This document shows, piece by piece, positions 1-64,000 of a stretch of 64,000 nt of DNA. The position numbers were made by a program, and so were the translations under genes. Below the pieces are notes generated by a model. It was given only the letters and a program-made list of their open reading frames with translations, made no database searches and was not told the origin of the DNA. The DNA comes from Catenulispora sp. EB89 (GTDB taxonomy: Bacteria; Actinomycetota; Actinomycetes; Streptomycetales; Catenulisporaceae), in NCBI RefSeq assembly GCF_041261445.1, contig NZ_JBGCCU010000004.1, positions 124,001-188,000 on the forward strand, in the 5' to 3' direction. How positions within the stretch are numbered: the stretch's first letter is position 1; every line of letters starts with the position of its first letter.

Positions 1-209
1 CTCGCTGTAGAGCGCCCGCCGGAGGCCTCAAGGTGCCCACCACGCCCAACGATTGCCGCCTACGCAACGCGTGCGCAGTGACTCGGACCTGTGCGCGGTC
101 GTGTCCGCGAAAACCGCCAGCCGCCAGCGAAACCTGCGGGGCACAACCGAACTGCGTCCCCCTGCGAGGCCATCAAACCCTGTGCGAAGCCGTAAAAATC
201 GCCTGTAAA
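1..209. repeat. Interspersed repeat, copy A (left end cut by the window)
   Basis: This stretch aligns with 58741-59072. Both begin CTCGCTGTAGAGCGCCCGCC, share GTGCGCAGTGACTCGGACC in the middle, and end GAAGCCGTAAAAATCGCC followed by TGTAAA. Copy A has one internal subunit of the type GCGGTC..CGCGAAAACCGCCAGCC, whereas copy B has three. No plausible gene lies inside. Because the window starts within the match, the true left end may be further out. This is a non-coding repeat family seen directly; its function is unknown. Confidence 0.8.
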
Positions 210-292
210 CCCCCAGGCCAATCGCACACCCGGCAGCGCACCGACACCGAGCAGCGCCCGCCCCCCTTCGACCCTCACCAACCCTCGCCCCA

Positions 293-982
293 TCAGCCCT
301 CCGCGACCGGCCCCCGCCGCTTCCGCCAGAACCCGCGGAACCCCGCATACAGCGCCGCGATCAGCCCCACCCCCAGCAGCCCCGGCTGCCAGTGCTTCGT
401 CGCGCCGGGGGCGGCGGCGCCGGCGAGGGCGTCGGGGCCGTCCGTCAGTTGCTCGCGGACTGTGCCGCAGGCCAGGGCGGGGCCGGTGGAGGAGCTGCGG
501 GCGCAGGCTGTGGAGGTGAACTGGTGAGTGACCGTCCCCGGCTTGGCGTCGCGAGTGCGCGGCGTCAGGTGCTCCGACTCCTCGACGGTGCCGGCCATCA
601 CCTGGTCGGTGAAGACCAGGGTGCGGCCGGCGGGGATGTTCGCGGTCCAGCGCAGGGTGTTGTCCTCCTGCTTGGCCTGGGGGCTGGAGTCCACGAGTTG
701 GAAGCCTGCCGGGACGAGGTGGTAGACCTCCAGGTCCGGGTAGGGGGTCTGGGATTCGTTGTCGACCCGGACCGTGTAGTCGACGATGTCGCCGGAATGG
801 GCCGAACGGGTGTCGTCGCTGATGTCGACCCGGACGCCGTTGGCGCTTCCGGTGGCGCTGGCGTCGGTGGGCAGGGTGGGCACGGCGCCTGCCCGGGCGG
901 CGAGGGTGGACATGGTTCCGACCGTCACCGCCGCGGCGGTGACCACGCCGATGGCCGCCGCGCTCCGCATCATGGTCCGCAT
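293..982 (-). CDS. Exported, C-terminally membrane-anchored protein of unknown function
   Basis: A 229-residue protein. A hydrophobic N-terminus (about residues 5-33, ending in a possible ARAGA cleavage region) looks like a signal peptide. The middle (about 45-125) resembles the repeated beta-rich extracellular modules of the DUF11 type, with text such as DIVDYTVRVDNESQTPYPDL. Near the C-terminus a single hydrophobic helix (GLLGVGLIAALYAGF) is followed by a basic RKRR tail, which is the layout of a cell-surface protein held in the membrane; there is no LPxTG sorting motif. Two Cys (in STACARSS and LACGTV) could form a disulfide outside the cell. It is divergent from ftsH and its start lacks a strong ribosome binding site. 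The fold assignment is tentative; the topology is more secure. Confidence 0.6.
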   Translation of the reverse strand: MRTMMRSAAAIGVVTAAAVTVGTMSTLAARAGAVPTLPTDASATGSANGVRVDISDDTRSAHSGDIVDYTVRVDNESQTPYPDLEVYHLVPAGFQLVDSSPQAKQEDNTLRWTANIPAGRTLVFTDQVMAGTVEESEHLTPRTRDAKPGTVTHQFTSTACARSSSTGPALACGTVREQLTDGPDALAGAAAPGATKHWQPGLLGVGLIAALYAGFRGFWRKRRGPVAEG

Positions 983-1073
983 TCACTTTGCTTCGGCACA
1001 AACCGGGGTCCGGTTTAACCCATACGGATCTGCCGGCGTTTCGGGACCGCCTCGGCTGACCGACCACTCCCCC

Positions 1074-3017
<1,944 letters not shown>

Positions 3018-3072
3018 CGAACCAGGTCGGCGAGTCGGATTAGCAGGGGGCGGGCGTGGCTATCGTGACAGT

Positions 3073-3675
3073 GTGCTGAGCCGGCTGCCCGCCGACGTGT
3101 GGGACTACGTGCGCGACGCTCCTGGTACGTACCTGTGGCTGCTCGCGCTGGTCGGCGTGTCCCAGTACGTCAGGCGGCTGCCAGCGGACCGTGCGGCGAA
3201 GCTGCTGGAGGCGAACTCCACCAACCTGGACCGGCTGCGGCACGCCCCGATCAAGGTGATGATCACAAGTCTGTTCTTCACCGTCGGGACCAGCTGGTTG
3301 TTCTACGCCGTGACCTACAGCGTCTTCCACGCCCCGGCCGAGCACTGGCTGGGCACGTGGCGCTGGCTGGCGGTCCTGGGGATGGCGCACGTCGGGGCCA
3401 CGCTGCTGAGCGAGGGCTGGGTCGCGCGGGAGATCCGGGCCGGGCGGCTCCCGCAGTCGGAGCGGACCACGACCGACTACGGGGTCAGCTACGCGCAGGC
3501 CGGGGCGGCGGCGGTGTTGGCGTACCGGATCCCGATGCCGTGGCGGGTGCCGTATCTCATTGTGCTGATCGTGTTCTACGGGTACGGGTGGTTCAAGAAC
3601 CGGCGCGACTTCACGGCGATCGGGCATCTGTGCGCACTGGCGATCGGGTTCGCGTGCTTCTGGATCGCACCCTGA
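3073..3675 (+). CDS. Rhomboid-like integral membrane protein
   Basis: A 200-residue protein with about five to six hydrophobic segments (around 20-33, 62-80, 95-110, 135-150, 158-172 and 183-198). The region around MAHVGATLLSEGW and the terminal GHLCALAIGFACFW recalls the rhomboid-like families of actinobacteria. The GxSG serine motif of active rhomboid proteases is absent, so intramembrane proteolysis should not be assumed. It starts with GTG 55 bases after ftsH on the same strand and may be co-transcribed with it. The membrane topology is well supported; the family name is a recognition-level inference. Confidence 0.65.
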   Translation: MLSRLPADVWDYVRDAPGTYLWLLALVGVSQYVRRLPADRAAKLLEANSTNLDRLRHAPIKVMITSLFFTVGTSWLFYAVTYSVFHAPAEHWLGTWRWLAVLGMAHVGATLLSEGWVAREIRAGRLPQSERTTTDYGVSYAQAGAAAVLAYRIPMPWRVPYLIVLIVFYGYGWFKNRRDFTAIGHLCALAIGFACFWIAP

Positions 3676-3745
3676 GTCGTTCACGCCTGAGGCATAGGGC
3701 GGACTTGAGGGACTTGAGAACTGTGCCGGTTGTCCACGCCTTGTT

Positions 3746-4042
3746 CTAGGTCTTGCCCTTCTTGTCTTCGTCGGACGGCCGAACTTTGATGGCGACGAAC
3801 CGCCCGGCCTCCCACTCCAGTGCCGCCTTCTGCGCGGCGTGCCAGGTGCACAGGCCGAGGAGGTTGTCGACGGAGTGATCATCCTTCTTCCCCGCGTGGA
3901 CGACCATGCCGGCCTCGCGGGAGCAGCCGACGGCGAAGTGCGCGTGCTTCCATTCGCAGCGCCGGTTGCAGCGCCGCATGACCTTGCGTACCAGCCGGTT
4001 CCAGTTTCGCGGTAGCTTCACCAGATCCTGCGATCCACTCAC
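3746..4042 (-). CDS. Small HNH-type nuclease-like protein
   Basis: A 98-residue protein, very basic at the N-terminus. Four Cys/His clusters (RRCNRRCEWKHAHF, VGCSREAG, VVHAG, LCTWHAAQKA) and the DDHSVDNLLGLCTWH segment resemble the zinc-stabilised HNH fold found in phage and mobile small endonucleases. In such proteins the DN-N-LCxxCHxxK portion carries the metal and DNA contacts. Here the usual final CxxCH is reduced to LCTWH. It is a lone gene with somewhat lower GC than its neighbours and no phage genes beside it. The GTG start at 4042 sits downstream of AGGGGAAC. It may be a remnant of a mobile element or a stand-alone nuclease; catalytic activity is unproven. Confidence 0.6.
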   Translation of the reverse strand: MSGSQDLVKLPRNWNRLVRKVMRRCNRRCEWKHAHFAVGCSREAGMVVHAGKKDDHSVDNLLGLCTWHAAQKAALEWEAGRFVAIKVRPSDEDKKGKT

Positions 4043-4158
4043 ATAAGAGAGTTCCCCTGAATATCCGATCGGCGCGCGGGGCGCATGTATTGATCACCTC
4101 AACGAGTGACGCGCGCCGCCGTGAAGTGACAGTCGCAGTGAATGGTTAGGCTCGCGGG

Positions 4159-4647
4159 ATGCTGATCGTCACCTCCGCGCTGCTGCGGCGCACCGGATCC
4201 GATGGACGTCCCGAAGTGCTGATGGGTCTGAAGAAGACCGGCTTCGGCGCCGGTCTGATCAACTGCCCGGGCGGCAAGCTCGAACCCGGGGAGACGCCGG
4301 CGGAGGCGGTCGTGCGCGAATTCGCGGAGGAGACCGGCATGACGCTGGCGGTGGGCGACCTGAATCCGGCCGCCGAGCTGGTGTTCCGGTTCCCGGATGT
4401 GCCGGAGTGGGACGACATCCGGCTGCATTACTTCACGGCGACGAAGTACGCCGGGGAGCCGCAGGAGAGTGAGGAGTTCGCCGCGGAATGGATGGCCGAG
4501 GCGGATCTGGACTACGGCCTGATGTGGGACGACTCATGCCTGTGGCTGCCAGCGGTGCTGGCCGGCGAGCACGTCGTGATGGACGTCACCTACGCCGGCC
4601 GCAGCAAAGTGGCCTCTTTTGTCCGCGAGCCGTCGCCGGCCGAGTGA
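4159..4647 (+). CDS. NUDIX hydrolase of the MTH1 (oxidised dNTP pyrophosphatase) type
   Basis: A 162-residue protein. The Nudix box runs from about residue 38 to 61, with GGKLEPGE, REFAEETG and correct spacing for metal binding. The segment before it (LMGLKKTGFGAGLINCPGGK) and the later WDDSCLWLP closely follow mammalian MTH1/NUDT1, which uses KKxGFGxG and a DDSYWFP stretch in its nucleotide pocket. A role in clearing oxidised purine nucleotides such as 8-oxo-dGTP or 2-hydroxy-dATP is therefore the best guess. The ATG start begins shortly after a TTAGGCT element. The downstream neighbour is convergent. Confidence 0.85.
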   Translation: MLIVTSALLRRTGSDGRPEVLMGLKKTGFGAGLINCPGGKLEPGETPAEAVVREFAEETGMTLAVGDLNPAAELVFRFPDVPEWDDIRLHYFTATKYAGEPQESEEFAAEWMAEADLDYGLMWDDSCLWLPAVLAGEHVVMDVTYAGRSKVASFVREPSPAE

Positions 4648-4649
4648 GG

Positions 4650-4901
4650 TTACTGCTCCACCGGGTGCAGCGACATCGGACCGTAGACGACGGTGCCGTC
4701 CTCCAGCAGCGTGACCTGGTCGACTCCAGCTTCCAGCAGGTCCTTCCAGTTCTCTCCGATCCAGCTTTCGGCGTCGGACTGCGTGGAGAACTCCTCCGGC
4801 TTCGCACCGGTATCCTTCTCGCCGCCAGCGGTGTCCTCATAACGCCACATGAAAGTCACAGTGTTGACCCCTTCGATCGCCCAGCCGTCGTTGAATAACA
4901 T
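4650..4901 (-). CDS. Small conserved acidic protein of unknown function
   Basis: An 83-residue protein from ATG at 4901, with AAGGAT some 13 bases upstream. A shorter version could start at 4850 (MWRYED). It is acidic and ends DGTVVYGPMSLHPVEQ. The middle has EEFSTQSDAESWIGENWKDLLEAGVDQVTLLEDG, a pattern I recognise from short uncharacterised actinobacterial proteins. No membrane segment or metal motif is present. Its 5' end overlaps the 5' end of cobU on the opposite strand, and its 3' end abuts the NUDIX gene. The function is unknown. Confidence 0.6.
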   Translation of the reverse strand: MLFNDGWAIEGVNTVTFMWRYEDTAGGEKDTGAKPEEFSTQSDAESWIGENWKDLLEAGVDQVTLLEDGTVVYGPMSLHPVEQ

Positions 4902-5439
4902 AACGCGCACGTTGATCCTTGGCGGCGCGCGCTCGGGGAAGTCCGCCGAGGCCGAGCGCCGACTCACCCGGCTGGCTGATGACGCCGTGTATGTCGCGAC
5001 CGGTGGCCACCGCGAGGGTGACGAGGACTGGGCCGAGCGAGTGCGGCGGCATCAGAAGCAGCGGCCGGACTCGTGGGAGACCGTGGAGACGACGGATGTC
5101 GCGGCGGTGTTGCGCGCCGCGACCCGGCCGGTGCTGGTGGACTGCCTGACGCTGTGGCTGACCGCGATGATGGACCAGGTCGGGGCGTGGGACGACGAGG
5201 CGTGGCGCGACGGCGGGGAGCAGGAGCTGGCGGCGCGGTTCGACGAGTTGGACGCGGCTTGGCGGGCGGCGGCGGTGCCGGTGCTGGCGGTGAGCAACGA
5301 GGTCGGGCTCGGGATCGTGCCGGAGAGCGCCGGGGTGCGGCGGTTCCGGGACGAGCAGGGGCGGCTGAACCAGCGGATCGCGGCGGCTTCGGACGCGGTG
5401 GTGCTGATGGTGGCGGGGATCGCGGTCGGGGTGAAGTAG
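4849..5439 (+). CDS. cobU: Adenosylcobinamide kinase / adenosylcobinamide-phosphate guanylyltransferase
   Basis: CobU phosphorylates adenosylcobinamide and then transfers GMP to it, making AdoCbi-GDP for the last steps of cobalamin assembly. The family start TLILGGARSGKS is the P-loop. It is followed by VYVATG, the guanylylation-region RVRRHQKQRP, VLVDCLTLWLT and VLAVSNEVGLGIVPE near the C-terminus, which are all family signatures. The family normally begins two to four residues before TLILGG, but the only codons there are ATA (4900) or TTG (4891). ATG at 4849 is used here and adds about 18 residues. The first bases overlap the opposite-strand gene. cobT follows 44 bases later. Confidence 0.88.
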   Translation: MKVTVLTPSIAQPSLNNITRTLILGGARSGKSAEAERRLTRLADDAVYVATGGHREGDEDWAERVRRHQKQRPDSWETVETTDVAAVLRAATRPVLVDCLTLWLTAMMDQVGAWDDEAWRDGGEQELAARFDELDAAWRAAAVPVLAVSNEVGLGIVPESAGVRRFRDEQGRLNQRIAAASDAVVLMVAGIAVGVK

Positions 5440-5483
5440 GGCTTCCCCGTGCGCGGTGCGCCGCCGCTAGGCTGTTCGGCACC

Positions 5484-6713
5484 ATGAACGCGTCCGAGAA
5501 CACCACCCCCGAATCGGCCGACCAGCCCGAGCCCGTCGAGGTCGTCGAGGCAGCGGTCGAGACCGAGACCGTCATCGAGACCAGCGATTCGGCCGCGGAT
5601 CCGGCCGCCGAGTCCGCCGACGAGCCCGACGTCTCCGCCGAGTCCGCCGACGCCCCGGCCGGTCCCGAGCCGCTGAACCTCGACAAGCTCGCCGACCAGG
5701 CCGAGCGCCCCGACGAGGCGGCGCGCGAAACGCTGCGGACCCGGCTCGCCGAGCTGGCGGTCCCGGCCGCCGGGCTCGGGCGGCTGGAGGAGCTGGCGGT
5801 CTGGCTGGCTGGCGCGCGCGGCGAGGGGCAGGCGCGGCCGATCGAGCGGGCCCGGGTCGTGGTGTTCGCCGGCGACCACGGCGTGGCCTCGCTCGGCGTG
5901 TCGGCGACGGCGCCGGAGCAGGCGCTGGCCGTCACCGCGGCGCGGGTGAAGCAGATCGAGGACGGCGGCGGCGCGGTCGGCGTGCTGGCCCGGCTGCACG
6001 GCGCGACGGTGCGCGTGGTCGACGTCACGGTCGGCCGTCCATCGGGCCGCATCGACAAGGAGGACGCCGCGACCCGCGAGGAGACCGAGGAGGCGTTCCG
6101 GCTCGGCATGGCGATCGCCGACGCCGAGGCCGACTCCGGCGCCGACGTGCTGATCCCGGCCATGGTCGGCGTGGGTGGCAGCACCGTGGCCTCGGTCCTG
6201 TCCGGGGTCCTGACCGGCAAGGACGCGGCGGCGGTGACCGGACGCGGCTCGGGCGTGGACGACGCGGCCTGGATGCGCAAGTGCGCGGCGGTGCGCGACG
6301 CGATGCGCCGCGGCCGTCCCGTGCTCGGCGACCAGATGGACCTGCTGGCGAAGGTCGGCGGCCGCGACTTCGCCGCGCTGACCGGCTTCCTGCTGCAGGC
6401 CGTGATCCGGCGCGTGCCGGTGCTGCTGGACGGCGTGACGACCACCGCGTGCGCGATGCTCGTGCAGCGCATCGCCTACCGCTCGCCGCAGTGGCTGCTG
6501 GCCGGCGCACTGTCGCCGGAGCCCGCGCACAAGGCGGCGCTGGACCGGCTGTCGCTGGAGCCGCTGGTCGAGGGCTACGACGTGCGCCAGGCCGAAGGGG
6601 CGCTCGGACTGCTGGCGCTGCCGATGCTGAAGGCCGCCGCCGCGCTGGCCACGGAGCTGGCGACGTTCGGCGAGGCCGGGATTCCGGAGCCGGTGCTGCG
6701 GTCGCGGGTGTGA
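5484..6713 (+). CDS. cobT: Nicotinate-nucleotide-dimethylbenzimidazole phosphoribosyltransferase
   Basis: A 409-residue protein. CobT makes alpha-ribazole 5'-phosphate from NaMN and dimethylbenzimidazole, the lower ligand of B12. The first 70 or so residues are an acidic, repetitive Glu/Ala/Ser tail not found in the usual enzyme of about 350 residues, so this is an N-terminal extension. The core shows VVVFAGDHGVASLGVSATAPEQ, IPAMVGVGGSTVASVL and the C-terminal active-site region EGYDVRQAEGALGLLALPML. The ATG at 5484 is the first in frame. It lies between cobU and cobS on the same strand. Confidence 0.9.
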   Translation: MNASENTTPESADQPEPVEVVEAAVETETVIETSDSAADPAAESADEPDVSAESADAPAGPEPLNLDKLADQAERPDEAARETLRTRLAELAVPAAGLGRLEELAVWLAGARGEGQARPIERARVVVFAGDHGVASLGVSATAPEQALAVTAARVKQIEDGGGAVGVLARLHGATVRVVDVTVGRPSGRIDKEDAATREETEEAFRLGMAIADAEADSGADVLIPAMVGVGGSTVASVLSGVLTGKDAAAVTGRGSGVDDAAWMRKCAAVRDAMRRGRPVLGDQMDLLAKVGGRDFAALTGFLLQAVIRRVPVLLDGVTTTACAMLVQRIAYRSPQWLLAGALSPEPAHKAALDRLSLEPLVEGYDVRQAEGALGLLALPMLKAAAALATELATFGEAGIPEPVLRSRV

Positions 6714-6934
6714 GGGAGTTCGGCGTCGGGGCCTTCGGCGAGCGGACTTCCGGCGCGCAGGCTTCCGGCGCGCAGGCTTCCGGCGCGCGGGAGTTCGGCG
6801 CGCGGGAGTTCGGCGCGCGGGCTTCCGAGCGCGAAGGCTCTCGGCGCGAGGGGTTCTGCCGCGAAAACTCTCGGCGCGGGGGCTTCCGGCAGGCCGCCGC
6901 GAACTCGGAGCACCGCGCCATGACGGCAGCATGA
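6710..6934 (+). CDS. Possible translationally coupled repeat peptide between cobT and cobS
   Basis: A 74-codon frame starts with a GTG that overlaps the cobT stop (GTGA). It ends with a TGA that overlaps the cobS start (ATGA), so it could be read by terminating and restarting ribosomes. The peptide is made of five-residue units such as ASGAQ, REFGA and REGFC and has no resemblance to a known domain. The repeat period (15 bases) keeps the frame open automatically, so the frame may be only a by-product of the array. The coupling overlaps at both ends are the reason to list it. Confidence 0.3.
   Translation: MREFGVGAFGERTSGAQASGAQASGAREFGAREFGARASEREGSRREGFCRENSRRGGFRQAAANSEHRAMTAA
6716..6895 (+). 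repeat. Array of twelve 15-bp tandem repeats in the cobT-cobS spacer
   Basis: Twelve consecutive 15-base units of the general form G(A/C)(G/T)TTC(G/C)GGCGCGCGG can be written out without a gap. The central units are nearly identical and the outer ones are decayed. This is a minisatellite-like array within the cobalamin operon. It could expand or contract by strand slippage, in steps that preserve any reading frame across it. Confidence 0.85.
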
Positions 6935-7716
6935 CCGCGCTCTCCGGCCTCCGTCTCGCCTTCTCGACCCTGACCGCGCTGCCCGTCGGACCGCCCCGCG
7001 ACGTCGACCGGTCAGTGGCCGGACGCGCGATGGCCTCCGCGCCAGTGGTCGGCGCCGTGCTCGGCGCGGCGGCGGGGGCGGTCGGCGCGGGCTTCGGGTG
7101 GTGGACATCCAGTCCCGTCGTGGCGGCGGTCGGCGGAGTGGCGACGCTGGCCGCACTGACCCGCGGACTGCATCTCGACGGCCTCGCCGACACCGCCGAC
7201 GGCCTGGGCTCGGCGAAGCCCGCCGCCGATGCGCTGCGCATCATGAAGGCCTCGGACATCGGCCCGTTCGGCGTCATCACGCTCGTCCTGGCACTGCTCG
7301 GGCAGGTGCTGCTCCTCGCGAGCGCCTGGAGCCGGCATGGCGCGTGGTACGGAGCCTGCGCGATCGCAGTGGCCTGCGTCACCGGACGCCTCACGGTGAC
7401 CTGGGCCTGCCGCCCCGGCGTCCCCTCGGCCCGGCCCGACGGCCTCGGGGCGTGGGTCGCGGGGAGCGTGTCGCGGGCGGCGGTCGGCGCGGCGTCGGCC
7501 GGGGCGCTGGTCGCGGCGGGCGTCGCAGGGTTCTGCGTGAGCCATGATGGCGCGCGCTGGCTGCTCTGGCCGGCTGCGGTCGTGGTGGGCATCGCAGCGT
7601 CAACAGCGTTGCTGCGCCACACGATCCGCCGCTTCGGAGGGATCACCGGGGACGTGTTGGGCGCCCTCGTCGAAGTCGGCTTCACCGCGGCGCTGGTGGT
7701 TCTGGCCGGCCGCTAA
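6931..7716 (+). CDS. cobS: Adenosylcobinamide-GDP ribazoletransferase (cobalamin synthase)
   Basis: A 261-residue integral membrane enzyme that joins AdoCbi-GDP to alpha-ribazole (or its phosphate), the final step of B12 nucleotide loop assembly. Family signatures are GLHLDGLADTADG (about 80-92), MKASDIGPFGV (about 105-115) and RRFGGITGDVLGA near the C-terminus, with Asp-rich metal sites set among about seven hydrophobic segments. The length is normal for the family. The start ATG overlaps the stop of the repeat frame upstream. Its 3' end overlaps the convergent MBL-fold gene by four bases. Confidence 0.92.
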   Translation: MTALSGLRLAFSTLTALPVGPPRDVDRSVAGRAMASAPVVGAVLGAAAGAVGAGFGWWTSSPVVAAVGGVATLAALTRGLHLDGLADTADGLGSAKPAADALRIMKASDIGPFGVITLVLALLGQVLLLASAWSRHGAWYGACAIAVACVTGRLTVTWACRPGVPSARPDGLGAWVAGSVSRAAVGAASAGALVAAGVAGFCVSHDGARWLLWPAAVVVGIAASTALLRHTIRRFGGITGDVLGALVEVGFTAALVVLAGR

Positions 7717-8612
7717 CGACCAAGCACCCGAGCCCGGAATCCCCGCGCCTGAAACAGGATCTTCGCCAGCCCCGCGGGCTCGGAGAACACGATGAAGTCC
7801 GCGAACCGGTGCGCACCGCGACGACCCTCGACCCGCACCGCCGCGTCCCGCAACGCGGTCAGCTGCGCGACCGTCATCGGCAGCGCCCGCTCGTGCGGCT
7901 GGTACGTCGAGCCGATCGGGTAGTCGCGGTACGGCCGGTCCGTCATCTCGACGTGGCAGCCCATCACCCACGTCACCTCGTGCGCGGCGCAGAACGCCAC
8001 GAGGCGGTTCAGCGTGGCCACCAGTTCGGCGAAGTCCGCGACGTAGATCCGGCCCGGATACACCGTGTCGCCGGTCAGGAGGAAGCCGGTCGCGGGGTCG
8101 TGGAACACCACGCCCGCGGCGTGGTGCCCCGGCGCGCCGATGGCCCGCAGGACGCGGCCGCCGAGGTCGAACGGGACTTCCTGGTCCGGCCAGCGCGCGT
8201 CGTCGAAGCCGAAGAACGCGCGGACCGCCTCCGGCTCCTTCGCGACGACCACCGTGTCCGGCCGCCCCGCGAACTGCGCGTCCGCCGCGACGTGGTCGCC
8301 GTGGCCGTGGGTGTGCGCGACCACGAGGTGGTACCCGTCGCGCGGGTGGCGGCGCAGCCAGTCGGCGACCAGGGAATCGACCGTCTCGCGCAGCGGGAAG
8401 ACCGCGGGGTCGGCGGTGGCCCCGGTGTCCAGCAGCAGCGCGCGGTCGGCGCCGAACAGCAGGTAGATGAACGGCGCCTCGTAGTTCGTGCTCTTGCTCT
8501 GCCGCAGGATCACCGTGCGCTCGTCGTACGCCTGCACCTGGAGCGGCGGCTCCGACGCCGAGCTCCAGCGGGAGACGCCGTGGTTCCAGCGGAGGTCCAG
8601 CGGGCTCGCCAC
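7713..8612 (-). CDS. Metallo-beta-lactamase fold hydrolase
   Basis: A 299-residue protein. The metal site HTHGHGDH (residues 100-107) gives the HxHxDH motif. Later ligands are in IGAPGHHAAG, LLTGDTVYPG and VMGCHVEMT, which is the layout of a two-zinc MBL hydrolase such as a glyoxalase II-like or lactonase-like enzyme. The substrate cannot be read from the sequence. The GTG start is four bases after the stop of the aldose epimerase gene, so the two are probably one transcript. The C-terminus carries FADFIVFSEPAGLAKILFQARGF, not typical of glyoxalase II. Confidence 0.85.
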   Translation of the reverse strand: MASPLDLRWNHGVSRWSSASEPPLQVQAYDERTVILRQSKSTNYEAPFIYLLFGADRALLLDTGATADPAVFPLRETVDSLVADWLRRHPRDGYHLVVAHTHGHGDHVAADAQFAGRPDTVVVAKEPEAVRAFFGFDDARWPDQEVPFDLGGRVLRAIGAPGHHAAGVVFHDPATGFLLTGDTVYPGRIYVADFAELVATLNRLVAFCAAHEVTWVMGCHVEMTDRPYRDYPIGSTYQPHERALPMTVAQLTALRDAAVRVEGRRGAHRFADFIVFSEPAGLAKILFQARGFRARVLGR

Positions 8613-8616
8613 CGCG

Positions 8617-9564
8617 CTACGCCGCCCCGACCACGATCCCCCAGGTGTGGGTCACCGAGGCGCCGGGGGCCAGGTCGATGACGCCCTTGCCGGTCGCGAA
8701 GGCGTTCGGCGGGCAGCTCATCGGCTCCACCGCGAGCGCCGAGCGGTGGTAGGGCTCGTCCAGCGGATCGCCGGAGAACAGCTGGACCCACTCCAGCCCC
8801 TCGCCGAACCACATCGTCACGCCCTCGGTGCCCTGGCCCAGGGTCACCCGGGCGCGGCCGTCGGCGTCGCGGACGATGTCGGTGTAGGCCGTGTCCAGCG
8901 TCACGCCGCGCAGCGAGCGGCGGTCGCGGAAGTCGTACGGAGTGCCGGCGACCGGCACCTCGCACTGCGGGATCATGCGCTCGTCCACCATCAGCCAGCG
9001 GCCGGCCGGGACGCGGGCCAGGCCCTGCGGGCCGTCCAGGCCGCCGTCGGTCTTCAGGTACGCGTGCGAGCCGATGCCGTAGGGCGCGTCCCAGTCGCCG
9101 GCGTTGCGCGCGCTCACCGTGATCGTCAGGCCCTGGTCCTCGTCCAGCGAGTACTCCGCGACGAGGTCGAGCAGGAAGGGGTAGCCGGGCTGCGGTTCCA
9201 GGCGGAGGGTCAGGCGGAGCAGGGAGTCTTCGTGGGTGTCCACCTGCCAGGAGGCGTGGCGGGTCAGGCCGTGGATGGCGTTGTTGCGGGCCGGCTCGCT
9301 GATCTCCAGCTCGCGCTCGACGCCGCGGAAGGTGTACTTGCCGTCGCGGATGCGGTTCGGCCAGGGGATGAGCAGCTGGCCGCTGCCGCCGACCGGGACG
9401 CCGTCCTCGGGGAACTCCATGATCAGTTCCCGGTTGTCCAGTCGCAGGGACCTGAGAGCCGCCCCGACTTCCGTCACCACGGCGGTGTACTCGCCCGCCT
9501 TGATCGAGTACTGCTCTCCGGTCGGCCGCTCGGCACCAGTGCCGGTATGGGGGACGCTGATCAT
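8617..9564 (-). CDS. Aldose 1-epimerase family protein
   Basis: A 315-residue protein of the GalM/YeaD type, which interconverts alpha and beta anomers of hexoses. Signatures are LLIPWPNRIRDGKYTF (about 70-85), NAIHGLTRHASW with the catalytic-type His, GIGSHAYLKT, and VEPMSCPPNAFATGKGVIDLAPG near the end. The start is the ATG at 9564 (ISVPHTG), because the open frame extends further upstream into an overlap with gcvT without family similarity. It is followed closely by the MBL gene on the same strand. It could act on a sugar phosphate, as do some relatives. Confidence 0.88.
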   Translation of the reverse strand: MISVPHTGTGAERPTGEQYSIKAGEYTAVVTEVGAALRSLRLDNRELIMEFPEDGVPVGGSGQLLIPWPNRIRDGKYTFRGVERELEISEPARNNAIHGLTRHASWQVDTHEDSLLRLTLRLEPQPGYPFLLDLVAEYSLDEDQGLTITVSARNAGDWDAPYGIGSHAYLKTDGGLDGPQGLARVPAGRWLMVDERMIPQCEVPVAGTPYDFRDRRSLRGVTLDTAYTDIVRDADGRARVTLGQGTEGVTMWFGEGLEWVQLFSGDPLDEPYHRSALAVEPMSCPPNAFATGKGVIDLAPGASVTHTWGIVVGAA

Positions 9565-9629
9565 GCCGCCATGGTCCCACGAGCACGCCCCCGGCGCTCG
9601 GGCCGGGGGCGGATCGCTCGAGCGGGGAC

Positions 9630-10739
9630 TCAGCCGCGGGTGCGGACGTCGACGAACGGGGGCTTCACGACCGTGAACGCCGCCGCCTTTCCGCGCACGT
9701 CCAGGTACACGGTGTCGCCCTCGGTGTGGTCGCGGTCGAGCAGCGCCAGGCCGATGCCCTCGCGCAGGGACGGCGAGAAAGTTCCAGAGGTGACCTCGCC
9801 GATCTGCTTGCCGTCGGCGTCGTTCACCACCATGTGCGCGCGCGGGATCGCGCGGTCCACGGCGCGGATGCCGCGCAGCAGGCGCTTCGCGCCGGCCTCT
9901 CGCTCGGCCAGCAGGACCTCGCGGCCCCAGAAGGCCGGCTTCTTCCAGCCCACGGCCCAGCCGGCGCGCGCCATGTTCGGCGTGATGTCCATCGACAGGT
10001 CCTGGCCGTGCAGGGGGTAGCCCATCTCGGTGCGCAGGGTGTCGCGGGCGCCGAGGCCGCAGGCGCGGATCTCGAACTCCTCGCCGGCCTCGATCAGCGC
10101 GTCCCACAACGCTTCGGTCTTGTCCCACGGCGCGACCAGTTCGTAGCCGTGCTCGCCGGTGTAGCCGGTGCGGCAGACAGTGAGGGGCGCGTCCTGGAAG
10201 GTGGCGACTGCGAAGGACATGTAGTCGTGGTCGGTGGGCAGGCCGAGCTTGGCCAGCACCTCGGCCGACTTCGGGCCCTGAACCGCCAGCACGCCGAAGT
10301 CGCGGTGCCGGTTCTCGATCGTGACACCCTCGGGGGCGGCGGCCTGCAGGCGGCGGACGACCTCGGCGGTGTTGGCCGCGTTCGGGATCAGGAAGACGTC
10401 CTCGGGGCCGTTGAGGTAGGCGATGAGGTCGTCGACCACGCCGCCGGTGGCGTCGTCGCAGCACAGCGTGTACTGGGCCTGGCCGGGCTCGATGCGCTGC
10501 AGGTCGTTGGCCAGCACGGAGTTCACGAAGGCCGCGGCGCCGGGCCCGGTGACCGAGGCCTTGCCGAGGTGGCTGACGTCGAAGACGCCGACCTGCTCGC
10601 GGACCGCGGCGTGCTCCTTGAGCACCCCTCCGGTCTTGCTGTACTCGATCGGCATGTCCCAGCCGCCGAAGTCGGACATCTTCGCGCCCAGGGCGACGTG
10701 GCGGGCGTGCAGGGGCGAGGTCAACAGATCGCTGGTCAC
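9630..10739 (-). CDS. gcvT: Glycine cleavage system T protein (aminomethyltransferase)
   Basis: A 369-residue protein. GcvT transfers the methylene group from lipoyl-bound aminomethyl to tetrahydrofolate, releasing ammonia. The protein begins with TSPLHARHVALGAKMSDFGGWDMPIEY, contains VFDVSHLGKASVTGPGA, DYMSFAV, CRTGYTGEHGYEL and GARDTLRTEMGYPLHG, and ends in the usual beta-barrel domain with IGLALLDR. The GTG start at 10739 was chosen from the conserved N-terminus; the longer open frame upstream is Ala/Arg/Pro-rich noise. It is divergent from pepA with a 255-base spacer. No gcvH or gcvP is in the window. Confidence 0.93.
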   Translation of the reverse strand: MTSDLLTSPLHARHVALGAKMSDFGGWDMPIEYSKTGGVLKEHAAVREQVGVFDVSHLGKASVTGPGAAAFVNSVLANDLQRIEPGQAQYTLCCDDATGGVVDDLIAYLNGPEDVFLIPNAANTAEVVRRLQAAAPEGVTIENRHRDFGVLAVQGPKSAEVLAKLGLPTDHDYMSFAVATFQDAPLTVCRTGYTGEHGYELVAPWDKTEALWDALIEAGEEFEIRACGLGARDTLRTEMGYPLHGQDLSMDITPNMARAGWAVGWKKPAFWGREVLLAEREAGAKRLLRGIRAVDRAIPRAHMVVNDADGKQIGEVTSGTFSPSLREGIGLALLDRDHTEGDTVYLDVRGKAAAFTVVKPPFVDVRTRG

Positions 10740-10994
10740 AGGCCGAGACGATACCCGAGGACGCGCCGTGGCCGGGCCGCGGGCGAGGGCCGCCGGCCGG
10801 TCCGGCACGCCGTCGCCGCGGCCCCGGCCCGCGCGGCCGGTGGTCATCCCGGCGCTTCGCCCGGCATGCCGGTACGGAATACAGTCGCCTAAAGTAACGA
10901 TGACCCGGGTGACGGCCGCCTCGACCGTGTGAATGAAGGGCGACCCCCTTCCCCGCCAGAATCTGCAGATGTCCTAGCGAGAACTGGATCAACG

Positions 10995-12515
10995 ATGACC
11001 TCGATCTCCCTGTCCGCTACCGCGACCGGCAAGGCGGACGCCGTCGTAGTCGGCGTGTACGCCACCGAGACCGCCAAGGGGGTCAAGGGCGTCGCCCTGG
11101 CGCCCGGCGCCGAAGCCGTGGACGCGGCCTACGGCGGCGCCCTGGCCAAGGCGCTGGACCTGGTCGGCGCAGCCGGCAAGGACGGCGAGCTGACCAGGGT
11201 GCCGGCGCAGGGCGACGTCAAGGCGCCGCTGGTCGTCGCCGTGGGCCTGGGCAAGAAGCCCGGCAAGGGCGGGCACCCGAGCACCGACACCCTGCGCAAG
11301 TCGGCCGCCGCCGCGGCCCGGTCGCTGGCCGGCAAGGCCAAGGCCGTGTTCGCGCTGCCGGCCGAGGACGCCGAGCAGGCCGGCGCGGTGGCCGAGGGCG
11401 TGCTGCTCGGCGCCTACGCCTGGGAGGGCCTCAAGGCCCCGCGCAAGGACGCGAAGGGCCCGGTGGCCGAGGTCACGCTGGTCACCGCGGCGGCCAAGCA
11501 GGCCGCGGTGAAGAAGGCCGTGGACCGTGCCGCCACCGTCGCCGGCGCCGTGAACCTGGCCCGCGACCTGATCAACACCCCGCCGTCGCACCTGTACCCG
11601 CAGACCTTCGCCGAGCGCGCGCAGGCCGAGGTGAAGGACGCCGGGCTGGCCACCCTGACGATCGAGGTGCTGGACGAGAAGGCACTGGTCAAGGGCGGCT
11701 ACGGCGGCATCATGGGGATCGGCAAGGGCTCGGCCAAGCCGCCGCGCCTGGTGCGCGTGACCTACCGGCACCCGAAGGCGAAGAAGCACCTGGCGCTGGT
11801 CGGCAAGGGCATCACGTTCGACACCGGCGGCATCTCGCTGAAGCCGGCCAACGCGATGGACACCATGAAGTCGGACATGAGCGGCGCGGCCGCGGTGTTC
11901 TCCGCGACGCTGGCCGTGGCGCGCCAGGAGGTGCCGGTCAACGTCACCACCTACCTGTCGCTGGCCGAGAACATGCCCGGCGGCGGCGCGGTGAAGGTCT
12001 CCGACGTCATCACCATGTACGGCGGCAAGACCGTCGAGATCATGAACACCGACGCCGAGGGCCGCGTGGTCATGGCCGACGCGCTGGCCCGGGCCAGCGA
12101 GGACGGCCCGGACCTGCTGCTGGACGTCGCGACCCTGACCGGCGCGCAGGTCCTGGCGCTGGACCGGTTCTCCGCGGTCATGGGCAACGACGACGACCTG
12201 CGCACCACCATCGTGGAGACCGCGAAGGCCGCCGGCGAGGACATGTGGCCGATGCCGCTGCCGGAGTACCTGCGCGAGACCATCGACACCCAGAGCGCCG
12301 ACATCTCGAACATGGGGCAGCGCATGGGCGGCATGCTGGTCGCCGGCCTGTTCCTGCGCGAGTTCGTCGGCGAGGGCATCAAGTGGGCGCACCTGGACAT
12401 CGCGGGCGCCTCGTTCAACGAGAAGGCCCCGTACGGCGACACGCCGAAGGGCGGGACCGGCGCCGCGGTGCGGACGCTGGTGAAGCTGGCCGAGGACCTG
12501 GGCTCGGGGAAGTAG
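10995..12515 (+). CDS. pepA: Leucyl aminopeptidase (M17 family)
   Basis: A 506-residue cytosolic dizinc exopeptidase that releases N-terminal amino acids, especially Leu, and the Cys-Gly from glutathione-like peptides. The C-terminal catalytic domain contains LVGKGITFDTGGISLKP (metal Lys and Asp), MKSDMSGAAAVFSA, and the family signature NTDAEGRVVMADALA. The N-terminal macro-like domain is Ala/Lys-rich. The ATG at 10995 was chosen from the usual start. In Streptomyces pepA also lies close upstream of the lpd-E2 pair, as here. Confidence 0.93.
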   Translation: MTSISLSATATGKADAVVVGVYATETAKGVKGVALAPGAEAVDAAYGGALAKALDLVGAAGKDGELTRVPAQGDVKAPLVVAVGLGKKPGKGGHPSTDTLRKSAAAAARSLAGKAKAVFALPAEDAEQAGAVAEGVLLGAYAWEGLKAPRKDAKGPVAEVTLVTAAAKQAAVKKAVDRAATVAGAVNLARDLINTPPSHLYPQTFAERAQAEVKDAGLATLTIEVLDEKALVKGGYGGIMGIGKGSAKPPRLVRVTYRHPKAKKHLALVGKGITFDTGGISLKPANAMDTMKSDMSGAAAVFSATLAVARQEVPVNVTTYLSLAENMPGGGAVKVSDVITMYGGKTVEIMNTDAEGRVVMADALARASEDGPDLLLDVATLTGAQVLALDRFSAVMGNDDDLRTTIVETAKAAGEDMWPMPLPEYLRETIDTQSADISNMGQRMGGMLVAGLFLREFVGEGIKWAHLDIAGASFNEKAPYGDTPKGGTGAAVRTLVKLAEDLGSGK

Positions 12516-12606
12516 CGGCCTTGCCGCCAGCCTCACGCTGATCCGAAGCGGTCATTTCCCGGCATGGGAGGTGACCGCTTCGGCGTTCGCGGGTAGGCGT
12601 GTCGCC

Positions 12607-13407
12607 ATGAGCGCGGACGACGGCACCGGTCCCGGCAGATCCGCCGATTCCAGCGGTTCCATCGAGTCCAGTGAATTCGGCGACTCCGGCGACTCCGGCG
12701 ATTCCGCCGCGCATCCCGCGCACGACCCGCACGAAGGGCTCGGGGCGCGACTGAACTGGCTGCGGGCCAGCGTGCTGGGCGCCAACGACGGCATCGTCTC
12801 CACGGCCGGCCTGGTGGTCGGCGTCGCTGGGGCCACCGACACCCAGTCCACGCTGCTGGCCTCCGGCATCGCCGGACTGCTGGCCGGTTCGCTGTCGATG
12901 GCCTCCGGCGAGTACGTCTCGGTCTCCACGCAGCGCGACACCGAGAAGGCCGCCCTGGCGCTGGAGCGCAAGGAACTGGCCGAGTCGCCCGAGGCGGAGT
13001 TCGAGGAACTGGTCGGCCTGTACCGCGACAAAGGACTGACGGAGACCACCGCCCGCCGGGTCTCGCAGGAGCTCACCGCGCACGACGCGCTCGGCGCGCA
13101 CGCGCAGACCGAGCTCGGCATCAACCCCGACGACCTGGCCAACCCCTGGAGCGCGGCGATCGCCAGCTTCGTCGCGTTCAGCGTCGGGGCGATGCTGCCG
13201 CTGCTGGCGATCGTGCTGCCGCCGCACGACTGGCGGGTGCCGGTGACGGTGGTCAGCGTGCTGATCGCGCTGGTCGCCACCGGCTGGGTCAGCGCGCGGC
13301 TGGGGCGGGCGGCGCCGGGGCGGGCGATCGCGCGGAACGTGGTCGGCGGGGCGTTGGCGATGGGGATCACGTATCTGGTGGGGACGCTGATCGGGAAGGT
13401 GGATTAG
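12607..13407 (+). CDS. VIT1/CCC1-family transporter
   Basis: A 266-residue membrane protein. After a Ser/Gly/Asp-rich leader with a GDS tripeptide repeat, residues 45 on show GLGARLNWLRASVLGANDGIVSTAGLVVG, the family's first helix. Then come GSLSMASGEYVSVSTQRDTEKA and a cytosolic Glu-rich metal-binding loop (ELAESPEAEFEELVGLYRDKG), and three more helices. Relatives move iron or manganese across membranes, in yeast and plants into the vacuole. In bacteria the direction is likely export for metal detoxification. ATG 12607 was preferred over an upstream GTG at 12571. Confidence 0.85.
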   Translation: MSADDGTGPGRSADSSGSIESSEFGDSGDSGDSAAHPAHDPHEGLGARLNWLRASVLGANDGIVSTAGLVVGVAGATDTQSTLLASGIAGLLAGSLSMASGEYVSVSTQRDTEKAALALERKELAESPEAEFEELVGLYRDKGLTETTARRVSQELTAHDALGAHAQTELGINPDDLANPWSAAIASFVAFSVGAMLPLLAIVLPPHDWRVPVTVVSVLIALVATGWVSARLGRAAPGRAIARNVVGGALAMGITYLVGTLIGKVD

Positions 13408-13591
13408 GGCGCTGATCCATGGCCAGCGTGCGCTTGACACCGCGTCGGACGAAGGCCCGGGCCCGGACCGCTCGGCGGCGAACCGTTCGAGCACGAGATC
13501 CGTATGACCGGCCATGCGGCCAGTGAACCACCTACGGTGTTGCCCTCGCGGAGTTGCGGCGAACGTTCGACGCGGGGCTGAATAGTTCCCC

Positions 13592-13942
13592 ATGTGGCAC
13601 GAGAAAAAGCGGATCGAGGGTTGGCACGCCGCGGCGGAGGCCGGCGACTCCGACGCGATGCTGCATCTGGCGCGCGCGGTGAAGCACAGCGATCCGGTGC
13701 AGGCGGAGCACTGGCTGCGGTCGGCCGCCGACCTCGGGAATCTGGAAGCGGTCCACAAGCTGGGCCTGGCGCTGTGGCACCGCGGCGAGTACGAGGGCGG
13801 CGAAGACCTGGTCCACCGGGCCGCGCTCGGCGGGTATCAGGACGCGATCGCCACGATGGGCCAGCTCTGCGAGAGGCGGGGCGATCTCCAGGGCGCCGAC
13901 GCGTGGTTCTGCAAGATCGCCGCCGACGACGACAGCGACTGA
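13592..13942 (+). CDS. Small Sel1-like (SLR/TPR) repeat protein
   Basis: A 116-residue protein built of about three 36-residue helical repeats. The pattern A..GD..AM..LA, HWLRSAADLGNLEAVHKLGLAL and VHRAALGGYQDAIATMGQLCE is characteristic of Sel1-like repeats. The sequence runs from the first residues to the end without other domains or a signal peptide. Such proteins act as binding scaffolds; the partner is unknown. The ATG start follows a short spacer after the transporter gene. Confidence 0.75.
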   Translation: MWHEKKRIEGWHAAAEAGDSDAMLHLARAVKHSDPVQAEHWLRSAADLGNLEAVHKLGLALWHRGEYEGGEDLVHRAALGGYQDAIATMGQLCERRGDLQGADAWFCKIAADDDSD

Positions 13943-14171
13943 GCGGGCGCGGAGCGCGGGCGGATGGCAGAGGGTCGACGGATGGCGTCGGCACGCGCGG
14001 GCGGCGACCCGCTGCGCCGTCTGGACAATTGCGCCTCAGCCCACAACCGGCTCACGCAATCCGCAGCACGCCGCCCCTCCTCGGCATCGCGCTAAGTCGC
14101 GCTGCGCCGGCCACACTCCGCCGCCGCGCAATGCCTCGCGCCGCCCGCGCCGGGCCGCCCCGCCCCGCGCC

Positions 14172-14546
14172 TCAGACCCCGTCCAAGCGCCGCTTGTCCT
14201 CCTCGGCGCGCTTGCGCGTCCAGTCCCGCATGCGCTGCGGGTAGCCGACCACGTCGGCGTCGTAAGCGGGAATCCCCAGCGCCCGCGCCAGCGCGTGCGC
14301 CTGTTGCGGGCTGCGCACGCGGCGCCGTGTCCACTCCCCGGACGCCGCGATGAAGACCACTGTGGTGTCGGTCACAGCGGTGCGCGGCTCTATGTACGCC
14401 TCGACGCCGACGCGGCTGCGGGCGAACTCGCTCAGGTGCGCTTCCGCCGCAGCCAGTTCCTCAGTGGATCTCCTGCTGGGCGGCGGGGCGGTCGGTCCGG
14501 GTGCCGGAGTGGACAGGCTGGGGCGGCGTCGGCGGAACAGGGGCAT
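14172..14546 (-). CDS. Small conserved basic protein divergent from lpd
   Basis: A 124-residue protein starting MPLFRRRRPSL, with GGGAG six bases upstream of the ATG at 14546. After a Pro-rich leader there is a helical segment (EELAAAEAHLSEFARSRVGVEAYIEPRTA), then a strand-rich part (TTVVFIAASGEWTRRRV) and a basic C-terminus (RMRDWTRKRAEEDKRRLDGV). No signal peptide or known catalytic motif is seen. A gene of this kind beside lpd is familiar from streptomycetes, where it is annotated without a function. Confidence 0.75.
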   Translation of the reverse strand: MPLFRRRRPSLSTPAPGPTAPPPSRRSTEELAAAEAHLSEFARSRVGVEAYIEPRTAVTDTTVVFIAASGEWTRRRVRSPQQAHALARALGIPAYDADVVGYPQRMRDWTRKRAEEDKRRLDGV

Positions 14547-14759
14547 AACCACTCCCGGAAGATCGTTGCTCCCTCTGGCCGGGCCGTGGGGCTCGGCGAA
14601 AGTCGGGTCCGCACGCGGACTAGACTGGCTTTCCGGTCGTGGATGCGCTACCCGCGACTCCGCGTCCGTCCGTTTGCTGACCCTTCCACAGCAGTGTGTC
14701 AGTGTGGGGCGGAACCGGACCGGTGAATGCGACAGCAGGCAGCGAGAAGAGGAACGCAC

Positions 14760-16142
14760 GTGGCAGGCGACAACCAGTTCGACTTGGTCATCCTCGGCGG
14801 CGGCTCGGGCGGCTACGCCTGTGCTTTCCGGGCGGCGGACCTCGGGATGAGCGTGGCGCTCATCGAGAAGGCCGAGGTCGGCGGGACCTGTCTGCACCGG
14901 GGCTGCATCCCCACCAAGGCGCTGCTGCACGCCGGCGAGATCGCGGACAACACCCGCGAGGCCGCGCAGTTCGGCGTCGCGGCCACCTTCCAGGGCATCG
15001 ACATGGCCGCCGTGAACTCCTACAAGGACGGCGTCGTCGGCCAGCTCTACAAGGGCCTGCAGGGCATTGTGAAGGCCCGCAAGATCGAGTTCATCGCCGG
15101 CGAGGGCCGCCTGGTCTCGGCGAACACGGTGCAGGTCAACGGCCAGAACGTGACCGGCAAGAACGTGGTGCTGGCGACCGGCTCGGTGCCGAAGTCGCTG
15201 CCCGGCCTGGAGATCGACGGCAACCGCGTCATCTCCAGCGACCACGCGCTCAAGCTCGACTACGTCCCGGCCTCCGCGATCATCCTCGGCGGCGGCGTCA
15301 TCGGCTGCGAGTTCGCCTCGGTGTGGAAGTCCTTCGGGACCGACGTCACCATCATCGAGGGCCTGCCGCACCTGGTCCCGCTGGAGGACGAGAACTCCTC
15401 CAAGCTGCTGGAGCGCGCCTTCCGCCGCCGCGGCATCAAGTACGAGCTGGGCAACTTCTTCTCGGGCGTCGAGTACACCGAGAACGGCGTCCGTGCCTCC
15501 ATCGCCAACGGCAAGACCGTCGAGGCCGACCTGATGCTGGTGGCCGTCGGCCGCGGCCCGGTCTCCGCGGGCCTGGGCTACGAGGAGGCCGGGGTCGCGA
15601 TGGACCGCGGCTACGTCAAGGTCGACCAGTACTGCCGTACCTCGGTCCCCGGCGTCTACGCCGTCGGCGACCTGATCCCGACCCTGCAGCTGGCGCACGT
15701 CGGCTTCGCCGAGGGCATCCTGGTCGCCGAGCACATCGCCGGCCTGAACCCCGCGCCGATCGACTACGACGGCGTGCCGCGCGTCACCTACTCCCACCCC
15801 GAGGTCGCCTCGATGGGTCTGACCGAGGCGCAGGCCAAGGCCAGGCACGGTGACACCGGTGTGAAGACGTTCAACTACGACCTCGCCGGCAACGGCAAGA
15901 GCAAGATCCTGAAGACCTCGGGCCAGGTGAAGGTGGTCCAGCAGGTCGACGGCCCGGTGCTCGGCGTCCACATGGTGGGCGACCGGATGGGTGAACTCGT
16001 CGGCGAGGCCCAGTTGATCTTCAACTGGGAGGCGCTGCCGCAGGAGGTCGCCCAGCTCGTGCACGCGCACCCGACGCAGACCGAGGCGCTGGGCGAGGCC
16101 ATGATGGCCCTGGCCGGCAAGCCGCTCCACGTCCACGACTGA
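14760..16142 (+). CDS. lpdA: Dihydrolipoamide dehydrogenase (E3)
   Basis: A 460-residue FAD flavoprotein that reoxidises the dihydrolipoyl groups of 2-oxoacid dehydrogenase complexes and passes electrons to NAD+. FAD motif GGGSGG (13-18) precedes the redox disulfide GGTCLHRGCIP (C44, C49). The NAD motif is GGGVIGCEFASVW, the second FAD motif is GVYAVGDLIPT, and the C-terminal active-site His/Glu is in HAHPTQTEALGE. The GTG at 14760 has AAGAGGAA upstream and fits the family start. The E2 gene follows 92 bases later on the same strand. Confidence 0.95.
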   Translation: MAGDNQFDLVILGGGSGGYACAFRAADLGMSVALIEKAEVGGTCLHRGCIPTKALLHAGEIADNTREAAQFGVAATFQGIDMAAVNSYKDGVVGQLYKGLQGIVKARKIEFIAGEGRLVSANTVQVNGQNVTGKNVVLATGSVPKSLPGLEIDGNRVISSDHALKLDYVPASAIILGGGVIGCEFASVWKSFGTDVTIIEGLPHLVPLEDENSSKLLERAFRRRGIKYELGNFFSGVEYTENGVRASIANGKTVEADLMLVAVGRGPVSAGLGYEEAGVAMDRGYVKVDQYCRTSVPGVYAVGDLIPTLQLAHVGFAEGILVAEHIAGLNPAPIDYDGVPRVTYSHPEVASMGLTEAQAKARHGDTGVKTFNYDLAGNGKSKILKTSGQVKVVQQVDGPVLGVHMVGDRMGELVGEAQLIFNWEALPQEVAQLVHAHPTQTEALGEAMMALAGKPLHVHD

Positions 16143-16234
16143 TAAGCCTGCTGTATGGACACCGCAGGACACAGCCTGCGGAAAACCCTGAGAATTCTGC
16201 ACGGAATGTTCTGCGAAGGAGATAGAGAGCGCTC

Positions 16235-18196
16235 ATGTCGGTCTCAGTAGTTCTGCCCGCGATGGGTGAGTCGGTCACCGAGGCCACCATCACCCGCTGG
16301 CTGAAGAAGGAAGGCGACCGGGTCGAGGTCGACGAGCCGCTGCTCGAAGTCTCCACCGACAAGGTCGACACCGAGATCCCGTCCCCGGCGGCCGGCTTCC
16401 TGGTGTCGATCAAGGTCGGCGAGGACGAGACGGTCGAGGTCGGCGCGGAGCTGGCGGTCATCGGGGACACCGCGGACGCCGCTCCGGCGGCTCCGGCCGC
16501 GGCCGCTCCGGCTGCCGCCCCGGCTCCGGCCCCTGCTGCTCCCGCCCCGGCCCCCGCCGCTGCACCGGCCCCCGCGCCGGCTCCGGCTCCGGTCGCCGCC
16601 CCGGCTCCCGCGCCGGTCGCCGCCGCCCCGGCCCCCGCTGCCGCCGCTGCCGCCCCGGCCGCCCCGGCGGCCCCGGCCGGCGGTGCCGCCGCCGGCACCC
16701 CGGTGTTCCTGCCGGCGATGGGCGAGTCGGTCACCGAGGCGACCGTCACGCGCTGGCTGAAGGCCGTCGGCGACACCGTGGCCGTGGACGAGCCGCTGCT
16801 GGAGGTCTCGACGGACAAGGTCGACACCGAGGTGCCCTCGCCGGTGGCCGGTGTGCTGCTGGCGATCAACGTCGCCGAGGACGAGACCATCGACATCGGC
16901 GCGCAGCTGGCCGTGGTCGGCGCCCCGGGTGCCGCCGCGCCGGCCGCTCCGGCTCCGGCCGCCGCGCCCGCCGCCCCGGTCGCGCCGCCGGCGCCCGCTC
17001 CGGCTCCGGCCACCCCGCCGGTCGCTCCCCCGGCGCCCGCGCCGCTGCCGGCGACCCCGCCGGTCGCGCCGCCGGCTCCGGCTCCGGTCGCGCCGGCCCC
17101 GGCCGTCGCCGCCACGCCGTCGTTCACCGCGACCGCCCCGGCCCCGGCCCCCGCCGCCCAGGCGCCCGCTCCGGCCCCGGCCGGCGAGTTCCGCCCCGGC
17201 ACCCCGGCGGTCGTCGCGCAGGCCACCACCGCGGCCCGCATCGACGCCCCCGGCGCCGGCTCCGAGCCGGCTGCGGCCTACGTCACCCCGCTGGTCCGCA
17301 AGCTGGCCGCCGAGCACGGCGTGGACCTGGCGAGCGTCACCGGCACCGGGGTCGGCGGCCGGATCCGCAAGCAGGACGTGATCGACGCGGCCAAGGCCAA
17401 GCCGGCTCCCGCCGCCGCACCCGCAGCCTCGGCTTCGGCCCCGGCCGCCAAGGCCCCGGTCAGCCCGAGCCCGCTGCGCGGCCGCACCGAGAAGCTGACC
17501 CGGATGCGTGCGCTGATCGCCAAGCGCATGCTCGAGTCGCTGCAGACCTCGGCGCAGCTGACCACCGTGGTCGAGGTGGACGTCACCAACGTCGCCCGCC
17601 TGCGGGCCCGCGCCAAGAGCGAGTTCGAGGCGCGCGAGGGCGTGAAGCTGTCGTTCATGCCGTTCTTCGCGCTGTCCGCGATCGAGGCGCTCAAGCAGCA
17701 CCCGAACCTCAACGCGGTCATCGACACCGAGGCTGGCACGGTCACGTACCACGACTACGAGAACCTGGCCATCGCGGTGGACAGCGAGAAGGGCCTGATG
17801 ACCCCGGTCATCAAGAACGCCGGCGACCTGAACCTGGCGGGCCTGGCCCGCGGGATCGCGGACCTGGCCGAGCGGACCCGCACCAACAAGGTCCTGCCCG
17901 ACGAGCTGGCCGGCGGCACGTTCACGCTGACCAACACCGGCAGCCGCGGCGCGCTGTTCGACACCCCGATCCTGAACCAGCCGCAGGTCGGCATCCTGGG
18001 CACCGGCGCGGTCGTGAAGCGCCCGGCGGTCATCAACGACCCCGACCTCGGCGAGGTCATCGCGGTGCGCTCGATGGTGTACCTGGCGCTGACCTACGAC
18101 CACCGGCTGGTGGACGGCGCCGACGCGGCCCGATTCCTGGTCACGATCAAGGAGCGGCTGGAAGAGGGCAAGTTCGAGGCCGACCTCGGGCTGTAG
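16235..18196 (+). CDS. sucB: Dihydrolipoamide acyltransferase (2-oxoacid dehydrogenase E2) with two lipoyl domains
   Basis: A 653-residue protein. Two lipoyl domains with lipoylated Lys in TDKVDTE (K43 and K195) are separated by long Ala/Pro linkers. An E3/E1-binding domain (about 350-385, [22 protein letters not shown]) precedes the catalytic domain (about 415-653), which has the active-site motif DHRLVDGAD (His about 623). E2 transfers acyl groups from lipoyl to CoA as the core of the complex. In actinobacteria one such E2 serves both pyruvate and 2-oxoglutarate dehydrogenase, so the symbol sucB is conventional. A strong GAAGGAGATAGAG ribosome binding site precedes the ATG. No E1 gene is in the window. 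Confidence 0.93.
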
Positions 18197-18212
18197 CGCT
18201 CACGAGCTCATA

Positions 18213-18248
18213 GAAACTGCCCCGGTCCGTGTGGACCGGGGCAGTTTC
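18213..18248. terminator. Bidirectional hairpin between the E2 gene and rpsD
   Basis: A perfect 16-bp stem (GAAACTGCCCCGGTCC at 18213-18228 with its complement at 18233-18248) closes a four-base loop. It lies between convergent genes and can serve both strands. Confidence 0.85.
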
Positions 18249-18253
18249 GTGTC

Positions 18254-18868
18254 TCAGCGCGAGTAGAACTCGACCAGCAGCTGCTCGTCGAACGGCACCG
18301 GCACCTCGGCCCGCTTCGGCTCGTGGGTCAGCAGCACCGCGAGCTCGTCCCGGCGCACGTCCAGGTAGGCGGCGGTCCGCTCGTCGGCGTACTGGCCGGC
18401 CGCGGCGGCCTGGAACGCCGGCATCAGGCGCGACTTCGCGCGCACCGCGACCACCTGGCCGGGCCGCACGGCGTAGGAGGGGATGTCCACCTTCGCACCG
18501 TCCACGGTCACGTGGCCGTGGTTCACGAACTGGCGCGCCGCGTAGATCGACGGCGCGAGGCCGGCCCGCAACACCACCGTGGCCAGCCGCGACTCCAGGG
18601 CGGCGATGACGTTCTCGCCGGCCCGCCCGGAGCGCCGCCGGTTCTTGTCGAACAAGGTCCGCAGCTGCCGCTCGGACAGGTCGTAGTACCAGCGGATCTT
18701 CTGCTTCTCGGCCAGCTGGCGGCCGTAGTCGCTCTGCTTCCCGGCGCGCGGGCCGGCCGCGTGCTGCCCCGGGGGCAGCGGACGGCGCACCATCACGCGC
18801 TCGGCCTTGGCCGTCAGCGGCACCCCGGCCCGGCGGGACCGGCGCACCTTGGGGCCTGTGTACCTCAT
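18254..18868 (-). CDS. rpsD: Ribosomal protein S4, divergent zinc-free paralogue type
   Basis: A 204-residue protein. It has the S4 N-terminal domain (RYTGPKVRRSRRAGVPLT, RRPLPPGQHA, SDYGRQLAEKQKIRWYYDLSERQ) followed by the S4 RNA-binding module at about 92-150 (ESRLATVVLRAG, ARQFVNHGHVTVDGAKVDIPSY) and the ending DEQLLVEFYSR. There are no cysteines, so the N-terminal zinc site of the C+ form is absent. S4 nucleates 30S assembly by binding 16S rRNA. The N-terminus differs from the main Streptomyces S4 as I recall it (which begins NQSRPKVKKSRALG), so this may be a second copy. It is not in a ribosomal operon and stands alone behind an iron box. AAGGTGA precedes the ATG. Confidence 0.9.
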   Translation of the reverse strand: MRYTGPKVRRSRRAGVPLTAKAERVMVRRPLPPGQHAAGPRAGKQSDYGRQLAEKQKIRWYYDLSERQLRTLFDKNRRRSGRAGENVIAALESRLATVVLRAGLAPSIYAARQFVNHGHVTVDGAKVDIPSYAVRPGQVVAVRAKSRLMPAFQAAAAGQYADERTAAYLDVRRDELAVLLTHEPKRAEVPVPFDEQLLVEFYSR

Positions 18869-18901
18869 GAATCACCTTGCTTCTGTCGTCTCGTCTCCAA
18901 C

Positions 18902-18920
18902 TTAGGTTAGCCTAACTTAA
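18902..18920. promoter_or_regulatory. Iron box (DtxR/IdeR/DmdR-type operator)
   Basis: TTAGGTTAGCCTAACTTAA is a 19-base palindrome with one mismatch between the arms. It matches the actinobacterial iron-regulator consensus TTAGGTTAGGCTNACCTAA closely. It lies 34-52 bases before the rpsD start and 56-74 bases before the divergent epimerase-like gene at 18976, so it could control either or both. Confidence 0.8.
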
Positions 18921-18975
18921 CTTCGGAGCGACCCGCCTCCCGGGATGGCGAGGATCACAGGTCTATGCTGCTGAT

Positions 18976-19878
18976 ATGCGGATCGCCATCACCGGTTCCA
19001 CGGGAATGATCGGCACGGCGCTGTCCGCCGCGCTCACCGAAGACGGCCACGAGATCGTCCGCCTGGTCCGGCACACGCACCCGGACGAGGCCGCCGGAGA
19101 ACGCCACTGGTCGCCCTTCGGAGACCCGGACCCGAAACCGTACGAGGGCTGCGACGTCGTGGTGCACCTGGCCGGCGCGGGCCTCGGCGACAAGCGCTGG
19201 TCCGCCGCGTACAAGCGGGAGATCACCGAGAGCCGCGTGCACGGCACCGACACACTGGCCCGCTCGCTGGCCCTGTTGTCCGACAAGCCGAAGGCCCTGC
19301 TTTCCGCGTCGGCGATCGGCTTCTACGGCGACACCGGCACCACCCCGGTCACCGAGGAGTCCCCGGGCTCCGAGGACTTCCTGGGCGCGCTGTGCCGGGA
19401 CTGGGAGGCCGCCACCAAGCCCGCCGAGGACGCCGGGATCCCGGTGGCACACCTGCGCAACGGCGTGGTCCTGGGCGGCTCCGGCGGCGCGCTGGCCCGG
19501 ATGCTGCCGTTCTTCAAGGCCGGGATCGGCGGCCCGATCGGCAGCGGCCGGCAGTACTTCTCGTTCATCGGGATGGCCGACTACCTGGCCGCGGTCAAGC
19601 ACATCATGGCCCTGACGGTGGACGGCACCATGACCGGCGCGGTGAACGTCACCGGTCCCCTGCCGGTCACCAACCGCGCCTTCACCAAGGCTCTGGGCCA
19701 TGTGCTGCACCGGCCGACGGTCATGCCGGTGCCGGGGTTCGCGCTGCGCGTGCTGTTCGGGCAGATGGCGAACGAGCTCACCGGCAGCCAGCGGGTGCTG
19801 CCGGCCCGGCTCACGGAGTCCGGGTTCGCGTTCGGCACCCCGGATCCGCGCGCCGCTCTGGCTGCCGCGTTGGGCTAA
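18976..19878 (+). CDS. TIGR01777-family NAD(P)-binding epimerase-like protein
   Basis: A 300-residue Rossmann protein. It opens MRIAITGSTGMIGTALSAAL (nucleotide-binding GxxGxxG), then VVHLAGAGLGDKRW, ALLSASAIGFYGD and EDFLGALCRDWEA. The C-terminal part (PGFALRVLFGQMANELTGSQRVLPARLTESGF) is the DUF1731 tail that marks this family, related to plant SulA-like proteins. The reaction is unknown. A TATGCT hexamer only eight bases before the ATG would give a leaderless transcript if used as a -10 element. In streptomycetes this gene follows the lpd-E2 pair, the same neighbourhood as here. Confidence 0.85.
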   Translation: MRIAITGSTGMIGTALSAALTEDGHEIVRLVRHTHPDEAAGERHWSPFGDPDPKPYEGCDVVVHLAGAGLGDKRWSAAYKREITESRVHGTDTLARSLALLSDKPKALLSASAIGFYGDTGTTPVTEESPGSEDFLGALCRDWEAATKPAEDAGIPVAHLRNGVVLGGSGGALARMLPFFKAGIGGPIGSGRQYFSFIGMADYLAAVKHIMALTVDGTMTGAVNVTGPLPVTNRAFTKALGHVLHRPTVMPVPGFALRVLFGQMANELTGSQRVLPARLTESGFAFGTPDPRAALAAALG

Positions 19879-20089
19879 ATCAGTTCCCTTAAATGCGTGA
19901 CGGTCCGAACACGCTGAGTTCTCGAATGCTGAGACAGCAGGCGTTTCGCAAGAGTACGCCACCGGCGCAGGGGTAGGCATTCCTCCACAAACGCCGACGC
20001 TCGGCCGGCTTCGCCGTGCCCAGTGCAAGCCACGCGGCGCCCACAAGGCGCCGCCGGGGAGGTCGGCTCTAGAGGGTGGAGGGGCTCCT

Positions 20090-21391
20090 GTGACAGTGCG
20101 AAGTCCGAGCCACCGGCATCACTCGGACGCGGACGTGATCGTCGTCGGCGCCGGAGTGGCCGGATTGCACGCCGCGGGACGGCTGCACGAGGCGGGTTTG
20201 GACGTCCTGGTCGTCGAGGCTTCCGACCGGGTGGGGGGCAGGGCCGGGACCGAAAGGGTCTCCGGGTTCGTCGTCGACAAGGGGTTCCACCTGGTGAACT
20301 CCGTCGAGCACGGCGAGAACGCGAAGCTGGAGCTGGGCTGTTTCGCGCCCGGTGTGGACCTCCAGCTGGACGGCAAGCGCATCCGCTACGGCGACCGCGC
20401 CGGCAGCGACGGCGCGGTGCACGCGGGCACGGTCCTGCGCACGCCGCTGGGCTCGCCGGCCGAGCGCCGCCGGCAGTCCGGCTGGCTGCTGCGGGTGGCG
20501 CAGAGCCGTCCGGAGACCATCCTGGCCGGCCCGGAGCGGTCCGCGGCGGAGCTGGTCGCCGAAGTGGGGCTGTCGCGGCGGGTGGTGGACGGCTTCCTGC
20601 GGCCGTATCTGGAGGCGTTCGCCGCCGAGCCCGATCCGGCGCTGCCGGTGTCCGGCCGGGCGATGGAGCTGGCGCTGCGGCAGCTGGTGCGCGGCCGGTG
20701 GTGCCTGCCCGCGCCGGGGATAGCGGCGATACCGCAGCGGCTGGCCGAGCGGCTGCCGGCCGGGGCGGTACGGCTGGAGACCGAGGTCCTGATGGTGTAC
20801 GCGAACGGGGTGGTCACCGCCGACGAGGTGCTGCGCAGTTCGGCGGTGGTGGTGGCGACGGACCCGGCCACGGCGGTGGAGCTGCTGCCGGGGCTGCACG
20901 AACCGCAGCTGCGCTCGGTCACCTCCTTCCACCACGCGACCGTGCTGCCGCCGCCGCGCTCGGAGCCGGCAGTCCTGGTCGACGCCGACCCGCGCTCGCC
21001 GGTGGCGCGCACGGCGGCGGTCAGCCAGGCCGTGCCGGGCCGCAGCCCGGACGGCCGGACGCTGGTCTCCACGAACGTGGTCGGGCACACCGGGACCCGC
21101 ACCTCCGAACTCGAAAGCGAGGTGCGGGCCCGGCTCAGCGAGCTGTACTCGGCCGCCGACGACCGGTGGGAGTGCGTGGCGGTGCACCACTTCCCGTACG
21201 CGGTGCCGGCGATGACCTCGCCGCACAACTTCCGGCGGCCGGTACGGCTGATCCACGGCCTGTACGTGTGCGGGGACCACCGCGGGACCGCCGGGATCGA
21301 CGGGGCGATGGAGTCGGGACAGCGCGCCGCGCGGTCCGTGTTGGCTGATCTCGGGATTTCGTTTCGTACCGGGGACCTGGTGACCGCCTGA
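20090..21391 (+). CDS. FAD-dependent amine oxidase / protoporphyrinogen oxidase-like flavoprotein
   Basis: A 433-residue protein. The dinucleotide site VIVVGAGVAGLHAAGRLHEAG (about 16-36) continues to VVEASDRVGGR, the classic flavin amine oxidase signature. The C-terminal FAD contact is LYVCGDHRGTAGIDGAMESGQRAA. The middle has GKGFHLVNS-like and FLRPYLEAFAAEP segments found in carotenoid desaturase-like oxidoreductases. The GTG start is preceded by GGAGGGG. The substrate is unknown; heme or carotenoid pathway partners are not nearby, so a desaturase or monoamine oxidase role stays open. Confidence 0.8.
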   Translation: MTVRSPSHRHHSDADVIVVGAGVAGLHAAGRLHEAGLDVLVVEASDRVGGRAGTERVSGFVVDKGFHLVNSVEHGENAKLELGCFAPGVDLQLDGKRIRYGDRAGSDGAVHAGTVLRTPLGSPAERRRQSGWLLRVAQSRPETILAGPERSAAELVAEVGLSRRVVDGFLRPYLEAFAAEPDPALPVSGRAMELALRQLVRGRWCLPAPGIAAIPQRLAERLPAGAVRLETEVLMVYANGVVTADEVLRSSAVVVATDPATAVELLPGLHEPQLRSVTSFHHATVLPPPRSEPAVLVDADPRSPVARTAAVSQAVPGRSPDGRTLVSTNVVGHTGTRTSELESEVRARLSELYSAADDRWECVAVHHFPYAVPAMTSPHNFRRPVRLIHGLYVCGDHRGTAGIDGAMESGQRAARSVLADLGISFRTGDLVTA

Positions 21392-21395
21392 CGGC

Positions 21396-22019
21396 TCAGG
21401 CCACGGCGGCCATCTCGCGCGAGCGGGTCGGCGCCGTGGCCTCGTCGACGAGCGCGAGCGCCAGGTCGGCGTACGCGAACGTGGCGGCGCCGGGGATCGC
21501 CTGGGTGTCGCCGAGCCGGTAGCCGCCGGTGCCGGGGCCCTCGTCGAGGAACACCAGCGGCGGGGCCAGGACCACCCAGTCCAGGTTCGAGGCCTGCAAC
21601 AGGGGAAGCTGCGCGGCGTGGCTGCGGGAGAAGGCCCGGGCCTCCTCGGGAAGACCGTCGCTGTCGTAGGCCGGCACCCCCGGCGCCACTTCGAGCGCGC
21701 CGCCGATGCCGACCGCGACCAGCCTCCGGACTCCGGCCGTGCCGAGTCCTTCGACCAGCGCGCGGGCGGCGGCCACGAAGTGGCCCTGGTCCATGGCCGC
21801 GGCGGTGTTGACCGCGACGTCGTGGCCCTTCGCGAGGGCGGCGACGCTCGCGGCGTCGGTGACGTCGCCGGCGACGACGGTCACGCCGCCTGCCGCGAGG
21901 TCCTGGTACTTGGCCGGGTCGCGCACGACGGCCGTGACCGTGTGCCCGCGCCGCGCCGCCTCGGCCACCGTGGGCCGTCCGGCGCGACCGCCGGCTCCGA
22001 AAACGATGATGTTCGCCAT
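21396..22019 (-). CDS. NAD(P)H-binding reductase (YwnB/NmrA-like)
   Basis: A 207-residue atypical short-chain reductase starting MANIIVFGAGGRAGRPTVAEAARRG (nucleotide-binding GxGGxxG). It continues VTAVVRDPAKY, VVAGDVTDAASVAAL and GVRRLVAVGIGGALEV. The short length and RRLVAVG step are those of the NAD(P)H-binding proteins (PF13460) that often pair with an HxlR regulator. The start is ATG 22019; the frame is open 11 codons further up. It is divergent from the HxlR gene at 22076, which is probably its regulator. Confidence 0.8.
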   Translation of the reverse strand: MANIIVFGAGGRAGRPTVAEAARRGHTVTAVVRDPAKYQDLAAGGVTVVAGDVTDAASVAALAKGHDVAVNTAAAMDQGHFVAAARALVEGLGTAGVRRLVAVGIGGALEVAPGVPAYDSDGLPEEARAFSRSHAAQLPLLQASNLDWVVLAPPLVFLDEGPGTGGYRLGDTQAIPGAATFAYADLALALVDEATAPTRSREMAAVA

Positions 22020-22047
22020 GTCCGCGACCGTAGGACCGCTCGCCCCA

Positions 22048-22065
22048 GTCACTGCAACGTAACTA
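22048..22065. promoter_or_regulatory. Imperfect dyad between the reductase and its HxlR-type regulator
   Basis: The 57-base divergent spacer holds AGTCAC-TGCAAC-GTAACT (one arm mismatch). It is a possible HxlR operator by position; there is no independent support. Confidence 0.3.
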
Positions 22066-22075
22066 GGCTCGACCT

Positions 22076-22444
22076 GTGGATGAGCGTGCTGCCCTGAGCC
22101 CGGAGATGTTCGACGCCGCCTGCCCCTCGGCCGAGTCCCCGTTCCGGATCGCCGACAAGTGGGGCGGCATGGTCGTGCTCTGCCTGGAGGCGGGGCCGCG
22201 CCGCTTCACGGAACTGCGGGCGCCGCTGCGGCGGGTCGCGCCGAAGGTGCTCACCGAGACGCTGCGCTCGCTGGAACGCGACGGGTTCATCACCCGCACG
22301 GTGTTCGACGAGAACCCGCCGCACGTCGAGTACGAGCTCACGCCGCTCGGGCGCAGCCTGCTGCCGGCGATCGCGGCGTGCCGCGAGTGGGGGTTCGCGA
22401 ACCTGGAGAACCTGCGCGAGGCGCGGGACCGGTACGACGGATAG
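22076..22444 (+). CDS. HxlR-family winged-helix regulator
   Basis: A 122-residue protein. The HxlR pattern is clear: a Cys near the N-terminus (FDAACPS, C16), FRIADKWGGMVVLCLEAGPRRFTELRAPLRRVAPKVLTETLRSLERDGFITRTVF, and the wing ending PPHVEYELTPLGRSL. Family members sense electrophiles or redox state through this Cys and control an adjacent reductase gene. The GTG start is at 22076. It is divergent from the NAD(P)H-binding gene, which fits local autoregulated control. Confidence 0.88.
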   Translation: MDERAALSPEMFDAACPSAESPFRIADKWGGMVVLCLEAGPRRFTELRAPLRRVAPKVLTETLRSLERDGFITRTVFDENPPHVEYELTPLGRSLLPAIAACREWGFANLENLREARDRYDG

Positions 22445-22495
22445 GCGGCCTCCCCGGGCCGCCTCACGCGCCTACTCCGCTATCTACTTCACTGT

Positions 22496-23815
22496 CTACT
22501 CCGCCACTGGGAAGTTCGCCACGAACCGCCCCTGCGGGTCCCAGGTCTGCTTCACCGCGCGCAGCCGCTCCGCCTCGGCGGCCGACACCGTGTCGGCGAA
22601 GGTGTCCGTCGGCCCCAGGAACGTCGCCAGCTTCGTGCCAGTCACCGCGTCGCCGAGGGCCGCGACCAGCTCCGCCTGCCTGGCCGCCACGGCGGCGCCG
22701 CCGTCCGGCGTGATCGCCAGCCCCAGCAGGTAGACCAGGTACTCCTCCGCGACCGGGCCGCGCGGTCCGGGGCGGGCGCCGGTCAGCGCGCCGCCGAGGT
22801 GCCGCACCTGGACCGCCAGCAGCGGGGCGACCGGCTCGGCAAGCAGCGTCGCGACCACATCGGCGTCGAAGCGGCCGAGCAGCTCGCTGCGCGACACGCT
22901 CGGGGCGGGGTCGACCGGGTCGTTGGTGATGGCGGCGATCTCCTCGAACGGCAATGCCTTCCACTCCCCCGACAGCGCGCCGTCGACGGCGTCGAAGGGC
23001 TTCAGCAGCGCGCGGGCGTCATTCTCCGAGCCCAGATACGCCGCCGTCACCGCCACCATCGCCGGGGCGCCGCCCGGGAACTGCGCCCGCGAGATCCAGA
23101 CGCTCAGCTCCTCCGGCGCAGTAGCCGTGACCGCACGGAAGGCGGCGAACAACTCGGCGGCGCGGGCGTCCGGCCAGAACATCGTGCCGCCGAACAGCTC
23201 GGCCTCCTCGTGCAGCCGGACGGTCAGCGCGGTCACGATCGCGAAGTCGCCGCCGCCGCCGGCCAGCGCGTGGAACAGGTCGGGGTTCTCGTCGGCATTC
23301 GCTTTCTGATGCTCGCCCGAGGCGTCCACGACCTCGAACTCGATCACGTGGTCCGAGGACATGCCGTACTTGCGGGCGAAGAAGCCGACGCCGCCGCCGA
23401 GCGTGTATCCGGCCACGGACACGGTCGGCGAGCTGCCGGGCTTGGCGACCAGGCCGTGCGCGGCGGCCGCGACGTTGACGGCGCCGGACTTCACTCCGGC
23501 GCCGATCCGCGCGGTGCGCGCCTCGGGGTCCACGCTCAGCTCGTCCAGGCGTCCGGTACGCAGCAGGACGGCGCCGGCCGCCGTGCCGGAGGCGCCGTGG
23601 CCGGTGGGCTGGACGGCGATCGGCACGCCGGCCTGGTTCGCGTACCGGACCAGGGCGGCCACGTCGTCGGCGTCGGCGGCGGTCACCACCGCGCGCACGT
23701 CCTGGGCGACGGCCAGGTTCCAGGGCTTGTGCGCGGCGTCGAAGCCGTCGTCGCCGGGCAGCAGGACCTCGCCGCGGACGGCGTCACGCAGGGCTGACAA
23801 CTCGGGCTCGGACAT
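22496..23815 (-). CDS. FAD-linked (PCMH/BBE-type) oxidoreductase
   Basis: A 439-residue protein. The FAD-binding domain (about 35-205) has VVTAADADDVAALVRYANQAGVPIAVQPTGHGASG, where the His is the usual site of covalent flavin attachment, then TVSVAGYTLGGGVGFFARKYG and GGGGDFAIVTAL. The second covalent Cys of bicovalent family members is absent. The end (RAVKQTWDPQGRFVANFPV) is the berberine-bridge-enzyme C-terminal element. Such enzymes oxidise sugars, alkaloids or polyketide intermediates. Starting at ATG 23815, it stands apart from other pathway genes, so no substrate is suggested. Confidence 0.85.
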   Translation of the reverse strand: MSEPELSALRDAVRGEVLLPGDDGFDAAHKPWNLAVAQDVRAVVTAADADDVAALVRYANQAGVPIAVQPTGHGASGTAAGAVLLRTGRLDELSVDPEARTARIGAGVKSGAVNVAAAAHGLVAKPGSSPTVSVAGYTLGGGVGFFARKYGMSSDHVIEFEVVDASGEHQKANADENPDLFHALAGGGGDFAIVTALTVRLHEEAELFGGTMFWPDARAAELFAAFRAVTATAPEELSVWISRAQFPGGAPAMVAVTAAYLGSENDARALLKPFDAVDGALSGEWKALPFEEIAAITNDPVDPAPSVSRSELLGRFDADVVATLLAEPVAPLLAVQVRHLGGALTGARPGPRGPVAEEYLVYLLGLAITPDGGAAVAARQAELVAALGDAVTGTKLATFLGPTDTFADTVSAAEAERLRAVKQTWDPQGRFVANFPVAE

Positions 23816-23943
23816 GGTTCGCGCTCCTGTTCACCGTGGTCGGTAAGGCGGTCCCCACCATACGGACCGGCACTGACAGCTTGATCGACAGCTGATGGAC
23901 GCGCATGTCCGACGGCGGCCGGCGCTCTCAAGCGCCGTCCGGC

Positions 23944-24855
23944 TCACGCCGCGGAAGCCGGGATGGTCCGCAGCACGTCGTCGATCGGCGTCGGCGCCAG
24001 GCCGAAGGTCTTCTCGGTCAGGGTGCTGTCGAGGACGAAGGGCTTCGCGAACTGGTAGCGCGTGGCCCGCAGCTCCTTCGACATCTTGTCGAACAGGCCT
24101 GCGCCCCACAGAACCGCGTAGGGCAGCTGGGTCAGCTTCGCCGGCTTCAGGCCGCGGGCGGCGACGTAGCGGTCGGACAGCTCGCGCACGGTCAGCGGCG
24201 CGGTGGTCGGTACCAGCCAGGCCTGGCCCCAGGCCCGCTCGTCGCCGGAGACCAGGGCCAGCAGCCGCGCCACGTCGGCGATCGCGGTCCAGCTGTGCTT
24301 GACGTTCAGCGGCGCCGGCACGTAGGCGCGCTTGCCGTTGTCCAGCGGCTTGGCCAGCAGGTAGGACAGGATCGAGTTGGCCTCGATGTAGTCGCTGGCC
24401 CGGACCTCGGTCATCCGGATCCGGCCGGCCTGGTGCCGGGCCAGCGCGTCGCGGTACATGTCGGCGCGCAGCTTCAGCTTCGGGTGGGTCGCGGCCAGCG
24501 GGGTGTCGGGGCCGATCGGGCCGGTCACCGGGCCGTAGCCGTAGAGGTTGTTGGCGACGGTGAGCACCGCGCCGCTGCGCTCGGCGGCGGTCAGCAGGGC
24601 CGCGGCAAGCGGCGGCCAGTCGGCGAACCACTGGTGGTAGGCCGGGCTCGCGCAGTTGTAGAGCGCCGCGGCGCCCTCGGCCAGCGCGCTGAGCCGGTCG
24701 GCGTCGGTGGCGTCGGTGGCCACCCGCTCGATGTTCGCGTGCTCCGGGCCGGAGCCGCTGCGCGTCACCACGCGCACCTGCTCGCCGCGCTCGGCCAGTA
24801 CCTTCGCGGTGGCCGTGCCGACCGGTCCCGCACCCACGATGACGTGCAGTGCCAT
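23944..24855 (-). CDS. NAD-dependent epimerase/reductase-like protein controlled by the adjacent TetR
   Basis: A 303-residue Rossmann protein starting MALHVIVGAGPVGTATAKVLAERG. It has an early DATDADRLSALAEGAAALYNCASPAYHQWF section and a NNLYGYGPVTGPIGPDTPL motif where extended SDR enzymes carry their YxxxK region; here no clear YxxxK is evident. The later ASDYIEANSI and a C-terminal helical region complete the fold. GAGGGG lies eight bases before ATG 24855. It is divergent from the TetR gene, with two palindromic operators in between. Confidence 0.8.
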   Translation of the reverse strand: MALHVIVGAGPVGTATAKVLAERGEQVRVVTRSGSGPEHANIERVATDATDADRLSALAEGAAALYNCASPAYHQWFADWPPLAAALLTAAERSGAVLTVANNLYGYGPVTGPIGPDTPLAATHPKLKLRADMYRDALARHQAGRIRMTEVRASDYIEANSILSYLLAKPLDNGKRAYVPAPLNVKHSWTAIADVARLLALVSGDERAWGQAWLVPTTAPLTVRELSDRYVAARGLKPAKLTQLPYAVLWGAGLFDKMSKELRATRYQFAKPFVLDSTLTEKTFGLAPTPIDDVLRTIPASAA

Positions 24856-24904
24856 GATGTCCAACCCCTCTTCGACCGCTGAGCGGCGTGCGATGCTTCC
24901 CTTT

Positions 24905-24919
24905 GAGAGCACTGCTCTC
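24905..24919. promoter_or_regulatory. TetR operator site 1
   Basis: GAGAGCACTGCTCTC is a perfect 15-base palindrome around a central C. It lies 50 bases before the reductase-like gene on the minus strand. Its arms match those of site 2, 53 bases away centre to centre. Confidence 0.8.
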
Positions 24920-24958
24920 TGTTGACATCACTGTGCGCCAGATCGGCGCACTCTGTCA

Positions 24959-24971
24959 AGAGCAGTGCTCT
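24959..24971. promoter_or_regulatory. TetR operator site 2
   Basis: AGAGCAGTGCTCT is a perfect 13-base palindrome with the same arm sequence as site 1. It lies 24 bases before the TetR start, suiting autoregulation. Confidence 0.8.
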
Positions 24972-24994
24972 CGCCTGTGTGCAATACTCTCGAT

Positions 24995-25753
24995 ATGAAC
25001 GCCGCAAAGGATTCGGGCCCCGCGCGGACCCCTGCGAAGACCCCGGCACTGTCAGTTCGCGCCCGGGTCCGCGCCGAGATGACCGGCGAGATCAAGAAGG
25101 TCGCGCTGGAGCACCTGACCCGGGACGGGGCCGCGCTGTCGCTGCGCGCCGTCGCCAGGGACATGGGGATGGTCTCGTCGGCCATCTACCGCTACTTCCC
25201 CAGCCGCGACGAGTTACTGACCGCGCTGATCATCGACGCGTACACCTCCCTGGGCGAGGCCGTGGAGAAGGCCGACGGGGACGTGGACCGCCGGGACGCG
25301 TACCTGTCACGCTGGTTCGCGGTCTGCCACACCATCCGCCGCTGGGCTATAGCCAGGCCGGCGGAGTACGCGCTCATCTACGGCAGCCCGATCCCCGGCT
25401 ACCTGGCGCCGGACGAGACCATCGAGCCGGGGTCGTGGGCCATGGTGGCGATGGCGCGGTGCGTCGCGGAAGCCGAGGCTGCCGGGAAGCTCGACACTTC
25501 TGAGGGGGCCGGGGTGTTCCCCGCCACAGCGGACGCCACCTATGCGGAGGAGCTCCGTACCGTCGCGGTCGGCATGGGGTTCAACGAGGATTCGCACGTT
25601 ATTGAGCGTGTCTTGAGTGCGATAACGCAGGTCTTCGGGGCGGTGAACTTCGAAGTGTTCGGACGGCTCAACAGAGTGTTCTCGGAGCGGGGCGAGTGGT
25701 TCGACCGGCAGGTGCGGGAGTTGGCCGTGGGGATGGGGTTGGCGCCGCGGTGA
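24995..25753 (+). CDS. TetR-family transcriptional regulator
   Basis: A 252-residue protein. The N-terminal helix-turn-helix (about 22-70) contains EIKKVALEHLTRDGAALSLRAVARDMGMVSSAIYRYFPSRDELLTALI, the typical TetR recognition region. The C-terminal part (from about 90) resembles the TetR_C_33-like domain, with WAIARPAEYALIYGSPIPGY. ATG 24995 was chosen over an upstream GTG because the latter would overlap operator site 2. It probably represses the divergent NAD-dependent gene and itself. Its stop abuts the convergent kinase-like gene with no spacer. Confidence 0.9.
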   Translation: MNAAKDSGPARTPAKTPALSVRARVRAEMTGEIKKVALEHLTRDGAALSLRAVARDMGMVSSAIYRYFPSRDELLTALIIDAYTSLGEAVEKADGDVDRRDAYLSRWFAVCHTIRRWAIARPAEYALIYGSPIPGYLAPDETIEPGSWAMVAMARCVAEAEAAGKLDTSEGAGVFPATADATYAEELRTVAVGMGFNEDSHVIERVLSAITQVFGAVNFEVFGRLNRVFSERGEWFDRQVRELAVGMGLAPR

Positions 25754-26692
25754 TCAGCCGGCGGTGATGAGGACGCGTATCTCTTCGGCGATGGGGTCCA
25801 GCTTGTCCTGGACGCCGATGCCGCAGAAGAAGTCCCAGAGCTCGAAGCTGTGGATCACCTGGAACAGACGGAACCTGCGCTCCCATTCGATCGGGACTTC
25901 GCCGTAGCCCTCAAAGAGTCCGTCGAGCTTCGCGCGGTTGTCGCCGACGGAGTAGCTGTGGGTCTTGGAGAGGTCCGCTATGGGATCCCCGGCCATGGCG
26001 TTCTCCACGTCGATCAGGCCGCTGAGGACCGGGCCGTCGGGGGTCTGCGTCACTATGACGTTCCCCTCGTGGAAGTCGTTGTGGAGAAGTACCGGCCCTC
26101 TACAGAGGGAGAACAGCTCTGCGCGCTCGCCGACGTACTTGTGCGCCGCCTCATAGAGTTCTCGATCGCCGGTGGTGTCCAGATAGCTCTGTGAAACGCG
26201 CTTAAGCGTTGCCTGCATCTGGGCTTCGTTGGTCGGCTGGGGATCGAGGATTTCCGTGGTGAGGTAGCCGTAGGCCTCCTGTCCGATCGTGTGGATCCGT
26301 GCCAGGAGTGCTCCCATCTGGCGGTAGACGTCCTTGAGTTCGGGCTCGGGGAGGGTGCCGCTGATCGCCGCGACCGTGGTCCCGGGCAGTTTGCTCATCA
26401 GCAAGTACGGCAGGCCGAGAAGTCCGTTCGGACCGGCCCCTCCGAGGAGCTTCGGCAGCAGCTCTATAGCGTTCTCGCGCAGGAGACGGTAGACGCCGAT
26501 CTCTTTGAGGAGTTTCCATCCGTCGTCTTTTCCGTAGACCTTCACTACAGCGTTCTGTAGAGGGTCTGCGCAGACGACCTCATAGGCACCGGTCTCGATG
26601 CCGCCGTCCATCCGCTCCACGGCAAGGACCCGCGCACCGGGGACCGCTTCCCGCATCATCTCAGCAGCCTGTTCCCGGGTCAGCTCAGCCAC
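25754..26692 (-). CDS. Aminoglycoside phosphotransferase-fold kinase
   Basis: A 312-residue protein with the APH/choline kinase fold. The catalytic loop LLHNDFHEGNVIV supplies HxDxxxxN and is followed by the metal-binding LIDVENAMAGDP. The N-lobe has NAVVKVYGKDDGWKLLKEIGVYRLL with a Lys likely to bind ATP. The GTG start at 26692 was chosen for the AELTREQAAEMM beginning. Base composition is visibly lower in GC than both flanks, hinting at a different origin. The substrate could be an antibiotic, a sugar or a small metabolite; it is not decidable here. Confidence 0.82.
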   Translation of the reverse strand: MAELTREQAAEMMREAVPGARVLAVERMDGGIETGAYEVVCADPLQNAVVKVYGKDDGWKLLKEIGVYRLLRENAIELLPKLLGGAGPNGLLGLPYLLMSKLPGTTVAAISGTLPEPELKDVYRQMGALLARIHTIGQEAYGYLTTEILDPQPTNEAQMQATLKRVSQSYLDTTGDRELYEAAHKYVGERAELFSLCRGPVLLHNDFHEGNVIVTQTPDGPVLSGLIDVENAMAGDPIADLSKTHSYSVGDNRAKLDGLFEGYGEVPIEWERRFRLFQVIHSFELWDFFCGIGVQDKLDPIAEEIRVLITAG

Positions 26693-26755
26693 CGGGCCAC
26701 CGTAGTGACGGTCCGTGATGGATCTCAACGGATTTTCGCTCGTTAGAATCACGGC

Positions 26756-27214
26756 ATGGGTGACGAACCGCGGTGGCTGTCCGATCAGGAGATGAAGGCC
26801 TGGACGGGCTTCTTGGCCGCGACCGCGCTGGTGGAGCGGCGGATCGATCACCAGCTGCGGGAGGACGCCGGGCTGTCGCACACGCAGTACGAGATCCTGG
26901 TGCGGCTCTCCGCCGCCCCTGAGGGTTCGCTGCGCATGACCGAGCTCGCCGAGGCGCTGCTGAACTCCAAGAGCGGGCTGACGTACCAGATGACCCAGCT
27001 GGAGAAGGCCGGGCTGACCGAGCGCCGGTCGTGCCCGACGGACGTGCGCGGGGTTTTCGCCGTCCTCACGGAGGCCGGACGGAAGAAGCTGGAGCAGGCC
27101 GCGCCCGGACACGTGGCGGTGGTACGTGAGGCACTGATCGACGTGTTGACCCCCGAGCAGCTCACGGTGCTCGCGGACGGTCTCGGAGAGGTCTCCCGGC
27201 GGCTGCGGGAATAG
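26756..27214 (+). CDS. MarR-family transcriptional regulator
   Basis: A 152-residue protein of typical MarR layout. The winged helix (about 45-110) has LSHTQYEILVRLSAAPEGSLRMTELAEALLNSKSGLTYQMTQLEKAGLTERRSCPTDVRGVFAVLTEAGRKKL, with the DxR wing tip. Flanking helices form the dimer. Two similar palindromes lie just downstream, before ribA, so it probably controls the ribA-dioxygenase pair. There is no conserved Cys obviously placed for thiol sensing; the ligand is unknown. Confidence 0.88.
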   Translation: MGDEPRWLSDQEMKAWTGFLAATALVERRIDHQLREDAGLSHTQYEILVRLSAAPEGSLRMTELAEALLNSKSGLTYQMTQLEKAGLTERRSCPTDVRGVFAVLTEAGRKKLEQAAPGHVAVVREALIDVLTPEQLTVLADGLGEVSRRLRE

Positions 27215-27233
27215 CCCCGGTGCGGGTGGGGTT

Positions 27234-27249
27234 TGTTCAAATTCGAACG
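27234..27249. promoter_or_regulatory. Putative MarR operator, upstream site
   Basis: TGTTCAAATTCGAACG is a near-palindrome with TGTTC and GAACG arms. It is a close match to the site at 27275-27290. Confidence 0.65.
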
Positions 27250-27274
27250 CCGGTCTACAGTCGGCGCAGCAGGT

Positions 27275-27290
27275 TGTTCGAATTGGAACA
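27275..27290. promoter_or_regulatory. Putative MarR operator, downstream site
   Basis: TGTTCGAATTGGAACA has perfect TGTTC/GAACA arms. It lies 36 bases before the ribA start and 41 bases from the first site, about four helical turns. MarR proteins typically bind palindromes of this length. Confidence 0.7.
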
Positions 27291-27325
27291 GCTCTGGAAC
27301 AGCTCGTCACGGAGGGACCCGTGCC

Positions 27326-27955
27326 ATGAACGAGACACCCGAGGCATCTATCCGTACCCGCGTGCGCGTGCCGCTCCGGTTCGGTGACGGCTACAGCGTG
27401 GACGCCGAGCTGGTGACGTTCCACGGCCTGGTCGACGGCGGCGAGCACCTGGCCATCGTGCTCGGCGAACCGGGCCGCACGCCCCTGGTGCGGATGCACT
27501 CGGAGTGCCTGACCGGCGACGTGTTCGGCTCCGCGCGCTGCGACTGCGGGCCGCAGTTACGCGAGTCCGTCGAGCGCATCGCCGAGGCCGGCGGCTACCT
27601 GCTGTACCTGCGGCAGGAGGGGCGCGGGATAGGGCTGTACAACAAGCTCGACGCGTACGCGCTGCAGGACTCCGGGCTGGACACGTACCAGGCCAACGTC
27701 GCACTGGGGCTGCCGGAGGACGCGCGGGACTACACCGTCGCCGCGCAGATGCTGACGGCGCTCGGCGTGGACAGCGTGCACCTGCTGTCGAACAACCCGG
27801 ACAAGGAGGCGCAGCTGGCCGGGCTGGACGTGACGGTCGCCGAGCGCGTCCCGACCGGTGCGCACGCCACCGCCCAGAACCTGCGCTACCTCCGGGCCAA
27901 GGTCGAGCACACGCGGCACAGCATCGTGCTGGACGACGTGCTGTCCGTGGCCTGA
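27326..27955 (+). CDS. ribA: GTP cyclohydrolase II
   Basis: A 209-residue monofunctional enzyme that opens GTP to 2,5-diamino-6-ribosylamino-4-pyrimidinone 5'-phosphate, the first riboflavin precursor. Zinc ligands are in ECLTGDVFGSARCDCG (C61, C72, C74). The catalytic and GTP-binding parts are LRQEGRGIGLYNKLDAYALQD (around 96-115) and SNNPDKEAQLAGLDV. There is no fused RibB (dihydroxybutanone phosphate synthase) domain as in many actinobacterial RibBA proteins. GGAGGG precedes the ATG. It is placed with a dioxygenase gene behind a MarR-type operator rather than with ribD/ribE/ribH, so a role outside bulk riboflavin synthesis is possible. Confidence 0.9.
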   Translation: MNETPEASIRTRVRVPLRFGDGYSVDAELVTFHGLVDGGEHLAIVLGEPGRTPLVRMHSECLTGDVFGSARCDCGPQLRESVERIAEAGGYLLYLRQEGRGIGLYNKLDAYALQDSGLDTYQANVALGLPEDARDYTVAAQMLTALGVDSVHLLSNNPDKEAQLAGLDVTVAERVPTGAHATAQNLRYLRAKVEHTRHSIVLDDVLSVA

Positions 27956-27981
27956 GCCGCTCCGCACACCCAGGAGATGCC

Positions 27982-28797
27982 ATGAGCACCGAGACGAGCA
28001 CACCCCCTGCGTCCCCGTCGTCCCCATCCGCCGACCGCATGCCCGCGATCTACCTCAGCCACGGCGCGCCGCCGCTGGCCGACGACCCGCTGTGGCCGGA
28101 CCAGCTCGCGGCCTGGTCGGCGGACCTCCCGAAGCCGAAGGCCGTGCTGATGGTGTCGGCGCACTGGGAGGAGGCGCCGCTGGCCCTCGGCGCCACCACG
28201 ACGATCCCCCTGGTCTACGACTTCTGGGGCTTCCCACAGCACTACTACGAGGTCCAGTACCGAGCGCCGGGCGCACCGGCGCTGGCCGAGTCGGTCCGCA
28301 AGCTGCTGCACGCCCCGGGCCTGGAGGTCCAGGACGAGCCGACGCGCGGCCTCGACCACGGGGCGTACGTCCCGCTGGTGGAGATGTACCCGGAGGCGGA
28401 CGTCCCGGTACTCCAGGTGTCGATGCCGACACTGGAGCCGGAGAAGCTGATGGCCATCGGCCGCCGCCTGGCGCCGCTGCGGGACGAGGGCGTCCTGATC
28501 GTCGGCAGCGGCTTCTTCACGCACAACCTGCGGGCACTGAGCCAGGAGGGCAAGGTGCACTCGGTGATGTCGGAGTTCGACGACTGGGGCAAGCGCGCGC
28601 TGGACGCCGGAGACGTGGACGCGCTGCTGGACTTCGAGAACAAGGCCCCGGCCGGGAAGCTGGCGCACCCTCGGACGGAGCACTTCGCGCCGCTGTTCGT
28701 GACGCTGGGGGCGGCCGAGGCGGAGTTGGGGTCGCAGCGGACGGTTATCGACGGGTTTTGGATGGGGTTGGCCAAGCGGTCGGTGCAGGTCGGGTAG
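27982..28797 (+). CDS. Class III extradiol ring-cleavage dioxygenase (4,5-DOPA dioxygenase/YgiD type)
   Basis: A 271-residue protein of the LigB/DODA superfamily. Metal ligands expected for the family are visible: SHGAPPL (H27), SAHWEE (H61) and the active-site FFTHNL. DHGAYVPLVEMYPEADVPV supplies the catalytic His. Relatives open catechol rings next to the hydroxyls, for example DOPA to seco-DOPA in betalain synthesis. Several bacterial members have no known natural substrate. AGGAGATGCC precedes ATG 27982. It is 26 bases after ribA and surely in the same transcript. Confidence 0.85.
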   Translation: MSTETSTPPASPSSPSADRMPAIYLSHGAPPLADDPLWPDQLAAWSADLPKPKAVLMVSAHWEEAPLALGATTTIPLVYDFWGFPQHYYEVQYRAPGAPALAESVRKLLHAPGLEVQDEPTRGLDHGAYVPLVEMYPEADVPVLQVSMPTLEPEKLMAIGRRLAPLRDEGVLIVGSGFFTHNLRALSQEGKVHSVMSEFDDWGKRALDAGDVDALLDFENKAPAGKLAHPRTEHFAPLFVTLGAAEAELGSQRTVIDGFWMGLAKRSVQVG

Positions 28798-28938
28798 CGG
28801 GGGCCAGGGGTAATCAAGCTCGCGCCGAAGACAGTCGGTAACGATTGGCACGCCCGACCGCTACGCCACCACGTGCCACCCTTAGCATGACGCGTACTCA
28901 GCTGCACGTCGTCACCGAAGTGTGCGCAAAGGGGCCTC

Positions 28939-29460
28939 GTGGACCACGTAGTCAACATTCTCGAAGGCATCGCAGCGGCTGTCATCGGCACGATGCTCTG
29001 GATCGCCGCCTTGGCGAAGTTCTTCTCGCCGAAAATACGGATCACGCCGATGATCATCAGAGGTGTCAGCAGCGACGGCACGACCACCTACAGAATCCAG
29101 ATCGAGAATCTCGCTCGACGCTCCGTGATCGACCTGCGCTTCGACTGTTCGCTGGTCTTCCCGCACGGCGACACCACCCGAAGTTTCGTCGCCAGGGAAC
29201 CCGGCCGCGAACCCCTGATCATTCCCGGCAAGCGCCACAACCAGGACCACGTCTTCGCGATGCTCCTACGCAGCGATCTCCCTGAGAGAATCGCGGAGTA
29301 CGAGGGCACGTGGCTGCGACTGCGGGTCTTCGCCCGCGACGGCGTGTCCAGCGTCGGCAAGGTCTTCAGCCACGAGTTTCACAAACCACTGGATCTCATC
29401 GTGGACAAGATGCGCGGACAGAACCCGGCGGAAGGCGCGGTGGAAGACATCGCGGAATGA
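28939..29460 (+). CDS. Membrane-anchored protein of unknown function
   Basis: A 173-residue protein with one N-terminal hydrophobic helix (ILEGIAAAVIGTMLWIAALAKFF, about 7-29). A soluble beta-rich domain follows, with TTTYRIQIENLARRSVIDLRFDCSLVFPHGD. There is no signal peptidase site of note, and the domain orientation is uncertain. The GTG start is at 28939. GC is a little lower than in flanking genes. I do not recognise a family; the strand pattern suggests an immunoglobulin-like or similar sandwich, which is inference only. Confidence 0.6.
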   Translation: MDHVVNILEGIAAAVIGTMLWIAALAKFFSPKIRITPMIIRGVSSDGTTTYRIQIENLARRSVIDLRFDCSLVFPHGDTTRSFVAREPGREPLIIPGKRHNQDHVFAMLLRSDLPERIAEYEGTWLRLRVFARDGVSSVGKVFSHEFHKPLDLIVDKMRGQNPAEGAVEDIAE

Positions 29461-29582
29461 AACCTCTCCGCCGCCTTGCCCTCGACAGGAGAGGACTCGC
29501 CTTACCGCGGTGGCGGCGGAACCGATTCCCCGGCTCCGCCGCCCTCACCAGCCCACTCAAGCCCTACCGACAGGGCCCAGGC

Positions 29583-32573
29583 TCAGCTGCACCCGCTCGT
29601 AGACCCACACCCCTCGCACACATAGCAGCTCCCCGAAGGCCGCATCTTCGTCCCGCACGTCAGGCACAGGGGCGCGTCGGCGGCGTAGCCGAGCTTCGCC
29701 TCCAGCAGTTCCGTGGAGGAGCCGATGCTCTGCGGCATCGGGAGGGGGGCCGGGTCGGTGCTCTTCTTTGCCGGGGCGGCCGGTTCGGTCCGGTGCTCTA
29801 TCGGCGCGGACTGGGCGAGGGTTTCGTGGTCGAGCTGCTCGTCCTCGTCCGGGAGGTAGCTGCCGGTCTCCAGTTGGCGCTGGCGCTCCTCGTTCGTGTA
29901 GATGCCGTAGGCCGCTCGGGTGTCGAAGTCCAGGTGGTCCAGGGCCAGGCGGCGGAAGATGTAGTCGATGATCGACTGGGCCATGCGGACGTCCGGGTCG
30001 TCCGTCATGCCGGCCGGCTCGAAGCGCATGTTCGTGAACTTCGCGACGTACGTCTCCAGGGGGACGCCGTACTGCAGGCCCACCGAGATGGCGATCGAGA
30101 AGGCGTCCATCATGCCGGCCAGGGTCGAGCCCTGCTTCGACATCTTCAGGAAGACCTCGCCGAGGTCGCCGTCCTCGTAGGAGTTGGCCGTCATGTAGCC
30201 TTCGGCGCCGCCGACCGAGAACGAGCTCGTGATGCCGCGGCGGTTCTTGCCCAGGCGCTTGCGGACCGGCTGCGCGTACAGGGTCGCGGCGGCCGGGGCG
30301 ATGGCGGTGCCGGCGGTGGCGGCGGCCGAAGCGGCCGGCGCCGAGGAGGCGGCAGCAGCGGCCGCGGCCGCCTTCTGCCCCTTCGCGTCCTGCAGCGGCT
30401 GGCCCACCTTGCAGTTGTTCCGGTAGATCGCCAGCGCCTTCAGGCCGAGCTTCCAGCCCTCGAAGTAGATCTCCTCGACGTCCTCGACCGAGGCCTGCTC
30501 GGGCATGTTCACGGTCTTGGAGATGGCCCCGGACAGGAAGGGCTGGATCGCCGCCATCATCCGGACGTGGCCCATCGGCGCGATCGAGCGCTCGCCCATC
30601 GCGCAGTCGAAGACCGAGTAGTGCTCCGGCAACAGGGCCGGCGCGTCCACCACGTGGCCGTGCTCGCCGATGTACTCGACGACCGCCTCGATCTGCTCCT
30701 GCTGGTAGCCCAGGCGCTTCAGGGCGCGCGGGACCGTGTTGTTCACGATCTGCATCGAGCCGCCGCCGACCAGCTTCTTGAACTTCACCAGCGCCAGGTC
30801 CGGCTCCACGCCGGTGGTGTCGACGTCCATCATGAAGCCGATGGTGCCGGTCGGCGCCAGCAGCGAGGCCTGCGCGTTGCGCCAGCCGTTGGTCCCGCCG
30901 ATCTCCAGGCCGCGCTTCCACTCGGTGCGCGAGAGCTCCAGGATCTCCTTGTCGAAGCTCTCGTACGGCTGGTAGGCGTCCGCCGCGTCCGAGTGCTTCT
31001 TCATCACGGCCGCGTGCGGCTTGGCGTTGCGGGCGAAGCCGTTGTACGGCCCGACCACGCCGGCCAGCTCGGCCGAGCGGCGGTAGGCGACGCCGGTCAT
31101 CAGCGAGGTGATGGCCGCGGCGATGGCCCGGCCGCCCTCGGAGTCGTAGGCGTGGCCGGTGGCCATCAGCAGCGCGCCGAGGTTGGCGTAGCCGATGCCC
31201 AGCTGGCGGTAGTCGCGGGTGGTCTGGCCGATCTCCGGGGTCGGGAAGTCCGCGAAGCTGATGGAGATGTCCATCGCGGTGATGATCAGCTCGACCATCT
31301 TCACGAAGGTCCCGCTGTCGAAGGTGTCGTCGTCGCGCAGGAACTTCATCAGGTTCAGCGACGCCAGGTTGCAGGACGAGTTGTCCAGCGACAGGTACTC
31401 CGAGCACGGGTTGGACGCGGTGATGCGGCCGGTCTCGGGGTTGGTGTGCCAGGCGTTGATGGTGTCGTCGTACTGCAGACCCGGGTCCGCGCACTCCCAC
31501 GCCGCCTGCGCGATGTCGCGGAACAGCTTCTTGGCGTCCAGGGTCTCGATGACCTCGCCGGTCTGCCGGGCGCGCAGGCCGAAGCGCTCGCCGTTCTCCA
31601 CCGCGGTCAGGAACTCGTCGGTGACGCGGACCGAGTTGTTCGCGTTCTGGTACTGGACGCTGGTGATGTCCTTGCCGCCGAGGTCCATGTCGAACCCGGC
31701 GTCGCGCAGCGCGCGGATCTTGTCCTCCTCGCGCGCCTTGGTCTGGACGAACTCCTCGATGTCCGGGTGGTCCACGTCCAGCACGACCATCTTCGCCGCG
31801 CGCCGGGTGGCGCCGCCGGACTTGATGGTGCCGGCCGAGGCGTCGGCGCCGCGCATGAAGGAGACCGGGCCGCTGGCGTTGCCGCCGGAGGACAGCAGCT
31901 CCTTGGAGGAGCGGATGCGGGAGAGGTTCAGGCCGGCGCCGGAGCCGCCCTTGAAGATCAGGCCCTCCTCGCGGTACCAGTTCAGGATCGAGTCCATCGA
32001 GTCGTCGACCGACAGGATGAAGCACGCCGAGACCTGCTGCGGGGACTTGGTGCCGACGTTGAACCAGACCGGGGAGTTGAAGGCGAACATCTGGTGCAGC
32101 AGCGCGTAGGCGAGCTCGTGCTCGAAGACCTCCGCGTCCTGCGGGCTCGCGAAGTACCCGTGGTCCTCGCCGCCCTTGCGGTACGTCTTCACGATCCGGT
32201 CGATGAGCTGCTTGAGCGACCACTCGCGGACCGGGGTGCCGACGGCGCCGCGGAAGTACTTGGTGGTGACGATGTTCGCGGCGTTCACCGACCAGAACTC
32301 GGGGAACTCCACACCCTTCTGCTCGAAGTTGATCGAGCCGTCGCGCCAGTTGGTCATCACGACGTCGCGGCGCTCCCACACGACCTCGTCGTACGGGTGC
32401 ACGCCGGGAGTGGTGTGGATCCGCTCGATCTGCATTCCCTTACCGCCCTTGGCGGGAGCCTTCGCCTCATGGGAAACACCCGGGGCGGGCACGACCTGCC
32501 CGGGCTTCATGGGAGCCTTCCCGTTGCCGCGGGCCGACGCCGCACCGCGCGGTCCGCTAGCCGTCTCCGTCAT
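29583..32573 (-). CDS. nrdJ: Adenosylcobalamin-dependent (class II) ribonucleotide reductase
   Basis: A 996-residue enzyme that reduces ribonucleotides to deoxyribonucleotides using B12 rather than oxygen. The N-terminal part has the NrdJ pattern MFAFNSPVWFNVGT and SACFILSVDDSMDSILNWYREEGLIFKGGSGAGLNLS. The catalytic barrel holds ASNPCSEYLSLDNSSCNLASLNL with the thiyl-radical Cys. An Ala-rich insertion near residue 720 is followed by an allosteric/zinc C-terminus ending in CLTCGTKM..CYVCEGCG. The terminal cysteines re-reduce the active site. It sits 154 bases after nrdR on the same strand and is co-regulated by it. The B12 need ties it to cobU/T/S in this window. Confidence 0.95.
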   Translation of the reverse strand: MTETASGPRGAASARGNGKAPMKPGQVVPAPGVSHEAKAPAKGGKGMQIERIHTTPGVHPYDEVVWERRDVVMTNWRDGSINFEQKGVEFPEFWSVNAANIVTTKYFRGAVGTPVREWSLKQLIDRIVKTYRKGGEDHGYFASPQDAEVFEHELAYALLHQMFAFNSPVWFNVGTKSPQQVSACFILSVDDSMDSILNWYREEGLIFKGGSGAGLNLSRIRSSKELLSSGGNASGPVSFMRGADASAGTIKSGGATRRAAKMVVLDVDHPDIEEFVQTKAREEDKIRALRDAGFDMDLGGKDITSVQYQNANNSVRVTDEFLTAVENGERFGLRARQTGEVIETLDAKKLFRDIAQAAWECADPGLQYDDTINAWHTNPETGRITASNPCSEYLSLDNSSCNLASLNLMKFLRDDDTFDSGTFVKMVELIITAMDISISFADFPTPEIGQTTRDYRQLGIGYANLGALLMATGHAYDSEGGRAIAAAITSLMTGVAYRRSAELAGVVGPYNGFARNAKPHAAVMKKHSDAADAYQPYESFDKEILELSRTEWKRGLEIGGTNGWRNAQASLLAPTGTIGFMMDVDTTGVEPDLALVKFKKLVGGGSMQIVNNTVPRALKRLGYQQEQIEAVVEYIGEHGHVVDAPALLPEHYSVFDCAMGERSIAPMGHVRMMAAIQPFLSGAISKTVNMPEQASVEDVEEIYFEGWKLGLKALAIYRNNCKVGQPLQDAKGQKAAAAAAAASSAPAASAAATAGTAIAPAAATLYAQPVRKRLGKNRRGITSSFSVGGAEGYMTANSYEDGDLGEVFLKMSKQGSTLAGMMDAFSIAISVGLQYGVPLETYVAKFTNMRFEPAGMTDDPDVRMAQSIIDYIFRRLALDHLDFDTRAAYGIYTNEERQRQLETGSYLPDEDEQLDHETLAQSAPIEHRTEPAAPAKKSTDPAPLPMPQSIGSSTELLEAKLGYAADAPLCLTCGTKMRPSGSCYVCEGCGSTSGCS

Positions 32574-32727
32574 ACTTCTTCCCTCTCCCGTTCTGGGAAA
32601 CCATTCCGACGCCCCGTGGCGGTTCGCCGCCTACGGAATTGATCAAGTTCTGGATCGCCGGACCCCAAGCGGGGGCCCCGCGAAGATTTTCATCATGTCC
32701 CCGCCTTGACGGCGGGCCGTGGGGCCG

Positions 32728-33183
32728 TCAGGCCCGTTCGCGCTCCGCCCGCAACAGCAGGATCTCCGCCTCGAAGTCCTCCAGCGACTCGAAGGCCCGG
32801 TACACCGACGCGAAGCGGAGGTAGGCGACCTCGTCGAGCTCCCGGAGCGGGCCGAGTATCGCCAGCCCGACCTCATGGGTGGCGATCTCCGCGGAGCCGG
32901 CGGCCCGCAGCGCGTCCTCCACCCGCTGGGCGAGCACGGCCAGCTGGCCCTCGCTCACCGGACGTCCCTGACAAGCCTTCCGTACGCCACCGACGACTTT
33001 GTCCCGGCTGAACGGCTCGGTCGCGCCGGAGCGCTTCACCACCAGGAGCTGAGCGCTCTCCACCGTGGTGAAGCGGCGCCCGCACTCGGGGCACTGGCGG
33101 CGGCGGCGGATCGAGGTGCCGTCGTCGGAGCTGCGAGAGTCGACGACCCGGCTGTCGTCGTGCTTGCAGAAGGGGCAGTGCAC
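32728..33183 (-). CDS. nrdR: Transcriptional repressor NrdR
   Basis: A 151-residue protein. The zinc ribbon has CPFC (C3, C6) and CPEC (C31, C34). An ATP-cone domain follows, with [31 protein letters not shown], binding ATP/dATP and thereby sensing the nucleotide pool to repress ribonucleotide reductase genes. The GTG at 33183 has a strong AAGGAGGT upstream. It is the first gene of the nrdR-nrdJ transcript, with NrdR-type boxes in its own promoter region. Confidence 0.95.
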
Positions 33184-33259
33184 GGTTTCGCACCTCCTTC
33201 TCAGAGCTGACGGCTTTGACGCGCGAAGGGATGGCGTCACCCTCCGCTGTGGTCTACTA

Positions 33260-33275
33260 ACCACAACCTGTGGAG
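33260..33275. promoter_or_regulatory. NrdR box 1
   Basis: ACCACAACCTGTGGAG resembles ATCACAAGATGTAGGG at 33292 base for base at most positions (on the minus strand CTCCACAGGTTGTGGT and CCCTACATCTTGTGAT). The two starts are 32 bases apart, three helical turns, as is typical of paired NrdR boxes. Autoregulation is expected. Confidence 0.65.
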
Positions 33276-33291
33276 CGTTGACGCTATTCCA

Positions 33292-33307
33292 ATCACAAGA
33301 TGTAGGG
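33292..33307. promoter_or_regulatory. NrdR box 2
   Basis: ATCACAAGATGTAGGG is the partner of box 1. The reading CTACATCTTGTG on the nrdR coding strand is close to published NrdR-box sequences as I recall them. No position data beyond the spacing are available here. Confidence 0.65.
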
Positions 33308-33586
33308 GTACGTTAGCCAACCCGCCGCACCGGCCGCAACCCGGATCGGGGTCTGCCGTAAGGGTCGCGAGGGGTACATGGGACTACTGTTCGCGATCGC
33401 CCCAGCTACAGGGCCAAGACCGGTGCGCTGTTCGAATGACCAAGATTCTTCACGGTTTCGCCCGACCGGACCAACGCGCCGCGCCCCGCCGGGCGCGAGT
33501 TTTCCGAACGGAGTATGGAAACAGGCCGTTACCTTCCCGGCGGAGCCGCGTTAGACATTCCGTACGCCCGTCCCCTCGCGGGTTGT

Positions 33587-33600
33587 CGAACAGCCGTTCG
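33587..33600. promoter_or_regulatory. SOS box (LexA operator) of lexA
   Basis: CGAACAGCCGTTCG is an exact match to the Gram-positive/actinobacterial CGAAC-N4-GTTCG LexA site. It is 96 bases before the lexA start, consistent with autoregulation. Confidence 0.88.
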
Positions 33601-33696
33601 TCACCGTGTGGGTGGCACCCGCTACGGTTGATCCGAGCGAACAAACTTTCACACGACCAGCCACCGCCCAGCTCAATGGCGAAGGAGCCACAAGCC

Positions 33697-34383
33697 ATGG
33701 CCGTCCGGAGTACTACCCCGACCGACACCCGAGAGGCCGCGCATGACGGACATGTGCCGTCCCCGCGCCTGACCGAGCGTCAGACCGCGGTCCTGAACGT
33801 GATCCGCGACTCGGTCCGGCGCCGGGGCTACCCGCCGTCGATGCGCGAGATCGGCGAGGCCGTCGGCCTGCAGTCCACCTCCAGCGTCCGGCACCAGCTG
33901 GTGACCCTGGAGAGCAAGGGCTTCCTGCACCGCGACGCGAACCGCCCGCGCGCCTACATCGTGCGCGGCGCCGAGGGCTCCGCCCGCAACGGCAGCGCCT
34001 CGGAGCCGGAGCCGGCGTACGTCCCGCTGGTCGGCCGGATCGCCGCCGGCGGCCCGATCCTGGCCGAGGAGCGGGTCGAGGAGATGATCCCGATCCCGAA
34101 GCAGATGGTCGGCGAGGGCGAGTTCTTCGCCCTGAAGGTGGTCGGCGACTCGATGATCGAGGCCGCGATCTGCGACGGCGACGTGGTCGTCATCCGCCAG
34201 CAGAAGCAGGCCGAGAACGGCGAGTTCGTGGCCGCCATGATCGACGGCGAGGCGACCGTCAAGGAACTGAAGAAGGAGGCGAACGCGGTGTGGCTGATGC
34301 CGCGCAACGCCGCCTACGAGCCGATCCCGGGCAACGACGCGGTCATCCTGGGCCGGGTCGTGACGGTGCTACGCCGCCTCTAG
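33697..34383 (+). CDS. lexA: SOS repressor LexA
   Basis: A 228-residue protein. The winged helix (about 22-90) reads [44 protein letters not shown]. The self-cleavage site Ala117-Gly118 in GRIAAGGP is followed by catalytic Ser152 in VGDSMIEA and Lys189 in TVKEL, so it is a complete, cleavable repressor. GAAGGAG precedes ATG 33697; another ATG seven codons upstream (33676) is less well placed. It is divergent from nrdR-nrdJ. Confidence 0.95.
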
Positions 34384-34405
34384 ACCGACGCCGCACGGCG
34401 TCCGT

Positions 34406-34453
34406 GCGCCGCCTCGGCGGGTCCCGATTGGGCGGGACCCGCCGAGGCGGCGC
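34406..34453. terminator. lexA terminator hairpin
   Basis: A perfect 21-bp GC-rich stem (34406-34426 with 34433-34453) and a six-base loop, 23 bases after the lexA stop. No U-tract follows, as is common in high-GC actinomycetes. Confidence 0.85.
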
Positions 34454-34482
34454 AGGTCACGGACTTTCCTCAACGCTTTAGG

Positions 34483-34516
34483 GTTGTCAGCAACCTGTCC
34501 TACAGGTCGCACGTCA
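34483..34516 (+). promoter_or_regulatory. Leader/promoter motif of lipoprotein gene 1
   Basis: GTTGTCAGCAACC followed, after a variable spacer, by TCGCACGTCA occurs here and again at 35407-35440 before the paralogue. It is conserved although the intervening bases differ, so it is a candidate promoter or binding element. Confidence 0.5.
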
Positions 34517-34523
34517 CCCAGGC

Positions 34524-35315
34524 ATGAATCGACTGAACAGCATCGCACTCCTTGCCGGCGGCGCTCTCGTGGCGGTCGCCGCGACCGGTTGCGCGTCGAG
34601 CGCCGCCAAGCCCGCCGCTTCGGGTCCGGCTGCCACCAGTTCCTCTGCCGCGTCGGGCGCCCCGAGCACCGCGGCCTCCTCGGCGCCGGGCGGCGCTTCC
34701 TCTTCCGGCGCTGCCGGCGGCTCCACCTCCGCCCCGGCGGGCGACAGCACCACCGCTCCGGCCGCCGCGTCGTCGAGCGCGGGCGGCACCAGCGGCGGCA
34801 ACAGTGGCGGCACCGGCGTCAACGGCGGCGCCGTCCCCTCCGCGCCCCCGGTCAGCCACGCCGCCTGCGGCAACGCCAACGTGAACGTCTCGCTCGCGCC
34901 GGCGGTCTCGGGCCAGAAGTCGTCCGTCTTCGTGATCGCCGTGAAGAACACCGGCGCCACGTGCACGCTCGGCCCGATCCCCTACGTGTGGATCACGAAG
35001 AGCCCGACCGACGCCTCGGACCAGACCCGCCCGCTCATCCCCAGCGTCGACACCGGCAAGAAGAACGTCATCCTGTCCGGGACGACCCTCTACGCGGCGA
35101 TCGACATGCTGCCCGGCGCCCTCGCGACCACGACCGGCAACTACGGCGACCTGGCCGTGACCGCGAACCCGACGCCGAGCACCAGCGGCAAGGACGTGCA
35201 GGACGTCGTCCTCCCGGCGTCCACCGCCGAGGGCAACGCGATGCTCGGCGTCTACGCGCTGACGCCGGCCAGCGCCATCAGCCAGATCCAGTACGCGACC
35301 ACGCCGGAGAAGTAG
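34524..35315 (+). CDS. Putative lipoprotein, DUF4232-like, first of a tandem pair
   Basis: A 263-residue protein. The signal sequence MNRLNSIALLAGGALVAVAATGC ends at a plausible lipidation Cys (C23). A Ser/Ala/Gly-rich linker to about residue 110 would span the cell wall. The C-terminal domain (SHAACGNANVNVSLAP, QKSSVFVIAVKNTGATCTLGPIPYVWITK) resembles DUF4232 extracellular domains with two Cys. About half is identical to its paralogue, including the tail motif NP..STSGKDVQD. It has the same 5' leader motif as the paralogue, suggesting an original duplication with promoter. The function is unknown. Confidence 0.78.
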   Translation: MNRLNSIALLAGGALVAVAATGCASSAAKPAASGPAATSSSAASGAPSTAASSAPGGASSSGAAGGSTSAPAGDSTTAPAAASSSAGGTSGGNSGGTGVNGGAVPSAPPVSHAACGNANVNVSLAPAVSGQKSSVFVIAVKNTGATCTLGPIPYVWITKSPTDASDQTRPLIPSVDTGKKNVILSGTTLYAAIDMLPGALATTTGNYGDLAVTANPTPSTSGKDVQDVVLPASTAEGNAMLGVYALTPASAISQIQYATTPEK

Positions 35316-35327
35316 AAGTCGCCGACG

Positions 35328-35365
35328 GCCGAAGGGGCGGGCAGACGACAGCTGCCCGCCTCGGC
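35328..35365. terminator. Hairpin between the two lipoprotein genes
   Basis: The core stem is GGCGGGCAG (35336-35344) with CTGCCCGCC (35352-35360), extended by outer GCCGA/TCGGC pairing. It separates the paired genes into two transcripts. Confidence 0.7.
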
Positions 35366-35406
35366 GCTGTGCGGAGCTGCGGAGCTGCGGAGCTGCATTT
35401 GGCGAA

Positions 35407-35440
35407 GTTGTCAGCAACCACCGGTGTGTGTCGCACGTCA
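35407..35440 (+). promoter_or_regulatory. Leader/promoter motif of lipoprotein gene 2
   Basis: The same GTTGTCAGCAACC ... TCGCACGTCA pair as at 34483-34516, eight bases before the GTG start. Confidence 0.5.
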
Positions 35441-35447
35441 TGTGGAA

Positions 35448-36188
35448 GTGAAACCCCTGAATCGCATCGCACTCCTGGCCGGCAGCGCTCTTATCGCCGC
35501 GGCGGCAACCGGTTGTTCGTCGAGCACGTCCGCGCCCGCCGCTTCCGGGCCGGCCTCGACGGATGTCTCCACCGCCGCTTCCGGCACATCCGGCACCGCG
35601 ACGAGCGGAACCTCCGACGGCGGCACGACCACGCCGACGAGCGACGCCTCCACCGGTGCGGCATCGAGCCCACGGTCGACCACCGCTGCCACCGGCGGCT
35701 CAACGACCTCCAGCGGCATCCCGGCACTCTGCGACAACGCCAAGCTGAACGCCACGCTCGCGCCGGCCGGCGCCGGGCAGAAGGCGTCCGTCTATGTGAT
35801 CGCCGTGAAGAACGTCGGCCCGGCGTGCGACATCGACTATCTGCCCTTCGTCTGGATCACCGCGGGCCAGAGCAGCAGCCCGGCGCAGACCCAGCCGCTG
35901 ATCGAGAACGGACTCGGCGGCGGCCCGAACATCATCGCCCCGGGTCAGACGTTCTACGCGGGGATCGACCTCGATCCGCAGTCGGCGTCGAACGCGGTCT
36001 CCGGCTACACCTACCTGGAAGTGACCGCGAACCCCACCAAGGACAGCAGCGGCAAGGACGTCCAGGACCTGCGGCTGCCGGCGCCCGCGAAGGTGGCCGG
36101 TGCCAAGCTCGGGACCTACAACCGCGACGAAGCGACGGCGATCAAGCAGATCGCCTACGCCAGCGTTCCCCAGCAGTCGCAGCACTGA
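35448..36188 (+). CDS. Putative lipoprotein, DUF4232-like, second of a tandem pair
   Basis: A 246-residue protein from GTG 35448, chosen because KPLNRIALLAGSALIAAAATGC then aligns with the paralogue's signal peptide (lipidation Cys at about 22). A Thr/Ser-rich linker follows. The globular part (LCDNAKLNATLAP, QKASVYVIAVKNVGPACDIDYLPFVWIT, YLEVTANPTKDSSGKDVQDLRLPAP) matches gene 1 in order and in Cys placement. The linker sequences have diverged completely while the domain is conserved, which speaks for functional selection on the domain. Confidence 0.75.
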   Translation: MKPLNRIALLAGSALIAAAATGCSSSTSAPAASGPASTDVSTAASGTSGTATSGTSDGGTTTPTSDASTGAASSPRSTTAATGGSTTSSGIPALCDNAKLNATLAPAGAGQKASVYVIAVKNVGPACDIDYLPFVWITAGQSSSPAQTQPLIENGLGGGPNIIAPGQTFYAGIDLDPQSASNAVSGYTYLEVTANPTKDSSGKDVQDLRLPAPAKVAGAKLGTYNRDEATAIKQIAYASVPQQSQH

Positions 36189-36192
36189 CACA

Positions 36193-36228
36193 ATCGAGGC
36201 GGGCAGTCGCGCGACTGCCCGCCTCGAT
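36193..36228. terminator. Bidirectional terminator between lipoprotein 2 and dinG
   Basis: A perfect 36-base palindrome (ATCGAGGCGGGCAGTCGC and its complement) between convergent genes. Confidence 0.85.
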
Positions 36229-36253
36229 CACGCTCGTCTCCGTCGTGCCCGGC

Positions 36254-38359
36254 TCAGTTCTGTTCGCCCGTCTTCGCCATCGCGTCGATGGCCCGCAGCG
36301 ACTTCAGCACGCGGTCGGTGTCGTCGGTCTGCCAGAACGACGGCATCGACGCGCGCAGGAAGCCGCCGTACGGCTTGGTCGCCAGCCGGGAGTCCAGGAC
36401 CGCGACCACGCCCTTGTCGTCGATGGCCCGGATCAGGCGGCCGGCACCCTGGGCCAGCAGCAGCGCGGCGTGCGAGGCGGAGACCGCCATGAAGCCGTTG
36501 CCGCCGCTGCGGCCCACGGCCTCGGTGCGGGCCGCGGACACCGGGTCGTCGGGGCGCGGGAACGGGATGCGGTCGATCACCACCAGCTGGAGCGAGGGGC
36601 CCGGGACGTTCACGCCCTGCCACAGGGACAGGGTGCCGAACAGGCAGGTCTCGGGGTCGTCGGCGAACTTGCGGAGGAGTTCGGCCAGCGAGTCCTCGCC
36701 CTGGCACAGGATCGGCAGGTCGATCTTCTCCCGCAGCTTCTCCGTCGCGGTCTGCGCCGCGCGCATCGAGCTGAACAGGCCCAGGGTCCGGCCGCCGGCG
36801 TTGTCCATCAGGTCGGCGAGCAGGTCCAGCTGGTCGTCGCGGATGCCGTCGCGGCCCGGCGGGTCCAGGTGCCGCGCGACGTAGAGGATGCCCTGCTTCG
36901 GGTAGTCGAAGGGCGAGCCGACGTCCAGGGCGCGCCAGTGCTGCGGCAGGTTCTGGACCGTGTCCAGGAACTCCTCGCCGTCGCTGTCGCCGTCGCGCAG
37001 CAGCTTCACCGCGGCGTCGTAGATCTCCTCCGGCAGCTCCGGCTTGAAGTCCAGCTCGACGCGCTCGTTGCTGTAGAGGCCGACGCTGCCGGCCACGCCG
37101 GTGAAGTCGCCGCCGAGCTTGAGGGTCGCCGAGGTGAGGACCACCGGGGTGCGCGCGAACATCTTGAAGCGGAGCAGGTGCTCGATGCCGAGCGGGGCGA
37201 TCTTGAGCGTGGAGTTCTTGACGCCCTTGAACTCGCTGCGCTCCAGCCAGACCACGTCGGCCTCGGCGCCCTCCAACACGCGCTCGGCGACCTGGTGCAC
37301 GTTCTCGCACGCGGCGCGGGCCTGCTTGCGGGCGCCGTCCATGTCCAGGTCGCCGCCCTTGTTCTTGGACAGCTCGGTGAGCGCCGCGCGGCTGGCGTCG
37401 CGCAGCGCGGTCAGCGCCATGCCGATCTCCTCGGGCAGTCCGCGCTGGAACCGGCCCTCGGGGGTGTTCTCCAGGGCCTCGGTGAAGTCCAGGGTCGCCA
37501 CCGCCAGGTTCGCCGCCGTGGCCTCCTTCACCAGCCGGTCGGCGCGGTGGTGCGCGCGCTCGACGGCGGTCTTGGTGAGCTCGCCGGTCGCCGCGGAGGT
37601 GACGCGGTTCACCAGCTCGTGCGCCTCGTCGACGATCACCGCGTCGTGCTCGGGCAGCACCTGCACGTCGGAGTCCATGGCCGCGATGGCCAGCAGCGCG
37701 TGGTTCGTGACGACCACGTCGGCGGACCGCGCCAGCTCCTTGGCCTGCTCGGCGAAGCAGTCCTCGAAGTACTGGCACTTCGATCCCAGGCACTCCCGCG
37801 CCGAGACCGACACCTGGGCCCAGGCCCGGTCGGACACGCCCGGCGACAGGTCGTCGCGGTCACCGGACTCGGTCTCCTCGACCCACTCCCGGACCCGCAG
37901 CACCTCGGCCCCGAGCTTGCCCACCGCCAGCGGGTCGAAGAGCACGTCCTGGTTGTCGTCCTCGGCCGCGCCGCCCTCGACCTTGTTCAGGCACACGTAG
38001 TTGTTGCGCCCCTTGAGCAGCGCGAACGCCGGCTCCCGCTTGATCAGCGGCTTTATCGCCGTGGCCAGCCGCGGCAGGTCGTGCGCGACCAGCTGGCGCT
38101 GCAGCGCGAGCGTCGCGGTGGCCACGATCACGCGCTTGTGGTGCGCCAGCGCCGGGACCAGGTACGCCAGCGACTTGCCGGTGCCGGTGCCGGCCTGCAC
38201 GAGCAGGTGCACCCGGTCGTCGAGGCTGGCGGCGACGGCCTGCGCCATCGCGATCTGACCGGGGCGTGTCTGGCCGCCCAACGCCTCGACTGCCGCGTCG
38301 AGCAGGGGGGTCAGGTCGTCTTCGGGAGTATCGGGGGTGGCCCCGCCAGAGTTCGGCAT
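36254..38359 (-). CDS. dinG: DinG-type ATP-dependent DNA helicase
   Basis: A 701-residue XPD/DinG superfamily 2 helicase. Walker A AGTGTGKS (56-63), four iron-sulfur cysteines (C123, C190, C195, C201), DEAH (244-247), and the C-terminal motif QGAGRLIRAIDDKG. It unwinds 5'-to-3', including R-loops, and repairs stalled forks. A degenerate LexA half-box (CGAAC-TCCC-GTTAC) at 38400-38413 is upstream, but SOS control is not certain. The ATG start at 38359 is free of strong alternatives. Confidence 0.93.
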   Translation of the reverse strand: MPNSGGATPDTPEDDLTPLLDAAVEALGGQTRPGQIAMAQAVAASLDDRVHLLVQAGTGTGKSLAYLVPALAHHKRVIVATATLALQRQLVAHDLPRLATAIKPLIKREPAFALLKGRNNYVCLNKVEGGAAEDDNQDVLFDPLAVGKLGAEVLRVREWVEETESGDRDDLSPGVSDRAWAQVSVSARECLGSKCQYFEDCFAEQAKELARSADVVVTNHALLAIAAMDSDVQVLPEHDAVIVDEAHELVNRVTSAATGELTKTAVERAHHRADRLVKEATAANLAVATLDFTEALENTPEGRFQRGLPEEIGMALTALRDASRAALTELSKNKGGDLDMDGARKQARAACENVHQVAERVLEGAEADVVWLERSEFKGVKNSTLKIAPLGIEHLLRFKMFARTPVVLTSATLKLGGDFTGVAGSVGLYSNERVELDFKPELPEEIYDAAVKLLRDGDSDGEEFLDTVQNLPQHWRALDVGSPFDYPKQGILYVARHLDPPGRDGIRDDQLDLLADLMDNAGGRTLGLFSSMRAAQTATEKLREKIDLPILCQGEDSLAELLRKFADDPETCLFGTLSLWQGVNVPGPSLQLVVIDRIPFPRPDDPVSAARTEAVGRSGGNGFMAVSASHAALLLAQGAGRLIRAIDDKGVVAVLDSRLATKPYGGFLRASMPSFWQTDDTDRVLKSLRAIDAMAKTGEQN

Positions 38360-38442
38360 GGTCGCACCAGAGTACTTGGCGGCGCCGACAGGACGGGACC
38401 GAACTCCCGTTACGCCAGAGGTTCCGCGAGGGTCGGCGACAG

Positions 38443-39552
38443 TCAGCGGCCGGGACGGGGAAGCACCGCCGCGGCCCGGGAACTGTGCTGGTAGAGGACC
38501 CGGTTCCGATCACGGACCCGGGTCACCAGGCCGGAGCGGTGCAGGATGCCCAGGTGGTAGGACACGGTGCTGGCGGCCAGGAAGTGCCGCTCGCCGAGCT
38601 CCACGGTCGTGCGCGGAATGTCCAGATCCGCCAACAGCCGGGCCCGGGTCGCGCCGAGCAGATCCGGGGCGGCGGAGTCCGGCTGATCGCCACCGCCACC
38701 TCGACCACCGTCACCTCGACCACTGCCGCCACTGCCACCACTGCCGCCGACATCCCAGCCCGGCTCGCGCGGCACGCCGTGGGCCCATCGGCTCTGCGGA
38801 CCCGGAGCCGCGGGGTAGGCGAGCATCGGCGCCCGCCGATCGGGCGCCGGGATCGAGTCCGCGATGATCCTCAGCACACTGCCGAACACCGTGGGCACCA
38901 GCGTGAGCCCGCCGCCGGCCGGGATCCGGCCCTTGAACCGGCTCGCCACCCGCAGGTGGTCGTCGGCGGGCATGGCCAGGCTCGGGTGCAGCCCGGGCCA
39001 GACCGCGGCCAGACCGTGGCGCGCCATCACCTGCGCCCGCCCCAGGATGTCCGCCTCCAGCCGGGCCCGGACCGCCGGCCACGCGGGCGCCACGGCGATC
39101 CGCCAGAGCTGCTCGAGCTCGGCGGCCAGCCGTTCGGCCGTCGCGCGCTCGCCGCGCTGCGCCAGATCCAGGAGCGCGACCGGGGCACGTCCGCCGGTGA
39201 CCCCCGCGACGTTCTCGCAGGGCACCCCCTCCACCGTCACCCGCAGCTCGAAGGCCAGCCGCTCGGCCCCGGTCGTGGCGATCGCGTGCAGCTCGTCGCC
39301 GAGTTCTGCCTCGGGGCCGAGGGGCTGCGGGGTGAGGAAGTCGGGGACGTAGTCGCCGGCGGTGCCGAACAACGCGCCGAGCGCCACCAGCCGGTGCTCC
39401 CGGACGGCCGCCCGCAGCCGGGCCTGCCAGCCGCCGCCGACCGGCCGAGCGCCCGGGGACAACAGCGACAGCGCGTGGACCGCCGTGGCGGCCGGCGAGA
39501 TCGCGAACCGGGTGTTCGCCAGCGCCGGCGCGTCGAGGTCGAATCGCAGCAC
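38443..39552 (-). CDS. ArsR-type winged-helix regulator with an N-terminal sensor domain
   Basis: A 369-residue protein from GTG 39552 (GGGGG upstream; the frame is open further). Residues 1-240 (VLRFDLDAPALANTRFAISPAATAVHALSLL) resemble the DUF5937 extension often fused to ArsR helix-turn-helix proteins. After a Gly/Asp-rich low-complexity hinge, the C-terminal 70 residues are a winged helix (LLGATRARLLADLDIPRTTVELGERHFLAASTVSYHLGILHRSGLVTRVRDRNRVLY). There is no obvious metal-binding Cys pair. It lies downstream of the siderophore operon's hairpin on the same strand and may or may not regulate it. Confidence 0.8.
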   Translation of the reverse strand: MLRFDLDAPALANTRFAISPAATAVHALSLLSPGARPVGGGWQARLRAAVREHRLVALGALFGTAGDYVPDFLTPQPLGPEAELGDELHAIATTGAERLAFELRVTVEGVPCENVAGVTGGRAPVALLDLAQRGERATAERLAAELEQLWRIAVAPAWPAVRARLEADILGRAQVMARHGLAAVWPGLHPSLAMPADDHLRVASRFKGRIPAGGGLTLVPTVFGSVLRIIADSIPAPDRRAPMLAYPAAPGPQSRWAHGVPREPGWDVGGSGGSGGSGRGDGGRGGGGDQPDSAAPDLLGATRARLLADLDIPRTTVELGERHFLAASTVSYHLGILHRSGLVTRVRDRNRVLYQHSSRAAAVLPRPGR

Positions 39553-39643
39553 CCTGTTCCCCCAGATTCGGTGTGACTTTCGAACCTGATCGAAACATGG
39601 AGTCAGGGCTCTGCGCATCCCTTTGTATTGAGGAGGGACAGCA

Positions 39644-39680
39644 CAGCCGCCGCGTGCGCACGGGGGGCACGCGACGGCTG
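39644..39680. terminator. Terminator of the siderophore operon
   Basis: CAGCCGCCGCGTGC (39644-39657) pairs with GCACGCGACGGCTG (39667-39680) with one mismatch. It falls 44 bases after the last siderophore gene stop and separates it from the ArsR gene. Confidence 0.85.
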
Positions 39681-39724
39681 TGGTCAGCGTCCTGTCGCCG
39701 GCTCGCCGGTCGCCGGCTCGGCGG

Positions 39725-41524
39725 TCACAGGCTCAGCGGGTTGCTCACCGTCCCGTAGGCCTCCACGTGCGGCCGCTCCGCGCGGTCCCGGTAGCCGTCC
39801 AGCAGCAGCCGGTTCCGGTTCAGGCACAGCCGGTCGATGCGCTGGGTGAACAGGTCGAAGGCCTCGAACCGGTCGGCGAGTTCGGGGAACGTGGCCTGGT
39901 AGTCCAGGATCCGGTCGGCGACCAGGCCCCAGAACAGCCTGCGGTCGACGTTCAGGTGCTGCTCGGCGATCCGCGCCAGGTAGCGGAAGTGGCCGACGAA
40001 CAGGCCGGCGTGGATGAACTGGCACAGGTAGTCCGGCATCTCCCGCAGCAGCACCGCCGCCACGTCCTCGGGGATGTCCGCCAGCTCCGGCAGGTCCTTC
40101 GCCGAGATGTTCACGTCGTCGACGAAGTCCTTCACCGCCAGCCGGGTCGGCCACTCGCGCTCGTCGTTGACCAGCACCGCGTTCTCCCCGTGCGGGGAGA
40201 AGACGACGCCGTACTTGTAGAGGAAGTGCAGCAGCGGCGGCAGGATCGCGGCGAACATCTTGTCCAGCCAGTCCGCGCCGTCCAGGCCGGAGCGCTTGAC
40301 CAGCTCCACCACCATCGGCCGGCCCGCGGAGTCCACGTGCAGCAGCGAGGCCATGGTGCGGGCCCGCTCCCCCGGCTCCAGGCGCGGCGGCAGCGGCTGG
40401 CGCCAGATCGCGCCGAGGAGTTCGCGGTACTGGTACGGCGCGTCCGGCATGCGGTCCAGGACCGGGTGCCGGACCGCCACCGAGGCCACCTCGCCGAGCA
40501 GGATCACCCGGCACTCGTCGTTCAGGTACGGGTCCGCGTCCGCGATGTCCAGCAGCCAGGAGGTCACCGCCGGGGCGGCCACCGAGCGCTCGGTCGGCAG
40601 CCCGCGCCAGACCATCGTGTTCAGGATCGACAGCGGCAGCTTCACGTGGTGCCGCTCGGGGTGCGAGACGTTGGAGAACGTCCGGATCGACTGCTGCGGC
40701 AGGTACTCGTCGTCGGCGTAGCCGAGCGGGACGATCAGGCCCGCGGCCACCTCGGCGCCGAACAGCGGCTGGATCATCTCGTCCCACTGCCACGGGTGCA
40801 CCGGGAGCCACCAGTAGCGGGCCGGGTTGAAGCCGTTGCGGACCAGCTCCGAGCCGAAACGGATGCGGGTGTTGGAGTCCAGCTCGGTGGTGTACAGACG
40901 CTGCGACGTCAGGTTCCGGACCGCGTTGAACTCCGCGAGGTCCTGGTCCACCGCGATCCAGGGCAGGCGCATGTGGTGCCGGGCCTCGGGGGCGTAGCGG
41001 AGCGCGTCGGAGGCGGAGAAGCCGAAGCGCCCCTTGTTGAACACGATCCAGGGGTGGCCCTCCATGTGCCCTTCGAGCTCGGCGTAGGGCAGGTCGGCGA
41101 GCTCGGACACGGTCAGCGCCGAGCGGGCCAGGCACACGTCCGCCGCCAGCGTCGCCGCCAGCTCGCGAACCAGGTGCCCGGCGGTGTCGCCGGGCAACTC
41201 CAGGCGGCCCTGGGCATCGCGGACGAACAGCATCGGGTCGTGCGGGGTGCTGTCCGCGCCGCGCTCGGAGCGGCGCAGGGACTCCGGGTCGACGAACCAG
41301 GACCCGTAGTCGCCGCGGTCGGCGCGGAAGCGATAGCAGACGCCCTGGTCCAGATCGAGCCGGTAGAGGTCGGCGCCCTGCGCCTCGGGATCGGGCTCGG
41401 GGGCCAGCAGTCCCTCGTAGCAGAACTCGCCGACGCACTTCGCCAGCAGCGCGCGGGCCGCCTTGCGCCAGGCTTCCGACGCCGCGCCGGTCTCGGCACG
41501 GAGATTGCGGGCCGAAGGGGACAT
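39725..41524 (-). CDS. IucA/IucC-family siderophore synthetase (second, RhbF-like)
   Basis: A 599-residue NRPS-independent siderophore (NIS) synthetase, which adenylates a carboxylate and condenses it with an amine. Motifs are VHPWQWDEMI, RTFSNVSHPERHHVKLPLSILNT and FSPHGENAVLVN, with a C-terminal FhuF-like region (LCQFIHAGLFVGHFRYL). It is last in the six-gene siderophore operon, two bases after the monooxygenase gene. By analogy with rhizobactin 1021 it would add the second hydroxamate arm to the citrate intermediate. The substrate order cannot be settled from sequence. Confidence 0.9.
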   Translation of the reverse strand: MSPSARNLRAETGAASEAWRKAARALLAKCVGEFCYEGLLAPEPDPEAQGADLYRLDLDQGVCYRFRADRGDYGSWFVDPESLRRSERGADSTPHDPMLFVRDAQGRLELPGDTAGHLVRELAATLAADVCLARSALTVSELADLPYAELEGHMEGHPWIVFNKGRFGFSASDALRYAPEARHHMRLPWIAVDQDLAEFNAVRNLTSQRLYTTELDSNTRIRFGSELVRNGFNPARYWWLPVHPWQWDEMIQPLFGAEVAAGLIVPLGYADDEYLPQQSIRTFSNVSHPERHHVKLPLSILNTMVWRGLPTERSVAAPAVTSWLLDIADADPYLNDECRVILLGEVASVAVRHPVLDRMPDAPYQYRELLGAIWRQPLPPRLEPGERARTMASLLHVDSAGRPMVVELVKRSGLDGADWLDKMFAAILPPLLHFLYKYGVVFSPHGENAVLVNDEREWPTRLAVKDFVDDVNISAKDLPELADIPEDVAAVLLREMPDYLCQFIHAGLFVGHFRYLARIAEQHLNVDRRLFWGLVADRILDYQATFPELADRFEAFDLFTQRIDRLCLNRNRLLLDGYRDRAERPHVEAYGTVSNPLSL

Positions 41525-41526
41525 AC

Positions 41527-42873
41527 TCAGGGCACCTCGATTCGGATTCCGGGATCACGCTCCGCGGCCGCCTCCGGGTCGAAGGCGGTGTGCGCGGCAC
41601 GCCGGGGCAGGTCGTAGACGGTCCGGCCGGTCACGGCGTTCAGGATGACGGCCGCCCGGTGCGCGCCCAGGCCCAGGTCGGGGGTGCCGACGCCGTGCGT
41701 GCGCTGCTCGGCGTTCTGCACGTAGACGCCCGGGGCGACCCGGTGGTCCAGGTCGGCGGGCCCGAGCAGCTGGGCCACGTCGGCGTCCAGGAAGGCCGGG
41801 ACCCGATCGCGGTGGCCGGTGGCCAGGACCACGGCGTCGGTGACGACGCGGAACTCGCGCTTGAGGCGGTCGTGCAGGCAGGTGAGCTCGACCGGACCCG
41901 CACCGTCGGGTCGCCACAGACCGCCGGTGACCGACACCCCGGGCAACAGCGTGGCGCCGGTGTCGCCGGCCAGGCCGAGGGTGCCGCCGTAGAGGCTGTC
42001 GAAGGAGCGCATGTGCAGCTCGGCGTGCAGGTCGGCGATGGTCTCGACGCTGATTGCCTTGTGCAGGCGGCCCTGGCTGCGCAGCAGGTCGGCGCGGACA
42101 TCGTCGCGCAGACCGTGGAAGAACCTCGTGTAGTCCGGCGTGAAGTGCTCGAGCCCCAGCTTCGAGTACTCCATCGGCTCGAACGCCGCACTCCGCGTCA
42201 GCCACCGCACGCGCTGCCCCGGCGCGCCGGAGCGCAGCAGGTCCAGCACGATCTCGGCGCCGGACTGGCCCGAGCCGATCACCGTGACGTCGTCGAGATC
42301 GCGCAGGCGCGGACGGTGCGTCGCGTAGTCGGCGCTGTGCAGGACCGCGTACGGCGCGGCGCCGGAGACCTCGAACGGCATCGTCGGCTCGGTGCCGATG
42401 CCCAGCACCACGTTCGCGGCCGAGACGACCGCCGGTCCGCTCGGCGCGGTGTACGCGATCTCGAAGCCCGACTCGGCGCGGCGCACCCGGGTCACCGACG
42501 TGCCGAACCGGCAGAAGGGAAGCTGCGCGGCGACCCACTGGCAGTAAGCCTCATACTCGCGACGTTCCAGGAACAGGTTCTCGGCGAAGTAGAAGCTGTA
42601 GAGCCGATCGGTCTCCCGCAGCCAGTTCAGCACCGAGAAGCGGCTGGTCGGGTCGGTCAGCGACACCAGGTCGGCGAGGAACGGGACCTGGAGGGTGGTG
42701 CCGTCGAGCATCATGCCGCGGTGCCACGCGAACTCCGGCTGCCGCTCCAGGAAGAGCGCTTCCAGGCTGTGGTTCTCGCGCAACGGCTCGGCGAGGGCCG
42801 CCAGCGACAGGTTGAAGGGACCGATTCCGACGCCGACCAGATCGAAGTGCGGCGTTCCCGACGTCGCGTGCAT
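41527..42873 (-). CDS. N-hydroxylating flavin monooxygenase of siderophore synthesis
   Basis: A 448-residue protein of the IucD/PvdA/RhbE family. The FAD site is DLVGVGIGPFNLSLAAL (about 10-26), the NADPH site VIGSGQSGAEIVLDLL, and the distal ATGHRDRVPAFL. It hydroxylates a side-chain or diamine nitrogen with O2, giving hydroxylamine for hydroxamate formation. From context the amine is 1,3-diaminopropane, or its acetylated form, rather than lysine or ornithine. Its ATG overlaps the acyltransferase stop (ATGA). Confidence 0.92.
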   Translation of the reverse strand: MHATSGTPHFDLVGVGIGPFNLSLAALAEPLRENHSLEALFLERQPEFAWHRGMMLDGTTLQVPFLADLVSLTDPTSRFSVLNWLRETDRLYSFYFAENLFLERREYEAYCQWVAAQLPFCRFGTSVTRVRRAESGFEIAYTAPSGPAVVSAANVVLGIGTEPTMPFEVSGAAPYAVLHSADYATHRPRLRDLDDVTVIGSGQSGAEIVLDLLRSGAPGQRVRWLTRSAAFEPMEYSKLGLEHFTPDYTRFFHGLRDDVRADLLRSQGRLHKAISVETIADLHAELHMRSFDSLYGGTLGLAGDTGATLLPGVSVTGGLWRPDGAGPVELTCLHDRLKREFRVVTDAVVLATGHRDRVPAFLDADVAQLLGPADLDHRVAPGVYVQNAEQRTHGVGTPDLGLGAHRAAVILNAVTGRTVYDLPRRAAHTAFDPEAAAERDPGIRIEVP

Positions 42874-43457
42874 CAGCCCGCCCTCCGCGTCTCGGGGATC
42901 AGGGTCCGGTCGTAGACCATGAGCATCGCCTGCTTGTCCGGCAGGTCCAGCACGCCGCGCGGCTCGAACCCGGCGTTGGTGAAGGCCCGGATGGAGCGCT
43001 GGTTGCGCAGGTCCGGCTCGGCGACGACGCGCGAGGAGGCGGTCCGGGACAGGGCCCAGTCGGCGACCGCGCGGATCAGGGTCGAGCCGATCCCGCGTCC
43101 TCGGTACGAGCCGGGGCCGATCAGCACGTGGACGCCCACGTCGCCGCGCCGGGCCGAATAGTGCTCGGCCAGCGGGTCCTGGTCGGCCCGGTAGACCTCC
43201 CAGTAGCTCATCGGCTCGCCGTCCAGGCGGCCGAGGTAGGGGTCGGAGTGCGCCGAGGAGAGCTGGGCGGCGATGTGCCGGTCCAGCACCTCGCGCGGGC
43301 CGGCCAGCTCCCAGAACGCGGCCACCTCCGGGTCGTTCATCCAGCCGTGCACCACGGCCAGGTCCTTCAGCGGCCGCAGCTGCTCCATCTCGAAGCGGCC
43401 GAACGGCGTGGGCAGCAGCCAGCCGTTGCGGGACGGCGGCGTCTTCATGATCGTCAT
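42873..43457 (-). CDS. GNAT acyltransferase of siderophore synthesis (AlcB/RhbD-like)
   Basis: A 194-residue protein. The acyl-CoA motif is YRGRGIGSTLIRAV and the C-terminus is RSIRAFTNAGFEPRGVLDLPDKQAMLMVYDR, as in IucB-like acetyltransferases. The segment VVHGWMNDPEVAAFWELAG is a family hallmark. It acylates the hydroxylamine to form the hydroxamate. Start is ATG 43457, three bases from the stop of the IucA-type gene. The acyl group (acetyl most often) is inferred. Confidence 0.9.
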   Translation of the reverse strand: MTIMKTPPSRNGWLLPTPFGRFEMEQLRPLKDLAVVHGWMNDPEVAAFWELAGPREVLDRHIAAQLSSAHSDPYLGRLDGEPMSYWEVYRADQDPLAEHYSARRGDVGVHVLIGPGSYRGRGIGSTLIRAVADWALSRTASSRVVAEPDLRNQRSIRAFTNAGFEPRGVLDLPDKQAMLMVYDRTLIPETRRAG

Positions 43458-43459
43458 GG

Positions 43460-45265
43460 CTACGGCACCGCCAGCGGGTTCGGGATCTGCACGTACACGC
43501 TCTGCGTCTCCAGCGGGCCGACCAGCTCGTCCAGGCCCGCGACGCGGGTCAGCAGGTTGGCCTTGCACGGCAGCGTCGGGCTCTCCAGCAGCGCCTCGGT
43601 GACCCGGTGCGCGCGCCCCTGTGCCTGCCGCGAGGCGGCGAAGCGGCCCAGCACCTCGCGGGCCCGGCGCAGCAGCTGGCGCTCGTCGATCAAGGCGGTG
43701 GCGCCGAGCGCGCCGATCATGCCGATCAGGTTGTTGACGCCGACGTAGTAGGTCAGGCGCTCGTCCACGATGGTGTCGGAGACGACGGTGTCGCTGTCCT
43801 CGCCGGGGCGCGGCACGAAGTCGGCCAGGTGCGCCACCGCCGACTCGCGGAAGTAGTAGCCCTGGTTGTCGCGGTAGCGGCCGCCCTCGGGCAGGCCGTG
43901 CGGGTCGAGCATGACCAGCGTGTTCTGCTGGTGCGCCTCCAGGGTGACCCCGTGGGCCGCGTCCAGCCACAGGATCGGCACCACAACGGTCTCCAGGTAG
44001 CGCGTGAACCAGTCCAGCACCGCCTCGGCCGGCCGGACGCCGGTGCGCTCGGCCGAGCCGACGATGATGTCGGCGAGCAGGTTCTCGCGCAGGTGGCCGT
44101 TGCGGGAGGGGCCGTAGCCGAGGTCGGCGAAGGCGGCGACGCAGTAGACGCGGTCCATCGGGCCGAAGGGGTTCTCGCGCAGCAGCACGTCCAGGCCCAG
44201 GCCGCCGGTCTCGGCGGCGATCCACGCCGGGTCGCCGAGGATGCCGAAGCCGGGGTGCGCCGCGGCGATGGCCTTGGCCAGGCCGCCGTCCAGCATCCGG
44301 CGGACCTCGATGCCGCGCAGCAGCTCCTTGCGCAGGTTCTCCCGCTTGGAGTTGGTGATGTGCAGAGCCAGGGGCAGCTTGAGCATGTAGGGCGCATCGG
44401 CGCGGTAGACGGTGCGGATGGAGCTGGTGGCGTGCCAGGGGCAGCCGTGCGGGCCGAGGTCGGCGAGCAGGCCCTGGTCCGCCAGGGTCCGGATCTCCGG
44501 ACGCTGGCGCAGGTCGTGCGACTGCCAGGGGTGGGTGGGGATCAGGATGCTGTTCGGCGTCGCGCCGCGCGGCAGGTCGCCGCCGAGGAGCTTGTGGACC
44601 AGCATCGGGGCGGCATCGGCCTCGGCGGAGTCGTGGCTGGCGATCGCCGGGTCCACGGCCCACCAGTGCAGCTGGAACGTGCCGTCGAGCTCGGGCGAGT
44701 AGCGCACGGCCTCCTCGTCGGACCAGCCCTCGCGGGCCTTCGGCGCCGGGTGGAAGGGGTGGCCGGCGACCAGGGCCTTTTCCGCCCACAGGAAGCGGGT
44801 CTCGCCCTGGGAGGTGCCGTGCGACAGGTGCGCGGCGATCCGCCGGGAGGAGTCGACGACCCGGCCGACCAGCTCGGCCACCGCCGGCACGCCGCCGCCG
44901 GCCTCGCGGGCGATGAGCGTGGCCAGGGTGGCGGCGTCCAGCGGCGGCGGGGCGGCCGGCGGCAGCCAGGACTCGGCGGTCCAGGCACTGTCCGGCTCGA
45001 TCTCGTCGCCGACCGGCCGGCCGAAGCCCTTGTTCTTGGGCGCGGCGGACTTGCGGTTCGCGTGCGGCAGGGCCAGCGGGTAGATCGGGCCGAACCGGTG
45101 CCAGCCGACCGCCGACCAGGCGTCGACGTCCACCTCGACGGTGACCCCGGTGGCCGGGAAGGTCAGCCGCATCGGGCCGCCGGTCGGCACCGGGATCCGG
45201 GCCTCGCGGACCCAGCAGCGGAGCAGGACTTCGGCCGACAGCTCGTCGGCCGCGAATGTGTTCAT
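43460..45265 (-). CDS. IucA/IucC-family siderophore synthetase (first, RhbC-like)
   Basis: A 601-residue NIS synthetase, the first of two in the operon. Signatures are THPWQSHDLRQRPEIRTL, CPWHATSSIRTVYRADAPYMLKLPLALHITNSKRENLRKELL, and the metal/ATP region LEAHQQNTLVMLDP. It likely makes the first amide between citrate and the diaminopropane hydroxamate. Its ATG overlaps the decarboxylase stop (four bases). Confidence 0.9.
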   Translation of the reverse strand: MNTFAADELSAEVLLRCWVREARIPVPTGGPMRLTFPATGVTVEVDVDAWSAVGWHRFGPIYPLALPHANRKSAAPKNKGFGRPVGDEIEPDSAWTAESWLPPAAPPPLDAATLATLIAREAGGGVPAVAELVGRVVDSSRRIAAHLSHGTSQGETRFLWAEKALVAGHPFHPAPKAREGWSDEEAVRYSPELDGTFQLHWWAVDPAIASHDSAEADAAPMLVHKLLGGDLPRGATPNSILIPTHPWQSHDLRQRPEIRTLADQGLLADLGPHGCPWHATSSIRTVYRADAPYMLKLPLALHITNSKRENLRKELLRGIEVRRMLDGGLAKAIAAAHPGFGILGDPAWIAAETGGLGLDVLLRENPFGPMDRVYCVAAFADLGYGPSRNGHLRENLLADIIVGSAERTGVRPAEAVLDWFTRYLETVVVPILWLDAAHGVTLEAHQQNTLVMLDPHGLPEGGRYRDNQGYYFRESAVAHLADFVPRPGEDSDTVVSDTIVDERLTYYVGVNNLIGMIGALGATALIDERQLLRRAREVLGRFAASRQAQGRAHRVTEALLESPTLPCKANLLTRVAGLDELVGPLETQSVYVQIPNPLAVP

Positions 45266-47106
45266 GACGGGCCCCTGACAGTCGCTGAGGATCCTGCGGA
45301 TGCCGCGTCGCCGGCGGCGCGGACGGCGGCCAGCAACGCGTCGATCTGCAGCTCGGTGGTGTGCGGGTTGAGGAGGGTGAGCTTGAGGCGGACCCGGCCG
45401 GGAGGCGTCCCCGGCCGCTCGCGCGCCAGCTCGGTGCGGCCCAGGACGGCACGGCCGGCCTCGAGCAGGTGCCGCCGCAGCACCCCGTTGACGCGGTCGG
45501 CGTCGCGGGGGTCCGGCGGCAGGAAGCGGAACAGCACGGTGGTCAGGTGCGGCTCGGCGGTGAGTTCGAGGTCGTCGTGCCGCCGCACCGCGCCGGCGGC
45601 GTACCGCGCCAGCGCCAGGCAGCGGTCGGTGAGCTGCTGGAAGCCGTCCCGGCCGAGCGCGGTGAAGGCGGCGGCGAGCTTCACGGCGTCGGCCCGCCGC
45701 GTGGTGCGCAGCGAGCGGCCGAGCAGCGAGGGGTAGCCGGCCTGCTCGTCGTCGACGGAGTTGAGGTAGGAGACGCGCTTCTCCAGCGAGCGCAGGCTCG
45801 CGGCCTTCTTCACCAGGAAGCAGCCGGCCGGCACCGGCTGCCAGCCGAGCTTGTGCAGGTCCAGGGTGACGGAGTCGGCGGCCTCGATGTCGTGCAGGCG
45901 CTCGTCGCCGTCGGTGCCGAGCAGCAGGCCGCCACCGTAAGCGGCGTCCACGTGGAACCAGGCGCCGTAGCGCGCCGCAAGCTTGGCGACCGGACCGAGC
46001 GGGTCCATCGCCCCGAGATCGGTGGTCCCGGCGGTGGCGACGACGGCGAGCGGGATCTCGTCCCGGTCGACGAGCGCCTCGAACGCCTCGGCCAACGCCT
46101 CGGGCCGCATCCGCCCCTCGATGTCGGAGGCGACCGGGATGACGCAGCGCTCACCGAGCCCGAGGATCGCGGCATTACGCGCGACGGAGAAGTGCGCCTG
46201 ATCGGAGGCGAGCACCCGCATCCGGCCGGCCGCGAAGGGCGGGACCCCGTCGAGATCGGGATCGACGTCGAAGCGCCGGCACAGCACATCGTCGCGCGCG
46301 AGAAGCAGGCCCATGAGATTGGACTCGGTCCCGCCGGAGGTGAGCACACCGGCACTGGCGCCGGAGTAGCCGACGGCGCGAGCCAGGGTCCGCACGACCC
46401 GCTCCTCGATCTCGCCGGCCGCGGGCGACTGGTCCCAGGAGTCGAGGGACTGGTTCAGCGCGGCGACCGCGGTGTCGGCGGCGACACTGGCCGCGAGCGG
46501 CGGACAGTGCAGGTGCGCGGCACAGTGCGGATGCGCGGGATCGGCGGAACCCCAGGCCAGCAACCGGCCGAGGGAGGCGAGGGTCTCGAAGGGGTCCTGC
46601 CCCTTGTCGGGGAGCTCACCGAAGCCGGTGGCGGCGACCGCGTCGCGCACAGCCGCCGGACCGCCGGGCGGGAGGGGGCCGAGCCAGTCGGCGCGGCCGC
46701 GGTCGAGCCCGTCGAGGACGGTGGCGAGGAGGAGGGCCAGGGCGCCGGTGCCGGCGGGGCCGGAGGCGAGGGCGGTGGCGTCGATGGTGGGGAGGGTGAG
46801 GGGGGCCGGGGCGGTGGGGAGGTTGGCGGCGTGGTTGGCCGCGATGCTGAGGGCGGGGCCGGTGGCGAGTTCGGCGGCGATCGCAGTGCTCGGCGGCTCC
46901 GGCGCGGCGGCGAAGTTGGCGGCGATACTGAAGGCGGGTCCCGCCTCGGACGCATGGCTCGTCGCGAGCGGCCCCGGCGGCTCGGCGCGCAGAATCCCGC
47001 GCACCACATCGGCCTCGATGCCGGTGAGGTCCCCGATGTCGACGTGGGCGCCGGCGTGCGCGTGCAGGTGCGTGGCGGCGGGGTCCCGCTCGATCTGCTC
47101 AGACAC
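45262..47106 (-). CDS. ddc: PLP-dependent L-2,4-diaminobutyrate decarboxylase
   Basis: A 614-residue group II decarboxylase that converts 2,4-diaminobutyrate to 1,3-diaminopropane. The cofactor site is SVTLDLHKLGWQPVPAGC, with the Lys of HK as Schiff base. The substrate-side motif WFHVDAAYGGGLLL comes before it, and the loop GTTDLGAMDPLGPVAKLAARYGAWF fits too. The first 130 residues are an Ala/Pro-rich extension; its start (SEQIERDPAATHLHAHAG) is shared with the micro-ORF upstream. The GTG start is in a GTGTCTGA overlap with that frame. It belongs to the siderophore operon. Confidence 0.88.
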   Translation of the reverse strand: MSEQIERDPAATHLHAHAGAHVDIGDLTGIEADVVRGILRAEPPGPLATSHASEAGPAFSIAANFAAAPEPPSTAIAAELATGPALSIAANHAANLPTAPAPLTLPTIDATALASGPAGTGALALLLATVLDGLDRGRADWLGPLPPGGPAAVRDAVAATGFGELPDKGQDPFETLASLGRLLAWGSADPAHPHCAAHLHCPPLAASVAADTAVAALNQSLDSWDQSPAAGEIEERVVRTLARAVGYSGASAGVLTSGGTESNLMGLLLARDDVLCRRFDVDPDLDGVPPFAAGRMRVLASDQAHFSVARNAAILGLGERCVIPVASDIEGRMRPEALAEAFEALVDRDEIPLAVVATAGTTDLGAMDPLGPVAKLAARYGAWFHVDAAYGGGLLLGTDGDERLHDIEAADSVTLDLHKLGWQPVPAGCFLVKKAASLRSLEKRVSYLNSVDDEQAGYPSLLGRSLRTTRRADAVKLAAAFTALGRDGFQQLTDRCLALARYAAGAVRRHDDLELTAEPHLTTVLFRFLPPDPRDADRVNGVLRRHLLEAGRAVLGRTELARERPGTPPGRVRLKLTLLNPHTTELQIDALLAAVRAAGDAASAGSSATVRGPS

Positions 47107-47342
47107 CGGCTGCCTCCAGGTCGCGGCGGGTCGTGGGGGCGGACACCGATTCCAGGGCGCCTTCCAGGGTCCCTGTCAGGTGGTCGGCTTCGGCGCCGCT
47201 CAGGTCCCCGAGCTCGACCGGGGCTCCGGCGTGGGCGTGCAGGTGCGTGGCGGCGGGCTCCTGCTCGATCTGCTCAGACACCGGCTGCCTCCAGGTCGCG
47301 GCGGGTCGTGGGGGTCGACACCGATTCCAGGGCGCCTTCCAG
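47027..47342. repeat. 175-bp tandem duplication at the dat-ddc junction
   Basis: The interval 47027-47167 repeats with offset 175 at 47202-47342. Both copies contain GATCTGCTCAGACACCGGCT, that is, the aminotransferase stop, the decarboxylase-type start and its ribosome binding site. Similarity is highest near the junction. Because 175 is not a multiple of three, each frame starts seven to eight bases inside the previous one. Confidence 0.85.
47099..47281 (-). CDS. Chimeric micro-ORF made by the junction duplication
   Basis: A 60-residue frame with a GTG start in the overlap GTGTCTGA. Its N-terminus (SEQIEQEPAATHLHAHAGAPVELGDL) copies the decarboxylase start and its C-terminus (EGALESVSAPTTRRDLEAAGV) copies the aminotransferase end. 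TGGAGGCAGCCG gives it a ribosome binding site. It has no folded domain by eye. It may be translated as part of the relay between the two enzyme genes. Whether the peptide has a role is unknown. Confidence 0.5.
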   Translation of the reverse strand: MSEQIEQEPAATHLHAHAGAPVELGDLSGAEADHLTGTLEGALESVSAPTTRRDLEAAGV

Positions 47343-48782
47343 CACGGTCAGGAGGTGGTCGGCTTCGTCGTCGGCGAGAGTCAGGGGTGGCAGCAGCCTG
47401 AGGACCGCGCCGTGGCGTCCACCGAGCTCCGCGATGACGCCGCGGGCCAGTAGTTCCGCGCGCAGGCGGCGTGCAGTGGTCGGGGCCGGGGGGAACGCTC
47501 CGAGGGCGTCGGGTTCGGCGGCCGGGTCGACGATCTCCATGCCGAGCATCAGGCCTCGGCCGCGGACCTGGCCTACTAGGGGGTGGCGGGCCTGATATCT
47601 GGTCAGACGTCCCATCAGTCGCTCGCCCAACGATGCCGCGCGCGCCGCCAGTCCCTCGGCCAGGATGTGGCGGATGGTCGCCGCGCCTGCCGCCATGGCC
47701 AGCTGGTCGCCTCGGAACGTGCCGGTGTGCGCGCCCTCGGACCAGCGGTCCAGTTCCGCGCGGTAGACCACCACCGCCAGCGGCAGGCCGCCGCCGACCG
47801 CCTTCGACAGGACCATGACGTCCGGCACCACGCCCGCGTGGTCCACGCCGAACAGCGCGCCGGTGCGGCCGAAGCCGGTCTGGACCTCGTCCGCGATCAG
47901 CGGCACGCCGTGCTCGGCGGTCGCCGCGCGCAGCGACCGCAGCCAGGCGTCCGGCGCCGGGACCACGCCGCCCTCGCCCTGGACCGGCTCGACCACCACG
48001 GCCGCCGGGAAGGCGGTGCCGGACTGCGGGTCGGACAGCAGGGTGCGGACATACGCCGCCGACGCCCCCTCGCCGAGCGTGCCGCCGAGCCCGAACGGGC
48101 ACCGGTACGGATGCGGGAACGGCAGCCTGGTCAGGAACGCGTCGCCGGCGCCGGCCGGGTCGCGCACCGCGTTCGCGCCGGTCAGCGCCAGCGCGCCGGC
48201 CGTCATGCCGTGGTAGGCGCCGGTGAAGGCGAAGACGCCGCGCCGGCCGGTGGCGGTACGGGCCAGCTTCACCGCGGCCTCGACCGCGTCGGCGCCGGTC
48301 GGCCCGGCGAAGTGCACGCGGCAGTCGGCGGCCAGCTCCGGGGGCAGCGCTTCGAGCAGCGCCGAGGTGAAGTCGTCCTTCACCGGCGTGGCCAGGTCCA
48401 GCACGTGCAGCGGCGCGCCGCTGTCCAGCACCTGCCGGATCGCCGCGACCACCACCGGGTGGTTGTGGCCGAGGGCCAGGGTGCCGGCCCCGGACAGGCA
48501 GTCGAGGTAGTCGCGCCCGTCGGCCCCGGTGATCCACGAACCCTGCGCCCGCACCGGCACGATCGGCAGGTGCCGCGCGTACGTCCGCGCCGCCGACTCG
48601 CGCGCCGCCTGCCGCGCCAGGATCTTCGGTGCCGAGCTCTTGGTTGCCGAACTCTTGGTTACCGAACTCTTGGTTGCCGAGCTCTTCGCGGACGGGCTCG
48701 GGCGGGCCGGAACCGCCAGCCCGTCGCCTGGTGAGGCGGCCTGGGGGGTCGAGCGGTCGGCGGGCAGGGCGGGCGAGGGCAT
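47274..48782 (-). CDS. dat: Diaminobutyrate-2-oxoglutarate aminotransferase
   Basis: A 502-residue class III PLP aminotransferase making L-2,4-diaminobutyrate from aspartate semialdehyde with glutamate as donor. Signatures are FAGPTGADAVEAAVKLAR, IADEVQTGFGRTG and VMVLSKAVGGGLPLAVVVY (PLP Lys in the last). The first 45 residues carry a KSSxT repeat in place of the ordinary N-terminus, and the 15-bp DNA unit is seen at 48631-48690. The ATG follows GGATGGAG. It is first in the siderophore operon, matching rhbA. Confidence 0.9.
   Translation of the reverse strand: MPSPALPADRSTPQAASPGDGLAVPARPSPSAKSSATKSSVTKSSATKSSAPKILARQAARESAARTYARHLPIVPVRAQGSWITGADGRDYLDCLSGAGTLALGHNHPVVVAAIRQVLDSGAPLHVLDLATPVKDDFTSALLEALPPELAADCRVHFAGPTGADAVEAAVKLARTATGRRGVFAFTGAYHGMTAGALALTGANAVRDPAGAGDAFLTRLPFPHPYRCPFGLGGTLGEGASAAYVRTLLSDPQSGTAFPAAVVVEPVQGEGGVVPAPDAWLRSLRAATAEHGVPLIADEVQTGFGRTGALFGVDHAGVVPDVMVLSKAVGGGLPLAVVVYRAELDRWSEGAHTGTFRGDQLAMAAGAATIRHILAEGLAARAASLGERLMGRLTRYQARHPLVGQVRGRGLMLGMEIVDPAAEPDALGAFPPAPTTARRLRAELLARGVIAELGGRHGAVLRLLPPLTLADDEADHLLTVLEGALESVSTPTTRRDLEAAGV
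48631..48690 (-). repeat. Four 15-bp repeats at the start of dat
   Basis: Four units near GCCGAACTCTTGGTT (plus strand), coding KSSxT in the dat N-terminus. On the coding strand each contains GAG(T/C)TCGG, the same core as the units of the cobT-cobS array. Confidence 0.8.
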
Positions 48783-48808
48783 AGCGGTTCTCCATCCGTG
48801 GCAAGAGA

Positions 48809-48827
48809 TCAGGTAAGGCTTACCTAA
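48809..48827 (-). promoter_or_regulatory. Iron box overlapping the siderophore operon promoter
   Basis: TCAGGTAAGGCTTACCTAA matches the IdeR/DmdR consensus. Read on the minus strand it covers a TAAGCC -10 hexamer (48817-48822), with TTGACT as -35 at 48841-48846 (18-base spacer). Iron-loaded repressor would block the promoter. It is 27 bases upstream of dat. Confidence 0.88.
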
Positions 48828-48849
48828 CTCCCGTCACGGAAGTCAACCT

Positions 48850-48871
48850 GAATCACTACCGAAAGTGATTC
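48850..48871. promoter_or_regulatory. Inverted repeat directly upstream of the siderophore promoter
   Basis: GAATCACT-ACCGAA-AGTGATTC, perfect eight-base arms of low GC. It is three bases upstream of the -35. Candidate site for an activator or second repressor; it could also act as a weak terminator for the ABC genes. Confidence 0.6.
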
Positions 48872-48972
48872 TCCCGCGCGTGATCAGAAGCGCGGACCAC
48901 CGACACGCCAAGCGTGGACGCAGCGGCGCGACGAGCACGGTACGTAACGAAACGAACCGCCGAAGGACGCGG

Positions 48973-49785
48973 CTACGTCAGCAGCAGCTTCTCCAGCCGC
49001 CGCGCCGCGACGGCTGCCCCGACCAGCCCCATCACCGCCAGGTACAGCACGTCCCACAGCAGCCCGACGTGCACCCGCCCCAGCGTCAGGGCCCGCAGCA
49101 GATCGATCCCGTGGTACAGCGGCAACGCCTCGATCAGGATCCGGACCTGGTGGTTGTACACCGACAGCGGGTAGAACGCGCCGGAGAACAGGAACATCGG
49201 CATCAGCGCCAGCGTCACCAGGTCGAAGTCCTGCCAGGACCGCATGAACGAGGTACACGCCATCCCGACCGCGGCGAAGGCGAAACCGACCAGCACCGTC
49301 ACCGGCAGCGCCAGCAGCGCCCACCAGCTGTGGACCAGCCCCATCGCCAGCATGACGATCAGGAACGCCGCCGAGTACATCAGCCCCCGGAGCTGGGCCC
49401 AGATGATGTCGCCGAGGGCGATGTCGCCGACGCGCAGCGGCGTGGCCAGCATCGCGTCGTAGATCTTGGCGTACTTGATCTTGAAGAAGACGTTGAAGGT
49501 GGCGTCGAACACCGCGCCGTTCATCGCCGAGACCGCCAGCAGGCCGGGGGCGACGTAGTGCGCGTACGGCACGCCGTCGATCGCGCCGGTGAGCTTGCCC
49601 AGGCCGACGCCGATCGACAGCAAATAGAACAAGGGTTCGAAGAAGCCCGAGACCATGGTCAGCCACAGCCGGCGGTAGACCATCAGGTTGCGCTCGACCA
49701 GCACCCCGGCCTTGCCGCCGCCCATCGGGCCGAAGGCGCGGCGGCCCAGCAGCAGCCGGGTCAGCGGCAAATCAGCAGTCGTCAT
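48973..49785 (-). CDS. ABC-2 type permease, NodJ-like
   Basis: A 270-residue membrane protein with six predicted helices. It includes the ABC-2 features GFFEPLFYLLSIGVGLGKL, YAHYVAPGLLAVSAMNGAVFDATFNVFFKIKYAKIYDAMLATPL and, towards the C-terminus, MPMFLFSGAFYPLSVYN. These fit the NodJ/DrrB exporter family. The ATG is at 49785, with AGGAG eight bases upstream. It pairs with the permease at 49797 (11 bases) and the ATPase at 50633. Confidence 0.85.
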   Translation of the reverse strand: MTTADLPLTRLLLGRRAFGPMGGGKAGVLVERNLMVYRRLWLTMVSGFFEPLFYLLSIGVGLGKLTGAIDGVPYAHYVAPGLLAVSAMNGAVFDATFNVFFKIKYAKIYDAMLATPLRVGDIALGDIIWAQLRGLMYSAAFLIVMLAMGLVHSWWALLALPVTVLVGFAFAAVGMACTSFMRSWQDFDLVTLALMPMFLFSGAFYPLSVYNHQVRILIEALPLYHGIDLLRALTLGRVHVGLLWDVLYLAVMGLVGAAVAARRLEKLLLT

Positions 49786-49796
49786 CTCCGCCACTC

Positions 49797-50630
49797 CTAC
49801 GGGTTCAGCCGACGGCGGAAGGTGCGGGCCCCGTACCAGAGCCCGGCGCCGATCACGGCGAGCAGATAGACCAGGTGCAGCAGTACCGAACCCGCGGTGG
49901 CGGTGCCGAGCGCCAGGCCGCGGCACAGGTCCACGCCGTGCCACAACGGTGTGGCGTAGGCCAGGGGACGGATCGCCACCGGCAGCCGCGTCACCGGGAA
50001 GAACGTCCCGGAGAACAGGAACAGCGGGATCATCACGAAACGGAAGACCACCGAGAACCCGGTATCGCGGTCCTGGGTCACCGCCCAGGCGGTCACCGGG
50101 GTGGCGAAGGCCAGCCCGGTCAGCACGGCCGCCGGCACCGCCAGCACCGGCCCGAGCCCGGCCGGCCCGGCCGCGTGCACCGCCCCGAACAGCGCCATCA
50201 CGGCCAGGAAGATCGCGCAGTTCATCAGGATCCGGAAACCGACGAACAGCAGTCGGCCGAGGAACACGTCGAAGGAGCTCAGCGGCGAGGCGATCGAGGC
50301 GTGGAAGGTCTTCTGCCACTTCATCGACGACATCACCGGGTACGTCGACTCCCCGATCGCGGTCTGCATCGCGGTGTTCGCCAGCAGCGCCGGGGCCAGG
50401 AAGAGCAGGTACTTCACCGGCCGGCCGTCCACCGTGCCGAAGCTGTGCGCGCCGGGGCCGGCGTCCACGATCTTGCCCAGCGACATGCCCAGGGCCACCA
50501 GACTGAGCAGCGGCGCCAGCACGCTGGAGATGATCGAGCCGCGCCAGGTGCGGGCATAGTTGGTGAGCAGCCCGCGGAGCTCGCGGACCGCCATCGTCGG
50601 CGTCGCGGGAACAGGGGTGACAGCACTCAT
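49797..50630 (-). CDS. ABC-2 type permease, second subunit
   Basis: A 277-residue paralogue of the permease downstream. Parallel motifs are SIISSVLAPLLSLVALGMSLGKIVD, KYLLFLAPALLANTAMQTAIGESTYPVMSSMKWQKTFHASIASPL and IPLFLFSGTFFPVTRLP. Two unlike permeases with one ATPase make a heteromeric exporter. The start ATG is two bases after the ATPase stop. Confidence 0.85.
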   Translation of the reverse strand: MSAVTPVPATPTMAVRELRGLLTNYARTWRGSIISSVLAPLLSLVALGMSLGKIVDAGPGAHSFGTVDGRPVKYLLFLAPALLANTAMQTAIGESTYPVMSSMKWQKTFHASIASPLSSFDVFLGRLLFVGFRILMNCAIFLAVMALFGAVHAAGPAGLGPVLAVPAAVLTGLAFATPVTAWAVTQDRDTGFSVVFRFVMIPLFLFSGTFFPVTRLPVAIRPLAYATPLWHGVDLCRGLALGTATAGSVLLHLVYLLAVIGAGLWYGARTFRRRLNP

Positions 50631-50632
50631 CC

Positions 50633-51655
50633 TCAGTCCACCAACGTCCGGCCGGTCAGGTGCAGGAACACGTCCTCCAGCGACGAACGCCGCACCAGCG
50701 AGGCCACCGGCACGGTCCCGGAACCGTGGACGGCGGCGAGCGCGGCCTCACCGTCGTCGCTGTACAGCAGGATCCGGTCCGGCAGTTCCTCTATCCGCTC
50801 GACGGCCCCGCGTTCCCCGGTCCCCACCAGCGCGGCCAGCGAAGCCGTGGCGGCCTTGCGGTCCGCACCGTCCGGCGCGAAGCGGATCTCCAGCACCTCA
50901 CGCGTCGAGTAGCGCTCGATGAGCTCGCGCGGCGAGCCCTCGGCCGCGATCCGGCCGTGGTCCATCACTACCAAGCGGTCGCAGAGCTGCTCGGCCTCGT
51001 CCATGTAGTGCGTGGTGAGGATGAGCGTGGTGCCGGCCTGCTTGAGCCGGAACAGCCGGTCCCACACCACGTGCCGGGCCTGCGGATCCAGGCCGGTGGT
51101 GGGCTCGTCGAGGATCAAGATCTCCGGGGAGTTGATCAGCGACCGGGCGATGGTCAGACGCCGCTTCATGCCGCCGGACAACGGCTCGACCGGGGACTCG
51201 GCACGGTCCGAGAGCTGCACGAAGTCCAGCAGCTCGGCGGTCCGGGCGGCGATCTCGGCGCGCCGGAGCCCGAAGTAGCGGCCGTAGATCAGCAGGTTCT
51301 CGCGGACCCGCAGCTCCATGTCCAGCGAGTCCTCCTGCGGGACCACGCCGAGCCGGGCCTTGATCCGCGAAGAGTCGACCCGCGGGTCCATGCCCAGGAT
51401 GGTCAGCTCGCCGCCGGTCATCGGCGAGACGCAGCCGATCATCCGCATGGTCGAGGACTTGCCGGCGCCGTTGGGGCCCAGGAAGCCGAAGACCTCGCCC
51501 CGCCGCAGTTCGAAGTCGATGCCGTCCACCGCGGTGAAGGGCTTCCCACCGCGCTTGGTCGGCGGGAAGACTTTGCGCAGGCCCACCGCCTTGATCAGCG
51601 GGGCCTCGGCGGACGGGAGCAGGGCAGGAGTGGGCGAGGTGGAGATGTCGACCAT
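50633..51655 (-). CDS. ABC transporter ATPase, NodI/DrrA-like
   Basis: A 340-residue ATPase. Walker A is GPNGAGKSS, signature LSGGMKRRL, Walker B ILILDEPT, and the H-loop LTTHYMDEA. The C-terminal 90 residues are the extension of the drug/Nod-factor exporter class. With the two permeases it forms an exporter, first gene of the three. Its position upstream of the iron-regulated operon on the same strand suggests siderophore export, though no iron box is seen in its own promoter. Confidence 0.9.
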   Translation of the reverse strand: MVDISTSPTPALLPSAEAPLIKAVGLRKVFPPTKRGGKPFTAVDGIDFELRRGEVFGFLGPNGAGKSSTMRMIGCVSPMTGGELTILGMDPRVDSSRIKARLGVVPQEDSLDMELRVRENLLIYGRYFGLRRAEIAARTAELLDFVQLSDRAESPVEPLSGGMKRRLTIARSLINSPEILILDEPTTGLDPQARHVVWDRLFRLKQAGTTLILTTHYMDEAEQLCDRLVVMDHGRIAAEGSPRELIERYSTREVLEIRFAPDGADRKAATASLAALVGTGERGAVERIEELPDRILLYSDDGEAALAAVHGSGTVPVASLVRRSSLEDVFLHLTGRTLVD

Positions 51656-51758
51656 GCCCGCAACCTAGCGGGATTCACCGGCCGGAGGTAAACGCTTTAT
51701 GGCGTGGGAGCCGCACGTGTCGGCCCCCATCGCCGTCTTCTCAGCCTTCGAACTGTGC

Positions 51759-52445
51759 CTAGCCGTCGATCTCGCCACGGTCGCCGTGGTGGTGGCCGTG
51801 CCGGTTCCCGGTCAGCTCGTCCTTCTTCGGCTGCCGGGGCGCCTTGCGCTTGACGTCCACGCCGCCCATCAGCGCGAAGCCCCGGACGTGCACGGTCGGC
51901 GCGTCGGGGTCGACCGGGCCGACGGGGGTGCCGGAGTAGCCGCCCATGAAGCCGAAGCCGTGCACCTGGACGTTCAGGCCCTCGGGCACGGTGATCTCGA
52001 TGCCGCCCATGATGCAGGAGGCGTTGATCGTGACCTCCATGTCCTCGTACTCGGCCTCGCGCAGGTCGAGCTCGATGCCGCCCATCATCGCGAAGGCGAT
52101 GTAGCTCTTGGGCACCACCCACGCGCCCTTGTTGTCCGAGCCGCCCATCAGCACGAACGTCTTGCGGCGCCGGGGCTTGCCGCCGACGCGCCACCGGCCG
52201 CGGGGCCGGGCGGCCGGGGCCGCCGACGGCCCCGCGCCGGTGCTCGCCGGCAGGTCCCGGGTGATCGGCTCCAGCTCGGCGTAGGTCTTCGCCGTGTAGA
52301 CCGCGGTGATGCGGTCCTCCAGCTCGTCCAGGGCGATACGGCCCTCGCCGGCCGCCTCCCGCAGGCGTTCGGCGACCTGTTCGCGCTCGTTGTCGGAAAC
52401 GCGCAGCTGCCGCGGGTCGATCGGCTCGGGGACGTTGCTCGTCAT
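51759..52445 (-). CDS. DUF1707 and LiaF-like C-terminal domain protein
   Basis: A 228-residue protein. Residues 10-60 (RQLRVSDNEREQVAERLREAAGEGRIALDELEDRITAVYTAKTYAELEPITRDLP) are a clear DUF1707. The C-terminal part (FVLMGGSDNKGAW, IAFAMMGGIELDLREA, INASCIMGGIEITVPEG) resembles the repetitive LiaF/DUF2154 cell-wall response fold. There are no membrane helices here. It ends in a His-rich tail GNRHGHHHGDRGE. Family members associate with membrane stress or division. It is a single gene. Confidence 0.85.
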   Translation of the reverse strand: MTSNVPEPIDPRQLRVSDNEREQVAERLREAAGEGRIALDELEDRITAVYTAKTYAELEPITRDLPASTGAGPSAAPAARPRGRWRVGGKPRRRKTFVLMGGSDNKGAWVVPKSYIAFAMMGGIELDLREAEYEDMEVTINASCIMGGIEITVPEGLNVQVHGFGFMGGYSGTPVGPVDPDAPTVHVRGFALMGGVDVKRKAPRQPKKDELTGNRHGHHHGDRGEIDG

Positions 52446-52472
52446 AAGGGAGACCTTACAAGAACCGCGCCG

Positions 52473-53255
52473 TCACAGGGCGGTGACGTAGGCGCCGCTG
52501 ATCCCGCCGTCGACGAGGAAGTTCGACGCGGTCACGAACGAGGAGTCGTCGCTGGCCAGGAAGGCCACCGCGGCGGCGATCTCCTCCGGTTCGGCGAAGC
52601 TGCCGCGCGGGACGTGCACCAGGCGCCGGGCGGCCCGCTCGGGGTCCTTGGCGAACAGCTCCTTGAGCAGCGGGGTGTTCACCGGCCCCGGGGACAGCGC
52701 GTTGACGCGGATGCCCTGCTTGGCGAACTGCACACCGAGCTCGCGGGACATCGCCAGCACGCCGCCCTTGGAGGCGGTGTAGGAGATCTGCGAGGTGGCC
52801 GAGCCCAGGGTGGCGACGAAGGACGCGGTGTTGATGATCGAGCCGCCGCGGCCGGTCGCCTCGAACTGCCGCTGCATGTGCGGGATGACCGCCTTGCAGC
52901 ACAGGTACACCGAGGTCAGGTTGACCTTCTGCACCCGGTCCCAGGCCTCGATGTCGGTGGCCAGGATCGAGTCGTCGTCCGGCGGGGAGATGCCGGCGTT
53001 GTTGAAGGCGATGTCGACCGAGCCGTAGGTGTCCACGGCGGCCTGGAACAGCGCCCCGACCCGCTCGGCGTCGGTGACGTCGGTCCGCACGAACAGCCCG
53101 CCGACCTCCTCGGCCGCCGCCTTGCCGGCCGCCTCGTCGAGGTCGGCGAGCACCACGTGCGCGCCCTCGGCGGCGAACCGCCGCGCGGTGGCCATCCCGA
53201 TCCCGCCGGTACCGCCGGTGATGACGGCCACCCGGCCGGCCAGACGCTCGGTCAT
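52473..53255 (-). CDS. Short-chain dehydrogenase/reductase
   Basis: A 260-residue classic SDR. The cofactor site is GGTGGIGMATARR, with NNAGIS, the catalytic IINTASF Ser and YTASKGG (YxxxK), and the SPGPVNTPL motif. It is the last gene of the four-gene operon beginning with the glutamine synthetase-like gene; AGGAG precedes its ATG. It may oxidise an intermediate of the same pathway, for example a hydroxy compound or aldehyde. Confidence 0.88.
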   Translation of the reverse strand: MTERLAGRVAVITGGTGGIGMATARRFAAEGAHVVLADLDEAAGKAAAEEVGGLFVRTDVTDAERVGALFQAAVDTYGSVDIAFNNAGISPPDDDSILATDIEAWDRVQKVNLTSVYLCCKAVIPHMQRQFEATGRGGSIINTASFVATLGSATSQISYTASKGGVLAMSRELGVQFAKQGIRVNALSPGPVNTPLLKELFAKDPERAARRLVHVPRGSFAEPEEIAAAVAFLASDDSSFVTASNFLVDGGISGAYVTAL

Positions 53256-53341
53256 TTCTCTCCTGTTCTCACTGCATTGTTCCCGAAGGCGATTCGAAGT
53301 CTGATTCGCATCCTGATCCGGAGCACGAATCAGACCTCGAC

Positions 53342-54700
53342 TCACATGGCGATGAAAATGTTCTTGGTCTCGGTGAACGCGGCCAGCGCGTCCGGCCCGA
53401 GTTCCCGGCCGAGGCCGGACTGCTTGTATCCGCCGAACGGCGTGGAGTACCGGACCGAGGAGTTCGAGTTCACCGACAGGTTCCCGGACTGCACGGCCCG
53501 CGAGACGCGCAGTGCGCGGGACAGGTCGCGGGTCCAGACCGAGCCGGACAGGCCGTACTCGCCGGCGTTGGCGGCGGCCACCACCTCGTCCTCGGTGGCG
53601 AACGGGGTCACGGTCACGACCGGCCCGAACACCTCCTCGCACTGGATCGCCGCGTCCGGGGCGATGCCGGTGACGACGGTCGGCGGGAACCAGAAGCCGT
53701 CGCCGTCGGGAACCTCGCCGCGGTAAGCGATATTCGCTGCGTCGACGCCATCCACGAACCCTGCGACGCGCGCCTTCTGCGCCGCCGAGATGAGCGGGCC
53801 CATCTCGGTCTTGTCGTCCAGCAGGTCGCCGATCACCACGCCCCGGCAGGCGTTCAGGAAGTGCTCCATGAACTCCTCGTAGGCCGAGGCCTCGACGTAG
53901 ATCCGGGACCGCGCGCAGCAGTCCTGACCGGCATTGTCGAAGACGCCGTAGGGCGCGGCAGCAGCAGCCTTTTCGACATCCGCGTCGGCGAAGACGATGT
54001 TCGGGCTCTTGCCGCCGAGCTCCAGCGTCACCCGCTTCACGCGGGCCGCGCACTGCGCCATGATCGAGCGGCCCACGGCCGAGGAGCCGGTGAACACGAT
54101 CTTGCGGACGTCCGGGTGCTCCACGAGCCGCGCGCCGGCCTCGGGCCCGAAGCCCGGGACGACCTGCAGCACGCCTTCCGGCAGCCCGGCCTCCAGCGCG
54201 AGCTCGGCCAGCCGCAGCGCGGTCAGCGGCGTGGTCTCGGCGGGCTTGAGCACCACGGTGTTGCCGGCCGCGAGCGCCGGGGCGAAGCCCCACGCGGCGA
54301 TCGGCATCGGGAAGTTCCACGGCACGATCACGCCGACCACGCCGAGCGGTTCGGCGATGGTCAGGTCCAGACCGCCGGCGACCGGGATCTGTCGGCCGAA
54401 CAGGCGCTCCGGCGCCGCCGAGTAGTAGGTCAGGACGTCGCGGACGTTCCCGGCCTCCCAGCGGGCGTTGGAGATGGTGTGGCCGGCGTTCTCCACTTCG
54501 AGACGCGCCAGCTCCTCGGCCTGGGAGTCGACGAGCTCGGCGAAGCGGCGCAGCAGCCGGGCCCGGTCGGCCGGGGCGACGTCGCGCCAGGCCGGGAAAG
54601 CCTTGTGCGCGCGGGCCACCGCCTCGTCCACGCCCGCGGCGGACGTCATCTCGATGGAGCGGAAAACGGCGCCGGTGGCCGGGTTGATCAGGTCGTACAC
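53342..54700 (-). CDS. Aldehyde dehydrogenase (PuuC-like)
   Basis: A 452-residue NAD(P)-dependent enzyme. Motifs are VVGVIVPWNFPMPI, KPAETTPLTALRLAEL, FTGSSAVGRSIM, LELGGKSPNIVFADAD with catalytic Glu, and NAGQDCCARSRIYV with nucleophile Cys. The operon context (GlnA-like, gamma-glutamyl hydrolase, ALDH, SDR) points to gamma-glutamyl aminoaldehyde or a related amine-derived aldehyde as substrate. Confidence 0.9.
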   Translation of the reverse strand: MYDLINPATGAVFRSIEMTSAAGVDEAVARAHKAFPAWRDVAPADRARLLRRFAELVDSQAEELARLEVENAGHTISNARWEAGNVRDVLTYYSAAPERLFGRQIPVAGGLDLTIAEPLGVVGVIVPWNFPMPIAAWGFAPALAAGNTVVLKPAETTPLTALRLAELALEAGLPEGVLQVVPGFGPEAGARLVEHPDVRKIVFTGSSAVGRSIMAQCAARVKRVTLELGGKSPNIVFADADVEKAAAAAPYGVFDNAGQDCCARSRIYVEASAYEEFMEHFLNACRGVVIGDLLDDKTEMGPLISAAQKARVAGFVDGVDAANIAYRGEVPDGDGFWFPPTVVTGIAPDAAIQCEEVFGPVVTVTPFATEDEVVAAANAGEYGLSGSVWTRDLSRALRVSRAVQSGNLSVNSNSSVRYSTPFGGYKQSGLGRELGPDALAAFTETKNIFIAM

Positions 54701-54703
54701 GCG

Positions 54704-55444
54704 CTATCGTCCTTTGGCGTATCTGGTCGCGGCGTCGGTCAGGGAGCGGAAAAGCTCCGGCTTGCTGTCTTCCTCGGGGTGCCACTGCACCCCCACCACG
54801 TAGTCCTTCTCCGGCATCCAGGCGGCCTCGATCAGGCCGTCGGGGGCGTTGCCCGAGGATTGCAGGCCGTCCCCCAACTTGTCGATCCCCTGATGGTGGT
54901 GGCACCAGGCGATGATCTGGGTGCCCAACGAGCGTCCGGGCGGCGCGGCCGGGTCCAGGTCGATGCGGACCGCCGCGTACTGGCCGAGCTGCTGGCGGTG
55001 CGCGTCGCCGAAGACCGACTCGTCGGGCAGGTGCTGGCGCAGCGTGCCGCCGCGGGCCGCGTTCAGGAGCTGGAACCCGCGGCAGATCGCGAGCACCGGG
55101 ACGTTCTCGGCCATGGCGGCGGCCAGCAGCGCGAACTCCCAGGCGTCGCGCTCCTTGCGGGGGCTGTCGGTGTCGAGGTGGCGGACGGCGCCGTATCCCA
55201 CCGGGTCGATGTCCGGGCCGCCGGTGAGGATCAGGCCGTGCAGGACGCCGACCACCTCCTCGGCCTCGGCCTGGAGATCCTCGGAGTCGCGTTCCAGGTG
55301 CTGCGGCAGCAGCAGCGGGACACCCCCCGCCCGCGTCACCGACTCGACGTAGGCGTGCGGGAGCAGCGAGGCGGGCACGTTCTTCCACGCGCCCCACGAT
55401 GCGGTCTCCTGGTACATGCTCAGCCCGATGAGAGGCGCCGCCAT
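54704..55444 (-). CDS. Gamma-glutamyl-gamma-aminobutyrate hydrolase family protein (PuuD-like)
   Basis: A 246-residue class I glutamine amidotransferase-like hydrolase. Nucleophile Cys is in AICRGFQLLNAARGG and the catalytic His in GVQWHPEED. HGLILTGGPDIDPVGYG is a family mark. It removes the gamma-glutamyl group after oxidation, giving GABA in the putrescine route. It starts eight bases after the upstream gene. Confidence 0.9.
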   Translation of the reverse strand: MAAPLIGLSMYQETASWGAWKNVPASLLPHAYVESVTRAGGVPLLLPQHLERDSEDLQAEAEEVVGVLHGLILTGGPDIDPVGYGAVRHLDTDSPRKERDAWEFALLAAAMAENVPVLAICRGFQLLNAARGGTLRQHLPDESVFGDAHRQQLGQYAAVRIDLDPAAPPGRSLGTQIIAWCHHHQGIDKLGDGLQSSGNAPDGLIEAAWMPEKDYVVGVQWHPEEDSKPELFRSLTDAATRYAKGR

Positions 55445-55451
55445 CGCGGCC

Positions 55452-56819
55452 TCACATCCTTTCGAAAGAACGGAATCGCTCCCAGTCGGTCACGGTCGAC
55501 TGGAAGGCCGCGAGTTCCACGCGGCCCATGGTGATGTAGTGCTCGACGACGTCGTTGCCGAAGGCCTCCCGAGCCGGCTCGCTCCAGGAGAAGTAGTCGA
55601 CGGCCTCGTTGAGCGCGTCCGGCACCCGCGGGATGTCGGCTTCGTAGGCGTTCCCGGTGAATTCCGGCGGCAGCTTGAGGCCGCGCTCGATCCCGGCCAG
55701 CCCTGCGGCGATCATCGCGGCGACCGCCAGGTACGGGTTGACGTCCCCGCCGGGCACGCGGTTCTCCACGCGCAGCGACTCGCCCTGGCCCACGACGCGC
55801 ATCGAGCAGGTGCGGTTGTCACGGCCCCAGGCGATGCCCGTGGGGGCGAAGGAGCCGTGCGCGAACCGCTTGTAGGAGTTGATGTTCGGCGCGTACATCA
55901 GAGTGAAGTCCCGGAGGAAGGCCAGCTGTCCGGCGAGGAAGTGTTCCATCATCTCCGAAAAACCGTTCGGCCGCTCGGGATCGGCCATCACCGGGACCCC
56001 GCCGGGGCCGCGCAGGCTCAGGTGGATGTGGCAGGAGTTGCCCTCGCGGTGGTCGTACTTCGCCATGAACGTGAGGGACTTGCCCTCCTGCAGCGCGATG
56101 GTCTTCGCGCCGTTCTTGTAGATCACATGGTTGTCGCAGGTGGTCAGCGCGTCCCGGTAGCGGAAGCCGATCTCCTGCTGACCGAGGTTGCACTCGCCCT
56201 TGGCGGACTCCACGTACATGCCGGCGCCGAACATGCCGGTGCGGATCCGCTTGAGCAGCGGCTCGACGAGGGCGCCACCGAGCATCGAGTAGTCGCCGTT
56301 GTAGTGGACCGCGGGATGCATGTCGCGGTAGCCCTTGCGCCAGGCGTCCTGGTAGGAGTCGTCGAAGACGATGAACTCCAGCTCGGTGCCGACGTAGGCG
56401 GTCCAGCCGTGCTCGGCCAGCCGGGCCAGCTGCTTCTTCAGGATCTGGCGCGGGCTCTGCACGACGGGCTCGTCATGGTGGTCGACGACGTCGGCCAGGA
56501 CCAGCGCGGTGCCCGGCTCCCAGGGGACGTTGCGCAGCGTGCTCAGGTCCGGCTTGAGGACGAAGTCGCCGTAGCCGGCGTCCCAGCTGGCGTTGGCGTA
56601 GCCGTCGACCGGGGTCATGTCGACATCCACGGCCAGCAGGTAGTTGCACGCCTCGGTCTCGTGCGCGGCCACCTCGTCGAGGAAGAACTCCGCGGACAGC
56701 CGTTTTCCTTGCAGGCGGCCCTGCATGTCGGTCATGGCCAGCTGGACGGTGTCGACGCGGCCGACCGAGATGAGGTCGCGAAGCTGCTGGAGGGTGAGCA
56801 TGCCGGTACGCGCGGGCAT
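55452..56819 (-). CDS. Glutamine synthetase-like gamma-glutamylamine ligase (PuuA/GlnA3/GlnA4-like)
   Basis: A 455-residue glutamine synthetase superfamily member. Present are YVGTELEFIVFDDSY, FGAGMYVESAKGECNLGQQEI (metal Glu), NSCHIHLSLRGPGG, NSYKRFAHGSFAPTGIAWGRDNRTCSMRV and RVENRVPGGDVNPYL. It ligates glutamate to an amine, for example putrescine, polyamines or ethanolamine, the first step of the operon. ATG 56819 has AGGTAGG upstream. S. coelicolor GlnA3 (polyamine) and GlnA4 (ethanolamine) are the likely relatives; which one is not decidable here. Confidence 0.88.
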   Translation of the reverse strand: MPARTGMLTLQQLRDLISVGRVDTVQLAMTDMQGRLQGKRLSAEFFLDEVAAHETEACNYLLAVDVDMTPVDGYANASWDAGYGDFVLKPDLSTLRNVPWEPGTALVLADVVDHHDEPVVQSPRQILKKQLARLAEHGWTAYVGTELEFIVFDDSYQDAWRKGYRDMHPAVHYNGDYSMLGGALVEPLLKRIRTGMFGAGMYVESAKGECNLGQQEIGFRYRDALTTCDNHVIYKNGAKTIALQEGKSLTFMAKYDHREGNSCHIHLSLRGPGGVPVMADPERPNGFSEMMEHFLAGQLAFLRDFTLMYAPNINSYKRFAHGSFAPTGIAWGRDNRTCSMRVVGQGESLRVENRVPGGDVNPYLAVAAMIAAGLAGIERGLKLPPEFTGNAYEADIPRVPDALNEAVDYFSWSEPAREAFGNDVVEHYITMGRVELAAFQSTVTDWERFRSFERM

Positions 56820-57064
56820 AGTGTGCCTACCTAGGGTCAACGCTTGGCGGGCACGGGGAATGGTGACCGCGGCCTAGTGACTTACAGGGGTTTGCGACGG
56901 TGCTGGCTCATACCCTGGTGTGCGGCGGGGGCTCCAGTCAAGATCCGTTGCGATTGTGCGGATACGGTCCGGATGTGGGCGTTCCGGGGGTGTGCGCACC
57001 GGTTCGGTGAGGGGCCGGGGACGGCCCGGACCTGACCGGAGGCCGCGTCCGCCTAACGGGTAGC

Positions 57065-57991
57065 GTGGCCGACGCTCGGCGTACCTCTGGAGTTAAGCTG
57101 AGCCGATCGCAGCTGATCACTACCGAACGCTCCCTGGAGTCCCGCGTGCACTGGATGATGCCCTACCAAATGGCCTTCTGGCTGTGCGGCATCCTGATGG
57201 TGCTGGCCGCGGCGATGTACTTCTCGCGCAAGCCGGTGCTCGTGAAGTACGTGCCGTTCCCCCGCGAGCTGGGAACCGTCCTGGGCCTGTTCGGCCTGTG
57301 GCAGGTGGCCGGCCAACTGTCGGTGATGAAGGTGGACGGCGCGATCACCCGCGGCACCTGGATCTGGAACACCGAGCGCGACCTGTACCTGCCCAGCGAG
57401 CACTGGATCCAGCACCTGTTCTTCCCGGCGCACCCGACCGTGGTGAAGTTCTTCAACCTCTACTACGCGTCGATGCACTTCACCTGCATGATCATCTTCC
57501 TCATCTGGCTCTTCGTCCGCCACCGCGACCGCTACCCCCAGGCGCGCACCACGATGGCCATGGCCACAGCATTCGCCCTGGTGATCCAACTGATCCCGGT
57601 GGCCCCGCCCCGCATGATCGCCGAAGCACACCTGACCGACACAGCCCTGTACTTCCACCAGTCGGTCTACGGCGCCATGGACGCCAACTCCCCGGACCAG
57701 CTCTCAGCGATGCCCTCGGTACACGTGATCTGGGCCGTCCTGGTCGGCTGGACAGTCTGGCGCGTCTCCCCCAGCAAGTGGCGCTGGATCGGCCCACTGC
57801 ACACCATCCTGACGATCACGGTCGTCCTGGTCACGGCGAACCACTACTGGGCCGACGGCATCGTGGGCGTGGCCCTACTGCTCATTTCGGCTGGAATCCA
57901 AGCCGCCGCCCGGCGTGGCGCCGGATGGATCCGCACCACCCGCGTAGCCTCGGCGGAGGTAACCGAACCCGAACTCGCCAGGAGCCGTTGA
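57065..57991 (+). CDS. PAP2-superfamily membrane protein (Aur1/Ipt1-like)
   Basis: A 308-residue membrane protein with about six helices. Phosphatase-like motifs LSAMPSVHVIWA and ANHYWADGIVG correspond to the C2 and C3 motifs of the Aur1/Ipt1 group, which act on membrane phospholipids. The GTG start at 57065 is provisional, since another GTG at 57147 (VHWMMPYQM) precedes the first helix. Its stop shares one base with the copper chaperone gene's start. Confidence 0.75.
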   Translation: MADARRTSGVKLSRSQLITTERSLESRVHWMMPYQMAFWLCGILMVLAAAMYFSRKPVLVKYVPFPRELGTVLGLFGLWQVAGQLSVMKVDGAITRGTWIWNTERDLYLPSEHWIQHLFFPAHPTVVKFFNLYYASMHFTCMIIFLIWLFVRHRDRYPQARTTMAMATAFALVIQLIPVAPPRMIAEAHLTDTALYFHQSVYGAMDANSPDQLSAMPSVHVIWAVLVGWTVWRVSPSKWRWIGPLHTILTITVVLVTANHYWADGIVGVALLLISAGIQAAARRGAGWIRTTRVASAEVTEPELARSR

Positions 57992-58218
57992 TGACCGCCG
58001 TCGCCGAAACCGGGGCCAACACCATCGCCTACGGCGTCCAGGGCATGAGCTGCGGCCACTGCAGCGCCGCCGTGACCGAGGCCCTGACCGCGCTCCCGGG
58101 CGTGAGCGCGGTGGAGATCGACCTCCCGGGCAAGCGCGCACTGGTGACTGCTTCGACGGCGCTGGAGATCGCCGCGGTGCGGGACGCCATCGAGGGCGCC
58201 GGGTACCAGCTGGTTTAG
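57991..58218 (+). CDS. Copper chaperone (HMA domain)
   Basis: A 75-residue protein. The metal motif is GMSCGHCSAAVTEAL (MxCxxC, C21 and C24), followed by the GYQLV ending of HMA domains. It binds Cu(I), delivering it to a P-type ATPase or sensor. It is translationally coupled to the PAP2 gene (TGATG) with AGGAG before the start. No copper ATPase is nearby. Confidence 0.9.
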   Translation: MTAVAETGANTIAYGVQGMSCGHCSAAVTEALTALPGVSAVEIDLPGKRALVTASTALEIAAVRDAIEGAGYQLV

Positions 58219-58230
58219 GCCGCGGCCGGC

Positions 58231-58250
58231 CCGCGTGGCCGGCCACGCGG
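58231..58250. terminator. Perfect 20-base palindrome after the copper chaperone gene
   Basis: CCGCGTGGCCGGCCACGCGG, 13 bases after the stop codon. Likely terminator, although it lacks a loop of its own. Confidence 0.55.
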
Positions 58251-58283
58251 TTCGTCGGGTCCGACCGGACCACGCGGGGTGTT

Positions 58284-58632
58284 GGTTCTGGGTCCCTCGC
58301 CGCGTCGACGGGCGAAGCCAACCTGGCCGGGCCGGTGGTGTCAGGCCGGGCGAGGCTGCACCACAGCAGCAGGGGTGCGGCTTGATACCGCCGGACCGGA
58401 CCAATGCCGCGTAGTTAAGAGTTCTGGCCCGTTGTCAACTGCGCTGAATTTGACCAGGTGGGCTTCGGATACGGTGCCCTCGCCGCCGCCAGGCTGTGAC
58501 AAGTCGAGCGTATTGAACGAGCGTTGAGGTCAAATTGTCCTAGTTGACAGGGCCGCAGATTCCTTAACTACGCGGCATTGCGGACCGGACTGGTTCCGTT
58601 TACGGCGACGACGCGGCGAGGGGCCCAGAACC
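58284..58632. mobile_element. Outer inverted-repeat element interrupted by the MITE
   Basis: The 24-base arms at 58284-58307 and 58609-58632 match at 23 positions (each contains CCTCGCCGCGTCG or its complement). Without the inner MITE and one target copy it is about 160 bp. No target duplication is visible at its own ends. Confidence 0.55.
58402..58580. mobile_element. 179-bp MITE-like element with IS4-type ends
   Basis: Perfect 18-base terminal inverted repeats CAATGCCGCGTAGTTAAG, with further imperfect pairing inside (for example TGTCAACT and AATTTGACC in both arms). A 10-base direct repeat CGGACCGGAC flanks it (58392-58401 and 58581-58590), a target-site duplication. Ends of the CA...TTAAG kind and duplications of about 10 bases fit the IS4 family. 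It is non-coding, so movement would need a transposase supplied in trans. Confidence 0.8.
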
Positions 58633-58740
58633 CTGGTGACCAAAAGCAGCACCGCCGGCAGGCAGCGCGACGCACTCCGAGCGGATAGAAAGCCGAACAG
58701 TCGCGGGCCGCCGCCGGTAGGAGGTCGCGCGGGTCGCCCC

Positions 58741-59072
58741 CTCGCTGTAGAGCGCCCGCCGGAGGCCTCGAGGCGCCCACCAAACGCGGCAGGCAGCCGC
58801 CCACATGACGTGTGCGCAGTGACTCGGACCGGCGCGTGGTCGTGGACGCGAAAACCGCCAGCCGCCAAAGCGCCGCGCTCAAGCTCGACCGCCGCGCGCT
58901 CTTGCCCACGAAAACCGCCAGCCGCGAACGCACCACAGCAGTGACCTGAACTACTGCGCGGTCTTGCACGCGAAAACCGGCGGCCGCCAGCGCAACCTGC
59001 TGCGCTCAACCGAACTGCGCCACCCTGCGAGGTCACCAAACCTTAGGCGAAGCCGTAAAAATCGCCTGTAAA
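58741..59072. repeat. Interspersed repeat, copy B (three internal subunits)
   Basis: Matches copy A (1-209) along its length. The subunit with CGAAAACCGCCAGCC occurs at about 58850, 58910 and, in a diverged form (CGAAAACCGGCGGCC), at about 58973. Copy A has only one. It is complete on both sides here, so its ends can be read: CTCGCTGTAG at the left and CGCCTGTAAA at the right. Confidence 0.8.
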
Positions 59073-59201
59073 TCAACAGACCAGCCGCACATACAAACCA
59101 ACCCCACCCCCACCCCACCCAGACCACTCCCCCCGAATTGGCCCACCACACCCGCCCCGATCCTCCGCCCTCCGCCAAAGCCCCCGCACTACGCTTCCGC
59201 C

Positions 59202-59936
59202 ATGACGGCGACTCCGCACCTCCACACCCACCGCCTCGAGCTCGACGACCAGACCCTCCGCGAGTGGGACGCGACCGTCCTGAAGTCCGACGGCGAGGGC
59301 CTCGTCCTGGACCGCTCCGCCTTCTACCCCGGCGGTGGCGGGCAGCCGCCGGACGAGGGCGTCCTCCTCTGGGGCGGCGTCCGCACCCGCATCGTCGGCG
59401 TCCGCAAGGAGGACGACCTCGTCCTCATCCCGCACGACGAGGACCCGCTCCCCCCGGCCGGCACCGCCGTGCGCGGTGCGCTCGACGACGAGCGGCGCAC
59501 GTGGCTCATGCGCACGCACTCCGGGCTGCACCTGCTCTCGGGTGTCGTCTTCCGGGACTTCGGTGCGCTGGTCACCGGCGGCAATATGGAGCCCGGGACT
59601 GCCCGGATGGACTTCAACCTCCCCGAGGTGCCCGCCGACTTCAAGTCCACCGTCGAGGCCGCGTGCAACGTCGAGGTCGCCGAGGACCGCCGCATCGAAG
59701 TGCAGGTGCTCCCCCGCGATGAGGCGTTCGCCATCCCCGACATCATCCGCACCGCCACCAACCTCGTGCCGCCGGAGCTGGAGGAAGTGCGGATCGTCGA
59801 CATCGTCGGGCTCGACACTCAGGCGGATGGCGGAACCCATGTCGAATCGACGAGATGGATCGGCAAGATCGAGGTGTTGAAGGTGGAGAACAAAGGCAAG
59901 GGCTTCCGGCGCTTGCGAATTGCCATCCGTGACTGA
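59202..59936 (+). CDS. Alanyl-tRNA editing protein AlaX-like
   Basis: A 244-residue stand-alone relative of the AlaRS editing domain, which clears Ser or Gly mischarged on tRNA-Ala. The Gly-rich FYPGGGGQPPDEG comes first; the zinc pair HSGLH (H106, H110) follows. The second zinc motif reads DGGTH (D209, H213) where most AlaX and AlaRS proteins have CGGTH, so the Cys ligand is replaced by Asp. Length fits AlaX-M. Downstream on the same strand is a DUF427 gene. Confidence 0.85.
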   Translation: MTATPHLHTHRLELDDQTLREWDATVLKSDGEGLVLDRSAFYPGGGGQPPDEGVLLWGGVRTRIVGVRKEDDLVLIPHDEDPLPPAGTAVRGALDDERRTWLMRTHSGLHLLSGVVFRDFGALVTGGNMEPGTARMDFNLPEVPADFKSTVEAACNVEVAEDRRIEVQVLPRDEAFAIPDIIRTATNLVPPELEEVRIVDIVGLDTQADGGTHVESTRWIGKIEVLKVENKGKGFRRLRIAIRD

Positions 59937-59984
59937 GTGCGATCAACGTTACTGAGTGTGACTGATCCGAGAGGCGGCAGGATC

Positions 59985-60731
59985 ATGGCGGACAACGCCC
60001 GCGGGCGCGTGAAAGTGGAGACCGGTGCCAAGCGCGTCCGGCTCTACCTGGACAACAAGCTGGTGGCGGACACGCTGCACCCGCTGTACGTCTGGGAGAA
60101 GCCCTTCTACCCGACCTACTACGTCCCGGCGAAGGACGTCCTCGCCGAGCTCAAGCCCACCGGTGAGTCCGAGCACTCGCCGAGCCGCGGCGATGCGCAG
60201 GTGCAGGACGTCCACGTCGCCGGCCTGACCGCCGCCGGCAAGGCCCGCACGGTCCCGGAGTCCCCGCTGGAGGAGCTGCGCGACGCGGTCCGGTTCGACT
60301 TCGACGCCTTCGACTGGTTCGAGGAAGACGAGCCGATCTACACCCACCCGCGCGACCCGTACAGCCGCATCGACGTCCTGACCAGCAACCGCCACTTCCG
60401 CGCCGAGCTCGACGGCGTGGTCCTGGCCGACTCCCCGAGCAGCATGATCCTTTTCGAGACCGGTCTCCCGCCGCGCTACTACGTCCCGATCACCGCGCTG
60501 AACCAGGACGTCCTGCGCCCCTCGGACACCGTGACGCACTGCCCGTACAAGGGCGCCGCGACGTACTGGTCGGTCCAGGTCGGCGACCAGGTCCACGCCG
60601 ACCTCATCTGGGGCTACCGCACGCCGTTCCCGGAGGTCCAGAAGATCACCGGCCTGGCCGCGGTCTACAACGAGAAGGTCGACATCTACCTGGACGACGT
60701 CCTCCAGGAGCGCCCGAAGCCGCGGTACTGA
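59985..60731 (+). CDS. Double DUF427 protein
   Basis: A 248-residue protein composed of two DUF427 units. The first has GAKRVRLYLDNKLVADTLHPLYVWEKPFYPTYYVP and the second SNRHFRAELDGVVLADSPSSMILFETGLPPRYYVP followed by THCPYKGAATYWSVQVGDQ. The second unit alone keeps the canonical CPYKG motif. The family's biochemical role is unknown. The ATG at 59985 follows GAGAGGCGGCAGG. Confidence 0.88.
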   Translation: MADNARGRVKVETGAKRVRLYLDNKLVADTLHPLYVWEKPFYPTYYVPAKDVLAELKPTGESEHSPSRGDAQVQDVHVAGLTAAGKARTVPESPLEELRDAVRFDFDAFDWFEEDEPIYTHPRDPYSRIDVLTSNRHFRAELDGVVLADSPSSMILFETGLPPRYYVPITALNQDVLRPSDTVTHCPYKGAATYWSVQVGDQVHADLIWGYRTPFPEVQKITGLAAVYNEKVDIYLDDVLQERPKPRY

Positions 60732-60764
60732 ACGCGACCCGGCGTTAGTCCTAGTCGCTAGCCC

Positions 60765-61898
60765 CTACTCCGCGACCTCGACCGCATACGAGGCGGAGCC
60801 CGGCGCCTGCAACCGCAGCACCCGCTCCGCCTCACCGGTCAGCGCCTTGATGTCACCCTTGGCCAGCTTGTGGAACGGCTCCAAAGTCAGCGTCGCAAGC
60901 TTCTTCTTCGCCTCCACCGACCAGATCCCGGCGACGTACCCGCCGATCAGGAACGACGGCAGAATCTGCAGGTTCTTCCCGTTGTAGACCCGGTCCCAGT
61001 ACTCCCGCGAGATGATCCGCTGCCGGTGCTTCGCATTGTGCGCGAGCAGAATGCTGTCGAACCGCGGCAACAACCTCGGCGGCGTCTTCACCTCGGCATC
61101 GGTGATCTCCCCGTCCGGGACGTCGTACAACGTGCGACCCGCTTCATCCGCATACGTGACCAAGTCCGTGAAGCCGTCGAGAATCGCCCGCGCGCGAGTC
61201 ACCTTCAACCCAAGCCACACAGCCACATCATCAGCAGCAGCCGGCCCGAACGCGGCCAGATGCCGACGCACCAACGCGGCGATCGCGGCATCCGGATCGG
61301 CGGCCCGCTCAGGCGAGTACATATACGTCTTCGGCCCCGTAGCCGGGGCCCAGTTCCCGTCGGCCGGGAAGCGGATCAGAGCATTGCTCCGATAGATCGG
61401 ACGCCAGTTCCGCGACGCGTGATACTCGAGATTCGCCGCCGACATCCGCCCCGGATTCTTCGCGACCCACTCCGCGGCGAACTCCGCGAACTCGGCGGCG
61501 CTGCGCGGCTTGTCCGCGGCGAACTTCAGCACCTCCGTCCGCAAAGCACGCATCCCGGGGTCCGCCCCCTCATTGCGCGCCGCCAGAATGTCGGCGTCGG
61601 TCGCCTCCGACACCGCCGCGTACAGCGGGTGCTCGGCGCGGCTGACGGCGTGCACCGTACCCCGAATGGAGGAACCGACGACCAGCTCGCACCGCTCAAA
61701 CGCGTCGTACACCGACTCCAGCGTCGCCCCGTCGTTCCGCGTGAACAGCGAGATCGCGACGGCCGGCCAGTACTGCGCCTGGATCGCGCCGATCGCCTCA
61801 ACCGTCTCGGCCAAGGAGCCACTGCGCGGCGCCAGCAGGTGCTGGCGGGCCAGCAGCGTGCGGTTCAGCGTGTCCTGAGTGAGTGTCGTCGGCGCCAT
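60765..61898 (-). CDS. HTH_42-family DNA glycosylase-like protein (AlkZ/YcaQ-type)
   Basis: A 377-residue winged-helix protein. It carries EAIGAIQAQYWPAVAISLFTR with Q40-A41-Q42, the QxQ catalytic motif of AlkZ, which unhooks alkylated and cross-linked bases. It also has YHASRNWRPIYRSNALIRF, DDVAVWLGLK and RFDSILLAHNAKHR, the family's late motif. AlkZ itself guards Streptomyces against azinomycin; close relatives in many actinobacteria (AlkZ-like, AZL) act on N7-type lesions. No matching toxin cluster is beside it. It is an isolated gene between DUF427 (convergent) and the glycosyltransferase. Confidence 0.82.
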   Translation of the reverse strand: MAPTTLTQDTLNRTLLARQHLLAPRSGSLAETVEAIGAIQAQYWPAVAISLFTRNDGATLESVYDAFERCELVVGSSIRGTVHAVSRAEHPLYAAVSEATDADILAARNEGADPGMRALRTEVLKFAADKPRSAAEFAEFAAEWVAKNPGRMSAANLEYHASRNWRPIYRSNALIRFPADGNWAPATGPKTYMYSPERAADPDAAIAALVRRHLAAFGPAAADDVAVWLGLKVTRARAILDGFTDLVTYADEAGRTLYDVPDGEITDAEVKTPPRLLPRFDSILLAHNAKHRQRIISREYWDRVYNGKNLQILPSFLIGGYVAGIWSVEAKKKLATLTLEPFHKLAKGDIKALTGEAERVLRLQAPGSASYAVEVAE

Positions 61899-61916
61899 AC
61901 CGCCGATTATCCGGCG

Positions 61917-63602
61917 TCAGCCGTCCGTAGGCGGGTTGATGAAGTCCCACTGGTTCTTGTCCCACACGTCCTGCATCCCGTTGTCGACTATCGTCTGGGC
62001 CCACACCCGCAGCCCTTCGGGGTTCTTCAGCCGGTAGATGAAGGTGTGGTCGACGCCCTTGCTGAAGGCGTAGTAGTTGGTGACCAGGTCGTTGATGACG
62101 CCGATGTACTTCGGCTGGTACGGCTTGCCCCAGGAGTCGTCCACGAACAGGTCCGGCTCCTGCCCCTTCTTCTGCAGGTTCAGGATGTCCTGCGCCATGC
62201 CCACGATGGGGCTGGTCGGCGTGTAGACGATCGGCCCCACCTTGTCCTGGTCGCCGCCGCCGGCGAACCCGGACAGGAAGCCGGCGGTGATGAAGCGGCT
62301 GGCCGGGATCTGGCCGGACATGAAGTAGATCGAGGGGTCCATGCCCCAGACGATGATCGGCACCGACTTCCCGGGCCCGGCCGCCTTCTGCACCTCCTGG
62401 GCGACTTCCCAGTTGTGCTCCATGTCGGTGCGCGGCCAGGTGAACGCCAGCGTGAGGAACAGCGTCGCCGTGGTCGCCGTGACCCCGAGCATGGTCCAGC
62501 GCAGCCGCGAGCCGTTCCGGTGCAGCGCGCCGGTGGCCAGGATCACGATCGGCGGGAGCATCTGCAGGAAGTAGTGCCCGAAGAAGTGGAAGCCGCTGGA
62601 GACGCCGACCGCCGAGCCGGCCAGCCACAGCCACAGGTCGGCGTCGGCCTTGAAGATGCCGTTGCGGACCGTCATGTACATGATCGCCAGGAAGGCGGCG
62701 GCCGACGCCCCGGCGAAGATGCCGAGGTTGCCCCACAGCCGCGCCATGATCGTGGAGAACGAGCCCAGCGAGGTCAGATACCCGCTGTTGCCGGTGAACA
62801 CCCAGAAGAAGAAGTCACCGAAGCCGACCCACAGCGCGACGCCCACGATCGGCAGCGCGAAGGCCGGGATGATCGTGACCAGACCCCGCCAGCGCCGGTC
62901 CTTCCAGGCCCGCCAGGCCACCGGCAGCATGGTGACGCCCGCGGTCTGCTTGGTGAGCGTCGCGAGCGCCGCGGCCACGCCGGAGCCGGCCAGCAACGGG
63001 ATCGAGCGTTTCGGATGCCGGCGGGCGCTGTCCGCGAGCAGGAACGCCGCGCACGTCCAGGGCAGCATGAAGACCTCGAACGAGGCCGCCTGCGAGTCCT
63101 CGGGCGCCAGGCCCGCCGAGCCCAGCAGGTACAGCAGTCCGGCCCAGACGCCGTGCCGGCCGAAGCGGCGCTTGGCGATCTGGGTGATCAGGATCGCGGT
63201 GACGACGTGCACGCAGATCGCCAGCGCCCGGATCACGACCAGCGTGGACAGGCCGTGGTCGCCGAAGAGCTTGAACACCCACGCGTAGACGTAGGGCAGC
63301 AGCGGCGGCTTGCGGTCGACGATGATCTGGTAGAACTGGCCGTTCTCAGTGTTCAGAGCCCTCGCCTGCGTGGCCAGGAACCCCTCGTCAGGGTTCCAGA
63401 AGGTGCGGCTGAACGCCGGGAGGTGGGTGATGGTGGCGACTGCGAAGAACAGAAGGACCACTCGGGTCCACGACGCCTGCGGCGTGTTCCACAGGCGTTG
63501 GAAGCGCGGGGAGTACCAGGCCCGCCGCAGCCATGAGGGCCCCGGCCGGGGCGGCTCCTGCAAGCCCGGCCCGGATCGTGTGGGAGCGTCGGTAGCGACC
63601 AT
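61917..63602 (-). CDS. GT39-like membrane glycosyltransferase
   Basis: A 561-residue membrane protein with about eleven hydrophobic helices. An N-terminal loop with FWNPDEGFLATQARALN provides the acidic DE pair of the PMT/GT39-like superfamily, which uses polyprenyl phosphate-linked sugars. A large C-terminal outer domain includes IIVWGMDPSIYFMSGQIPASRF. The acceptor could be a wall polymer or a protein. It follows dxs on the same strand after a terminator. The ATG at 63602 is the first in frame. Confidence 0.8.
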   Translation of the reverse strand: MVATDAPTRSGPGLQEPPRPGPSWLRRAWYSPRFQRLWNTPQASWTRVVLLFFAVATITHLPAFSRTFWNPDEGFLATQARALNTENGQFYQIIVDRKPPLLPYVYAWVFKLFGDHGLSTLVVIRALAICVHVVTAILITQIAKRRFGRHGVWAGLLYLLGSAGLAPEDSQAASFEVFMLPWTCAAFLLADSARRHPKRSIPLLAGSGVAAALATLTKQTAGVTMLPVAWRAWKDRRWRGLVTIIPAFALPIVGVALWVGFGDFFFWVFTGNSGYLTSLGSFSTIMARLWGNLGIFAGASAAAFLAIMYMTVRNGIFKADADLWLWLAGSAVGVSSGFHFFGHYFLQMLPPIVILATGALHRNGSRLRWTMLGVTATTATLFLTLAFTWPRTDMEHNWEVAQEVQKAAGPGKSVPIIVWGMDPSIYFMSGQIPASRFITAGFLSGFAGGGDQDKVGPIVYTPTSPIVGMAQDILNLQKKGQEPDLFVDDSWGKPYQPKYIGVINDLVTNYYAFSKGVDHTFIYRLKNPEGLRVWAQTIVDNGMQDVWDKNQWDFINPPTDG

Positions 63603-63635
63603 CGCCTTGCTATGCCTCGCCGCCCATGGAACAGA

Positions 63636-63672
63636 GGTTACCTCCCCCTTGACCGTGCCCGGGGAGGTAACC
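63636..63672. terminator. dxs terminator hairpin
   Basis: GGTTACCTCCCC (63636-63647) pairs perfectly with GGGGAGGTAACC (63661-63672), loop of 13 bases. It lies 20 bases after the dxs stop. Confidence 0.8.
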
Positions 63673-63691
63673 CCCTAAGGTCAGCAGACTG

Positions 63692-64000
63692 CTACCGTGT
63701 CGTGACTTTCGGTGCCGAACCGTTGGACGAACCGCTGGACGAGCCGTTGGCCGAACCGTTGGCCGCCGTGGCCCGGTCCGCCGCGACCGCGCTGCCCAGA
63801 CCCGCGACCAGACCGACGACCTCGTGCGCGACGCGCTGGCCGGTCAGGCCGATCTGCTCCAGCACCTCGCCGCGGTTGGCGTGGTCCAGGAACTCCGCCG
63901 GCACGCCGAAGTCGCGCAGCGGGGTGTGCACGCCGGCGTCGCGCAGCGCCTGGGCCACCACGCAGCCGACGCCGCCGACCCGGACGTTGTCCTCGACGGT
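63692..64000 (-). CDS. dxs: 1-deoxy-D-xylulose-5-phosphate synthase, C-terminal part
   Basis: Partial: the 5' end is outside the window. The last 102 codons are visible and include TVEDNVRVGGVGCVVAQALRDAGV and LRDFGVPAEFLDHANRGEVLEQIGLTGQRVAHEVVGL, the end of the transketolase C-terminal domain. The enzyme makes DXP from pyruvate and glyceraldehyde 3-phosphate for isoprenoids. An Asn/Gly/Ser-rich tail is coded by four 12-bp repeats near 63717-63764. Confidence 0.85.
   Translation of the reverse strand, partial: TVEDNVRVGGVGCVVAQALRDAGVHTPLRDFGVPAEFLDHANRGEVLEQIGLTGQRVAHEVVGLVAGLGSAVAADRATAANGSANGSSSGSSNGSAPKVTTR

Follow-up and report, generated by a model that had tools for sequence, protein, structure and literature searches.

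Units in which a MarR-type regulator controls a ring-cleaving dioxygenase are known. In Bacillus, the quinone-response units of MhqR and CatR include the DoxX-like protein CatD and the catechol dioxygenase CatE. Streptomyces coelicolor has three GTP cyclohydrolases II (GCH II), and SCO6655 carries Met in place of Tyr and makes a formylated product. SCO2687 and SCO6655 are both named in PMC2853524. In the same species, SCO3205 binds two operators in the region separating its own gene from sco3204, a divergent gene for an extradiol dioxygenase, and the 2013 paper does not assign it a function (PMC3737563). AbsC (SCO5405) holds salicylate in its pocket via a Trp and a His and, as cited in that paper, is implicated in zinc-dependent antibiotic production; the accessible text reports no ribA or dioxygenase target for it (PMC3737563). 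In rhizobia, the riboflavin formamidase gene brbF lies beside a MarR gene in a conserved region; deletion of that MarR gene caused no riboflavin auxotrophy, and control of the enzyme by this MarR is not stated in section 6 of that paper (PMC9478397).

Here, we describe a unit of marR, ribA, and an extradiol dioxygenase gene in the window (the whole stretch of Catenulispora sp. EB89 DNA analyzed, 64,000 nucleotides). MarR-type control and a ring-cleaving dioxygenase would be shared with the Bacillus MhqR/CatR units, as is a DoxX partner in related loci, whereas the Bacillus dioxygenases belong to another family and no GCH II is known to be involved there. This gene content speaks for a quinone- or catechol-stress regulon of the MhqR/CatR kind, with derepression by quinones or catechols as a putative step. 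The presence of a spare GCH II in one actinomycete recalls S. coelicolor, although the window RibA has Tyr where SCO6655 has Met. Like SCO3205/sco3204, the locus combines a regulator of the same MarR group, carrying the same Trp/His pair (Trp16/His119), with two operators and an extradiol dioxygenase as the candidate target; in the S. coelicolor system, however, the dioxygenase gene is divergent and ribA is not involved, whereas the window unit is led by ribA (PMC3737563). AbsC falls in the same tree clade as the window MarR (support, 0.993) but differs in its implicated role, and brbF is a partial precedent for a riboflavin-pathway gene with a MarR gene, although it encodes a different enzyme and comes from a different phylum (PMC3737563; PMC9478397).

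We favor, at about an even chance of being right, the reading that the unit is a derepressible aromatic/quinone-response operon, in which flavin-precursor synthesis would be raised past FMN feedback while the dioxygenase opens catechols. The element that appears to be new is the spare, riboswitch-free GCH II as a regular partner of this regulator group. Among the matches listed in a search of mostly open literature, no title or abstract linked MarR to GCH II; this is weak evidence of absence because subscription journals were mostly outside the search.

Gene content and the spare GTP cyclohydrolase II

All three genes lie on the plus strand of the window: marR (26756 to 27214), encoding a 152-aa, repressor-type MarR regulator of the AbsC/SCO3205 group (Pfam MarR, 5.6e-10); ribA (27326 to 27955), encoding a 209-aa monofunctional GCH II (Pfam GTP_cyclohydro2, 5.9e-59); and a gene for a LigB/DODA-type extradiol dioxygenase of 271 aa (27982 to 28797; Pfam LigB, 3.6e-31). 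These matches, together with two 16-base palindromes between marR and ribA, confirm the module reported in the first-pass annotation. The gap between ribA and the dioxygenase gene is only 26 bp, suggesting that the two share one transcript. The marR-ribA-dioxygenase order, which that annotation had proposed seeking in other genomes, was found in 10 of 10 genus genomes searched, with 29 to 125 bp between the aligned parts of the RibA and dioxygenase proteins. Because these genomes are related, they are not independent, which counts against the favored reading. In one of them (G007), ribA was matched in two pieces, reflecting an assembly error or a frameshift.

Two flanking genes were also noted. 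An APH-family gene (25757 to 26755, minus strand) is divergent from marR; by eye, several genus genomes lack it and have the end of a TetR gene at that position. A gene for a 173-aa protein (28939 to 29460, plus strand) lies 3' of the dioxygenase gene; the protein had no match in Pfam or NCBIfam and no tblastn match in the flanks (1.5 kb) of the remaining nine genus loci.

RibA belongs to the GCH II family (Pfam, 198.8 bits versus a threshold of 23.3; NCBIfam PRK00393, 264.3 versus 148), although its score against TIGR00505 (189) is below the cut-off of 205.85, a point against the favored reading. GTP_cyclohydro2 was the only Pfam domain found in the protein, in agreement with its first annotation as monofunctional. 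The sequence carries SECLTGDVFGSARCDCG, AYALQ, and EDARD, thus retaining what we take to be the three zinc cysteines and the active-site Tyr and Arg. The Tyr is present in 153 of 153 locus sequences, a set that includes repeats of one gene and RibBA copies, which rules out the formyl-product variant with Met at this position. RibA is predicted to convert GTP to the diaminopyrimidinone product. The nearest named relative among the best 80 of 585 is in a Catenulispora metagenome bin (L058; RibA 91% identical). A third GCH II, 56 to 62% identical to the window RibA, was seen in 3 of the 10 genus genomes (G008, L165; G001, L166; G009, L018).

The genome contains two GCH II loci, the window ribA and a ribBA-type gene on another contig. 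The latter belongs to a ribE-pnuC-ribBA-ribH unit (ribE, pnuC, and ribH read by eye), so the other riboflavin genes, correctly described at first as absent from the module, are located there. An FMN riboswitch (RF00050) precedes this unit (L164:6410-6547; 93.1 bits versus a gathering score of 66.2). No Rfam element, the FMN riboswitch included, reached the gathering threshold between window positions 22000 and 34000. Judged by these sequence matches, the window RibA is a spare enzyme outside FMN-riboswitch control. The case that the first-pass annotation had named as fatal to its proposal, that this ribA is the only GCH II, is therefore untrue, and the additional ribBA it asked after exists.

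The dioxygenase contains a LigB domain (108.7 bits versus 26.3) and all of the histidine motifs SHGAP, SAHW, LDHGA, FFTHN, and EHF. Its closest solved structures are 4,5-DOPA extradiol dioxygenases and Escherichia coli YgiD, and its score against the NCBIfam 4,5-DOPA-extradiol-dioxygenase equivalog (175.3) is below the cut-off of 233, which again counts against the favored reading. We regard it as a relative of the 4,5-DOPA extradiol dioxygenases with only putative DOPA activity. A second LigB dioxygenase of this genome (L006/L163; G000:C10, about 52400-54000) is 47% identical to it and is encoded divergently from a MarR gene whose product is 34% identical to the window MarR; a zinc-type dehydrogenase gene is next (by eye), and different, ACTTGCCNNGGCAAGT-like palindromes lie between the MarR and dioxygenase genes. 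MarR control of LigB-type dioxygenases looks like a recurring theme.

Operators and the MarR group

The two palindromes are putative operators in which repressor binding would occur. Operator 1 (TTGTTCAAATTCGAAC, 27233 to 27248) overlaps a promoter-like -35 box, TTGTTC (27233 to 27238, plus strand), which is followed after 17 bp by a -10-like box, TACAGT (27256 to 27261, plus strand). Operator 2 (TTGTTCGAATTGGAAC, 27274 to 27289) starts 12 bp 3' of the -10 box. The palindromes are 88% alike, with a start-to-start distance of 41, and all 10 genus genomes have both 5' of ribA, two of them with a single mismatch in the second copy. A TTGNNN box over operator 1, a spacing of exactly 17 bp, and a TANNNT box were likewise found in all 10 genus loci versus 3.8% of shuffled downstream stretches; in two of these genomes, the -35-type box lies in the opposite palindrome half, again with a 17-bp spacing. 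Operators placed over the -35 box and 3' of the -10 box would suit control by a repressor.

Within the window, the motif GTTCNAATTNGAAC matched only these two palindromes, both with 0 mismatches, even when 2 mismatches were tolerated (shuffle control, mean of 0.40 matches; at least 2 matches in 8 of 100 shuffles). Across the whole 11.9-Mb assembly, the same two sites were the only exact matches (backwards-read control, 0), and allowing one mismatch added one site versus 2 in the control. A wide regulon in this genome is therefore unsupported, since exact copies are limited to two and the control yields at least as many one-mismatch sites. Autoregulation of marR via the same operator was also rejected, the best match 5' of marR having 5 mismatches. 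Separately, one further exact GTTCNAATTNGAAC site was seen 5' of a small lipoprotein-like gene in 4 of the 10 genus genomes (L159-L162; G002, G003, G005, and G006); the encoded protein contains histidines and a HYHAHLDVIVDG motif, and the one copy scanned had no Pfam match.

A search of 296 genomes of the class with GTTCRAATTYGAAC returned 17 sites in 13 genomes (control, 0), one of which is the window's own. The space between marR and doxX holds ten sites, from nine genomes, and that between marR and a doxX-dioxygenase unit holds two, both from another genome (G243). Two more, in two of the nine marR/doxX genomes, are 5' of dioxygenase genes with no MarR recognized adjacent, and two have no clear gene. 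Pfam backs the gene assignments at these sites for DoxX in five cases, MarR in one, and LigB in one; the remainder come from profiles made here.

The best solved relatives of the window MarR are SCO3205 (3zpl, 5.4e-37) and AbsC (3zmd, 1.1e-30). In a midpoint-rooted tree of 135 leaves, from which short duplicate loci and identical proteins were left out, the window MarR falls in a clade of 29 leaves with AbsC at its base; its regulators are linked to ribA, ribA plus dioxygenase, doxX, or doxX plus dioxygenase genes. A second clade (joint support, 0.994) unites 20 dioxygenase-linked leaves, including SCO3205, with 66 ribA-linked leaves, mostly from Streptomyces; the ribA-linked subgroup inside it has a support of only 0.542, which counts against the favored reading. 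Closest sequence and tree grouping both place the window MarR in the SCO3205/AbsC group, and the contents of the clades indicate that RibA and dioxygenase recur as MarR neighbors in both. The window protein is not an SCO3205 regulator proper, a type defined by TTnAAnnnTCAA operators and a divergently transcribed dioxygenase neighbor: this consensus, published for SCO3205, has no match on either strand at 27200 to 27340 and is present in 19 of 21 same-order dioxygenase loci tested (L177-L197). This mismatch in operator also weighs against the favored reading. Trp16 and His119, the salicylate-pocket pair, are both kept, and Cys93 is the sole cysteine; all three residues are invariant in both clades (29/29 and 86/86). 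Ligand binding in the Trp16/His119 pocket is a prediction.

Partners of ribA beyond the genus

Named loci were drawn from one scan as the best 80 of 585 RibA relatives, a sample biased toward close relatives and Streptomyces. A close MarR was defined as a profile match below 1e-40 inside the stored flank (up to 5 kb), leaving weaker matches (e.g., in L067, L114, L122, and L131) out of the count. Gene calls at partner and operator loci were made partly by G+C position bias, names without Pfam, NCBIfam, or profile backing are given as "by eye," and no count is based on the family clustering of crude open reading frames, which was noisy. A close MarR is present in 66 of these best 80 loci (same-strand upstream in 58, divergent in 7, and downstream in 1) and absent in 14, the latter counting against the favored reading. 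The operator, with at most one mismatch, is found 5' of ribA in 18 of the 80, from Catenulispora, Streptacidiphilus, Actinospica, Kitasatospora, Amycolatopsis, Nocardia, Umezawaea, Kutzneria, and four Streptomyces; 9 of the 18 are among the 14 loci without a close MarR. A related palindrome, TGCTTCA-N4-TGAAGCA, is carried by most of the remaining Streptomyces loci; its arms are perfect in 44 of 57 spacers, and the 14 spacers viewed usually show another, imperfect copy farther upstream. A GGTTCAAGTTT site is also located between marR and a divergent reductase gene (eight Streptomyces loci viewed).

A RibD_C-type reductase is commonly encoded close to ribA, at 57 of the best 80 of 585 loci and, within 1.5-kb flanks, at 23 of the 29 class-search loci. 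For the four proteins scanned, the best NCBIfam model was the archaeal-type 2,5-diamino-6-ribosylaminopyrimidinone phosphate reductase, at scores below its cut-off. A homologue elsewhere in this genome is 52% identical, with no MarR recognized beside it. Other partners in the 80 loci are a zinc-type oxidoreductase (7), pirin (2), and a CMD-family protein (2); a LigB match at L067, obtained with a profile made here, was disregarded, as the frame reads as DoxX-like.

The reductase bears on the possibility that the RibA product itself (a triaminopyrimidinone nucleotide, DARP/APy) scavenges nitrosating or oxidizing species, serving as a chemical shield and not as flavin supply. In yeast, the nitrosative-stress tolerance conferred by GCH II does not depend on the subsequent steps to riboflavin, and the authors concluded that the enzyme's product scavenges NO derivatives (PMC7138843). 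The window operon also has RibA alone, with later pathway genes absent. However, a riboflavin-pathway-like reductase near so many related RibA genes suggests that flux goes onward, and no nitrosative-stress gene was recognized in the module; we consider such a shield quite unlikely.

RibA could instead feed a dedicated flavin-, pterin-, or pyrimidine-like metabolite, with the dioxygenase acting on the product or its partner. The recurrence of both enzymes as targets of one regulator group in the tree fits this idea, as do RibA-RibD_C pairs without this MarR in other actinomycetes (L168:4336-5630, L173:4270-5571, and L174:4953-6309), which are near pterin-synthase-, glycosyltransferase-, and methyltransferase-like genes (by eye) and possibly represent an undescribed pyrimidine or pterin pathway. 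Beside the window module, however, genes of these three kinds were not recognized, RibA retains canonical GCH II residues, and the dioxygenase resembles DOPA dioxygenases, making a dedicated metabolite improbable. Of the two roles offered in the first-pass annotation, inducible flavin supply under catechol or quinone stress is favored by the riboswitch-led second locus, the 10/10 module, and the regulator and operator links elsewhere; a side use of the RibA product seems less likely.

Adjacency of ribA and the dioxygenase gene was found in 2 of the best 80 of 585 loci (L058 and Nocardia miyunensis L125), that is, outside the genus in 1 of the other 79, which counts against the favored reading. 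Streptomyces-like genomes have the two genes at separate loci, and 20 of 22 same-order dioxygenase loci (dioxygenase 70 to 80% identical to the window's; same-order genomes taken as Streptomyces by inference) have a MarR within 1.5 kb. At the cut-offs used, RibA was detected in 29 and the dioxygenase in 102 of 296 class genomes; their class-wide co-occurrence was set aside because kinship confounds it. Rare adjacency and separate loci would suit two functionally unrelated enzymes that share a MarR and promoter merely via gene rearrangement, but both recur as neighbors of this MarR group in both clades, one operator type serves both ribA and dioxygenase genes, and the MarR-RibA link is kept through three arrangements, so we assign this explanation a low probability.

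Proposed mechanism and implications

The gene content, the spare copy, the riboswitch difference, the conserved operators and promoter-like site, the MarR group, and the recurring partners are read from sequence, which gives the linkage and the operators good support; the inducer, substrate, and purpose that we infer for the favored aromatic/quinone-response operon are as follows. MarR would act as a repressor on the two operators flanking the ribA promoter, keeping the ribA-dioxygenase operon off, and would be released when an aromatic compound occupies the Trp16/His119 pocket or a quinone reacts with Cys93. Derepression would then yield extra GCH II from an mRNA without an FMN riboswitch, so that the first committed flavin step could rise despite FMN feedback, with flavin as the presumed benefit. 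The co-produced dioxygenase would cleave catechols before these can cycle to quinones. The module lacks a flavin-dependent quinone reductase, which counts against this proposal. The window unit may represent one version of an aromatic/quinone-response regulon of actinomycetes, in which the other recurring members would include DoxX, a zinc-type oxidoreductase, pirin, a CMD-family protein, and, in Streptomyces loci, the RibD_C-type reductase.

A bolder version, which we think unlikely, is that this aromatic-sensing MarR group switches on a riboswitch-free, flavin-type pyrimidine step (in Streptomyces, together with the reductase step) as a stress response in which a reactive pyrimidine or a new derivative, and not riboflavin, would be the protectant or the partner substrate of the dioxygenase.

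The favored reading offers a testable role for the SCO3205/AbsC group, in which aromatic sensing would be coupled to the committed flavin step outside FMN-riboswitch control. If it is true, the operator would be a handle for inducible riboflavin output, and flavin supply in these soil bacteria would have two inputs, cofactor feedback and aromatic stress.
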